39,945 nt of DNA, taken from the NCBI GenBank assembly GCA_018266075.1, contig JAFEBB010000068.1, positions 1 through 39,945 of the forward strand. Reading direction: 5' to 3'. Positions 1 through 39,945 of this stretch are shown piece after piece (the first letter of the stretch is position 1; every line of letters starts with the position of its first letter). A program made the position numbers and the translations under genes. The notes under the pieces are model-generated. The model searched no databases, was not told the origin of the DNA, and saw nothing but the letters and a program-made list of their open reading frames with translations. The DNA is from Deltaproteobacteria bacterium (lineage in GTDB: Bacteria > Myxococcota > Myxococcia > Myxococcales > SZAS-1).

Positions 1-316
1 TGGTGGTGCCGGTGGTCGTCGTCCCGGTGGTGGTCGTGGCCGTGGTGCCGGTGGTCGTGGTGGCGGTGGTCGCGGTGCCGTTGGTGGTCGTGGTGTTGTT
101 CGACGTGGTGCCGGTGCTGCCCGAGCTGCCCGTGTCGGTGGAGGTCGACGAGGTCGTCGAGCCGCCATTGCTGGACGAGTCGGTGTTTCCGCTGGTGGTG
201 GCGGAGGCGCTGGTGGAGCCCGAGCTGGAGCCGTGCGTGCCGGTCTGGACGGCGCTCGTGCCTCCGCAACCCACGAGGGCGACGGCGGTGATCGAGGCGA
301 GGAGGATGCGGCGCAT
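1..316 (-). CDS. Ser/Thr-rich lipoprotein, C-terminus cut by window edge
   Basis: The reading frame opens with ATG at 316 and runs off the left edge with no stop (105 codons visible). Residues 1-17 (MRRILLASITAVALVGC) are a lipoprotein signal ending in the lipobox LVGC, so Cys17 should be lipidated and the protein tethered to the envelope. Everything after it is a low-complexity stalk of Ser, Thr, Gly and Asn that becomes almost pure Thr near the edge. A GGAG ribosome site sits 7 nt before the ATG. No catalytic domain is visible; any functional domain lies outside the window. A similar stalk occurs in the penicillin-acylase lipoprotein at 4538-7441. Function unknown. Confidence 0.75.
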   Translation of the reverse strand, partial: MRRILLASITAVALVGCGGTSAVQTGTHGSSSGSTSASATTSGNTDSSSNGGSTTSSTSTDTGSSGSTGTTSNNTTTTNGTATTATTTTGTTATTTTGTTTTGTT

Positions 317-346
317 GGCGAGTCTCCGGGGCAACAATCGGCGCGG

Positions 347-376
347 CGCATACCGCGGCCTTCCCGGAGGCGTCAA
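347..376 (-). promoter_or_regulatory. Candidate sigma70-type promoter for the Ser/Thr-rich lipoprotein
   Basis: On the minus strand TTGACG (376-371) is followed after 18 nt by TATGCG (352-347). The predicted start of transcription, about 340, leaves a 24-nt leader carrying the GGAG site. The -35 matches five of six consensus bases; the -10 is weak. Confidence 0.35.
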
Positions 377-427
377 CGCGCGGCCCCCAGCCAGGGTGCA
401 CGAAAAATCGCTATCGACAATGCGTCG

Positions 428-1495
428 CTAATCGCCGCCGAGAGCGAGCCCGTTCGGATCGATGCTGGCGTGGTCCACCCGGAAGCCGAGCGGATCCACC
501 GGCGTGCCGCCCAGGTCGAGCTGGTAGTGCAGGTGCGGACCCGTGGACCGACCTGTCGAGCCCGAGCGCGCGAGCAGCGTCCCGCGCTCCACGTGATCGC
601 CCACGTGCACCAGGAGCTCGCTGTTGTGGCAGTAGGCGGTGGTCACGCCGCGGCCGTGGTCGACGATCACCACCCGGCCGTTCACCGCGTCCTCGCTCAC
701 CCGGCGCACCACGCCCGCCGCCGACGCGTGCACCGACGTCCCCTCGGGCACGCCCAGATCCACGCCGGTGTGCATCTTGCGCACGCCGAGCACCGGGTGG
801 AGGCGCATGCCGAAGGGCGAGGTGATGCGCGTGGAGTCGGGCACGGGCCAGGCCAGCGCGTAGGCGGTGCCCAGCTCCGCCGCTTGCGACGCCGCCGCGA
901 TGCCGTCGTCGTTCCCGGGCGGGAGCTCGGCGGCGAGCGTGGCCAGATCCGGTGTCCGACCCTCGGCGCGTGCGCGCTCCACCGCGAAGCGCGCGGGCTC
1001 GGTGCCGCAGAAGAGCGCGGCCAGTGCTGCGTCCGGACCGCCCGCGTCGTGCTCCATGGCGCCGAGCAGCTTGGCCATCGCCGCTGGACCCTCCTTCGCG
1101 TCCTCCACGCGCGCGCGCGCGAGCCCGTGCGTGTCCGCGGCCGCGAGGACGATCGCTTGCTGGCTCGACGGAAGCGTGTGGAACGAGGCCCACGCGCCAT
1201 AGCCGAGCGCGGTCTCGGGCGGGAGCGGTCCGGCGTTCGCGGGCGGCTTGGGCGGTTGGGGCAGCGAGGTGGGCGTTGCAGCAGCCGGCGACGCGTCGTA
1301 GACCCCGGCCGAGTAGTACGCGAGCAGCGGCCGCGCGGTGCTGTGCTTGCCCATCACCAGCGCGCCCGCGGTCCGCGCGAGCGCGCCCACCGGCGTGTGG
1401 TACGCGGCGGCCCAAAGACACAGCGCGGCGCCAATGAAGTCCACCAGCCCGCGGGCCGGTCGCGACTTCGGACGCGTGGCGCTGAGCGTGCTCAT
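428..1495 (-). CDS. M23 family metallopeptidase (LytM-type endopeptidase)
   Basis: This 355-residue protein has a hydrophobic segment near residues 18-32 that could be a membrane anchor, a Pro/Ala-rich middle and a C-terminal M23 (LytM) domain at about 222-345. The zinc-binding signature is complete: HTGVD gives His242 and Asp246, and HLH gives His321 and His323, preceded by the typical STGRSTGP loop. M23 enzymes cut peptide cross-links in peptidoglycan, although some non-enzymatic members activate amidases; the intact ligands argue for an active enzyme. It starts 4 nt after the stop of the membrane-protein gene at 1500-2252, so the two are probably co-transcribed and may act together at the wall. 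The family call is secure, the substrate is not. Confidence 0.85.
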   Translation of the reverse strand: MSTLSATRPKSRPARGLVDFIGAALCLWAAAYHTPVGALARTAGALVMGKHSTARPLLAYYSAGVYDASPAAATPTSLPQPPKPPANAGPLPPETALGYGAWASFHTLPSSQQAIVLAAADTHGLARARVEDAKEGPAAMAKLLGAMEHDAGGPDAALAALFCGTEPARFAVERARAEGRTPDLATLAAELPPGNDDGIAAASQAAELGTAYALAWPVPDSTRITSPFGMRLHPVLGVRKMHTGVDLGVPEGTSVHASAAGVVRRVSEDAVNGRVVIVDHGRGVTTAYCHNSELLVHVGDHVERGTLLARSGSTGRSTGPHLHYQLDLGGTPVDPLGFRVDHASIDPNGLALGGD

Positions 1496-1499
1496 GGCG

Positions 1500-2252
1500 T
1501 CACCGGAAGAAGGCCAGCACGGGCGACGCGTCGATGAACGCGGCGAGCGCCAACGGCAGCGCGATCGCGGATCCGATGAGCCCCGCCGTCACGCGCGCTG
1601 CGGGCGTGCGCGCTTCCGTCTCGGAGCGCTCGTCGGCGTGCTCAAGCGCGCGCTGCAACGCGCGAAGTCCAAGCGCCACACCAACTGCGCCGATCGCCAT
1701 CACCGCCGCGAACCGCGCGATCGGCGAGGCGACGTCTTCGCCCGCGAGCGTGCGCAAGTCGAGGTACAGCGCGCCCTGGACCATCTTCGCCACCGCGCAC
1801 GCGCCCGCGAGCGCGAACGCCGCGGTCTCCAGCGGACGCAGCACGCGCAGCGTCGTCGGCTTCTTCATCACGCGGCGAAGCTGGCCGCGCCAATCGGCCT
1901 CGGAGCGAATCGACGGCTGCGGCTTCTCGTCGTAGCCCAGCGCAGGCAGGGCGAGCGCCAGGTCACAGGCGAGCTCCCAGCACAGCGCGAGCCCGCGGGC
2001 CACGCGCGTGCGCGCCGCGAAGGAGATCGCGCCCACGAACCCCGACGTGAGATCGAAGCTGCCGACGGCGTGATCCCAGGCCTCGGCGACGCGATCCGTG
2101 ACCCAGAGCAGCCGCTCGCAGACGGTGTCCGCGCCCGCGTGGATGCCCACCGCGAGGAGCGCGAAGAGCCCGAGCGGCATGAAGGCCCAGCGCACGCTGC
2201 CGAGCGTGCGCGAGATGGCGCCCAGCGCACCGGCGGCACGGCCCTGGGCCAT
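1500..2252 (-). CDS. Hypothetical multi-pass membrane protein
   Basis: The 250-residue product has hydrophobic stretches at about 22-40 (FMPLGLFALLAVGIHAG), around 85-100, 140-170 and near the C-terminus, consistent with several membrane helices. I do not recognise a family. The ribosome site is unusually strong: GGAGGAGG lies about 5 nt before the ATG, a long anti-Shine-Dalgarno match. It is the first gene of an apparent pair with the M23 peptidase, whose ATG follows 4 nt later. The 75-nt gap to uvrB must hold the promoter; it contains an AT-rich patch (about 2290-2320) but no good -35/-10 pair. Linkage to a peptidoglycan hydrolase suggests an envelope role, by inference only. Confidence 0.6.
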   Translation of the reverse strand: MAQGRAAGALGAISRTLGSVRWAFMPLGLFALLAVGIHAGADTVCERLLWVTDRVAEAWDHAVGSFDLTSGFVGAISFAARTRVARGLALCWELACDLALALPALGYDEKPQPSIRSEADWRGQLRRVMKKPTTLRVLRPLETAAFALAGACAVAKMVQGALYLDLRTLAGEDVASPIARFAAVMAIGAVGVALGLRALQRALEHADERSETEARTPAARVTAGLIGSAIALPLALAAFIDASPVLAFFR

Positions 2253-2327
2253 CGCGACCTCCTCCAGCGTTCAACGCAGAGGGGGCCACAATAGTTCTGA
2301 CTTTGGATTTTTGAGATTCCGCTCGGA

Positions 2328-4436
<2,109 letters not shown>

Positions 4437-4442
4437 GCAGGC

Positions 4443-4451
4443 TTTCTAGCA
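4443..4451 (-). promoter_or_regulatory. Extended -10 element of uvrB
   Basis: Minus-strand TGCTAGAAA fits an extended -10 (TG-N-TAGAAA). It ends 6 nt before the uvrB ATG, which places the expected transcription start on or next to the start codon. No -35 match is seen 17 nt upstream. Confidence 0.45.
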
Positions 4452-4485
4452 ACGTGGCGCGATCCACGCATGCGCCGAAAACACC

Positions 4486-4520
4486 GACGCCCCGCCCCGG
4501 CGGACCGGGAGCGGGGCGTC
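4486..4520 (-). terminator. Intrinsic terminator of the penicillin-acylase gene
   Basis: GACGCCCCGC (4486-4495) pairs perfectly with GCGGGGCGTC (4511-4520), and an inner CCGG/CCGG stem extends the hairpin. On the minus strand it begins 17 nt after the stop at 4538 and is followed by GGTGTTTTCGG, a short T-rich run. It separates this gene from uvrB. Confidence 0.75.
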
Positions 4521-4537
4521 TGGCCAGCGACGTCCGA

Positions 4538-7441
4538 CTACTGCTGGGTGAACGTCACCGTGCTGGCCTCGGCGGCCTCGACCTCGGTCTGCGAGCGCGG
4601 GAAGTTGAAGTAGGTGTTGCGGATCCAGTCGTTGAGCATGCCCGTGGGCGGGCCGGCGAAGGGCACGTCGACCTCGTAGCCGGGGAGCTGCATCTTGGTC
4701 TGCGAGCCGTCCAGCAGGCCGATCCAGCGCTCGTTGCCGCCCTGGTCGTAGCTGAAGTCCCAGTTGGACGAGCCGTCGTGCGGGTTCTGGTAGAGCACCA
4801 GCGGGTTGCCCACGTCCACGGTGAAGAAGCCGCCCGGCCGCGCGTAGGCGTCGGTGTTGAACGCCGAGATCTGCGGGGCGCCCAGCGGGTTCACGAAGGT
4901 GAGGGTGTGGATCGCGCCCCAGCGCCAGTCGAGCGGGTTGGCGCTGTGGAAGTGGTTAACCAGAATGTTACGCGCCTCGCCGAGCGCCTTGACCACCATG
5001 TCGTCGCAGGTCTCGGTGACGTTCGCCGTGGAGCGGTCGTCGCAGAGGGTGGTGTTCGCGGCCGGCGTGTTCGGGTCCTCCATGACCACGAAGCCCTTGA
5101 GCGCCAATTGCGGGTCGATCTCGAAGCCCGGGTCGGCGCCGCCGTCCGGCCCGAGGGCGCGCAGCGCGCTGTCGAGGTAGGTCGAGTCGTCGCTGTACAC
5201 GTCGTAGATGAGCGTGCGCGCGAAGATGTGGAAGAAGCTGCAGCCCGCCGAGTCGGCCGACACCGTGGGGTCGGTGTCCGCGGCGCTGGTGGGATCGATG
5301 TCCGTCAGGCCGGTGGGGCACTCGTAGTTGTCGTTGGCCCAGCCGCTGAAGAGGGCCACCGCTGCGGCCACGCCGCCGTCCGGGTCGATCGCGGTGTTCA
5401 CGCCGCCGTCCGCCAGCGCCATCGCCGAGGTCCACGCGTTCTGCGCGATGGGCACGATGTACCGGCCGATGATGGCGTGGTGATCCGCCTGGATCTCCTC
5501 CACGTCCGCTTCACTGACTTTGCCGCCGTCGGCAGTCTTCTGCTGGAGCAGCTCGGTGATGCGGCCGGCGCGCAGGCCGGTCTGATCGTCGAAGGCGAAG
5601 GAGAGGTAGTTGTCGTCGTTGAGGACGTTGTCGTCATCGGTCACGCCCACCGGGTCGGAGTTGGCGGTCATGAGGAAGCCCTGCGCCGGATCCTTGGACT
5701 GCGGGAGCTGGCTGTTGTCGAGCCAGAGGCCGCCGTCGCCCCAGCCCCACTCCGCGGTGCCGTCGCCGGGCAGCGGCGCCCAGGGCAGCAGCGTGCGGCC
5801 ATTCACGGTCTGGCCGGCCCACGGACGCGCGGGAACGAGCGCGTGCGGATCGAAGGCGATGTGGCCGGAGTCGTCGGCGAGCACGAAGTTCTGCGCGCCG
5901 GTGCCCCAGTCGGTGAGGGCGGTCATGGCCTCGTCCACGCCCTGGGCCACGTAGAGGTTGCGCAGCGCGCGGAACTCGCTGGTCAGCTCGTGGCCGGTCC
6001 AGCGCATGGAGAGGCCGTGGGTGGCGTCGGTCATGGAGATGATCGGGCCGTGCTCGGGGACGATGGTCACGTTCACCGTCTGCGTGGTCGGCGCGCCGCC
6101 TGCGAGGTTGCGGATGGTGAACGTCTGCGGGACGGTGATCACCTGCACCGGCTGGCCGTTGAAGCTCACGTGCGTGGCGTCGGTGAAGGTCTCCTCGTAC
6201 ACGTCGGTCACGTCGTAGCCCACCACGGTCACGCCCCAGCCCACGTGGGTGGTGCGGCCGGTGAGCACGCCGGGCACGCCGGGGAAGCTCGAGCCGAGCA
6301 GGTCGATGCCCTCGGTGTCCGCGGTCATGTGCGAGAGCCAGAAGATGGAGGGGTAGAGCAGCGGCAGGTGCGGATCGTTGGCCACCATCGCCGCGCCGCT
6401 CGCCGAGTGCGCCGCGTCGACCACCCAGTCGTTCGAGCCGCTGAAGCCCGGCTTGCTCATCTTGATGGTCACGCTGGCCAGCTGCTGGGCCATGTCGGTC
6501 AGGCCGCCCATGTCGGCGGCCATCGGCCCGGCGAGGCCCACCGGCTGCTTCATCGGCGCGCCCACGGTGTGCAGCGGGAAGCCGGGGATGGTGTAGGCCG
6601 GATCCATCTGGCGGCTGTGCACCAGCGCGCCCAGCTCGCCGTCCGACATCACCGCGTACATCTGGCCGAAGTTGACCTCCTGGTCGAGCGTCTCCGAGAG
6701 GCTCCACTGGAAGTAGCGGCCGAGCGCGAGCGAGTCCTGGATGGTCCAGGCGTCGATGTTCGCGGGCGCGATGCCCATGCGCGCGTACTCCTGGCTCACC
6801 TGCACCGAGCCCGCCTGGGCCAGGGTGATGTAGGCGTTCACGCCGTCGGCGTAGGCCTGGAGCAGGTCCTTGGTCGGCTGGTCGATGCTGTTGGCCAGCG
6901 CGTCCCAGATGGGCGTGCCGTCATGGGCCACGAAGATGCGGCGGTGGAAGAGGTCCTGCGAGAGGCCGGGGATGCCCACCAGCTCGGCGATGCGGCCCTC
7001 GGCCACCTTGCGGTCGACGTCCATCTCCCAGAGGCGATCCTGGGCGTGCAGGTAGCCCTGGACGCGCACGCAGTCGATGAAGTCGGTGCAGTGGATGTGG
7101 GGGATGTCGTGGCCGTCGTAGATCACGGTGGTGTCGGCGCCGAGCGAGCCGATCACGTAGACCGAGCCCGACGAGCCGCCCGAGCCAGATCCGGATCCGG
7201 ATCCAGATCCGGACGAGGTCGTGCTGGCGGAGCCGGTCGAGCCGCTCGTGGCAGCGTTCGTGCCGGTGCTGCCGCTGCTGCCGCTGCTGGTGCTGCCCGC
7301 GCCGGTGCTGCTGGCGGTGGAGCTCCCGTTGGTGGTGGCGGCGGTGGCGCCGGTGGTGCCGGAGCTGCTGGAGCTCGAGCTCTTGCTGCCGGAGCACGCG
7401 GCGAGCGCGAGCGCGCTCACGAGGAGGGTGATTCGCTTCAT
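4538..7441 (-). CDS. Penicillin acylase family (Ntn-hydrolase) surface lipoprotein
   Basis: The 967-residue product starts at MKRITLL (ATG at 7441), because GGAG lies 8 nt upstream there and the residues match a lipoprotein signal (LALAAC). A Ser/Gly/Thr-rich stalk of about 75 residues follows, including SGSGSGSG encoded by GATCCG repeats at 7187-7215. The rest matches penicillin acylase: an alpha region with HIHCTD and DRLWEMD, a spacer, and the beta-subunit start SNDWVVD, whose Ser336 would be the autocatalytically exposed N-terminal nucleophile, followed by NDPHLPL. Relatives hydrolyse amide bonds of beta-lactams or of acyl-homoserine lactones; the substrate here cannot be told. Lipidation plus a flexible stalk suggests an enzyme displayed on the envelope. 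It is monocistronic, with a hairpin terminator. Confidence 0.9.
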   Translation of the reverse strand: MKRITLLVSALALAACSGSKSSSSSSSGTTGATAATTNGSSTASSTGAGSTSSGSSGSTGTNAATSGSTGSASTTSSGSGSGSGSGSGGSSGSVYVIGSLGADTTVIYDGHDIPHIHCTDFIDCVRVQGYLHAQDRLWEMDVDRKVAEGRIAELVGIPGLSQDLFHRRIFVAHDGTPIWDALANSIDQPTKDLLQAYADGVNAYITLAQAGSVQVSQEYARMGIAPANIDAWTIQDSLALGRYFQWSLSETLDQEVNFGQMYAVMSDGELGALVHSRQMDPAYTIPGFPLHTVGAPMKQPVGLAGPMAADMGGLTDMAQQLASVTIKMSKPGFSGSNDWVVDAAHSASGAAMVANDPHLPLLYPSIFWLSHMTADTEGIDLLGSSFPGVPGVLTGRTTHVGWGVTVVGYDVTDVYEETFTDATHVSFNGQPVQVITVPQTFTIRNLAGGAPTTQTVNVTIVPEHGPIISMTDATHGLSMRWTGHELTSEFRALRNLYVAQGVDEAMTALTDWGTGAQNFVLADDSGHIAFDPHALVPARPWAGQTVNGRTLLPWAPLPGDGTAEWGWGDGGLWLDNSQLPQSKDPAQGFLMTANSDPVGVTDDDNVLNDDNYLSFAFDDQTGLRAGRITELLQQKTADGGKVSEADVEEIQADHHAIIGRYIVPIAQNAWTSAMALADGGVNTAIDPDGGVAAAVALFSGWANDNYECPTGLTDIDPTSAADTDPTVSADSAGCSFFHIFARTLIYDVYSDDSTYLDSALRALGPDGGADPGFEIDPQLALKGFVVMEDPNTPAANTTLCDDRSTANVTETCDDMVVKALGEARNILVNHFHSANPLDWRWGAIHTLTFVNPLGAPQISAFNTDAYARPGGFFTVDVGNPLVLYQNPHDGSSNWDFSYDQGGNERWIGLLDGSQTKMQLPGYEVDVPFAGPPTGMLNDWIRNTYFNFPRSQTEVEAAEASTVTFTQQ
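4955..4971. other. Dyad GTAAC-N6-GTTAAC inside the penicillin-acylase gene
   Basis: Minus-strand GTAACATTCTGGTTAAC is read as cgt AAC ATT CTG GTT AAC. Its core CTGGTTAAC is identical to part of the uvrB dyad 1.7 kb away, although that one is read on the opposite strand. Confidence 0.5.
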
Positions 7442-7502
7442 CGATTCGTCTCCAACCAAGCGGTCAAGGAATGGACGAGATTGCTCTCGTCGAGCGGCGC
7501 AC

Positions 7503-7532
7503 TTTGCGTTGCAAATGTCGGTTTGGCAAATG
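7503..7532. repeat. Direct and inverted GCAAATG repeats in a divergent promoter region
   Basis: GCAAATG occurs at 7511-7517 and 7526-7532, 15 bp apart. Each copy is the right arm of a small dyad (TTTGC-gtt-GCAAA and TTTG-g-CAAA). The pair lies in the 131-bp gap between the divergent penicillin-acylase and CNB genes and may be a regulator site. The matching regulator is not apparent. Confidence 0.3.
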
Positions 7533-7572
7533 GCGATGTGGTGTCTGGCGCGCCTTGTGATTTGCTTTGGAC

Positions 7573-8085
7573 ATGAGCCAACGTCGCGACGCGCTCCGCG
7601 GCTTCCTGGTGAAGACGCCCTTCTTCGGCGGTCTCGACGACGCCGCGCTGGATCGCATCATCGCCATGCTGGGCGAGCGCGACTTCCACCGCGGTGAGGA
7701 CGTCTACAAGCAGGGCGAGCAGGGCCGCTCGCTCTTCATCATCGAGGAAGGCACGCTGGTGATGTGCAACGCGGGCGCGCACGGGCACGAGGTGAAGCTC
7801 ACCCGGCTCGGGCCGGGCGACTTCTTCGGCGACACGTCGCTCGTGGAGATGCAGCCGCGGCCGAACACGGTGCGCGTGGAGCAGGACGCTCACCTGCTCG
7901 AGCTCACCAACATGGATCTGTATCGCCTCTACAAAGAGGACGTGCGCGCGTACGTGATGGTGCTGCAGAACATGAACCGCGAGCTCTGCCGTCGTCTGCG
8001 CAAGAGCGACGCGCGCATCACCCAGCTCGCCGACGAGTCCGGCGACGACGACACGCAGATCAAGCCGCTGCCCACCCGGCGCTAG
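7573..8085 (+). CDS. Single-domain cyclic nucleotide-binding (Crp-like CNB) protein
   Basis: From the ATG at 7573 the product is 170 residues, almost entirely one CNB beta-barrel (about 17-130): the entry FFGGLDDAALDRI, then FIIEEGTLVM and the phosphate-binding cassette FFGDTSLVEMQPRPNTV. Cassette Arg96, which contacts the cyclic phosphate in known members, is kept, but the usual Glu of FGE is Asp86. There is no HTH after the barrel, so it is not a transcription factor by itself; a helix (about 128-150) and an acidic tail follow. It could sense cAMP or cGMP made by the cyclase at 18668-20107. A TTG two codons earlier is possible; no clear ribosome site supports either start. It converges on cysS, sharing CTAG at the stops. 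Confidence 0.8.
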   Translation: MSQRRDALRGFLVKTPFFGGLDDAALDRIIAMLGERDFHRGEDVYKQGEQGRSLFIIEEGTLVMCNAGAHGHEVKLTRLGPGDFFGDTSLVEMQPRPNTVRVEQDAHLLELTNMDLYRLYKEDVRAYVMVLQNMNRELCRRLRKSDARITQLADESGDDDTQIKPLPTRR

Positions 8086-9542
8086 ACGATCTTCCAGGTC
8101 GTGCCGCCGGGGTTGTCCATGATCTCCACGCCGAGGGCCTTGAGCTTCTCGCGCACGCCGTCCGCGCGGGCGAAGTCCTTGGCTTTCCGCGCCTCGTTGC
8201 GCTCGGCGATCGCGGCCTCGACGGCGGCCTTGTCGATGCCCTTCTCTTTCGCGCGCACGTCGCGGCGCTCGAGCATGTACGCCGCTGGGGGCCGCTGCCA
8301 CAGTCCGAGGACCGCGCCCGCCCGCGCGAGCTCCTCGCGGAGCTTCTGCAGCGCGCGGCGCACCTGGGCCTTGTCGGTGACCTTCGACTTGCCGTCGAGG
8401 AGCTCGTTGGCGAGCGCGAAGCCGTCCTGCGCCGCCGCGAGCGCGCCCGCGGTGTTGAAGTCGTCGTCCATCGACTCGGACAGGTTCTTCCAGATGGCGT
8501 CGATGCGCTCCGCCTCGCCGATCGCGCCCGGACCCGGGTCCTTGCCGGTCGCGAGGCGCTCGTCGAGGCGCGCGAGCGTCTCGTAGAAGTAGTCCACGCG
8601 GCGTTCGACCTGCGCGAGCGCGGCGTCCGAGAAGTCGATCGGGTTGCGGTAGTGCGTCCCGAGCAGGAAGGTGCGCACGCCTTCGGCGCTGAAGCGGTCG
8701 AGCACGTCGCGCAGGGTGAAGAAGTTGCCCAGCGACTTGGACATCTTCTCCTGATCGAGCGTCACGAAGCCGTTGTGCATCCACGCCCGGCAGAACGTCT
8801 TGCCGCTCGCGGCCTCGCTCTGGGCAATCTCGTTCTCGTGGTGCGGAAACACGAGATCCTTGCCGCCCGCGTGCAGGTCGAAGGTCTCGCCCAGGTACTT
8901 GGCGGCCATCGCCGAGCACTCGATGTGCCAGCCCGGACGCCCCTTGCCCCACGGCGAGTCCCAGTTCGGCTCGCCGGGCTTGGCCGCCTTCCACAGCGCG
9001 AAGTCGAGCGGCTCGCGCTTCTGCTCGCCGGGATCGACGCGCGCGCCGGCCTGCAGGTCGTCGATGTTGCGGTGGCTCAGCTTGCCGTAGGGCGGGTAGT
9101 TCTTAACCGAAAAGTAAACATCGCCCTTGCTCTCGTAGGCCGCGCCCTTGGCCACGAGCTTCTCGATGAGCCCGATGATCTCCGGGATGTGCTCGGTGAC
9201 CTTGGGCGCCACGTCGGGCCGGGCGATGCCGAGCTCGTCCATCTCCTTCCAGAAGAGCTCGATGTTGTGCTCGGCGAGCTGGGTGGGGGTGATGCCCTTC
9301 TCGGCGGCCTTCTTGATGATCTTGTCGTCCACGTCGGTGAAGTTGCGGACGTGTGTAACTTGAAGACCACTCTGGCGTAGCCAGCGGACGACGACATCGA
9401 ACGCGGTGTACACGCGCGCGTGGCCCACGTGGGAGCGGTCCTGGACGGTGGGGCCGCACACGTAGATGCCCACCTTGCCCGGAGAGAGCGGCTCGAAGCC
9501 CGCCTTCTCGCCGGTCATGGTGTTGAAGATGCGGAGCGCCAC
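8082..9542 (-). CDS. cysS: Cysteinyl-tRNA synthetase
   Basis: CysRS charges tRNA-Cys with cysteine. I choose the GTG at 9542 (VALRIFNTMTG) because GAGG lies 8 nt before it and the family begins there; this gives 486 residues. Class I signatures are HVGH (38-41, the HIGH motif) and KMSKS (266-270). The zinc ligands that discriminate cysteine are all present at Cys29, Cys209, His234 and Glu238. Upstream in-frame sequence back to 9689 looks non-coding. The gene ends tail to tail with the CNB gene. A TGCTAGGGT extended -10 lies 29 nt before the start. Two AT-rich codon patches (9102-9119 and 9355-9365) stand out in this GC-rich gene. Confidence 0.98.
   Translation of the reverse strand: MALRIFNTMTGEKAGFEPLSPGKVGIYVCGPTVQDRSHVGHARVYTAFDVVVRWLRQSGLQVTHVRNFTDVDDKIIKKAAEKGITPTQLAEHNIELFWKEMDELGIARPDVAPKVTEHIPEIIGLIEKLVAKGAAYESKGDVYFSVKNYPPYGKLSHRNIDDLQAGARVDPGEQKREPLDFALWKAAKPGEPNWDSPWGKGRPGWHIECSAMAAKYLGETFDLHAGGKDLVFPHHENEIAQSEAASGKTFCRAWMHNGFVTLDQEKMSKSLGNFFTLRDVLDRFSAEGVRTFLLGTHYRNPIDFSDAALAQVERRVDYFYETLARLDERLATGKDPGPGAIGEAERIDAIWKNLSESMDDDFNTAGALAAAQDGFALANELLDGKSKVTDKAQVRRALQKLREELARAGAVLGLWQRPPAAYMLERRDVRAKEKGIDKAAVEAAIAERNEARKAKDFARADGVREKLKALGVEIMDNPGGTTWKIV
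9102..9119. other. Dyad GTTTAC-N6-GTTAAG inside cysS
   Basis: Minus-strand GTTTACTTTTCGGTTAAG is read as GTT TAC TTT TCG GTT AAG (V-Y-F-S-V-K). It has the same N6 spacing and GTTAA half-site as the dyads in uvrB and the penicillin-acylase gene. A single GTAAC half-site without a matching partner is also present at 9355-9359. Confidence 0.45.
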
Positions 9543-9571
9543 GGCTTGTCCCTCGCGTTGCGAAGCCGCGG

Positions 9572-9580
9572 ACCCTAGCA
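9572..9580 (-). promoter_or_regulatory. Extended -10 element of cysS
   Basis: Minus-strand TGCTAGGGT (TG-N-TAGGGT) lies 29 nt before the cysS GTG. This leaves room for a short leader with the GAGG ribosome site. The -35 is not obvious. Confidence 0.4.
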
Positions 9581-9631
9581 CAGGGTCGGTCGCGCGGACT
9601 TTCTCTTGGCTCCGACGAAACTTGCCCCGCT

Positions 9632-9646
9632 GTCCTGAATCAGGAC
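9632..9646. promoter_or_regulatory. Perfect 15-bp palindrome in the cysS/FHA divergent region
   Basis: GTCCTGAATCAGGAC has 7-bp arms around a single central A. It lies upstream of the cysS promoter and about 170 bp upstream of the FHA gene, a position suited to a dimeric repressor or activator. The rest of the 274-bp gap holds no gene that I can support. Confidence 0.4.
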
Positions 9647-9800
9647 GCTCCTTTGGACTGCCCGCAATCCAGATCAGCGACCGAAGCAAAAGATCGATTC
9701 ATTTACGAAGTGGAGCGCCCCTGTCCCAAGCTGCCAATATCCTGGCGGTTTCGGATTTGGGGCCGCTGTAAGGCAGGGTGGCGGTGGGTGGCCGCACAAT

Positions 9801-9809
9801 TGCTAGAGG
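9801..9809 (+). promoter_or_regulatory. Extended -10 element of the FHA gene
   Basis: TGCTAGAGG ends 7 nt before the ATG at 9817. If used, transcription would start at or next to the ATG. The same bases also form a GGGAGG ribosome site, so the signal is ambiguous. Confidence 0.3.
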
Positions 9810-9816
9810 GAGGCGC

Positions 9817-11385
9817 ATGGCCAACTCCAATCGCAACCGCCGTCCCGCTGCCCGCGCCGTGAACCGTCCCCAGGACGAGGTCATGGAGATCAACACGGGC
9901 GACGTGATCCCGCTCTTCGATGACGAGCTGGAGATCCTCGAGGACGACAAGCCCCGCGCCCAGGTGGCGGTGCTGCCGGCGGTTTCCGAGGTGGTGCTGC
10001 CCGCGCCGCGCACCCAGTCGCGGTCGAGCATGCTCCGTCCGGTGTCGAAGGCGGTCCAGTCGAACGCGGTCGCCCCGCGCCGCCCGCGCAAGGACTCGCC
10101 GACGAATCCCAAAGACTCGATCGAGGCCGTGGAGACCATGGTCACCACCTCGCTCCAGGCGCGCGAGAACGCGGTGAAGGACGCGGGCTTCAGCGAGGCC
10201 TTCCTGTATGTGGAGAAGGGCCCGGGCGCCGGTCAGCTCGTGCCGGTGCTCCAGGGCGAGACCGTGGTCGGCCGCTCGAGCGATTCCGGCCTGCAGCTCA
10301 ACCACCCCTCCGTCTCCCGCCGTCACGCGGCCCTCAGCCGCCGCGGTGAGCAGTACTTCCTCGCCGACGCCGGCAGCCAGAACGGCACCTACGTCAACTG
10401 GGCCAAGATCAGCGGCGAGGTGGAGATCTTCCCGGGCGACCAGGTGAGCATCGGCAGCGCGGTGGTGGTCCTCCGCGGCGGCCTCTACACCAGCGCCATG
10501 CGGCGCGGCGTGGCCACCGGCACCGGCACCGTGGAGGTGCCGGACCAGACCAAGAAGTGGCTGCTCGGCCTGGGCGTCTTCGGCGCCGCCGTGGGCGTGG
10601 GCGTGGCCGCGGTGGTGCTGCTCTCGGGCAACAAGCCCGCGCCGGTGAAGATTGCCCCCAAGGCGGCGACCTCGCTCATCGCCAGCAAGGCCCCGGCGGT
10701 CGAGGAGCCCAAGTCCTCGGTGAAGCCGGTCGAGGCCAAGCCGGTGGTGGTCGAGGAGGCCAAGCCGGTGGTCGCGGTGGCCAAGCCCGAGCCGAAGCCG
10801 GAGCCGGTCGCCGCCAAGCCTGAGCCGAAGGCCGAGTCGCGGCACGAGCGCGAGCACAAGAAGGCCGGCAAGCACGAGCGCGCGGAGAAGGTGGCCGCCG
10901 CCGAGTCCGCGCCCGCCGGTGAGGACGCGCCGCAGTCGGTGCTCAAGGTCTACGAGACGGGCAACGTGCAGGCCGCCATCGAGGCCGCCGAGCAGGCCGG
11001 TGCCACCAAGCTCGCGACCAAGATGAAGCAGTTCAACGCCGCCTACACCGCCGGCAAGGACGCGCTGGCCAGCAAGGACGGCGGCGGCGCGGTGACCAAC
11101 TTCAACAAGGCGCTCAAGCTCGACGAGGGCATCGACTCGGGCTGGGGCAAGCTCAACGGCGAGATCCGCGGCCAGCTCGCGAACCTCTACGTGCTCGCGG
11201 GCAACCAGGCGATGTCGCGCAGCGACAACGACACGGCCATCAAGGCCTTCAAGGCGGCGCAGGGCTACCAGCCGGCGAACGCCGAGGCCCGCGCCAAGCT
11301 GAAGGAGCTCGGCGGCGGCAGTTCCAAGAAGGCCGCGCCGGCCCAGAACTCGCGCTCTGCCGCCGACGCCGCGTTCGACAGCTAA
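9817..11385 (+). CDS. FHA domain membrane protein with C-terminal helical repeats
   Basis: The 522-residue product has an N-terminal disordered region, a forkhead-associated (FHA) domain at about 128-220, one membrane helix (249-270), a Lys/Pro/Glu/Val-rich linker (about 271-375) and a C-terminal TPR-like helical region. The FHA signature is complete: GRS (152-154), SVSRRH (165-170) and NGTYVN (189-194), the residues that read phosphothreonine. FHA domains recruit proteins phosphorylated by Ser/Thr kinases, which are abundant in Myxococcota, so this may carry a kinase signal across the inner membrane to a repeat domain. The start at 9817 is preceded by GGGAGG; an upstream in-frame GTG is less likely. 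A hairpin terminator follows. The partner kinase is not in the window. Confidence 0.88.
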   Translation: MANSNRNRRPAARAVNRPQDEVMEINTGDVIPLFDDELEILEDDKPRAQVAVLPAVSEVVLPAPRTQSRSSMLRPVSKAVQSNAVAPRRPRKDSPTNPKDSIEAVETMVTTSLQARENAVKDAGFSEAFLYVEKGPGAGQLVPVLQGETVVGRSSDSGLQLNHPSVSRRHAALSRRGEQYFLADAGSQNGTYVNWAKISGEVEIFPGDQVSIGSAVVVLRGGLYTSAMRRGVATGTGTVEVPDQTKKWLLGLGVFGAAVGVGVAAVVLLSGNKPAPVKIAPKAATSLIASKAPAVEEPKSSVKPVEAKPVVVEEAKPVVAVAKPEPKPEPVAAKPEPKAESRHEREHKKAGKHERAEKVAAAESAPAGEDAPQSVLKVYETGNVQAAIEAAEQAGATKLATKMKQFNAAYTAGKDALASKDGGGAVTNFNKALKLDEGIDSGWGKLNGEIRGQLANLYVLAGNQAMSRSDNDTAIKAFKAAQGYQPANAEARAKLKELGGGSSKKAAPAQNSRSAADAAFDS

Positions 11386-11418
11386 GCCGAATCACGAATC
11401 TCCGGGGTTGTGCCCGAG

Positions 11419-11438
11419 GGCCCGCTGCGAAGCGGGCC
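11419..11438 (+). terminator. Terminator after the FHA gene
   Basis: GGCCCGCT (11419-11426) pairs with AGCGGGCC (11431-11438) across a GCGA tetraloop. TTCGGCTTCTCT follows. It lies 33 nt after the FHA stop codon. Confidence 0.65.
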
Positions 11439-11489
11439 TTCGGCTTCTCTGGAGGCGTCAGTTCGCGCTCCAGCAGGCGTCTCGCAGCC

Positions 11490-11849
11490 ATGCACAACAT
11501 CGAGTGGATTGCAGACTGGTATCGCGCGCAGTCCGTTGGCCAGTGGGCTTCGCGGCGTGGAGTGGTGTTGGAGACGCTCGAGAACCCGGGCTGGCGGCTG
11601 AAGGTCGACCTCGTCGGGACGCCGCTCGAGGGTCGTGCGTACGACGGCGTCTTGCGGTTCGACGGCGAGCCTTCGCTGGACAGGGGCGGCAACGTCGCTG
11701 TCGTCGGCAAGCCAGGACAGTCGTACTCGCGGACGGGCGAGCGTTGGTTCGTCTGCGGAATCGACGCCGGCGTGTTCCACGCGGCGGGCGATCCCTCGCG
11801 GCTCGGAGACATCCTCGACGCGTTCCGCACCTGGGCGACTGCGACCTAG
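11490..11849 (+). CDS. Imm53-like immunity protein, orphan
   Basis: The 119-residue product resembles the Imm53 family of polymorphic-toxin immunity proteins: an N-terminal IEWIADWYRAQSVGQW segment, then GVVLETLENPGWRLKVDLVGT, which matches the family pattern of a Trp-rich start followed by TLDNPGW and a K-x-DL strand, with length typical of the family. Such proteins neutralise a cognate nuclease or other toxin delivered by neighbours. No toxin, Rhs or secretion gene is adjacent: upstream is the FHA terminator and downstream a convergent DUF3108 gene. It may protect against toxins from sister strains. No good ribosome site precedes the ATG. Recognition rests on motif memory, not on a profile search. 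Confidence 0.65.
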   Translation: MHNIEWIADWYRAQSVGQWASRRGVVLETLENPGWRLKVDLVGTPLEGRAYDGVLRFDGEPSLDRGGNVAVVGKPGQSYSRTGERWFVCGIDAGVFHAAGDPSRLGDILDAFRTWATAT

Positions 11850-12710
11850 CTACCAATCCATCCCGTCCGCGTGCGACTGTGCCTTGTCCGAGCCGGGTTG
11901 CCCGATGTGCGTGAGCGTCGCGCGCACCGGGCCGAGATCGATGCCGCCCAGCGCGCCCACCGGAATGCGCCGATCGTCCGCGCTGATCCACACGTGCAGA
12001 TCGCGCCGGAAGTTCGTGTCGTCGAGCCGGGCCGCGGTGCCGGTCACGTGGTACGCCTGAAACTCGCCCGCCGGCGTCGTCACCTTCTCGATCGGCCCGA
12101 CCGAACCCCACACGCGGAACATGTGCCGCATCGCGTACACGTCGAAGCACAGCTGCTGCCCGGGCTGCAGGTCCAGCGAGCGGATGTAGTAGACGGCCCC
12201 CAGCTCATCGAGCGCGTCGTGCGCGTAGCGGCCGAAGACCTGGCCCAGCGGCTGGGCAGGCGCGGGGTTCGTGGCGAACTTGATGGCCACCACGCCCACC
12301 GGCTGGCCCGGGGGATGGAAGGCCACGTCGGCGACCTTGTGCTCGTTGTCCTCCCAGGCGTCTTCCGTGTAGCGCATGGGCTTGAGCGACTTGTTGTTCA
12401 TGAAGCTCTTCGCCTCGGCCTTCACCCGGCGCACCTTGTTGAAGAAGGTGTTCGTCTTGATGCGCACCCGCACCGGCGTGAGCCCGTTGGAGCGCGGCAG
12501 CGTCTCCACCTCCATGCGCGCGGCGTTCGCGGCGAGCACGTCGATGTCGTAGTCGAGCATCTCCCCCGTGGGCAGGTGCGGCGTCTTCACGGCGGGCAGC
12601 GGCTTGCACTGCGCGTCGGTGGGCATGGGCGGCAGCGGGGCAGCGGGCGCGGCCTGGGCGAGCGCAGCGGCGGGGACGAGCAGGGCAGCGAAGAAGATCG
12701 CGAGGCGCAT
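11850..12710 (-). CDS. DUF3108 domain periplasmic protein
   Basis: The ATG at 12710 with GGAG 6 nt upstream gives a 286-residue protein with a Sec signal (MRLAIFFAALLVPAAALAQA). The body fits DUF3108: the opening GEMLDYDIDVLAANAARMEV, then VRIKTNTFFNKVRRVKAEAKSF, then an LQPGQQLCFDVYAMRHMFRV strand region and a C-terminal DLHVWISADDRRIPV segment. The family is thought to be a beta-barrel-like periplasmic protein; its biochemical role is not established. The gene converges on the Imm53-like gene with abutting TAG stops (TAGCTA, 11847-11852). A TGCTAGCCT promoter element lies about 20 nt before the ATG. Confidence 0.8.
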   Translation of the reverse strand: MRLAIFFAALLVPAAALAQAAPAAPLPPMPTDAQCKPLPAVKTPHLPTGEMLDYDIDVLAANAARMEVETLPRSNGLTPVRVRIKTNTFFNKVRRVKAEAKSFMNNKSLKPMRYTEDAWEDNEHKVADVAFHPPGQPVGVVAIKFATNPAPAQPLGQVFGRYAHDALDELGAVYYIRSLDLQPGQQLCFDVYAMRHMFRVWGSVGPIEKVTTPAGEFQAYHVTGTAARLDDTNFRRDLHVWISADDRRIPVGALGGIDLGPVRATLTHIGQPGSDKAQSHADGMDW

Positions 12711-12730
12711 GGCAGCTCCGGGGTCAATCC

Positions 12731-12739
12731 AGGCTAGCA
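12731..12739 (-). promoter_or_regulatory. Extended -10 element of the DUF3108 gene
   Basis: Minus-strand TGCTAGCCT lies 20 nt before the ATG at 12710. It shares the TGCTAG core with the cysS, uvrB, FHA and gcvH upstream regions. Confidence 0.45.
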
Positions 12740-12793
12740 GGAACCCATCGGAAGCTTGGACGGCGTACCGGCCACGGTGATTCACCCGACGCA

Positions 12794-14485
12794 TCAACGG
12801 CTTGGCAGCTTGCTCGCCTGCCCCATCCGGGCGTCGATGGCGAGGGCGAGCTTGCGCCGTGCGGCGATCCACACGCTCGGATCCCGCTGGATCTCCCAGG
12901 CCTTGGGCACGAGTGTGATCGCCGTCGCTTGCGCGAGCGCGTGCAGGCCCACCCTGTCCGCGAGCTTCAAGAGCTCGTAGTCCTGAAGCCCATCGCGGAG
13001 CTGCTTGAGCCGCAGCGACGCCAGCGGCACGTCCGTCTTGCCGCCGATGCGCGCGGGCGTGCCCGGGTAGAAGAGCGTGCCGTCGCCGTTGCCGTCGAAG
13101 CGCCAGACGTCGCGCCAGGGATCGCCGCCTTCGTACGCTTCGGTCGTCGAGTAGTAGAGCTCGCCGTCGATGCCGAAGCGGTACGCGGCCGCGCCCATCG
13201 CGCGGTTGAGCGTGGCGGGCAGGTCGATCATGTACGCGGGCCAGCCTGTCGTCGCGACGCTCTCCGCGCCGGTCGTCGGTCCGCAGCCGTGGCTCATGCA
13301 GCTCTGGTACCACCACAGCTTCGCGCCGCGCAGGCGCTCGACGTCATACGCAACCTGGGGAACCATCGCCGAGCAGAGCTTCGCCTCGGGGCGCGGGAAG
13401 AGGCAGACCATGTTCGGCGTCCACAGATCTGCGACGCCCTCGAGCCCAGGCTGCCGCGACGCCGTCAGCAACACGCGGATCCGCGGATCACCCCGGTGCG
13501 CGAGGGCGGCCACGCGCTGCACCTTCGGGAACTGCTCGAGCTTGGGCTCATCGGGCGCGTACAAGAAGAGCCGCTGCAGCCAGCCGCGCGACTCGAGGTG
13601 CTTCACCGTCGCGGCGTAGTAGGCCACGCGTTCGTCGTCGGCGACCTGGCCCGCGGGCCCGCGCAGCTCGAGGGTGGTGAAGCGCGCGCCGTTGGGGAGC
13701 GCGGTGCCGTCGAGGAAGGGCGCGAGCTCGCGGTCGTAGTCCCTGAAGTCGACGCTCACGCTGCCCGACGCGTGCTTCAACGGCGGCGGCTCCATGGTCA
13801 TGCCGAAGAGCGAGATGCGGTGCATCAACGCCAGCGTGGCGTAGCGCTGGGTGAGCGCGAGCACCACGTTCGGATCATCGGCGCTCAGCGCGTGCGCGTG
13901 CGCGGCCGAGATTCCCGAGAAGCCGAACGCATTCGGCAGCGACGACGTCGCGGGCAGCGTGTAGCGCAGCAGCTCGACTTGAAACGGAATGGTTACATCC
14001 TCGCGGCCGCGCGCGCGCACGCGGAGCTCGCCGCGATAGGTCCCTGGCGTCGCATCCGGCGGCGCGCAGACCTCGGCCCAGACGGCGACCGGCGCGCTCC
14101 CCGGCGCGCTGTACGGAAATGCGCGGCGCTTCTCGTGCGCGATCGGGTCGACGGCCGGAATCAGGATGTCCGGCCAGGGCCCGACCTTTCCTTCGGCGTT
14201 CGAGGTGTGCTGCAGCTGCAGATTCACCTCGCGCGAGAGCTCGACGGCGAGCGTCTTCTGGTCTGGCCCGGCGAGCGGCGCCGCGAGCACCTCGAGGTCG
14301 AACACCGGCGCGCCCTCGGGCACGACCACCTGCACAGCCTGGCACTCGTTGCGGCCGAGCTCGAGGCTCACCGTCGACTGCCGGTCGATGTGCGCCCCCG
14401 GCCGCACCTTCACCAGCGAGTGGGTGGCAAAGGCCCAGGGCTCGGGCGCGGTGCCGAGCAGCGCAGCGAGGATGACGGAGAGCAT
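12794..14485 (-). CDS. DUF4091 domain protein (glycoside hydrolase GH123-like)
   Basis: The 563-residue product has a short signal peptide (MLSVILAALLGTAPE), an N-terminal beta-sandwich-like region (about 20-190, with WAEVCAPPDATPGTYRGELRV) and a probable TIM-barrel-like catalytic region with YAPDEPKLEQFPKVQ and WWYQSCMSHGCGPTTGAES. It ends with the characteristic DUF4091 motif LRLKQLRDGLQDYELL (about 505-520). Related GH123 enzymes cleave N-acetylgalactosaminides using an Asp-Glu pair; the Asp-Glu of APDEPK is a candidate. It is probably secreted and acts on glycans. The start is chosen because the signal begins there; no strong ribosome site is seen. It is divergent from gcvT. Confidence 0.8.
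   Translation of the reverse strand: MLSVILAALLGTAPEPWAFATHSLVKVRPGAHIDRQSTVSLELGRNECQAVQVVVPEGAPVFDLEVLAAPLAGPDQKTLAVELSREVNLQLQHTSNAEGKVGPWPDILIPAVDPIAHEKRRAFPYSAPGSAPVAVWAEVCAPPDATPGTYRGELRVRARGREDVTIPFQVELLRYTLPATSSLPNAFGFSGISAAHAHALSADDPNVVLALTQRYATLALMHRISLFGMTMEPPPLKHASGSVSVDFRDYDRELAPFLDGTALPNGARFTTLELRGPAGQVADDERVAYYAATVKHLESRGWLQRLFLYAPDEPKLEQFPKVQRVAALAHRGDPRIRVLLTASRQPGLEGVADLWTPNMVCLFPRPEAKLCSAMVPQVAYDVERLRGAKLWWYQSCMSHGCGPTTGAESVATTGWPAYMIDLPATLNRAMGAAAYRFGIDGELYYSTTEAYEGGDPWRDVWRFDGNGDGTLFYPGTPARIGGKTDVPLASLRLKQLRDGLQDYELLKLADRVGLHALAQATAITLVPKAWEIQRDPSVWIAARRKLALAIDARMGQASKLPSR
13981..13996. other. Dyad GTAAC-N6-GTTTC inside the DUF4091 gene
   Basis: Minus-strand GTAACCATTCCGTTTC is read as gat GTA ACC ATT CCG TTT Caa. 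GTA, ATT, TTT and CAA are all uncommon codons in this window. It has the same N6 layout as the other dyads, with one arm base altered. Confidence 0.4.
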
Positions 14486-14581
14486 CGCTCGCGAAGCAGC
14501 AACGCACGTGCCCCATCGTCGGCTCGCACCCTTGCCCGCTTCGAGGGATGTGCGTTCGGAAAAAACGAAAGCCCTCGGGCT

Positions 14582-14590
14582 TGCTATAAG
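14582..14590 (+). promoter_or_regulatory. Extended -10 element of gcvT
   Basis: TGCTATAAG (TG-N-TATAAG) lies 26 nt before the gcvT ATG, the best -10 match in the window. It follows a small AGCCC/GGGCT dyad at 14570-14581. I saw no glycine-riboswitch-like structure in the 131-bp upstream gap. Confidence 0.5.
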
Positions 14591-14616
14591 TCCCGCGGAA
14601 CGACCTCGAGGGAGCC

Positions 14617-15708
14617 ATGTCCGAGACCCTGCAACGCACCCCGCTGTACGACGCGCACGTGAAGCTCGGCGGCAAGCTCGTCCCGTTCGCGGGGTGGGAG
14701 ATGCCGGTGAACTACCCGGCCGGTCTGCTCGCGGAGCACGAGGCGGTGCGCACCCGGGTGGGCCTCTTCGATGTCAGCCACATGGGCCAGTTCGAGTTCC
14801 AGGGCCCCGAGGCGGTCGCCGCGGTGGACAAGCTCGTCACCAACGACATCCGCAAGCTCGAGGTCGGCCGCGCGGCGTACGCGGGCCTGCTCAACGAACG
14901 CGGCACGTTCATCGACGACGTCTTCGTCTACAAGCTCGCGCCCGAGCACCTGCTGATGGTCGTGAACGCGTCGAACGTGGCCAAGGACTTCGACTGGGTG
15001 GCGTCGCACTGTCCGAAGGGATTGCCGCAGAACCGCTCGGCGAGCTGGGCGCTCATCGCCGTGCAGGGCCCGCGCGCGGTGGAGCTGGTGCAGTCGCTGG
15101 CCGACGCGCAGCTCCCGCCGCACAAGAACAGCATCACGAAGGGAAAGATCTCCGGCGTCGACGCGCTCATCGCGCGCTCGGGCTACACCGGCGAGGACGG
15201 CTTCGAGCTCTTCGTGGCGCCGGCCGACGCGACCAAGGTGTGGAACGTGCTGATGGAGAAGGGCGCGCCGCTGGGCATCTTGCCGTGCGGCCTGGGCGCG
15301 CGCGACTCGCTGCGCACCGAGGTGAAGAACGCGCTCTACGGCAACGACATCGACGACGCGCACACGCCGCTCGAGGCGGGACTGAACTGGGTGGTGAAGC
15401 TCGACAAGCCCGAGTTCATCGGCAAGCCCGTGCTCGACAAGCAGAAGGCGGAGGGCATCACGCGCAAGCTGGTGGGCTTCGAGACCGAGAAGCTCATCCC
15501 GCGCCACGGCTATCCCATCCTCAAGGACGGCAAGCGCGTGGGCGAGGTGACCAGCGGCACCCAGAGCCCGACCCTGAAGAAGCCCATCGGAATGGGGTAC
15601 GTGCCCGTGGAGCTCGCCGTCGAAGGCGCCACGTTCGACGTGGAGATCCGCGGCAAGCCCGTGCCCGCGCGCGTGGTGAAGACGCCGTTCTACAAGCGCC
15701 CGGCGTAA
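14617..15708 (+). CDS. gcvT: Aminomethyltransferase, glycine cleavage T protein
   Basis: GcvT takes the aminomethyl group from lipoylated GcvH and transfers it to tetrahydrofolate, releasing ammonia and giving 5,10-methylene-THF. The 363-residue product has the expected length and signatures: TPLYDAHVKLGGK, VPFAGWEMPV, VGLFDVSHMGQ, the catalytic Asp101 in GTFIDDVFVY, SGYTGEDGFELF, GLGARDSLRTE and the C-terminal IGMGYVP. The start has GAGGGAGCC directly before ATG, the same leader as gcvH 5.6 kb away. The gene stands alone between divergent DUF4091 and convergent M1 peptidase genes, so the glycine cleavage genes are not in one operon here. gcvP is not in the window. Confidence 0.97.
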   Translation: MSETLQRTPLYDAHVKLGGKLVPFAGWEMPVNYPAGLLAEHEAVRTRVGLFDVSHMGQFEFQGPEAVAAVDKLVTNDIRKLEVGRAAYAGLLNERGTFIDDVFVYKLAPEHLLMVVNASNVAKDFDWVASHCPKGLPQNRSASWALIAVQGPRAVELVQSLADAQLPPHKNSITKGKISGVDALIARSGYTGEDGFELFVAPADATKVWNVLMEKGAPLGILPCGLGARDSLRTEVKNALYGNDIDDAHTPLEAGLNWVVKLDKPEFIGKPVLDKQKAEGITRKLVGFETEKLIPRHGYPILKDGKRVGEVTSGTQSPTLKKPIGMGYVPVELAVEGATFDVEIRGKPVPARVVKTPFYKRPA

Positions 15709-15720
15709 CCGTTCAGTTAC
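15705..15720. other. Perfect dyad GTAAC-N6-GTTAC at the gcvT/M1 convergent junction
   Basis: GTAACCGTTCAGTTAC is a perfect inverted repeat of 5-bp arms. The left arm includes the TAA stop of gcvT; the right arm is non-coding, 1 nt before the M1 stop. It could act as a weak hairpin, but 5-bp arms with no T-run are poor for a terminator. Confidence 0.5.
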
Positions 15721-15721
15721 A

Positions 15722-18445
15722 TCACTTCTTGGTGAAGTACTTCTTTGCGTCCTCGCGCTGGGCGTCGGCGCGCGCGGCGCAGAGCCGCACCGACTCGATG
15801 AGCTGCGCGGCCCCGCGCTTGAGCCCCGGGTCCGCGGCGATCTTGGGCGCGTAGAAGTCCTCGATGGCCTTGGCGCCGGCTGCGGTGCACGGATTCCCCG
15901 AGGTGAACGGGATGTAGCCGCGGAACTCGTCGCCGAGCCGCGCGAAGATGGCGTCGAAGTTCTGGGTCACGTAGGCCCACGCGGCCGGCTGCGTCCGATA
16001 GTCCGACGCCTGGAAGAAGAGCGGATCCAGCACCTCGTTCGCGCGCGTGCGCGGATCCAGCGCGATCTTCAGCACCGCCTGCGCTGCGACCGGATCGTGC
16101 GTGCCCAGGATCCCGCCGAAGAGCGCGCCGCGCGAGGTCTCGTCGGTGGTGGCGTAGAAGCGCTCCAGCGTGGGCGGCACCAGCTTCGGGTCGGCGTTCA
16201 ACGCTTCGTAGACCGACATCCCTGCGAGCTCCGGCGGCACCGCCTCGGGGTGGAGCTTGCCGTCGCCGCCGAGGCCCAGGTACGCGCGGCCCAGCTTGGC
16301 AAGCGCCTCGCGGACCTTGGGATCCTCCGCGGTGCGAGCCATCACGTTGGCCACGTGTCCGCGCAGCTCCACGGTGGCGTCGTCGTCCTTGGGGCCGAAC
16401 TTGAGGCCCAGCTTGGCGAACAGCGGCGCGTACACCTTCTGCACGCGCTTGCGCACCGCGGGCCGCCAGGAGTCGTCGGCGAGATCCTGCAGCACGAACT
16501 CGGCCTCGTCGCCGTAGGCGCTCGAGAGCTCCCGGTTGGCGTCGCCGGCGAAGGCCTCCAGCGCGGGCAGCGCGGCGCTCGGCGGGATCAACCCGGCGTT
16601 CGAGCCCGCGCGGATGGCGGCCATCACCGCGTAGCGATCGAGGTTGGAGAGCTTGGCGTGCGCCACGTCCGCGAGCTGCTTCGAGGGCAGCGTCCAGCGG
16701 TAGTAGCCGTCCATGTCGGCGTCGGGCTGAACCCACTTCGGACACCCGCCGGGCAGCTCCAGCGCGCCCGTGGGCTGGGTGAGCAGCGTGCACGCCACGG
16801 CCGGCTCGCCCTTGGGCGGCTGGTAGCGCGCGCACACCGGCACCTGCCACCGCAGATTGCGCTCGCCCTGACTGCCCAGCGGCAGGTAGCGCGTCTGCGA
16901 GAGCTGGAGCGCGGCCTTGCCCTTCTCGCACTTGAGCTCGGCGTTCAGCAGCGGAACGCCGGGCTGATCCAGGAAGGTGCGGAACGGCGTGGCCACGTCC
17001 TTGCCGGCGGTGGCGCTGAGCACCTGGAGGAGATCGTCGGACGTCGCGTTCCCGTTCGCGTGGGCCACCAGGTAGTCGTGGATCGCCTTGCGGAAGACCT
17101 CGGGGCCCATGAAGCGCTCGAACATCGCGATGACCGCTTCGCCCTTGGCGTAGGTGATGCCGTCGAAGGCGTCGTGGATGTCGGCGAGCGAGGTGATGGG
17201 CTGGCGGATCTTGCGCGCGGTGGCCAGGCTGTCGGCGCCCATCGCTCCGTCGGCGCTCTCGGCCTGGAGCAGCGGGATGCGCATCTCCGGGTGCACCTCG
17301 GCCATGGTGTGGTCTTCCATCCAGCTCGCGAAGCTCTCGTTGAGCCAGATGTCGTCCCAGAACGACGTGGTCACCAGATCGCCGAACCACTGGTGCGCGA
17401 GCTCGTGCGCTTCATCGACGCCCAGGCCCTTGAGGCGAGGCAGCGTCGCGCGCGCTGGGTCTACCTCGAGCACGCTGGAGCGGAAGGTGATGAGCCCCAC
17501 GTTCTCCATGGCGCCGGCCTCGAAGTCCGGCACCGCGACGAGATCCAGCTTCGGCCAGGGGAAGGCGATGCCGAAGTAAGCCTCCTCGTTGGGCACGTAC
17601 TTGGCCATCTCGGAGAGCGCGATTCCCAGCAGCTTGCCGTGGCCCTGGATGGCGAGGCCCCGCAGCGGGAGCGGCGTGGTGCGCGGGCCGGAGGCGGGGA
17701 TGGCGGGCGCGTCGACCACGTCGAACTGGCCGATGGTCCACGCGTAGAGGTACGTGGGCAGCGGCGGGGTGGTCTGGAACGTCACCTGCTTGCCGCCGTC
17801 CACGGCCTTCTCCGAGGCGATGGGCATGTTCGCGGCGGTGACCACGTTGGCGTCGGTGGTGACGGTGAGCGCCATGGGCGCCTTGAAGTCGGGCTGGTCG
17901 AAGCAGGGGAACGCGCGCCGCGCGCTGGTGGCCTCGAACTGCGTGAACAGGTACGGGATCTTCTCCACCTCGACCTTGTAGAAGCCCTCGTTCGCGCGTC
18001 CGAACGGGCCGCTGAAGGTGAAGGCCACCGTGGCCTGCCCCGCGGCGAGCGGCTCGGCGAGCACCAGGGCGAAGAGGCCGTCCGCGGCAGGCGGCAGGGC
18101 GCGCGCGGCGATGACCTTGCCGTTCTGGCGGACCTCCGCGTGGGTAAGGTCGAGATCGCGCTGGTGCAGCCAGAGCGTCTGGTGCGGTACGGCCACCTTG
18201 ACATCGATCTCCACGTGGCCCGTGAAGCGGTCCTTCGCGGGGTGGGCGTCGTAGTCGAGCCGGTATGCGGTGGGCACCACGTCGCGGCCGAGGCGCACGC
18301 CGGGCGTGGGCTCGGTGGCGGACATCGGCGGTTCGGGCGGCTTCGGAGCCTGAGTCTGCGCGGGCTTCGGCTCGGGCGCGGGCGGCGCTGCGGCGCAGCC
18401 GGCCAGGGCCAGCGCGAAAAGGAGTGAGCGGAGGGAGCGGCTCAT
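15722..18445 (-). CDS. M1 family aminopeptidase lipoprotein
   Basis: The 907-residue product is a zinc aminopeptidase of the M1 (aminopeptidase N/ERAP) family. The signal MSRSLRSLLFALALAGC has lipobox LAGC (Cys17), followed by a Pro-rich linker to about residue 48. Then come the N-terminal beta domain (about 50-250), the exopeptidase motif GAMEN (311-315), HELAH zinc ligands (347-351) and Glu370 as third ligand with the usual 18-residue spacing, and a C-terminal ERAP1-type helical domain (about 570-880). It should trim N-terminal residues from peptides outside the inner membrane, perhaps for nutrient use. No strong ribosome site precedes the ATG at 18445. It converges on gcvT and is divergent from the cyclase gene. 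Confidence 0.93.
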   Translation of the reverse strand: MSRSLRSLLFALALAGCAAAPPAPEPKPAQTQAPKPPEPPMSATEPTPGVRLGRDVVPTAYRLDYDAHPAKDRFTGHVEIDVKVAVPHQTLWLHQRDLDLTHAEVRQNGKVIAARALPPAADGLFALVLAEPLAAGQATVAFTFSGPFGRANEGFYKVEVEKIPYLFTQFEATSARRAFPCFDQPDFKAPMALTVTTDANVVTAANMPIASEKAVDGGKQVTFQTTPPLPTYLYAWTIGQFDVVDAPAIPASGPRTTPLPLRGLAIQGHGKLLGIALSEMAKYVPNEEAYFGIAFPWPKLDLVAVPDFEAGAMENVGLITFRSSVLEVDPARATLPRLKGLGVDEAHELAHQWFGDLVTTSFWDDIWLNESFASWMEDHTMAEVHPEMRIPLLQAESADGAMGADSLATARKIRQPITSLADIHDAFDGITYAKGEAVIAMFERFMGPEVFRKAIHDYLVAHANGNATSDDLLQVLSATAGKDVATPFRTFLDQPGVPLLNAELKCEKGKAALQLSQTRYLPLGSQGERNLRWQVPVCARYQPPKGEPAVACTLLTQPTGALELPGGCPKWVQPDADMDGYYRWTLPSKQLADVAHAKLSNLDRYAVMAAIRAGSNAGLIPPSAALPALEAFAGDANRELSSAYGDEAEFVLQDLADDSWRPAVRKRVQKVYAPLFAKLGLKFGPKDDDATVELRGHVANVMARTAEDPKVREALAKLGRAYLGLGGDGKLHPEAVPPELAGMSVYEALNADPKLVPPTLERFYATTDETSRGALFGGILGTHDPVAAQAVLKIALDPRTRANEVLDPLFFQASDYRTQPAAWAYVTQNFDAIFARLGDEFRGYIPFTSGNPCTAAGAKAIEDFYAPKIAADPGLKRGAAQLIESVRLCAARADAQREDAKKYFTKK

Positions 18446-18547
18446 GGGGACCCAGGGAGAAAAGGAGCGAGGAAGGTTTCAGATCCAGGAAGCGGCGCCA
18501 AGGCCAATCGGAAGGAGGCGCGCACCCGGGGTGAAACGAAACACCGA

Positions 18548-18565
18548 AGGAACGAATGAGTTCCT
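18548..18565. promoter_or_regulatory. Inverted repeat in the M1/cyclase divergent region
   Basis: AGGAAC-GAATGA-GTTCCT has 6-bp arms. It sits near the middle of the 222-bp gap between the divergent genes and could be an operator shared by both. Nothing else in the gap looks coding. Confidence 0.35.
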
Positions 18566-18653
18566 GAGCGCGCGCTTTTCGTTGCCGCACCGGGCTCACA
18601 TGGCCAGCGGCCCGGCGTGGGCCCGATCACTTCGTCGGCCTATGGACCGGGTG

Positions 18654-18659
18654 TACCAT
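18654..18659 (+). promoter_or_regulatory. Candidate -10 of the cyclase gene
   Basis: TACCAT lies 8 nt before the ATG at 18668, with no Shine-Dalgarno between. If used, the transcript would be leaderless. The -35 is not clear. Confidence 0.25.
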
Positions 18660-18667
18660 CGGCCTTC

Positions 18668-20107
18668 ATGAACACCGACAACCTGCGCCACCGGCTGGAA
18701 CCCCTGCGCGAGAGCGGCCGCTTCGACGCGGCCCTGCTCGAACGTTTGCACCGCTTCGTCGCGGAGTCCTCCGACGAGGCGCTCTTCCGGGTGAACCCGG
18801 TGTCCTTTGCGCGCGATCAGAAGATCAGCGAGCGCGACGCCATCGACCTCTTCGTGCACGCCACCCGCGCGGGCCTCTTTGACTTCGCCTGGGGCTTGCT
18901 CTGCCCCATCTGCGGCAGCTTCATCACCACGCCGGGCGGGCTGCGGCACCTGTCGCAGGACCGGGTGTGCGGCATGTGCGGCGTGGAGGCGGGCGAGACC
19001 CTCGACGACGGCGTGGAGGTCACCTTCACCATCAACCCCGCGGTACGCCCCATCCGCTTCCACGGGACCTGGGTCGGCCAGGCCGCGGGCGAAGGTCTGC
19101 TCGATGACGCCCTGCGCATCTACTTCAGCCACGCCGTGGACCTGGGCAGCGAGATCACGGACTTCTTCCGCCGCTCGGCGGTGACGATGGCGATCATCCC
19201 GCGCACCACCTCGCAGGTGCTGCGCCTCGACCTCGACCCGAACCGCCGGGGTGAGTGGCGCCTCATTGCGCCCTCGCTGCACGCGGTGGCGGTGGTGGAG
19301 CTGGATCCCGAGGCCCCCAGCAAGGCCGACGTCCAGATCGACGACGGGCGGATGATCCCCGAGACGCTCAAGCTCAAGCCCGGCCCGGTGGAGCTCACCA
19401 TCTCCCAGCGCACCGACGCCAGCGAGCTCATCCTCGGTGTGCTCTGCCTGGACTACGAGAGCTTGGGCGAGCCGCAGCCCCGCGAGTTCGACCTCGCCCA
19501 CGTGCCGTTCCTCACCGGCAAGCGGCTGTTGTCGACGCAGAGCTTCCGCGAGCTCTTCCGCACGGAGACCCTGCCGCCCGATGGCTCGCTGGAGATCCGC
19601 GCGCTGGCCATGCTCTTCACCGACCTCAAGGCGTCGACGCAGCTCTACGAGCGGGTGGGCGATCTCAAGGCCCTGGCGCTGGTGCGCGAGCACTTCCAGC
19701 TGTTGCGCGACGTGGTGGCCAAGAACGAGGGCGCGGTGGTGAAGACCATCGGCGACGCGGTGATGGCCACGTTCACCGACCCGGTGAAGGCCACGGCCGC
19801 CGCGGTGGAGATGCACGAGGCGCTGGAGAAGGTGCCCGAGCTGCAGCTCAAGGTGGGGCTCCACGTGGGCCCGTGCGTGGCCATCGACTCCAACGAGCGC
19901 CTCGACTACTTCGGGCAGACGGTGAACATCGCCGCGCGCGTGCAGGCGCTCGCCGAGGGCCGCGAGGTGGTGATCACGGACCATGTGCTCAAGTCGCCGG
20001 GCGTGGCGGAGATCATGAAGGCGGCCTCGCTGCCGCTGGCGCGCGAAGAGGCGCGGCTCAAGGGCATCGACCAGCCGGTCATCGTTCACCGCACCACCAT
20101 CACCTGA
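18668..20107 (+). CDS. Class III adenylate/guanylate cyclase with N-terminal DUF5939
   Basis: The ATG at 18668 (MNTDNLRHR) gives 479 residues. Residues about 30-300 match the DUF5939 region that precedes many class III cyclases, and include two CxxC knuckles (Cys79/82 and Cys101/104) suggesting bound zinc. The catalytic domain (about 310-475) has metal-binding Asp319 (LFTDLKAST) and Asp363 (KTIGDAV), substrate-selecting Lys359 and Asp413 (LDYFG), and transition-state Asn420 and Arg424 (TVNIAAR). The Lys/Asp pair favours ATP, hence cAMP. No membrane segment is seen, so it is probably cytosolic and perhaps gated by the zinc-ribbon region. The CNB protein at 7573-8085 is a possible effector. Confidence 0.9.
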   Translation: MNTDNLRHRLEPLRESGRFDAALLERLHRFVAESSDEALFRVNPVSFARDQKISERDAIDLFVHATRAGLFDFAWGLLCPICGSFITTPGGLRHLSQDRVCGMCGVEAGETLDDGVEVTFTINPAVRPIRFHGTWVGQAAGEGLLDDALRIYFSHAVDLGSEITDFFRRSAVTMAIIPRTTSQVLRLDLDPNRRGEWRLIAPSLHAVAVVELDPEAPSKADVQIDDGRMIPETLKLKPGPVELTISQRTDASELILGVLCLDYESLGEPQPREFDLAHVPFLTGKRLLSTQSFRELFRTETLPPDGSLEIRALAMLFTDLKASTQLYERVGDLKALALVREHFQLLRDVVAKNEGAVVKTIGDAVMATFTDPVKATAAAVEMHEALEKVPELQLKVGLHVGPCVAIDSNERLDYFGQTVNIAARVQALAEGREVVITDHVLKSPGVAEIMKAASLPLAREEARLKGIDQPVIVHRTTIT

Positions 20108-20151
20108 GCCTGACGCCCTCGCCGAATGCGGTCGCCGCGGCTGCCGCGCTT

Positions 20152-20160
20152 TGCTAGCTT
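20152..20160 (+). promoter_or_regulatory. Extended -10 element of gcvH
   Basis: TGCTAGCTT lies 23 nt before the gcvH ATG, leaving a leader with GAGGGAGCC. It shares TTGCTA with the gcvT promoter and so may give similar expression. Confidence 0.4.
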
Positions 20161-20183
20161 GCGCCCGCAACCCCGAGGGAGCC

Positions 20184-20576
20184 ATGGGCGCCTACCCCAA
20201 CGACCGCAAGTACACGAAGGACCACGAGTGGGCCCGCGTCGACGGCAACGTCGCCACCGTGGGCATCACCCAGTACGCGCAGGAGAGCCTGGGCGACGTG
20301 GTCTACGTGGAGTTGCCCAAAGTCGGCGCCGCCGTCACCGCCGGCCAGCAGTTCGGCGTGGTGGAGAGCACCAAGGCCGTCTCCGAGCTCTTCGCGCCGC
20401 TCTCGGGCAAGGTCACCGCCGTGAACGACGCCGTGGTCGACGCCCCCGAGAGCCTCGCCAAGGATCCCCACGGCGAGGGCTGGATGATCAAGGTCGAGCT
20501 CAGCAAGCCCGCCGAGCTCTCCGGCCTGATGGACGCGGACGCCTACGAGAAACACGTGGCCGCTTCGGCCCACTAG
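20184..20576 (+). CDS. gcvH: Glycine cleavage system H protein
   Basis: GcvH carries the lipoyl arm that shuttles the aminomethyl intermediate between the P, T and L proteins. From the ATG at 20184 (MGAYPNDRKYTKDHEW) it is 130 residues, the normal size. The lipoylation site is Lys64 in VVESTKAVSE, and GITQYAQESLGDVVYVELP is typical. The leader GAGGGAGCC-ATG is the same as that of gcvT. It is followed 34 nt later by the rhodanese-like gene on the same strand, so it may head a longer transcript with the rhodanese/MauE/TPR genes, although no functional link is known. Confidence 0.97.
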   Translation: MGAYPNDRKYTKDHEWARVDGNVATVGITQYAQESLGDVVYVELPKVGAAVTAGQQFGVVESTKAVSELFAPLSGKVTAVNDAVVDAPESLAKDPHGEGWMIKVELSKPAELSGLMDADAYEKHVAASAH

Positions 20577-20610
20577 TTACCGGGAAGCGTTCGCGCCCTC
20601 GCGCGTTGGA

Positions 20611-21144
20611 ATGGCCATGCGGCTTCTGCTCCAGATGGCGGGCATCGCCGCCGCGGGGAGCGCGCTGGGGCTGGGGCTGAACCTGGCCTCGCCCGCGCCT
20701 GCGCGCCTGGGCACGCCCGTCTACGCCGCCGCCGAGCAAGAGGGCGCCACCTGCAGCGCGCCCCACGGCTCGCCCGGCGAGGCCCACGACTTCCCGCGCA
20801 TCTCCCGGCAGCAGGCGAGCGGGCTGTGCAGCGCCTGCACGGCGGGCTTCGTCGACGCGCGCCCGGCCAGCGAGTTCGCCAAGGGCCACGTGCCGCACGC
20901 CTTCCACCTGCCGCCGCACGGCCACGGCGACGAGGTCGCGGCGGTGAGCGAGCTCAAGAAGTTCGGCACCGTGGTCGTGTACGACTCGGGCTCGGGCTGC
21001 GATCTGGCGGAGAAGGTCGCCAGCCACTTGAAGGATGAAGGCCTGCACGACGTGCGCATCCTCGATGGCGCCTGGCCAGCCTGGGAGGCGGGCGGCGAGC
21101 CCGCGGAGAGCGGCGCCTGCGAGGCCTGCGGAGGCAGCCCATGA
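20611..21144 (+). CDS. Exported rhodanese-like protein lacking the catalytic Cys
   Basis: The 177-residue product begins with a hydrophobic segment (residues 3-27) that is a signal or anchor, then a rhodanese-like fold (about 62-165) with FVDARPASEFAKGHVPHAFHLP and RILDGAWPAWEAGGEP. The active-site loop that usually reads C-x-x-G-x-R has Asp125 where the cysteine belongs (VVVYDSGSGCD); Cys130 lies five residues later. Two CxxC pairs are extra: Cys73/76 (CSAC) and Cys170/173 (CEAC) near the C-terminus. Sulfurtransferase activity of the normal kind is therefore unlikely; metal or disulfide chemistry is possible. The TGA overlaps the ATG of the MauE-like gene by 4 nt, showing translational coupling. 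An ATG two codons later is equally plausible. Confidence 0.8.
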   Translation: MAMRLLLQMAGIAAAGSALGLGLNLASPAPARLGTPVYAAAEQEGATCSAPHGSPGEAHDFPRISRQQASGLCSACTAGFVDARPASEFAKGHVPHAFHLPPHGHGDEVAAVSELKKFGTVVVYDSGSGCDLAEKVASHLKDEGLHDVRILDGAWPAWEAGGEPAESGACEACGGSP

Positions 21145-21599
21145 GCCGCAAGGTCGTGGTCCTGCTCCTGCGCATCACCCTGGCGGCCGTCTTCATCTAC
21201 GCCGCGCTGACCAAGCTGCGGGCGGTCGACGCCTTCGCCGAGGAGATCGCGAACTATCGCCTGGTGCCGGCCGCGCTGGTGCCCTGGCTCGCGGCCATGC
21301 TGCCCGGCGTGGAGCTGCTCTGCGGCGCCCTGCTGCTCGCCAACCGCGGCGCCCGCGCGGCCGCGATGCTCCTGAGCGCGCTGCTGGCGGTGTTCATCGC
21401 TGGGCTCTCGCAGGCGCTCTTGCGCGGCATCAACCTCACGTGCGGCTGCTTCGGCGGTGCCGAGGTTGCCACCTGGGGAACGGTCGTCCGCGACGGCGTG
21501 ATCCTGGCGGCCGCGCTGGCCACGGCCTGGGCGAGCGGGATCCCGGCGGATCCCGGGCCAATCGCCTTGACCCCCACGGGTGCGGGTGACAAAACCTAG
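21141..21599 (+). CDS. MauE/DoxX-like membrane protein
   Basis: The 152-residue product has four hydrophobic helices (about 6-24, 45-66, 71-92 and 113-133) and the motif CGCFG (Cys101, Cys103), typical of the MauE/DoxX-like family. MauE assists maturation of the disulfide-rich methylamine dehydrogenase small subunit, and related proteins are linked to thiol or quinone redox chemistry. Here it is coupled by a 4-nt ATGA overlap to the Cys-rich rhodanese-like protein, which suggests that the two form a membrane thiol-redox unit. No methylamine dehydrogenase gene is near. The TPR gene follows after 3 nt. Confidence 0.8.
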   Translation: MSRKVVVLLLRITLAAVFIYAALTKLRAVDAFAEEIANYRLVPAALVPWLAAMLPGVELLCGALLLANRGARAAAMLLSALLAVFIAGLSQALLRGINLTCGCFGGAEVATWGTVVRDGVILAAALATAWASGIPADPGPIALTPTGAGDKT

Positions 21600-21602
21600 C
21601 CC

Positions 21603-22424
21603 ATGGGTCGGGACAAGGACCGCATCGCGCAGTCCGACGAGCACAACTCCCGCGGCATCGAGCTCGCCGATCGCGGCTGGCTGGACGAGGCCGTGAAGGA
21701 GTTCAAGAAGGCCATCGACCTCGACCCGGACTCGGCCCACGCGCACGACAACCTGGCCACCGTGTACGCGGAGAAGAAGCAGTACCGCGACGCCCTGGCC
21801 GAGTACCTGACGGCGATTCGCCTGGAAGGCGACTCGGCCACCGCGCACTACAACCTGGCCTGCTTCATCGCCACCCACGGGCCGGACTTCGCCGTGGCCG
21901 AGTACAAAGAGGCCATCGAGCTCGATCCCGAGTACCCCGACGCGCACCTGAACCTCGGCCTCACCTTCGCCGACCAGGGCCGCATTGAAGAGGCGCTCAA
22001 GGAGTTCCAGACCGCGATCGATCTGGATCCGCAGGACGCCTTCCCGCGCCACGAGCTCGCCGCGCTGCTCATGGACGAGGGCGACTTCCGCGCCGCCATC
22101 ACCCAGTTGAAAGACGTGGTGCGGCTCGAGCCGGAGAACTTCGAAGGGCACCTGGATCTGGGCATCTGCTACGCGCAGAAGGGCTTCTACGCCGAGGCCG
22201 AGAAGGCCTACGCGCGCGCGGCCGAGCTCTCGGGCGACAACCTGCTCCTGAACTACAACCGCGCCGCGCTCTACGCGCTCTGGGCGCGGCCGGACGACGC
22301 CAAGAAGTTCCTCGCCCAGGCCGTGGAGAAGGACGCGCCCAAGGTGCGGCAGTGGCTCGCGGCGGATCCGATGTTCGACTCGCTCAAGGGCGACGCCGAC
22401 TTCGAGAAGCTCGCGCACGCCTAG
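21603..22424 (+). CDS. Tetratricopeptide repeat protein
   Basis: The 273-residue product is made of about six tandem TPR units (roughly residues 12-250), for example SRGIELADRGWLDEAVKEF and HLNLGLTFADQGRIEEALKEF, with the W-LG-Y-A-F-A-P spacing pattern. It has no signal peptide or membrane helix, so it is probably a cytosolic protein-interaction scaffold. It lies 3 nt after the MauE-like gene and is probably the last gene of that operon. Its stop shares CTAG with the convergent endonuclease V-like gene. The partner protein cannot be inferred from sequence. Confidence 0.85.
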   Translation: MGRDKDRIAQSDEHNSRGIELADRGWLDEAVKEFKKAIDLDPDSAHAHDNLATVYAEKKQYRDALAEYLTAIRLEGDSATAHYNLACFIATHGPDFAVAEYKEAIELDPEYPDAHLNLGLTFADQGRIEEALKEFQTAIDLDPQDAFPRHELAALLMDEGDFRAAITQLKDVVRLEPENFEGHLDLGICYAQKGFYAEAEKAYARAAELSGDNLLLNYNRAALYALWARPDDAKKFLAQAVEKDAPKVRQWLAADPMFDSLKGDADFEKLAHA

Positions 22425-22924
22425 CCAGAGCGGGCCAGGCGATCGACCTCACCCAGCAGCGTCGGGATGCGGTGCGCGCCGTGCATCGCGCGCACGCGCT
22501 CGGCCGCGACGCGCGGATCGATTCCAACCGCGGTCACGAAGAGCGGCCGCTTGCCTTCGCCGCGCACGACGCGCTCCGCGAAGTCCGAGCCTCGATACGC
22601 CGTCTTGGCCACGCCGATGACGGGGATCTTGCCGCCGAGCGCGTCGAAGAGGTGCGCGCCCAGGCCCTTCTCGCCCGCGGCGCCCAGCCACACATAGCCG
22701 TCGACGACGATCGCCTCGAGCGGAGGAGCGTCCTTCAGCAGCGCGAGCAGGACCGGCAGCTCGCGCTCGTAGAAGTGGCCGGGCCGGTACTCGCGCGGCG
22801 CGGGCACGCGCACCGTTCGACGATCTGCGGCGACCGCGTCGGTCCACGCGCGGAAGAAGAGCGCGGCGCCGTGGGCGTCGTGCTCGCGGTAGTGGACGTC
22901 GGTGCAGGCCAGCATCGCAGGCAT
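22421..22924 (-). CDS. Endonuclease V-like protein, minimal form
   Basis: The 167-residue product fits a shortened endonuclease V (E. coli about 223 residues), which nicks DNA next to deoxyinosine from adenine deamination. The three metal-binding acidic positions appear kept: Asp in ACTDVHY, Glu in EYRPGHFYERELP and Asp in AIVVDGYVWLG; IGVAKTAYRG matches the conserved Lys region. What is unusual is the loss of the DGHG..HPR signature, here DGYVWLGAAGEKGLGAHL, and of the N-terminal extension. GAGG lies 6 nt before the ATG at 22924; another ATG is 3 codons in. It is divergent from mutY, 15 bp away, which supports a base-damage repair role. Activity on inosine is not certain. Confidence 0.75.
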   Translation of the reverse strand: MPAMLACTDVHYREHDAHGAALFFRAWTDAVAADRRTVRVPAPREYRPGHFYERELPVLLALLKDAPPLEAIVVDGYVWLGAAGEKGLGAHLFDALGGKIPVIGVAKTAYRGSDFAERVVRGEGKRPLFVTAVGIDPRVAAERVRAMHGAHRIPTLLGEVDRLARSG

Positions 22925-22932
22925 GGTAGACC
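22924..22932 (+). promoter_or_regulatory. Candidate extended -10 element of mutY
   Basis: TGGTAGACC lies 7 nt before the mutY ATG at 22940 and overlaps the start of the divergent endonuclease V-like gene. There is no Shine-Dalgarno before mutY, consistent with a leaderless message. Confidence 0.3.
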
Positions 22933-22939
22933 TCGGCCG

Positions 22940-24022
22940 ATGGTCGCACCGGCCCGAAAGCGCGACGCGCTCCCCGACCTGCTCCTGACCTGGTACCGCC
23001 GCGCCCGCCGCGATCTGCCCTGGCGCCGCACCCGCGACCCGTACGCGATCTGGCTCAGCGAAGTCATGCTCCAGCAGACGCAAGTGGTGACCGTCATTCC
23101 CTACTGGCACAAGTTCCTGGCGCGCTTTCCGACCGTGGAGGCGCTCGCGGCGGCCGAGCTGCCCGAGGTGCTCTCGATGTGGAGCGGTCTGGGCTACTAC
23201 TCGCGCGCGCGCACGCTGCATCGCGCAGCCAACGTCATCGCCAGCGCGCACGCGGGCAAGCTCCCGCGCACGGCCGAAGCGCTCCGCGAGCTGCCTGGCT
23301 TCGGGCCGTACACCGCCGGTGCGGTCGCGAGCATCGCCTTTGGCCAGCAGACGCCAATCGTCGACGGAAACGTGGTGCGCGTGCTGGCGCGGCTCTTCGA
23401 GATTGAAGGCGATCCCAGCTCGCGCGAGGTGCAGAAGAAGATCTGGGCACTCGCGGGCGAGCTCGTGCCCAGCGATTCGCCCGGCGACTTCAACCAGGCG
23501 CTGATGGAGCTCGGCGCGACTGTCTGTACGCCGAAGAATCCGACCTGCTTGCTGTGTCCGGTGCGCGCGACGTGCGGCGCGCTGCAGTCGAAGCGCGTGG
23601 ACCAGCTGCCGTCGCCCAAGGCTCGAGCCGCTCGCAAGTCGCTGCGTCGCACGAGCGCGATCGTGCTTCGAAACGAGAAGCTGCTCCTCGGTCGACGACC
23701 GGATGCGGGGCTGTTCGGCGGACTCTGGGAGCTGCCCTCCGTCGACGGCGATCGCGCCGCGCTCGCGGCTGCGCTCGGGCGTGGGTTCACGCTGGGTGAA
23801 GCCGTGGCGACCGTGGAGCGCACGCTCACGCACCGCGACTTGAGCTTCGAGCTCGTGCGCACGCGCGCCCCCGCGCGAATAAGGTCCATCGCGCCGTACG
23901 TGGAGCTGCGCTGGGTCGGCCGCGACGAAGCGCGCGAGCTGGGCATGGCCACCGCGATGACCGCTTGCCTGGAGCACGTCTGGCCGAGCGCGGTTGCGAA
24001 GCGCCGCAAGGCTCGCCGATGA
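22940..24022 (+). CDS. mutY: A/G-specific adenine glycosylase
   Basis: MutY removes adenine mispaired with 8-oxoguanine. The ATG at 22940 gives 360 residues. Catalytic Glu41 (WLSEVMLQQTQ) and Asp142 (TPIVDGNVVRV) are present, with the helix-hairpin-helix LPGFGPYTAGAV (118-129). Four iron-sulfur ligands have exact C-x6-C-x2-C-x5-C spacing (Cys196, 203, 206, 212). The C-terminal MutT-like domain (about 230-345) that recognises 8-oxoG is complete. It starts 15 bp from the divergent endonuclease V-like gene and its TGA overlaps the ATG of the following lipoprotein gene by 4 nt. A mutT gene for the same pathway lies at 32409-32810. Confidence 0.97.
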   Translation: MVAPARKRDALPDLLLTWYRRARRDLPWRRTRDPYAIWLSEVMLQQTQVVTVIPYWHKFLARFPTVEALAAAELPEVLSMWSGLGYYSRARTLHRAANVIASAHAGKLPRTAEALRELPGFGPYTAGAVASIAFGQQTPIVDGNVVRVLARLFEIEGDPSSREVQKKIWALAGELVPSDSPGDFNQALMELGATVCTPKNPTCLLCPVRATCGALQSKRVDQLPSPKARAARKSLRRTSAIVLRNEKLLLGRRPDAGLFGGLWELPSVDGDRAALAAALGRGFTLGEAVATVERTLTHRDLSFELVRTRAPARIRSIAPYVELRWVGRDEARELGMATAMTACLEHVWPSAVAKRRKARR

Positions 24023-24642
24023 TTCTGCGCGTGAATCGCTTTGCCTTGATTGGCCTGCTGCTGCTGGGGTCGTGCGTCCGGACCGACATCGACGACACGC
24101 CCGTCGAGCAGATTCCGGATGGCGGCACGACGACCGTCGACACCGATGCGGGGCCGACGTCGGTGAACTATCCGGTGATTCCATTCACGCCGGGTTCGGC
24201 GAGCTGGGGTACGCCAGAGCCCGGTTGTGATGTCTTCACGCCGGGGCAGGCGCTCCCGGTGACGATCGATGATCATCCCGGCGTGTGCGTGCCGTTCGAT
24301 TGTCTGGCCGACGCGGTTCCGCCGCCGTCGGTGCTTCCGGCCGGGCGGCGCATCTTCTGGGAGTGGACCCCCGGAGATTGGTGGCAGCTTCCCGATGCGG
24401 GTGTCTACGGCGTCCTCGACCAGCGCGGCGGTGGCGTCGATGACGGCGGCTTGCTCGACATCTCGGTCGAGGACGACTTCGCCGACGCGGGCGGCATCGA
24501 CATTCCGGTTGCGGGAGGCACGGTGCAGATCTTCTCCGCGAGCTCCGAGCGGCTGACCGGCCACGCCGACGTGCTCATCGCCTTGCCCGACGCCGGCACC
24601 GGCGTTCTCGACTTCGACTTCAACGCCACCACCTGCCCCTAG
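24019..24642 (+). CDS. Hypothetical lipoprotein, coupled to mutY
   Basis: The ATG at 24019 overlaps the mutY stop (ATGA). The 207-residue product has a lipoprotein signal (MILRVNRFALIGLLLLGSC; Cys19) and then an acidic sequence rich in Asp, Ala, Gly and Pro, with repeated DAG triplets (TDAGP, PDAGV, ADAGG, PDAGT), a composition common in secreted myxobacterial proteins. Three further cysteines occur at about 75-95. No known domain is recognised. The coupling to mutY is probably positional. A strong hairpin terminator follows the stop. Confidence 0.75.
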   Translation: MILRVNRFALIGLLLLGSCVRTDIDDTPVEQIPDGGTTTVDTDAGPTSVNYPVIPFTPGSASWGTPEPGCDVFTPGQALPVTIDDHPGVCVPFDCLADAVPPPSVLPAGRRIFWEWTPGDWWQLPDAGVYGVLDQRGGGVDDGGLLDISVEDDFADAGGIDIPVAGGTVQIFSASSERLTGHADVLIALPDAGTGVLDFDFNATTCP

Positions 24643-24649
24643 AAACGAA

Positions 24650-24675
24650 GAGGCCCGACCTCGCGGCCGGGCCTC
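24650..24675. terminator. Bidirectional terminator between the lipoprotein gene and clpP
   Basis: GAGGCCCG (24650-24657) pairs with CGGGCCTC (24668-24675), with an inner CC/GG step. Reading rightward it is followed by TCGTGCTTC and leftward by TTCGTTTCT, so it can serve both convergent genes. Confidence 0.75.
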
Positions 24676-24698
24676 TCGTGCTTCACGACGCGTGAAGG

Positions 24699-25310
<612 letters not shown>

Positions 25311-25420
25311 TGCTCTCTCCAGAGACGGATGCTGGGCGTAAGGCACAACTTAGGCGCGTGAGCGTCCGCTTGCACGCGGAACTCACCGGCAACCCAAGAT
25401 TGCCTTTTATTCCTGTGGGA

Positions 25421-25436
25421 GGCGCTTCCCAGCGCC
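25421..25436. other. Small hairpin in the tig-clpP gap
   Basis: GGCGCT-TCCC-AGCGCC lies 7 nt after the tig stop in the 132-nt gap before clpP. With no T-run it is more likely an attenuating or stabilising stem than a full terminator. I see no clear clpP promoter in the gap. Confidence 0.35.
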
Positions 25437-25442
25437 GAGGGC

Positions 25443-26729
25443 TCAGGTCTCTTCCACCTTGGCCTTCGACTCCAGGAACGCGATCGTCTTCTCCTCGCGC
25501 AGGCGGATGACGAGCCCCTCGCGACGCTCCGGGCGCTTGAACAGGTCGCGCACGCGCTCCAGCGGGACCTCGTTCTCCTTGGCCATCTCCTCGAGCCGCT
25601 TGTCGATCTCGGCCTCGGTGGGCTCCACCTTCTCCTGCTTGGCCACGGCCTCGAGCAGCAGCGCGCCGCGGACCTCTTCCTCGGCCTTGCCACGCAGCTC
25701 CTCGCGGAGCTTGCCCAGGTCCAGGCCCAGCTGGCGCACGTCGATGCCCTGCTGGGCCATGCGCTCCACGCCGCCCTCGACCATGGCGTCGATGCCGCGC
25801 TCGATCATGGCCTTGGGGCAGTCGAAGGCGTTCTTGGCGATGAGGGCCTGCACCAGCGCGGTCCGGGTCTCGCGGTCCTTCTCGGCCTTGGCGTTCGCCT
25901 TGAGCGCGGCCTCGATCTTCTCGCGCATCTCGGCCGCGGTGGTGCCCAGGTTGGCGTCCTTGGCCAGCTCGTCGTCGATCTTGGGGAGCTGCTTGGTCTT
26001 CAGCTCCTTCAGCTTCAAGGTGATCTTGGCGAGCTTGCCCGCGGCCTGCTTGATGCGGAAGTCGGCGGGGAAGGTGTAGTCGATGGTCTTCTCGCTGCCG
26101 ACCTTCATGCCTTCGACCTGGCCCACCTCGCCGCGGACGAAGTCGCCCTCGGTCACTTCCACCGTGGTGTTCTCGCCCTTGTTGCCCTGGAAGGGCTGGC
26201 CGTCGATGGTGGCGTCGAAGTCGATGACCGCGAGGTCGTCCTTCTGGGCCACGTCGCGGCCGGTGAGCGGGACGGTCTGGGCGAAGCTCTTCTGGACCTT
26301 CTCGATCTCCTCGTCGACGGTCTTCGCGGTGACCTCGTGCTTGCCGCGCTTCACCGAGAGGCCGGTGTAGTCCTTGGCGGTGATGACCGGGCGCACTTCC
26401 ACGCGGGCGTCGTACTTGAAGGGCTCGCCGAGCTTGAGCATGGGCAGCGCGTCGACGGTGGGCGAGCTCACCACGTCGAGCTTCTGCTCCACGATCACGT
26501 CGCGGTAGGTGCGCTCCACCAGCGTCTGGGCCACGTCGGCCTCGACCTGGGCCTTGAAGCGGCGCTCCAGGATGTGGCGCGGAACCTTGCCCGGGCGGAA
26601 GCCCTCGATCTTCACCTGCCGCGAGAGGGTGCGGTACGCGGTGTCGAGCTCGGCGAGCACGCGCTCCGGCTCCACCTCCACGTGGATCTTGCGCTCCACG
26701 GGCGACACGGTCTCGATCGAGCTCTTCAT
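25443..26729 (-). CDS. tig: Trigger factor, ribosome-associated chaperone
   Basis: Trigger factor binds near the ribosome exit tunnel through L23 and shields nascent chains. The 428-residue product has the ribosome-binding signature GFRPGKVPRHILERRF in the N-terminal domain (about 45-60), an FKBP-type prolyl isomerase middle domain (about 150-235, with DDLAVIDFDATIDGQ and EGDFVRGEV) and a helical C-terminal domain. GGAG lies 9 nt before the ATG. A good promoter (TTGACG-N17-TATTTG) is placed about 33 nt upstream. clpP follows on the same strand after 132 nt. Confidence 0.97.
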   Translation of the reverse strand: MKSSIETVSPVERKIHVEVEPERVLAELDTAYRTLSRQVKIEGFRPGKVPRHILERRFKAQVEADVAQTLVERTYRDVIVEQKLDVVSSPTVDALPMLKLGEPFKYDARVEVRPVITAKDYTGLSVKRGKHEVTAKTVDEEIEKVQKSFAQTVPLTGRDVAQKDDLAVIDFDATIDGQPFQGNKGENTTVEVTEGDFVRGEVGQVEGMKVGSEKTIDYTFPADFRIKQAAGKLAKITLKLKELKTKQLPKIDDELAKDANLGTTAAEMREKIEAALKANAKAEKDRETRTALVQALIAKNAFDCPKAMIERGIDAMVEGGVERMAQQGIDVRQLGLDLGKLREELRGKAEEEVRGALLLEAVAKQEKVEPTEAEIDKRLEEMAKENEVPLERVRDLFKRPERREGLVIRLREEKTIAFLESKAKVEET

Positions 26730-26761
26730 GACACTCTGCTCCAGGCGGATTGGGGGCGGGT

Positions 26762-26790
26762 CAAATAGGTGAGGGCAGGCGAGGCGTCAA
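26762..26790 (-). promoter_or_regulatory. sigma70-type promoter of tig
   Basis: Minus-strand TTGACG (26790-26785), 17-nt spacer, TATTTG (26767-26762). The transcription start is predicted near 26755, giving a 26-nt leader with GGAG. It is one of the two best -35/-10 pairs in the window. Confidence 0.6.
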
Positions 26791-26810
26791 GCGCCTGCGA
26801 CCAAGTTCTG

Positions 26811-26838
26811 GGGCTGGGGGCTGGTGGCTGGGGGCTGG
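26811..26838 (-). repeat. Four tandem heptamers CCAGCCM
   Basis: Read on the minus strand from 26838: CCAGCCC, CCAGCCA, CCAGCCC, CCAGCCC. The plus strand is a run of G-tracts (GGGG, GGGGG, GGTGG, GGGGG) with G-quadruplex potential. It lies between the pseudouridine synthase stop and the tig promoter. Confidence 0.7.
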
Positions 26839-26845
26839 CCGTGGA

Positions 26846-27859
26846 TCAGCTTGGATCCGCTGGCGGCTCGGGGGCCTTGGTCCGAGCGTCGTATTCGGGC
26901 GGAAGTTGCAGGTTCATGCGCTTGAGCGCGCTCCGCAGCTCGGTCGGCAGCGGCGCCACCACCTTCAGCTTGCCGCCGTGGATCGGGTTCGCGAGCTCGA
27001 TCTGGAACGCGTGCAGGAACATCCGCTTCACGCCCCACTTGGCCTTGGCCTCGCGGTTGAACGGGAAGTCGCCGTGCTTGTTGTCGCCCACGACGGGATG
27101 CCCAATCGCAGCCAGGTGCCGGCGGATCTGGTGCGTGCGGCCCGTCTCAATCGTGCACGCCAGCAGCGAGACCTGCGGCGTGTGCGCCAGCCGCGTGTAG
27201 TGGGTGATCGCCGGCTGCATGCGCACGCCGTGCAGCTCCTTGGAGCGCGAGGTTTGCTGGTGCTCCTGCAGCGGGATGTCGATGGTCCCTTTTTCGCGCG
27301 GGAGCTTGCCCTTGGCCACGGTGAGGTAGGTCTTGTGCGCGCTGCCCTCGGTGAAGATCTCCGTGAGCCGGACCATCGCCCGGCGCGTCTTGGCCACCAG
27401 CAGCACGCCGCTCGTCTCGCGATCCAACCGATGCGCCGGCGAGGCCGCGAACTCGTTTCGCACCGCGCGTGGCCCGAGGTACGCGCGCACCTCGTCGACG
27501 ACCGTGCCGTCGACGATGCCCGAGCCGGGATGCACAGCCATCCCCGAGGCCTTGTCGATGGCGAGCACGTGGTCGTCTTCGTAGAGGACGGTCACGCCTT
27601 GCAGCTTGGTCGGCTTGGCTTCGGACTTGTTCTCGCCTTCGGGCCGCGGACCCTTGAGCTTGTCCGGATCCACGCGGAACAGGACCTCGTCGCCGGCCTT
27701 GAGGAGCTGATTTCCCTCGGCGCGCGCGCCGTTCACGCGAATGGTCTTGGTGCGGATGAGCTTGTAGACGGCCGAGAGCGGCACGCCGGCCAGGATCTTG
27801 CGGACGAACTTGTCGAGCCGCTGGCCGGATTGATCCTCGCTGATGCGGAACGTCTGCAC
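26846..27859 (-). CDS. RluC/RluD family 23S rRNA pseudouridine synthase
   Basis: The GTG at 27859 (VQTFRISEDQSGQRLDKF), with AAGG 5 nt upstream, gives 337 residues. An N-terminal S4 RNA-binding domain (about 10-65) precedes the catalytic domain with HRLDRETSG, whose Asp146 is the invariant nucleophile, and ETGRTHQIRRHLA further on. A charged insert lies between them (about 68-86). Family members isomerise uridines in 23S rRNA; RluC and RluD specificity cannot be separated by eye, so no gene symbol is given. It is divergent from the GMC oxidoreductase (73 bp) and upstream of tig. Confidence 0.9.
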   Translation of the reverse strand: MQTFRISEDQSGQRLDKFVRKILAGVPLSAVYKLIRTKTIRVNGARAEGNQLLKAGDEVLFRVDPDKLKGPRPEGENKSEAKPTKLQGVTVLYEDDHVLAIDKASGMAVHPGSGIVDGTVVDEVRAYLGPRAVRNEFAASPAHRLDRETSGVLLVAKTRRAMVRLTEIFTEGSAHKTYLTVAKGKLPREKGTIDIPLQEHQQTSRSKELHGVRMQPAITHYTRLAHTPQVSLLACTIETGRTHQIRRHLAAIGHPVVGDNKHGDFPFNREAKAKWGVKRMFLHAFQIELANPIHGGKLKVVAPLPTELRSALKRMNLQLPPEYDARTKAPEPPADPS

Positions 27860-27932
27860 GGCGGCCTTGTAGCAAATGCGACGACGGCTTTCACCTTGAC
27901 GCCCGCGATCGCCACGGAAAGATTCGCGGGCC

Positions 27933-29453
27933 ATGGCGGGCGGGGCCGACACCATCATCGTAGGCGCAGGCGCCGCAGGCGCGGTGATCGCCGCGCGCAT
28001 GACCGAGCGCAGCGAGCGCCAGGTGCTGCTCCTCGAGGCCGGTCCCGACTATCCGGACATGGATCAGCTGCCGTCCGATCTCGTCGACGGCACGCGCAAC
28101 TCGCAGCGTCGCCACGACTGGGGCTACAGCCACCACCCGTCGCCGCACGCCATCACCCTGCCCATGCCGCGCGGAAAGGTGGTCGGCGGCTCGTCGGCGG
28201 TGAACACCTGCATCGCCCTGCGCGGCGCGCCGGCCGACTACGACGAGTGGGCCGCGCTCGGGCTGCCCGACTGGACGTGGGAGAAGTGTCTGCCCGCCTT
28301 CAAGCGCCTCGAGGACGATCGCGACGTCCAGAACGAATGGCACGGCCAGGGCGGCCCGGTGCCCATTCGGCGCCACCCGCGCTCGGAGCTGGTGCCCTGG
28401 CAGGCGGCGTTCCTCGACGGCTGTCGCGAGCTGGGCCTGCCCGAGGCCTCCGACTCGAACGATCCCACGACGAGCGGCTACGGCCCGCACGCGATGAACA
28501 AGCTCCACAACGTGCGCCAGAGCGCCGCGCGCTGCTACCTCACGCCTGCGGTGCGCGCCCGGCCAAACCTGACCATCGCCGCGAACACGATCGTGCATCG
28601 CGTGGTGGTGGAGCACGGTCGCGCGGTGGGCGTCGACGTGGAGCAGAGCGGCGTGCGCTCCACGCTCCACGCCAAGCGCATCGTGCTCTGCGGCGGTGCC
28701 ATCGCCACGCCGGGAATCCTGCTGCGCTCGGGGATCGGGCCCGCGGCCGAGGTCACGCGGCTCGGCGCCACGCCGCTCGTGGAGAACCCCGCGGTGGGTT
28801 CGCGGCTGCTGGATCACCCGGGCGTGGCGATCTTCTTCCAGCCGCTCTGGGGCTACAGCTCGGATCACCCGCTGATCCAGAACGTGTTCCGCTTCACCTC
28901 GCAGGGCAGCACCGTGCCCAACGACATGCAGGTGCAGCCGGGCTCGCACGTACCGCTGCCGTGGTTCTCGCTGCCGTTCTTCACGCTCGCGGTGTGTCTG
29001 GGCAAGCCGCGCGTCGCAGGCACGATGCGCTTCCGCTCGGCGGATCCGCGCGCCAAGGTCGACATCGAGTCCAACTTCCTCACCGACCCGGCCGACCTCG
29101 CGCGTGCCATGGAGGCGCTGCAGGTCATGGTGGCGCTGGGCCAGACGAAGGCCATGCGCGCCCTGGGCACGTTTTTCTTTCCGAGCGAGCGCGTGGTCAC
29201 GAATCCAGAGCTGCTCGAGCCGTGGATCCAGAAGCGCTGCGGCTCGGGCTTTCATCCCTCGGGCTCGGTGCCCATGGGGCCCGACGGATCGCCCGACGCC
29301 GCCACCGACGGCCGCGGGCGCGTGCGCGGCTTGGAAGCGCTGCTCGTCGCCGACGCGAGCTTGATGCCCACCATCCCCAGCGCCAACACGCACCTGGCGA
29401 CCTTGATGATCGGCGAGCGCTTCGGCGCCTGGCTCCGCGACGGCGAGCTCTGA
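27933..29453 (+). CDS. GMC family FAD-dependent oxidoreductase
   Basis: The 506-residue product belongs to the glucose-methanol-choline oxidoreductases, which oxidise alcohols with FAD. The dinucleotide-binding motif VGAGAAG is at 10-16, GKVVGGSSAVN (GMC signature 1 region) at about 80-90 and GGAIATPGILLRSGIG (signature 2) at about 253-268. The catalytic pair His441 (GFHPSG) and Asn485 (SANTH) has the same 44-residue separation as choline oxidase. No signal peptide is seen. Substrate unknown; choline or aliphatic alcohol dehydrogenases are the closest types. It converges on the small membrane-protein gene, with 2 nt between the stops. Confidence 0.93.
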   Translation: MAGGADTIIVGAGAAGAVIAARMTERSERQVLLLEAGPDYPDMDQLPSDLVDGTRNSQRRHDWGYSHHPSPHAITLPMPRGKVVGGSSAVNTCIALRGAPADYDEWAALGLPDWTWEKCLPAFKRLEDDRDVQNEWHGQGGPVPIRRHPRSELVPWQAAFLDGCRELGLPEASDSNDPTTSGYGPHAMNKLHNVRQSAARCYLTPAVRARPNLTIAANTIVHRVVVEHGRAVGVDVEQSGVRSTLHAKRIVLCGGAIATPGILLRSGIGPAAEVTRLGATPLVENPAVGSRLLDHPGVAIFFQPLWGYSSDHPLIQNVFRFTSQGSTVPNDMQVQPGSHVPLPWFSLPFFTLAVCLGKPRVAGTMRFRSADPRAKVDIESNFLTDPADLARAMEALQVMVALGQTKAMRALGTFFFPSERVVTNPELLEPWIQKRCGSGFHPSGSVPMGPDGSPDAATDGRGRVRGLEALLVADASLMPTIPSANTHLATLMIGERFGAWLRDGEL

Positions 29454-29455
29454 AG

Positions 29456-29809
29456 TCAGCGCGGTGCGGGGATGGTCGTGTCCGGATCCGGCGCGAGCTC
29501 CGGGTTGGGGATCAGCGAGAGCAGCATCACCGACACGCCGATGGCCGCGTCGTGCCAGCGCAGGAACGACGAGGTGTGGCCCATCAACAAGCCCATCAAC
29601 ACGATGAGCGCGCCCATGACCGTCGTGCCGTACCGCACCCGCGTGTCGGCAAAGGCCATGGCCTCGGTGGCCACGATCACGCCGGTCATGATCAGCCCCA
29701 GCATCAGGGTGGTGTTCGCGGTGCGCTCCCAGACGAAGCACGAGAGCCACATCCAGATCGCCAGGCCGATGGTGGCCAGCCGCGCGAGCGCGCCCAGTGG
29801 GATTTTCAT
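29456..29809 (-). CDS. Small four-helix membrane protein
   Basis: The 117-residue product is mostly hydrophobic, with four likely membrane helices (about 8-25, 31-52, 60-80, 86-103) and a Pro/Asp-rich tail. The general layout resembles SPW-repeat membrane proteins, but I cannot confirm that family. A GAGG ribosome site 4 nt before the ATG is embedded in a palindrome, so a bound regulator would also cover the start of translation. It follows the MBL-fold gene on the same strand with a 54-nt gap but probably has its own regulation. Confidence 0.65.
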   Translation of the reverse strand: MKIPLGALARLATIGLAIWMWLSCFVWERTANTTLMLGLIMTGVIVATEAMAFADTRVRYGTTVMGALIVLMGLLMGHTSSFLRWHDAAIGVSVMLLSLIPNPELAPDPDTTIPAPR

Positions 29810-29840
29810 TTGACCTCAAACGAATTGGTTTGAGCTCAAA
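29809..29840. promoter_or_regulatory. Double palindromic operator over the start of the small membrane-protein gene
   Basis: TTTGACCTCAAA (29809-29820) and TTTGAGCTCAAA (29829-29840) are two copies of TTTGA-NN-TCAAA with centres exactly 20 bp apart, about two helical turns. The second copy extends to the perfect 14-bp palindrome GTTTGAGCTCAAAC. The first touches the ATG and contains the ribosome site. This is the layout of an operator for a dimeric repressor; no regulator gene is adjacent. Confidence 0.75.
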
Positions 29841-29863
29841 CTAACTCGCGCGCCGCGCCGACG

Positions 29864-30844
29864 CTAGAAGAGTTCGAGCTGGGCGCTGGCCTGGAGCGGC
29901 CGCGCATCGAGACCGCGGGCGCGCAGAGCCTGGGCCAGGTGCTCGCAGTGGCCGTGCACGGTGAAGACCTTCTTCGCGCCGGTGCGCAGCGCGTAGTCCA
30001 CCAGCCCGGGGAAGTCGGCGTGGTCGGAGAGCGGCAGGAGCTCGTCGGCGCCGCGGCCCTTGCCGTGACCGCCGTCCAGCGCCCAGCCCGTGAGCATCAC
30101 GGTTCGAGGTTGGCGCAGCTTCTCCAGCGCACCGCTCCGACGCAGGTTCGGCGGCAGGAAGAGCACCTCGCGCTCGTGCAGCTCGCCGTCGAAGCGACGC
30201 ACCGGCGGCAGCGTGACGCCGTTCTCGCGGTAGAGCTCGCAGACCTCGTGGATGGTGGCGTGCGCCGCGAGCCCGAAGCCGGCCTCGCCCAGACAGCGGA
30301 TCGCCTCCTGGCTCTTGCCCAGCGCGTAGCCGAGCACCACCGGCGACTGGCCACTGGCGAAGCACCTCTCCACGAAGCGGCGCAGCAGGCCAAACACCTC
30401 GGCGCGCGGCGGGAAGACGTAGCGCGGGTGTCCGAACGTGGCCTCGATGACGAGCACGTCGCACGCCGCAACCTCGACCGGCTCCGCGGTGAGGCTGCCG
30501 TGGACGTTCAAGTCGCCGGTGTAGACGACGGATCGTCCTTCGCGCGTCACCCGGAGCTGCGCCGAGCCCAGCACGTGCCCGGCGGAGAACAGCTCCAGCG
30601 TCAACGGCCCGAGCTCGAACGGCTGCCGGTAGGGCACGGAGAGCGGCTCTTCGAGCTTGCCCAGGCGCGAGGCCATGAGCGCGAGCGTCGGCCGGGTGGC
30701 GATGACCCGCGCGTGCCTGGCGATGTGGTCCGCGTGCGCGTGGGAGACGAAGGCCAGCTCCTGCTTCCGCGGCGCGTCCAGCCACAAGGGATAGCTCGAG
30801 AGCCGCATCCCCGAGGGGCCGAGCTCGACGTCCACGCGGGCCAT
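29864..30844 (-). CDS. MBL-fold hydrolase of the YSH1/CPSF exonuclease type
   Basis: The ATG at 30844 with AGGAAGG just upstream gives 326 residues (MARVDVELG); a GTG five codons earlier is possible. The metal site is visible: HAHADH (35-40), SAGHVLGS, YTGDLN, and C-terminal LSDHADF and FTVHGH. This pattern resembles the mRNA 3'-end-processing exonuclease (YSH1) and ligase-associated DNA exonuclease group of metallo-beta-lactamase proteins, which hydrolyse phosphodiester bonds. No ATP-dependent DNA ligase or helicase partner is adjacent, so the ligase-associated role is not supported by context. It is divergent from the DUF151 gene. Confidence 0.82.
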   Translation of the reverse strand: MARVDVELGPSGMRLSSYPLWLDAPRKQELAFVSHAHADHIARHARVIATRPTLALMASRLGKLEEPLSVPYRQPFELGPLTLELFSAGHVLGSAQLRVTREGRSVVYTGDLNVHGSLTAEPVEVAACDVLVIEATFGHPRYVFPPRAEVFGLLRRFVERCFASGQSPVVLGYALGKSQEAIRCLGEAGFGLAAHATIHEVCELYRENGVTLPPVRRFDGELHEREVLFLPPNLRRSGALEKLRQPRTVMLTGWALDGGHGKGRGADELLPLSDHADFPGLVDYALRTGAKKVFTVHGHCEHLAQALRARGLDARPLQASAQLELF

Positions 30845-30849
30845 GCGCC

Positions 30850-30858
30850 TTCCTACCA
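30850..30858 (-). promoter_or_regulatory. Candidate extended -10 of the MBL-fold gene
   Basis: Minus-strand TGGTAGGAA ends 5 nt before the ATG at 30844. The same bases include an AGGAAGG ribosome site, so the promoter reading is uncertain. Confidence 0.25.
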
Positions 30859-30945
30859 CGCCGGGCCGTCAGCGCTTGACCGCTCGGCTGCTGCAGTCGC
30901 GAACGGGGCGCGTACCTACCTTGTGTTCACGGCCAAGGGGTTCCC

Positions 30946-31581
30946 ATGCGGGCGATGCTGGCGGCGGTGGTGTTGGTCTCCGGGCTCGGCGTCGGCGTGG
31001 TCGCTGCGCCGCTCGCTCGAAAGGTGACGGCCGCACCGGCTGCGCCCGCGCCGGCGCCCGCGGCGAAGATGACGGAGCTGCGCGTGCGCGACGTGGTGCC
31101 GCTCGCCTCTGTGCACCAGGCGGCGGTGATCCTCACGCCCGTCGAGGGCGACATGATCGTTCCGGTGCTCATCTCCGAGGATGAGGGCGAGCAGCTCTCG
31201 AAGCTGCTGCGCGGCAAGGCCTCGGAGGGCGGGCTCCTGCGGCAGGCGCTGTCGAAGATCGGCGGCAAGCTGGTGCGCGTGGAGCTGATGGCGCTGCAGG
31301 GTGACTCGGTGACCGCGCAGGCCATCGTCGACACCGGCGGGCACAGCGTGACCCTCCAGGGCAGCGCCGCGGACACCATCGGCCTCGCCGTGGAGAAGCA
31401 CGTACCGGTGATGGCCAGCAAGGCCGTGATGGACGGCCTCGGGCTCACCCGCGAGCAGATCCGCGCGCTCGTCCGCGGCCAGCCCGACGGCGACGACGAC
31501 TCGCCCAGCCAGCCCGGCCAGGGAAAGTCCGGCGGCGAGAAGGAGATCTCGCCGGGAGACACCAACTCCATCTCGCTGTAA
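30946..31581 (+). CDS. Exported DUF151 (bifunctional nuclease domain) protein
   Basis: The 211-residue product has a signal or anchor (MRAMLAAVVLVSGLGVGVVA), an Ala/Pro linker and a DUF151 domain (about 42-170): ELRVRDVVPLASVHQAAVILTP, VPVLISEDEGEQL and the family-typical end region SAADTIGLAVEKHVPVMAS. An acidic, Ser/Gly-rich tail follows. DUF151 proteins (plant BBD, thermophilic bacterial homologues) are reported nucleases, but most bacterial members are cytosolic; the signal peptide here is unusual. AAGGGG precedes the ATG. It converges on the YprB-like gene, and both TAA stops fall inside one dyad. Confidence 0.8.
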   Translation: MRAMLAAVVLVSGLGVGVVAAPLARKVTAAPAAPAPAPAAKMTELRVRDVVPLASVHQAAVILTPVEGDMIVPVLISEDEGEQLSKLLRGKASEGGLLRQALSKIGGKLVRVELMALQGDSVTAQAIVDTGGHSVTLQGSAADTIGLAVEKHVPVMASKAVMDGLGLTREQIRALVRGQPDGDDDSPSQPGQGKSGGEKEISPGDTNSISL

Positions 31582-31594
31582 CCGATTGGTTAAG
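31578..31594. other. Dyad GTAAC-N6-GTTAA at the DUF151/YprB convergent junction
   Basis: GTAACCGATTGGTTAAG contains the TAA stops of both convergent genes, one in each arm, which may by itself explain part of the symmetry. The inner TAACC-GATT-GGTTA is a perfect inverted repeat. Confidence 0.45.
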
Positions 31595-32408
31595 CGGCGA
31601 ACCGCGCGACCTGCTTGCTGAGGTCGTAGAGCCAGTCGCCGCGCTCGGTCTCGGGCAGCGGCTCGGCGCCGGAGAGCTCGCGCTCGCGCATCCGGTTGTA
31701 CACGCGCTCCAGCACCGGCTTGAGCTGCACGGCGTCGTAGAGGTTGTACTCGATCATCGTCAGCAGCGCCGCGCGGTCGCCCGTGTCCCGCCAGGCGCGC
31801 CAGAGCCGCACCGCCTCGAAGCCGTTGATGCCTTGCAGATGCAGCGGCCGCTCCAGCCCCATCTCCTTCTCGATGGACTTGAGCCCGCCGTCGATGCCCG
31901 CATGCCGCCCCGCGAACCGCACGTCGATGTGCGCAGTGGGCAGCTTCAGCCCGCGAAAGGCCCGCTCCAGCACCGGCACGTCGAAGCAGCTGCCGTTGAA
32001 TGTAACCAAAAGCTTCATATCCGCGGCGAAGGTCGGGAAGTCGTCGAGGTTGAAGCCGTTCACGAAGGACCGCACCTGGCCGCGGTGCAGCACGCCGATG
32101 GCGGTGATCTCCGCGGTGTCGCGGGTGCCGTCGGTCTCGATGTCGAGGTACGCGGCCTCGTGCGCGAAGTGCGGGAAGAGCCGCCACCGCTCGCGCGCGG
32201 GAATCAGCTCCAGCAGCGCCGCCAGGTCCTTCGCCTCGAGCGCCGCGCGCGCCTTGGCGATGGCCTCGCGCAAGAACGGGTCGATCTTCTCCGAGCAGGT
32301 CACCTGGTTCTCGGGCAGATCCGCCCAGGTCATCACCCCGCGGCGCCAGAGATCCTTCTCGCGCGCGGGCCCGATGGTGCGGATGAGCTGGAAGGTGCGC
32401 TCGATCAT
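31590..32408 (-). CDS. YprB-like RNase H-fold exonuclease
   Basis: The 272-residue product has a DEDD-type exonuclease domain in its second half: Asp89 and Glu91 in YLDIETDG, Asp143 in FNGSCFDVPVLE and Asp225 in EYNLYDAVQL (a Tyr-x3-Asp motif). This matches the YprB ribonuclease H-like family. The N-terminal 80 residues are helical. The substrate, DNA or RNA, is not known. It is the last gene of a four-gene operon: its ATG directly follows the TGA of the MutT gene with no gap. An AT-rich codon patch (K-L-L-V-T-F) at about 32000-32015 carries a single GTAAC half-site. Confidence 0.82.
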   Translation of the reverse strand: MIERTFQLIRTIGPAREKDLWRRGVMTWADLPENQVTCSEKIDPFLREAIAKARAALEAKDLAALLELIPARERWRLFPHFAHEAAYLDIETDGTRDTAEITAIGVLHRGQVRSFVNGFNLDDFPTFAADMKLLVTFNGSCFDVPVLERAFRGLKLPTAHIDVRFAGRHAGIDGGLKSIEKEMGLERPLHLQGINGFEAVRLWRAWRDTGDRAALLTMIEYNLYDAVQLKPVLERVYNRMRERELSGAEPLPETERGDWLYDLSKQVARFAA

Positions 32409-32810
32409 TCAGGGCAGCTTCGAAAGCAGCGGCAGGAACGGCACGTCGGCTTCTGCAAACGCCAGCGTACGCAACTCTTCGGCTGTTCCCCAGCGTAGGG
32501 CCTGCCCCTGACGCGCCTGAGGCTCTCCCGACACCAGCCGGCACCGGAACAAGTCCAGCGTCAGCGCCAGGTCGGGGTAGTCGTGGTGGTTCGTCGAGAC
32601 CAGCGCGCCGACTTCCACCACGCAGCCCAGCTCCTCGTGGATCTCGCGCGCCAACGCCGCCTGGGGCGTCTCGCCGGGCTCCACCTTGCCGCCGGGGAAC
32701 TCCCAGAGCCCACCGCGCGCGGTGTTCGCGGGACGCTGCGCGGCGAAGAAGAGGCCGTCGCGCTCGATGAGCGCGGCCACCACGTGCAGGCGCTTGCGGT
32801 TCTCGCTCAA
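32409..32810 (-). CDS. MutT-like Nudix hydrolase (8-oxo-dGTP diphosphatase type)
   Basis: The 133-residue product has a complete Nudix box at 41-63 (G-x5-E47-x7-R55-E56-x2-E59-E60-x-G), plus FPGG just before it and the typical start HVVAALIERDGLFFAAQRP. Members of the MutT/8-oxo-dGTPase group remove oxidised nucleotides before they enter DNA; that assignment fits sequence and size, but other substrates such as CTP derivatives cannot be excluded. The ATG overlaps the BamB-like stop by 4 nt, so it is translationally coupled in the operon. Together with mutY it would cover two steps of the GO repair pathway. Confidence 0.88.
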   Translation of the reverse strand: MSENRKRLHVVAALIERDGLFFAAQRPANTARGGLWEFPGGKVEPGETPQAALAREIHEELGCVVEVGALVSTNHHDYPDLALTLDLFRCRLVSGEPQARQGQALRWGTAEELRTLAFAEADVPFLPLLSKLP

Positions 32811-34003
32811 CCCGGCGGCCGGGCCACGCTCAGCGCGTAGAGGTAGCCGAAGTTCGAGAGCACGTAGAGCGCGTTGCGGTTCACGGCCGGCGGCGCGGAG
32901 ATGCCGCGGCCGGGGTCGAACACGCGCTTGGGGGCGCCGCTCTTGCGATCGATGAAGGCCAGCGCGCGCGTGGTGGGCACGATGAGGTAGCGCGAGAGCA
33001 GCGTCGGCTCGCCCGCGTAGCCCTCGGGCACGGGCAGCTGCCAGTGCGTGGCCCCATCCGCCGCGGACAGCCGCGCGATCGCGGTGGCGCTGCCGGTGAA
33101 GAGGTCATCGCCGTCGAGGAGCAGGTTGGTCACGCCGGCGATGGCGTTGGTCCAGACGGTGGCGCCCGTGGTCTCGTCGAGCTGGAACACGCCGCTGGTG
33201 TACGAGGCGAAGTACACGTGGCCCTGGTCGTCGACCTGCGGGCTGGCGTGGGCGTCCGGAAACTGGTGCGCGGTGGAGAGCTGGCGCGTCCACTTCACGC
33301 TGCCGTCGGCGGCGTCGAAGCACATCGCCGCGCCGTCGGAGAAGCCGAGGAAGAGCTTGTCGCCGTCGATGGCCGGCGTGCCCGCGCCGCGGATGGTGAA
33401 CTCCGCGGCCACGTCGCGGCGGTACTGCCACTTCCAGGCGCCGGTCTCCACGTCCACCGCGAAGATCGAGTCCGAGAAGCTGGCCACGTAGACGATGCCG
33501 TTGGCGACGACGGGCCGCGTGCCCAGCTCCTCGTTCGCGCGGTAGATCCAGCGCTGGCTGCCGTCCGCCGTGGAGAGCGCGAGGAGAGCGCCGTCGCCGG
33601 TGGGCACGAGGACCTTGTCGCCCTCGACGGTGATGCCGCCAAAGAACGGGCCCTTCACGGGGTGCTCCCAGAGCAGCACGCCGTCCTGGTCGAGGGCGCG
33701 CACGAAGCCGTCGCGGCTGGCCACGTACACGCGGCCCGAGTCGTCGACCGCAGGGCGCATGAACTCGCGCGGCGTCCACTCCAGGAACTCCGGCTCGGTG
33801 AGCTGGCGGCGCCAGCTGACGCTGAACACGGCGTCCGAGCCGGCCTTGGGCAGCTGGCTGGAGTCGAGCTGCTCGGCCGCGAAGTGGTCGCGCTTGGTGA
33901 TGAGCCGCGCGGCCGGGTTGGCCTGGCCCTGCTCGGCCGCTTGCGCGGCGCACCCCAGAAGCCCGAGCGCCAGTGCGCTCGCGAACGCGCCCCCTCGGGT
34001 CAC
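32807..34003 (-). CDS. BamB-like PQQ-type beta-propeller lipoprotein
   Basis: The 398-residue product has a lipoprotein signal (ASALALGLLGC; Cys18) followed by repeated beta-propeller blades of the PQQ type, with recurring patterns such as GRVYVASRDGFVRALDQDG, GDKVLVPTGDGALLALSTADG and GIVYVASFSDSIFAVDVETG. BamB is the outer-membrane lipoprotein of the BAM complex that aids insertion of beta-barrel proteins. The preceding gene is YfgM-like, as in the E. coli yfgM-bamB pair, which supports the call. It lies 3 nt after that gene and overlaps mutT by 4 nt. Confidence 0.82.
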   Translation of the reverse strand: MTRGGAFASALALGLLGCAAQAAEQGQANPAARLITKRDHFAAEQLDSSQLPKAGSDAVFSVSWRRQLTEPEFLEWTPREFMRPAVDDSGRVYVASRDGFVRALDQDGVLLWEHPVKGPFFGGITVEGDKVLVPTGDGALLALSTADGSQRWIYRANEELGTRPVVANGIVYVASFSDSIFAVDVETGAWKWQYRRDVAAEFTIRGAGTPAIDGDKLFLGFSDGAAMCFDAADGSVKWTRQLSTAHQFPDAHASPQVDDQGHVYFASYTSGVFQLDETTGATVWTNAIAGVTNLLLDGDDLFTGSATAIARLSAADGATHWQLPVPEGYAGEPTLLSRYLIVPTTRALAFIDRKSGAPKRVFDPGRGISAPPAVNRNALYVLSNFGYLYALSVARPPG

Positions 34004-34006
34004 GGG

Positions 34007-34825
34007 TTACTCCGCCTTCGACGGGATGGGGTTGAAGGGCACGCCGCCGTCCGGCGTGGCGGCCACCGCGCGCGGCGGCGGCTTGACGCCCTCGGTGGCC
34101 AGCATGGCCAGGCGATCACCGGCCTCGCGGCTGGCGTCGGAGTTGGCGAAGCCGTCCTTCACGTCGGCGTAGGCGTTGGCGGCGTCCTGCTTCTTGCCTT
34201 GCAGCTCCAGCATGCGCGCCTTGCCCAGCGCCGCGCGGTCCTTGAGGAACGAGTGGGGCGCGTCGCGCTGCAGGGTCTCGTACGCGGTCGCGGCGGCGGC
34301 GTAGTCCTTCTTCGCCTCGGCCACCTTGGCCAGGCCCAGCTCGGCCAGCGAGCGCATGGCGGTGTCGTCGCCCGCGCCGGAGACGAACTCGGTGTAGCTG
34401 CGCTGCGCGTCGTCGAGCTGGCCCAGCTTGAGCTGCGCGTCGCCGAGGGGCAGGAGCGCGGAGTGCGCGGCGTCGGTGCCGGGGTGCTTGGCGATCACTT
34501 CCTTCATGGCCGAGGCGATGGCGGCCTGCTTCTCGGCGTCGGTCTTGAACGGGGCCTCGTCGGCGGGCGGCGGGGTCTCCGGCTTCTCTTCCTCTTCGCC
34601 GGCCACCGGGCGCGCGGCGACCTTCAGGGCCTTGCCCAGATCGGCGCCGGCGGCGGTGCGCGCGTTGGCCTGGTGAGCATCCACGGCGGCGAAGGCGATC
34701 GCGCCGGCGGCCACCACAGCCAAGCCGATGCCGATCTGCTTGCTGTTGGCGGCGACCTGGTCCCAGATGCCCATGCTGGCCTTCAGGAACGCGTCGGGTG
34801 CCTTGAGCTCGTCTTTCTTGGCCAC
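34007..34825 (-). CDS. YfgM-like membrane-anchored TPR protein
   Basis: The GTG at 34825 with GAGG 7 nt upstream gives 272 residues. A cytosolic N-terminus of about 28 residues, one membrane helix (about 30-50) and a periplasmic TPR-like region (about 95-245) match the YfgM layout, an inner-membrane protein that works with the Sec translocon and periplasmic chaperones. The following BamB-like gene supports this. The linker after the helix is acidic and Pro-rich (EEEEKPETPPPADE). It is the first gene of the YfgM/BamB/MutT/YprB-like operon and has a near-consensus promoter with a leader of about 78 nt. Confidence 0.78.
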   Translation of the reverse strand: MAKKDELKAPDAFLKASMGIWDQVAANSKQIGIGLAVVAAGAIAFAAVDAHQANARTAAGADLGKALKVAARPVAGEEEEKPETPPPADEAPFKTDAEKQAAIASAMKEVIAKHPGTDAAHSALLPLGDAQLKLGQLDDAQRSYTEFVSGAGDDTAMRSLAELGLAKVAEAKKDYAAAATAYETLQRDAPHSFLKDRAALGKARMLELQGKKQDAANAYADVKDGFANSDASREAGDRLAMLATEGVKPPPRAVAATPDGGVPFNPIPSKAE

Positions 34826-34909
34826 GGTGAAACCTCGACAAAGTGCAAAGCGGCGCGCGCGGTTGCGAATGCGGGCCGGGCGCCAGTTTCGGGGCGCGGA
34901 AGGCGGCGG

Positions 34910-34938
34910 ACTGTAGGGGCGACCCTATTCACTGTCAA
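34910..34938 (-). promoter_or_regulatory. Near-consensus promoter of the YfgM-BamB-MutT-YprB operon
   Basis: Minus-strand TTGACA (34938-34933), a 17-nt spacer and TACAGT (34915-34910). The -35 is a perfect consensus match. Transcription should start near 34903. Confidence 0.7.
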
Positions 34939-34976
34939 CGCAGGAAGACGCCCTGTCGGACGGTGGATTTCGCCGA

Positions 34977-35648
34977 TCAGCAGACGGTCACCTGGCGGAC
35001 GCGCAGCCCGCGCTGGGCCAGGGTCTCGCGCAGCTTCGCGACCTGACCGGCGAGCGCACGCCGTCCATCGCCGCCGCGCGCCTGCAGCCGAAGCGCGACT
35101 TCCCCTTTGCCCGTGCGGACGACCTCCACCTGCGCCGCATGCCCCTCGGCCAGGCTGAGCGCGAGCGCGGGACCTTCCGCGCGCGCGAGCAGCTCCGCGT
35201 GCGTGAGCAGCTGCTCGATCTTTTGGGCCAGGGCTTCAGCGCGGACTGCCGGCGGCGTCGCGGGGACGGGCGCGGCATCGGGCGTCGTCGAAGTCGTCGG
35301 GGTGGGCGGCGTCGCGACAATCGTCGGCTGCTCGAGCTTTTGCGGCGCGTGGTGCAGCTCGGGCGCGAGGATGGCCGCGATGGTCGCGGCGATCCGCTTG
35401 ATCTCCGGACGATGGACCTCAGCCTCCGCGCGTCGACCGACCAGCACCTGCGCGTTCTGCGCGCTCGCCTTCTCGGATCGCGCCAGCACGTCACCGCCCT
35501 TCGACGCGAGCTTCGGCGCGGTGGCCGGCTTGGGCTGGAGCTTCGAAGGCCTGGTCGCCACGACCGGCTTCTGCGCCTTCTTCAGCGCCTGCTGGAACGA
35601 CGCCTTCGGTTGAGCCTGCTGGCGCTTCTGGGCCTCGTCGACGCGCAT
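34977..35648 (-). CDS. FliK/YscP-like hook- or needle-length-control-type protein, orphan
   Basis: The ATG at 35648 with GGAGG 7 nt upstream gives 223 residues. The first 145 residues are Ala/Pro/Lys-rich and probably disordered. The C-terminal 70 residues (ALSLAEGHAAQVEVVRTG, then EVALRLQARG, then LRETLAQRGLRVRQVTV) resemble the FliK C-terminal and type III secretion needle-length-control substrate-switching domain: an L-x-P/E-x-L beta region followed by a helix and a final GL-x-V-x-x-V-x-V strand. FliK/YscP proteins set hook or needle length. No other flagellar or secretion gene is in the window, so this may be a remote paralogue with another role. The call is tentative. Confidence 0.45.
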   Translation of the reverse strand: MRVDEAQKRQQAQPKASFQQALKKAQKPVVATRPSKLQPKPATAPKLASKGGDVLARSEKASAQNAQVLVGRRAEAEVHRPEIKRIAATIAAILAPELHHAPQKLEQPTIVATPPTPTTSTTPDAAPVPATPPAVRAEALAQKIEQLLTHAELLARAEGPALALSLAEGHAAQVEVVRTGKGEVALRLQARGGDGRRALAGQVAKLRETLAQRGLRVRQVTVC

Positions 35649-35732
35649 GACACACCTCCGCCCGACGGCATTTGCAGCCGCCATGCCGCTCGTGAAATCA
35701 ACAGCTTGCGGTGTGGGGTGACCGCCGGGCGA

Positions 35733-36842
35733 TCACTGCTTGGTGTGCGAGAACGCGTTCGGCGCTTCGGCCCGCTTGGCCTTGGGCGTGTAGCCGTAGG
35801 GCGAGAGGTCGTTCACGGCGATGTCGCAGTTGGCCACGTCGCGCGGGGTGGCCAGCGAGGGCCAGCTGCGCCAATCCGCGTCCGGGAAGATCGACGCGTC
35901 GCGGACCTCGACGTACTCCATGTTCGGCCCGATGTCCCAGAGGTGCCCCTTCACCAGCACCCGCGTGCCGCGGACGAGCTTGGTGAGATCCACGCTCTGG
36001 TTGTCGACGAGCCGCGCGCGGATCTGCAGCTGCGGCACCTGACCCGATCCGGGAACGCCTGGCACGGGCGGCTTGGGCTGGCCGAGCGGAAAGCCGACGA
36101 TGGCCCACGTCGGCAAATCCACAGGCGGCGGCTCCTCGGCGGCAGGCTTCTTTTTCGACTTCTTCGACTTCTTGGGCGGCTCGGGCGGCGCCTGCTTGGC
36201 CACGTCCCAGAGCAAGAGGCCGCCCCAGGCGATGTCGCGGTCCATGTACTTGTCGCGGAACTTGTCCTCGGCGGCGTCGACGGCCACCGACGGAGCGAGC
36301 TTCACCTCGCGCGCATAGCGGTCGAGCAGGGCGGGCACGGTGAAGCTGAAGCTGTCGATGAGCCCCACGGACTCCGAGTCGAGCTTCATGCGCGCGGTCG
36401 AGATCGGCGCCGCGAGCTGCGTGCGGTACAGCTCGGCCGACTGGAGCCACTCCGGCGGGACCTTCTTGTCGATGAGCGTTCGCCGGACCATCGACGCCAG
36501 GAACGCGGTGGCCGGAAAATCGGGCGTCACGATCGAGCGGTTCAGGCTCTGGAGCAGCTCGGGATCGACGTAGAAGTTCTGGTCCTTTCGGTGCAGGTAC
36601 GGCAGCGCGTCGGAGTAGGCCACCAGCAGCGTGGCCAGGATGCGCCGGCAGCTCTCGTCCTTCGGCGGCTGGGCGAGCGCGGCGTAGATCTGGGTCTTGA
36701 GGAAGCGACGGTCGCCGTCCTCTTCGCGGTAGACGGGCGGCTTGCCATCGCCGAAGAGCTCGGGATCGACCACCTGCGCGAAGGCCGGGGCCGCGCCGAG
36801 CATCACCACGAGGCCAGCCACGGTTCGCAGGAGCGTGTGCAT
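35733..36842 (-). CDS. Hypothetical periplasmic protein with an OB-like region
   Basis: The ATG at 36842 starts a clear Sec signal (MHTLLRTVAGLVVMLGAAPAFA); the 369-residue product is therefore exported. No known family is recognised. Features are a Lys-rich stretch (about 230-245, PPKKSKKSKKKP), a Pro-rich segment (about 262-282) and, at about 285-330, a strand pattern (IRARLVDNQSVDLTKLVRGTRVLVKG) that resembles an OB-fold nucleic-acid- or ligand-binding barrel. A TGGTAGGCT element ends 8 nt before the ATG. The gene is followed after 84 nt by the FliK-like gene on the same strand. Confidence 0.65.
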   Translation of the reverse strand: MHTLLRTVAGLVVMLGAAPAFAQVVDPELFGDGKPPVYREEDGDRRFLKTQIYAALAQPPKDESCRRILATLLVAYSDALPYLHRKDQNFYVDPELLQSLNRSIVTPDFPATAFLASMVRRTLIDKKVPPEWLQSAELYRTQLAAPISTARMKLDSESVGLIDSFSFTVPALLDRYAREVKLAPSVAVDAAEDKFRDKYMDRDIAWGGLLLWDVAKQAPPEPPKKSKKSKKKPAAEEPPPVDLPTWAIVGFPLGQPKPPVPGVPGSGQVPQLQIRARLVDNQSVDLTKLVRGTRVLVKGHLWDIGPNMEYVEVRDASIFPDADWRSWPSLATPRDVANCDIAVNDLSPYGYTPKAKRAEAPNAFSHTKQ

Positions 36843-36850
36843 CGCCTCGC

Positions 36851-36859
36851 AGCCTACCA
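36851..36859 (-). promoter_or_regulatory. Candidate extended -10 before the OB-like exported protein
   Basis: Minus-strand TGGTAGGCT ends 8 nt before the ATG at 36842. It is consistent with a leaderless or very short leader message. Confidence 0.3.
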
Positions 36860-36937
36860 GCGGTGCGCCTGCTTCCAAACGGCGGCCGCGGTTTGCGCTG
36901 GACAGCGCGGGGATCGGGTCCTAGCTTCCGCGCGCCC

Positions 36938-37210
36938 ATGGCCAAGAAGAAGCACGAGGAAAAAGCCTCCGGTTCCCAGGAGAGCGGCGCGCCCGAGCTG
37001 ACGGCCGCGTGGGCCGCGCTCGATCGGGGCGATGTGCGCACCGCCCGCCGCGACGCGAAGGCCGTACTGGCCGGAAGCGCGTCTGACGGCGTGAAGGCCG
37101 AGGCGCGCGACGTCCTGTCCCGCACGGGGCTCGAGCTCGGGATCCGGCTCACGCTGGCGGGCATGCTGGTCGCGGTGATCGTGATTGTCATCGCCCTGGC
37201 GAGCCGGTAG
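36938..37210 (+). CDS. Small tail-anchored protein
   Basis: The ATG at 36938 gives 90 residues: a charged N-terminus (MAKKKHEEKA), a helical middle with alternating Ala and charged residues (about 20-62, similar to half a TPR) and one C-terminal membrane helix (about 69-87, IRLTLAGMLVAVIVIVIAL). No family is recognised. TAGCTT at 36922-36927 resembles the gcvH -10. It is probably an inner-membrane tail-anchored protein and is followed after 42 nt by another membrane protein on the same strand. Confidence 0.6.
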   Translation: MAKKKHEEKASGSQESGAPELTAAWAALDRGDVRTARRDAKAVLAGSASDGVKAEARDVLSRTGLELGIRLTLAGMLVAVIVIVIALASR

Positions 37211-37238
37211 CCAAATCGCCCTCGGCCGCGCTGAGGGC

Positions 37239-37244
37239 TATTCT
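37239..37244 (+). promoter_or_regulatory. Candidate -10 before the polytopic membrane protein
   Basis: TATTCT ends 8 nt before the ATG at 37253, with no Shine-Dalgarno between. The message is therefore predicted to be leaderless. Confidence 0.35.
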
Positions 37245-37252
37245 CTGCCCAG

Positions 37253-37981
37253 ATGGATTTCCTGAACGCGCTGGCCAAGGCTCTCGAGTCGTTTCACCAC
37301 GCGGATCCCGCGGGCTGGTTCGGCTGGCGCAGCATGCTGGGGCCGCACGTCGCCTTCGGCGCGATCGCGGTGGGGCTCTTCTGTCTCACGCTCGGCGCAC
37401 GGGAAGGCATCTTCCGCTTCGTGGCCGTGCCGCTCGGCGTGCTGATGGGCGTCGCGCTCACCGGGCCCGTGCAGGAGCTGCTCAAGAGCACCGCCATTCC
37501 GCCCAGCGCGATCGCCCTCGGGCTGCCCGGGGCGCTCGGGCTGCTCTCGGGATTCTTGCCGCACACCATCGCCTTCGTGACCCTCGGTGGCGTGGGCGCG
37601 CTCGCGGGCGCCGCGGTGATGGGTGAAAACGAGATGGTGATGGGCGCCGTGCCCGGCTTCTTCATCGCCGGCGTGCTGGGCATCGTGCTCTCGCGCGTGG
37701 TGGACACCATCGCCTCGGCGGCGTTCGGTGCGCTGCTGGTCGTGGGCGGGCTGTGGGCCGCGTTCCCCAAGGGTGGCGTGGGCAAGCTGCTGGAGAGCTC
37801 GCCCTGGACGCCGGCCATCATCGGCGCGCTGCTGCTGGCTGGCGGCGCCGCGCTGCAGCTCGTGCTGCACGAGAACGCCGACGATCGCGCGACTCGAAAA
37901 GCCGCGGCGCTCGACAAGAAGAACCGCGAGAAGGACGACCGCGCCCGCGAGAAGCGGTTTGCGTCGTACGGCCAGAAGTAG
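37253..37981 (+). CDS. Hypothetical polytopic membrane protein
   Basis: The 242-residue product has about six membrane helices between residues 30 and 205, rich in Gly and Ala, and a strongly charged cytosolic tail (about 207-242, with RKAAALDKKNREKDDRAREKR split by short breaks). I do not recognise a family; the Gly-rich helices resemble small permease or TMEM-type folds. The start is chosen because the hydrophobic pattern begins just after it. No neighbour gives a functional clue. Confidence 0.6.
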   Translation: MDFLNALAKALESFHHADPAGWFGWRSMLGPHVAFGAIAVGLFCLTLGAREGIFRFVAVPLGVLMGVALTGPVQELLKSTAIPPSAIALGLPGALGLLSGFLPHTIAFVTLGGVGALAGAAVMGENEMVMGAVPGFFIAGVLGIVLSRVVDTIASAAFGALLVVGGLWAAFPKGGVGKLLESSPWTPAIIGALLLAGGAALQLVLHENADDRATRKAAALDKKNREKDDRAREKRFASYGQK

Positions 37982-38112
37982 GGGAGCGTGAGGTCCGGAA
38001 GCGTCCTCTCCCTGCCGCCTCCGGACCCCGAACAGCGACCAGCGAGACGCTAGGTACCACAACCGCCCCGCGGGCGACCAGACGCCCCGGGAAAAATTTC
38101 GCGAGGTCCTGC

Positions 38113-38994
38113 GTGCGACGACTGCTCATCCTGCTGCTGCTGGCGAGCGCGTGTGCGAGCCATCGACCGAAGCCCGTCTCGGAGATGGACGTCGACGAGT
38201 TCGCACAGGCCGTCCACGCGAAGATCCAGGAGGCCGACGCGGAGCTCGCCGCCAAGCCCGAGGCCGCGCTGGTGGATGTGCGTTTCGCGCAGGCTTTGAT
38301 CATCCAGCCGCCGCTCTCGGTCTTGGGCGACATCAGCAAGCTCGTGCCCATCCTCAACGACGTCGCGCAGGCGTATGGGCGGGTGGCGCCGCCGAACGTC
38401 GGCTGGATCGGCGATGTGGCCCAGGTCTCGCTCGACCACGGCGACGCCAAGAGCGCGCTCGACTGGCTCAACCTGAACCAGGACGTCTTCGACAACGGCG
38501 GCGACGCGGCCCAGAAGCGCTTTGCCCAGCTGGTCGGCGAGGCGAACAAGAAGCTCTTCCCGCCGCCGGATCCAAAAGAGGTGAAGGCCAAGGCCTGCGT
38601 CGACGAGGTGATGAAAGACGACCTGGAAGGCCGCTATCTGGATGCCATCCGCGCGGCCAAGCCAGGCGGGCCATGCGCTGCCGGCGTCTTCGAGGCCTCG
38701 GTTCGCGCCGCCGAACTTCAAATCCTGGTGCGCGCCCGGACCTCGTCGTGCGACGCGGTGGGCTTCACCGTCCAGGTGCTCGACGTGCTCAACCGCGATC
38801 TCAAGGCGCTCGACCCGGGCGCCGAGCTCGAGGCGCGGCACCGCACCGAGGTTCCGCGCTGTGAGCTGGAGGTGCGAAAGGCGCTCTTCAAGGGCGATCG
38901 CGACGCGGCGCGCGCGGGGCTGGAGAAGCTCAAGACCTGGAAGCCGCCGCCGGCCAGCGTGGACGAGCTCGAGGCGAAGCTGGAGCAGAAGTAG
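38113..38994 (+). CDS. Hypothetical lipoprotein
   Basis: I choose GTG at 38113, with GAGG 6 nt upstream, because it starts a signal sequence (VRRLLILLLLASAC) with a plausible lipobox ASAC at Cys14. The 293-residue product is mostly helical and rich in Ala, Asp and Lys, with a weak repeat pattern resembling TPR (AQVSLDHGDAKSALDWLNLN and KALFKGDRDAARAGLEKL). Four later cysteines (ACVDE, GPCAA, SSCDA, RCELE) may form disulfides. No family is recognised. It is probably a periplasmic or outer-membrane-tethered protein. Confidence 0.65.
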   Translation: MRRLLILLLLASACASHRPKPVSEMDVDEFAQAVHAKIQEADAELAAKPEAALVDVRFAQALIIQPPLSVLGDISKLVPILNDVAQAYGRVAPPNVGWIGDVAQVSLDHGDAKSALDWLNLNQDVFDNGGDAAQKRFAQLVGEANKKLFPPPDPKEVKAKACVDEVMKDDLEGRYLDAIRAAKPGGPCAAGVFEASVRAAELQILVRARTSSCDAVGFTVQVLDVLNRDLKALDPGAELEARHRTEVPRCELEVRKALFKGDRDAARAGLEKLKTWKPPPASVDELEAKLEQK

Positions 38995-39021
38995 CCCTTC
39001 GGTCGACCGCGCCGCCGAACG

Positions 39022-39200
39022 CCCGTGAAACGTGTGCTTCGCGTCCTCGGCCGCGTGGAGGTTCGACGACTGGAACGAATCGAGGTGCCCTACCAGCAGG
39101 TGGTGGTTCTCGCCCGGCTTCCCTTCTTCGTTCTCGCAGAGCGTGATCAGGTTGCGCGGATCTCGCTCGAGCTCTCTCCGTCCGGGTGGAGCGGGACGAC
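39022..39200 (-). pseudogene. Relic of an HNH endonuclease
   Basis: In one minus-strand frame 39165-39022 encodes RDPRNLITLCENEEGKPGEN followed by HHLLVGHLDSFQSSN, which matches the C-terminal half of HNH nucleases (E-L-x-x-D-P-x-N-L-I-T-L-C ... H-L-x-x-GHL). The preceding VVPLHPDG piece (39200-39177), which belongs just before it, is in another frame, and the expected HH pair there reads RQ. There is no start codon with a ribosome site and no natural stop: the frame runs into the antisense of the lipoprotein gene. A frameshifted, truncated remnant is the simplest reading. The rest of the 38995-39290 gap holds nothing else that I can support apart from a hairpin. Confidence 0.5.
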
Positions 39201-39238
39201 CTGACGCACCGCGGTCTCCTCGGGCTGCACAGACCCGA

Positions 39239-39268
39239 AGGGCGCCGCTCCGGCGAGCGCGGCGCCCT
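39239..39268 (-). terminator. Hairpin terminator after the 90-aa gene
   Basis: AGGGCGCCGC (39239-39248) pairs perfectly with GCGGCGCCCT (39259-39268) across a 10-nt loop. On the minus strand it lies 22 nt after the stop at 39291. The following TTCGGGTCTG is only weakly T-rich. Confidence 0.55.
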
Positions 39269-39290
39269 GTCGTTCCCTGCAACCGGAGCA

Positions 39291-39563
39291 TCAGTGCGAA
39301 GCCCCGTTCGTCATCGGGTCACCCGGCGCGGCCCCGTTCGGCGGCGCCGCGGCGGTGCTCGCGGGCGTGCTTGGCTGCGCCACCGCCGCGGAGGTCGCTG
39401 CGTCGAAGGGCTCCACCTGCGACCTCAGCGCCGTGAGCAGGCTGGCCGGGTCGTACGACTGGCCGTCGATGATGAACGACTGCCCGCTCGTCAGCGTGGC
39501 CTGCACCCCGTGGATGAGCTGGTTGAGCTTGTGGTCAAGCGTCTCTGCGGTCCTGGTCGACAT
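39291..39563 (-). CDS. Hypothetical 90-residue protein
   Basis: The ATG at 39563 has GGGGAG 7 nt upstream, which supports translation. The first 55 residues form a short helix (TAETLDHKLNQLIHGVQATL) and the segment SFIIDGQSYDPASLLTAL; the rest is a low-complexity Ala/Pro/Ser tail. The 'idGqsY-x-x-xxL-x-xL' core is reminiscent of small phage structural or assembly proteins, but this is only an impression. It is followed by a hairpin terminator and the HNH relic. Function unknown. Confidence 0.55.
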   Translation of the reverse strand: MSTRTAETLDHKLNQLIHGVQATLTSGQSFIIDGQSYDPASLLTALRSQVEPFDAATSAAVAQPSTPASTAAAPPNGAAPGDPMTNGASH

Positions 39564-39615
39564 GGCACGACTCCCCGGTCGTGTTCAGCGGCTGGGCACT
39601 GGGCTTCGCTGCGGT

Positions 39616-39634
39616 GTTGAGCGAAATGCTCAAC
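39616..39634. promoter_or_regulatory. Inverted repeat GTTGAGC-N5-GCTCAAC
   Basis: Perfect 7-bp arms around GAAAT, 53 bp upstream of the ATG at 39563. It could be an operator or a small hairpin in the leader of the 90-residue gene. Confidence 0.45.
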
Positions 39635-39748
39635 GGACCAGGTCCAAAGCAGGCGCCGTGCCACCCCGCCGGCACCGCCGAAGTTGCTGGAAGTCGTCAT
39701 GGAAGCGGAAGTGCCCGCTCCCCGAGCAGGCCTTCTTCGTGGCTTCGT

Positions 39749-39763
39749 TTCCGCACTGCGGAA
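39749..39763. repeat. Palindrome TTCCGCA-C-TGCGGAA, copy 1
   Basis: A perfect 15-bp palindrome with 7-bp arms and a single central base. The same sequence, on the other strand, recurs 103 bp to the right. Confidence 0.65.
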
Positions 39764-39850
39764 TTCGTGAGGAGCGGGGGCAGCGATGCCAACAGCGCGA
39801 AAGCTCAGCAAAAGGAACCCAGGGGGCCATCTGGACGCGGTGCGGGCGCC

Positions 39851-39867
39851 ATTCCGCAGTGCGGAAT
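39851..39867. repeat. Palindrome ATTCCGCA-G-TGCGGAAT, copy 2
   Basis: The core TTCCGCAGTGCGGAA (39852-39866) is the reverse complement of copy 1, with one more pair on each side. Two identical dyads about ten helical turns apart suggest binding sites of one dimeric protein, or copies of a small dispersed repeat. Confidence 0.65.
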
Positions 39868-39945
39868 GACCGAGCCTCGCGAGAGGGATTCCATTCAATA
39901 GAAGCGACAATCGATAACGTCGCCTGTCGTGTCCGTGGGATGGAG

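Follow-up and report, generated by a model that had tools for sequence, protein, structure and literature searches.

The window analysed here, a stretch of 39,945 nucleotides, is the entire contig C68 in a draft assembly of 7.84 Mb and 166 contigs, and its sequence ends at position 39945. Genome sizes, GC content and gene types point to a myxobacterium. Close to this end lie two exact copies of a 15-bp palindrome, TTCCGCANTGCGGAA, at positions 39749–39763 (dyad 1, TTCCGCACTGCGGAA) and 39852–39866. An earlier note on this DNA had reported the pair and placed it in a non-coding region, and both statements hold: the copies are mutual reverse complements with a start-to-start distance of 103 bp, and they lie 5′ of a minus-strand gene, in a frame without coding-like GC3 bias. 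The second copy is the core of a longer feature (dyad 2), a perfect 19-bp palindrome, CATTCCGCAGTGCGGAATG, at 39850–39868; neither dyad is assigned to a strand. Palindromes of this build, perfect over 7-bp arms around a 1-bp spacer, are common in DNA of this composition, the window holding 8 against a mean of 7.45 in 300 first-order Markov resamplings, and with up to three mismatches to the 15-mer allowed there are 4 matches where 2.34 are expected. A palindrome pair with identical arms arose in 8 of the 300 resamplings, and one lying within 300 bp in a single resampling. What is unusual about the dyads is only their exactness and nearness, not their number.

The gene that they precede (39291–39563, minus strand, start at 39563) was called from its open reading frame and from alignment, and encodes a 90 amino acid protein (P0001) that is a shortened member of an expanded family of basic proteins. 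Full-length homologues in the same genome, on contigs C75, C85 and C5, have 211, 218 and 236 amino acids; aligned with these and with three homologues from genomes G008 and G019, P0001 retains the N-terminal part and the C-terminal tail and is missing the basic middle. In outline the gene resembles an internal deletion of a ~210 amino acid family gene (window 39291–39563). It may be a real deletion or it may be an assembly chimera, the latter because contigs that carry members of this family end within the gene. A profile built from these seven sequences found matches in 5 of the 146 genomes of the order, with at least 13 in the home genome (G000), at least 21 each in G008 and G019, at least 12 in G014 and at least two in G003, scoring having covered up to 21 candidates in each genome. 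For P0001 to P0007 no Pfam family passed its cut-off, and NCBIfam likewise gave none; the weak matches, two in Pfam and three in NCBIfam, were at E 0.037–0.051. PHROGs gave no match for P0001 to P0005, and the family profile matched no chain in the PDB. The possible phage-like small gene of the earlier note is this same gene, and a phage origin was rejected: P0001 matched no PHROG and had no relatives in collections of viral contigs, plasmids or phages, and the DNA matched no phage. Plasmid DNA gave two short matches covering 6–10% of the query.

Beyond the 3′ end of the gene, window 39129–39413 matches contig C32 at 88%, and contigs C81 and C16 begin with sequence that matches parts of 39205–39365 at 84–85%. 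The portion at 39129–39290, where an HNH relic had been noted, is common to C32 at 88%. A hairpin with 10-bp arms (39239–39268, minus strand) lies in the stretch common to C32, C16 and C81; it is terminator-like, has no T run and is absent from the terminator-scan list. Rfam returned no match to a known RNA in 39200–39945.

Promoters read by sigma-54 share the consensus TGGCACN5TTGCW, of 11 letters. We scored upstream regions against this consensus, with GG and GC obligatory. On the minus strand at 39663–39648 stands a candidate -24/-12 element of this type, TGGCACGGCGCCTGCT, which has 10 of the 11 consensus letters, a score reached in 1 of 2000 random 300-nt windows, and which lies 100 nt 5′ of the ATG. 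Transcription from it is predicted to start near 39637; counted from there, dyad 1 is centred near -118 and dyad 2 near -221. Against an expectation of roughly 80–200 bp upstream for two-fold sites the distances fit, the second at the far edge. The predicted 5′ leader contains an inverted repeat, GTTGAGC-ATTTC-GCTCAAC (39616–39634, minus strand).

Part of this arrangement is duplicated elsewhere in the genome. The first 472 nucleotides of contig C73 are an 85% copy of window 39454–39945, including the first 36 codons of the gene, and all 19 bases of the leader inverted repeat are kept in it. Dyad 1 is unchanged in the copy, dyad 2 (C73:401–415) has one mismatch, and the two are 104 bp apart. 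One difference in 30 dyad bases, set against 15% divergence overall (p ~0.05), is weak evidence, from one paralogue, that the dyads may be under constraint. Beyond the shared part, C73 carries a degenerate tandem array of 42-bp units (L063, G000:C73, 477–1093); next to it, on the minus strand at 1072–797, is what resembles, by eye, the N-terminal part of an IS3/IS481-type transposase.

Outside this pair the dyad sequence itself is scarce. The earlier note had allowed that the palindromes might belong to a dispersed repeat family, and a genome-wide count of the 15-mer gives three exact sites, the two in the window and C73:297–311. Because the sole other exact copy in the genome thus lies in an 85% identical paralogous segment, the 15-mer is not a dispersed repeat family. 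REP and BIME elements are dispersed intergenic palindromes, and the dyads resemble them in being intergenic palindromes; they differ in that the 15-mer has only three exact copies, all in one paralogue pair, and in that the palindrome is a different one at each family locus, and a REP-like origin was rejected. The looser pattern TTCCGCN{0,15}GCGGAA occurs at 15 sites genome-wide against 18 for the reversed control. With up to two mismatches to the 15-mer there are 25 sites (four of them from the duplicated segment) against 13 for the control, a mild excess that leans toward the idea of a repeat or shared site. Thirteen of the 25 were checked for GC3, of which ten lie in coding-like frames and three, in the window, C73 and C58, outside them; a shared regulon operator is unsupported by these counts. 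On C58, ATTCCGCACCGAGGAAT and GATTCCGCACCGCGGAATC stand 42 bp apart within a 42-bp repeat, 5′ of another gene that is not a profile match and that has a sigma-54-like element with 9 of 11 letters at -94. This pair is possibly a cousin site of the window dyads. The first 95 nucleotides of C58 resemble the ends of C51, C102, C45 and C96, where no family gene was matched.

Among relatives, 59 further genomes from the order were searched for the 15-mer, and one has it, in a coding-like frame. Conservation of the copies in close relatives, on which the earlier note had set some weight, is therefore lacking for the dyad sequence; the architecture, as set out below, does recur in relatives with other palindromes. 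A search of 84,980 species for the paired dyads gave one match, in Salinivibrio siamensis, in a duplicated tRNA stretch with a spacing also of 103 bp. This match looks unrelated, the equal spacing being taken as coincidence, and the paired dyads were rejected as a widespread site; in that genome the pair (L091, 6467–6584) sits inside a tandem duplication beside tRNA-like sequence. The single 15-mer occurs in at least 120 viral stretches, which we judge to be near chance.

The sigma-54-like element is a recurrent feature of the family in the home genome. In the first five copies (window, C73, C75, C85 and C5) it scores 10 and lies 84–101 nt 5′ of the gene. As these five copies prompted the sigma-54 idea, the set found later with the profile (C28, C109, C10, C8, C73b, C13 and C4) is the fairer test, and here five of the seven score at least 9, against 3.1% of random 450-nt windows. 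Over all home genes tested (12 profile matches and C58) the element, at 9 or more of 11 letters, is present in 11 of 13. Elsewhere it is found in 2 of 2 copies in G003, 3 of 6 in G014, 3 of 12 in G019 and 1 of 14 in G008, the G008 rate being no better than chance; of 77 control stretches, two reached 9. The upstream tests left out C32 (5′ end missing), L313 (a partial match) and L326 (too short) and included C58, although it is not a profile match. In the other four genomes, 34 copies were tested among the 56 matches listed. C4 is itself a partial match (profile 122–186), and for this reason its upstream region is probably not the true one.

A second feature of the family is tandem repetition upstream of the gene, with periods of 21, 42 or 63 bp and often with palindromic units. 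Self-similarity was scored at lags of 21 and 42 in the flanks of 47 genes, as far as 1100 nt in either direction, with a threshold of 0.2. Upstream regions reached it in 27 of the 47 cases (8 of 13 at home, 19 of 34 in the other genomes); none of 30 scorable downstream stretches did so, against 17 of 30 for the upstream regions of the same genes. When the lag was left free and at least 50% identity required, 29 of 45 upstream regions qualified, 28 of them at multiples of 21, against 5 of 28 downstream, none at a multiple of 21. In 19 larger regions (12–19 kb, some picked for their arrays) we found 11 strong arrays, all upstream of a family gene; at the same threshold these regions held no strong array away from a family gene, and eight of them held none at all. 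No array was found at 20 other contig starts. Four of 20 internal 20-kb stretches passed a lower threshold, two in coding-like frames and two outside; of the two outside, one lies 5′ of the C5 family gene. Arrays of the same build also occur on C120, C92, C62, C7 and C3 with no family gene matched. Several G008 copies have near-perfect arrays and no sigma-54-like element. Coding heptads were rejected as an explanation in place of DNA phasing, codon-position bias over 23 arrays being marginal (combined p 0.046), and single arrays may still be of that kind. In the window, the best self-similarity lag of 39690–39945 is 103, that is, the dyad spacing; with no 21/42-bp period there, an origin of this stretch as a decayed 21/42-bp array is unsupported. 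A full-text search of the literature, mostly outside subscription journals and judged by titles and the starts of abstracts, returned no description of palindromic arrays with a 21/42-bp period 5′ of the members of a bacterial gene family.

The words from which the arrays are built are mostly private to each locus; when upstream regions were compared pairwise, similarity of any kind was seen in 18 of 1081 cases. The array word is TGGTATCGCGATACCA on C109, GGCTAACGCGTTAGCC on G014:C55 and GCTCAAGAAGCCTTTCTTGAGC on C13; closer to the promoter there are two copies of GAAGGGTCATTTCGACCCTTC on C85 and three of GCCGTGCTTTYCACGGC on C8. By eye, C109 (L336, 14110–14330) has three imperfect GATCAAATTGATC-like dyads near the promoter, which a strict search had missed, besides its distal TGGTATCGCGATACCA array. 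Repeated palindromes between -400 and -60 were found at 5 of 13 home copies and 7 of 34 others, compared with 4 of 400 random windows of the home genome; for C10, 10 of 200 shuffles produced one as well. The palindromic character of 29 arrays is above that of a null in which the centre is chosen anew each time (mean pairing 0.62 against 0.55, z 9.2), and under the same null compensatory change within dyads is not above chance (z 0.9).

Candidate activators were called by motif and Pfam, with six-frame motif matches in open reading frames of 56, 75 and 93 codons excluded. Genes for sigma-54 activators lie within ~1.2 kb upstream of a family gene in 3 of 19 regions: C85 (FHA and sigma-54 domains), G008:C41 (the same two domains) and C109 (a sigma-54 domain with an HTH of the Fis type), the activator genes at G008:C41 and C109 being truncated where their contigs end. 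On C120 an FHA activator stands beside an array, with no family gene matched. The background for the motif was one in a 400-kb internal sample, and by motif no activator gene is present in the window (up to its right end, 39945) or in C73:1–15000.

Taken together, these results suggest, with a probability of about 0.5, that the dyads are enhancer-like upstream activating sites for a dimeric sigma-54 activator serving the minus-strand gene that starts at 39563. The twin dyads, the -24/-12 element, the distances between them, the palindromes and 21/42-bp arrays at many family loci, and the activator genes beside three of these loci all support this reading. It is weakened by the G008 copies, mostly without the promoter element where arrays are strong; by the survival of the dyad word in one paralogue only; by the lack of a visible activator beside the window copy; by the 103-bp spacing of the window pair, outside the 21/42-bp period; by the arrays that exist without a family gene; and by compensatory change no higher than chance. 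The earlier note had proposed a regulatory pair with possible looping and had named an IclR-type operator as one form of it. The regulatory part stands as our best reading, by way of the sigma-54-type promoter and the family-wide upstream architecture, and a pair of sites at such a promoter appears preferable to an IclR operator. An FHA or Fis-HTH type of activator, as encoded beside three other family loci, would bind the dyads, oligomerise and loop to the sigma-54 polymerase. Each family copy would have a site specificity of its own, which would permit separate control of the paralogues, and with a repeat unit as long as two helical turns, units could be gained or lost while the site kept to one side of the helix.

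There are parallels for such an arrangement. In Pseudomonas aeruginosa, three tandem 18-bp palindromic GcsR sites with 7-bp arms lie upstream of the sigma-54 promoter of gcvH2, and the likeness to our loci is in the tandem palindromic sites 5′ of a promoter of this type; that system has a single word for a single operon, and a proven activator (PMC4894688). Here, in contrast, each paralogue has another word, arrays can run to ~20 units, periods are multiples of 21 and the sites are predicted ones. For Nla28 of Myxococcus xanthus, the source places activator dimer sites typically 80–150 bp upstream of the -12/-24 region, a range that dyad 1 of the window fits, and describes 8-bp tandem half sites common to a regulon (PMC7910581), whereas the sites here are palindromes of 15–19 bp confined to one paralogue pair.

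The dyads could instead be operators of some other regulator, a repressor or an activator, with the sigma-54-like element incidental or secondary. They are ordinary-looking two-fold sites, private palindromes require only some DNA-binding dimer, and the strong arrays of G008 mostly manage without the element. An incidental element sits poorly with the position and score fixed in 11 of 13 home genes, against 3.1% by chance, and with the activator genes beside three loci, and we regard this alternative as rather unlikely, if far from negligible.

It is more doubtful still that the family protein itself binds the repeats, or that they form a self-specific, iteron-like nucleoprotein array of which the dyads are a residue. 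Plasmid iterons are tandem repeats that adjoin a small rep gene, span roughly two helical turns each and are private to the replicon. The family arrays likewise have a unit of two helical turns, adjoin a small gene and are private, the protein being small and basic. The differences are that neither Pfam nor NCBIfam finds a DNA-binding or Rep domain in the family, that the window protein is without the basic middle and yet its dyads are intact, and that the family's many copies are scattered across contigs of one genome. A plasmid iteron/Rep system proper was rejected, P0001 to P0007 having no Rep initiator or other Pfam family above cut-off and P0001 no plasmid match.

That slippage or recombination merely left the repeats behind, with no regulatory role for them, seems improbable to a further degree; the arrays do vary widely in copy number and sequence, and some occur without a family gene, but slippage alone does not predict their restriction to the upstream side, their multiples of 21 or their palindromic character. 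Mere chance is the least credible origin, for whilst about seven palindromes of such build are expected per window and the 15-mer is unconserved across the order, one resampling among 300 gave an identical pair within 300 bp, a paralogue that is 15% diverged overall preserves 29 of the 30 dyad bases, and repeated palindromes recur before other family copies.

Setting these alternatives beside the reading of the dyads as upstream activating sites, we would tentatively extend the latter to the family as a whole. The loci may possibly be copies of a chromosomal multi-copy module for small basic proteins, each with a private, fast-changing palindromic array locked to double turns (21/42/63 bp) and acting as a length-variable, phase-preserving enhancer or as a self-recognition array; such an array would be the paralogue's own address, and the twin dyads one such address. 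If this is so, it may account for some of the contig ends of the assembly falling at such arrays. A bacterial gene family would then be wired copy by copy through private activator sites that change in steps of two helical turns, and would offer a natural test bed for the co-evolution of sites and activators and for selection on helical phase in tandem repeats.

Two further observations concern arrays with no family gene matched. On C3 near 59.2 kb (L266, 9220–9380, G000), an intergenic 21/42-bp array stands before a short gene that is HTH-like by eye. Palindromic 42-bp arrays occupy contig ends on G000:C92, C62 and C7 (the end of L236, the start of L237 and the end of L233, respectively), and the 42-bp units of C92 and C62 are nearly identical.
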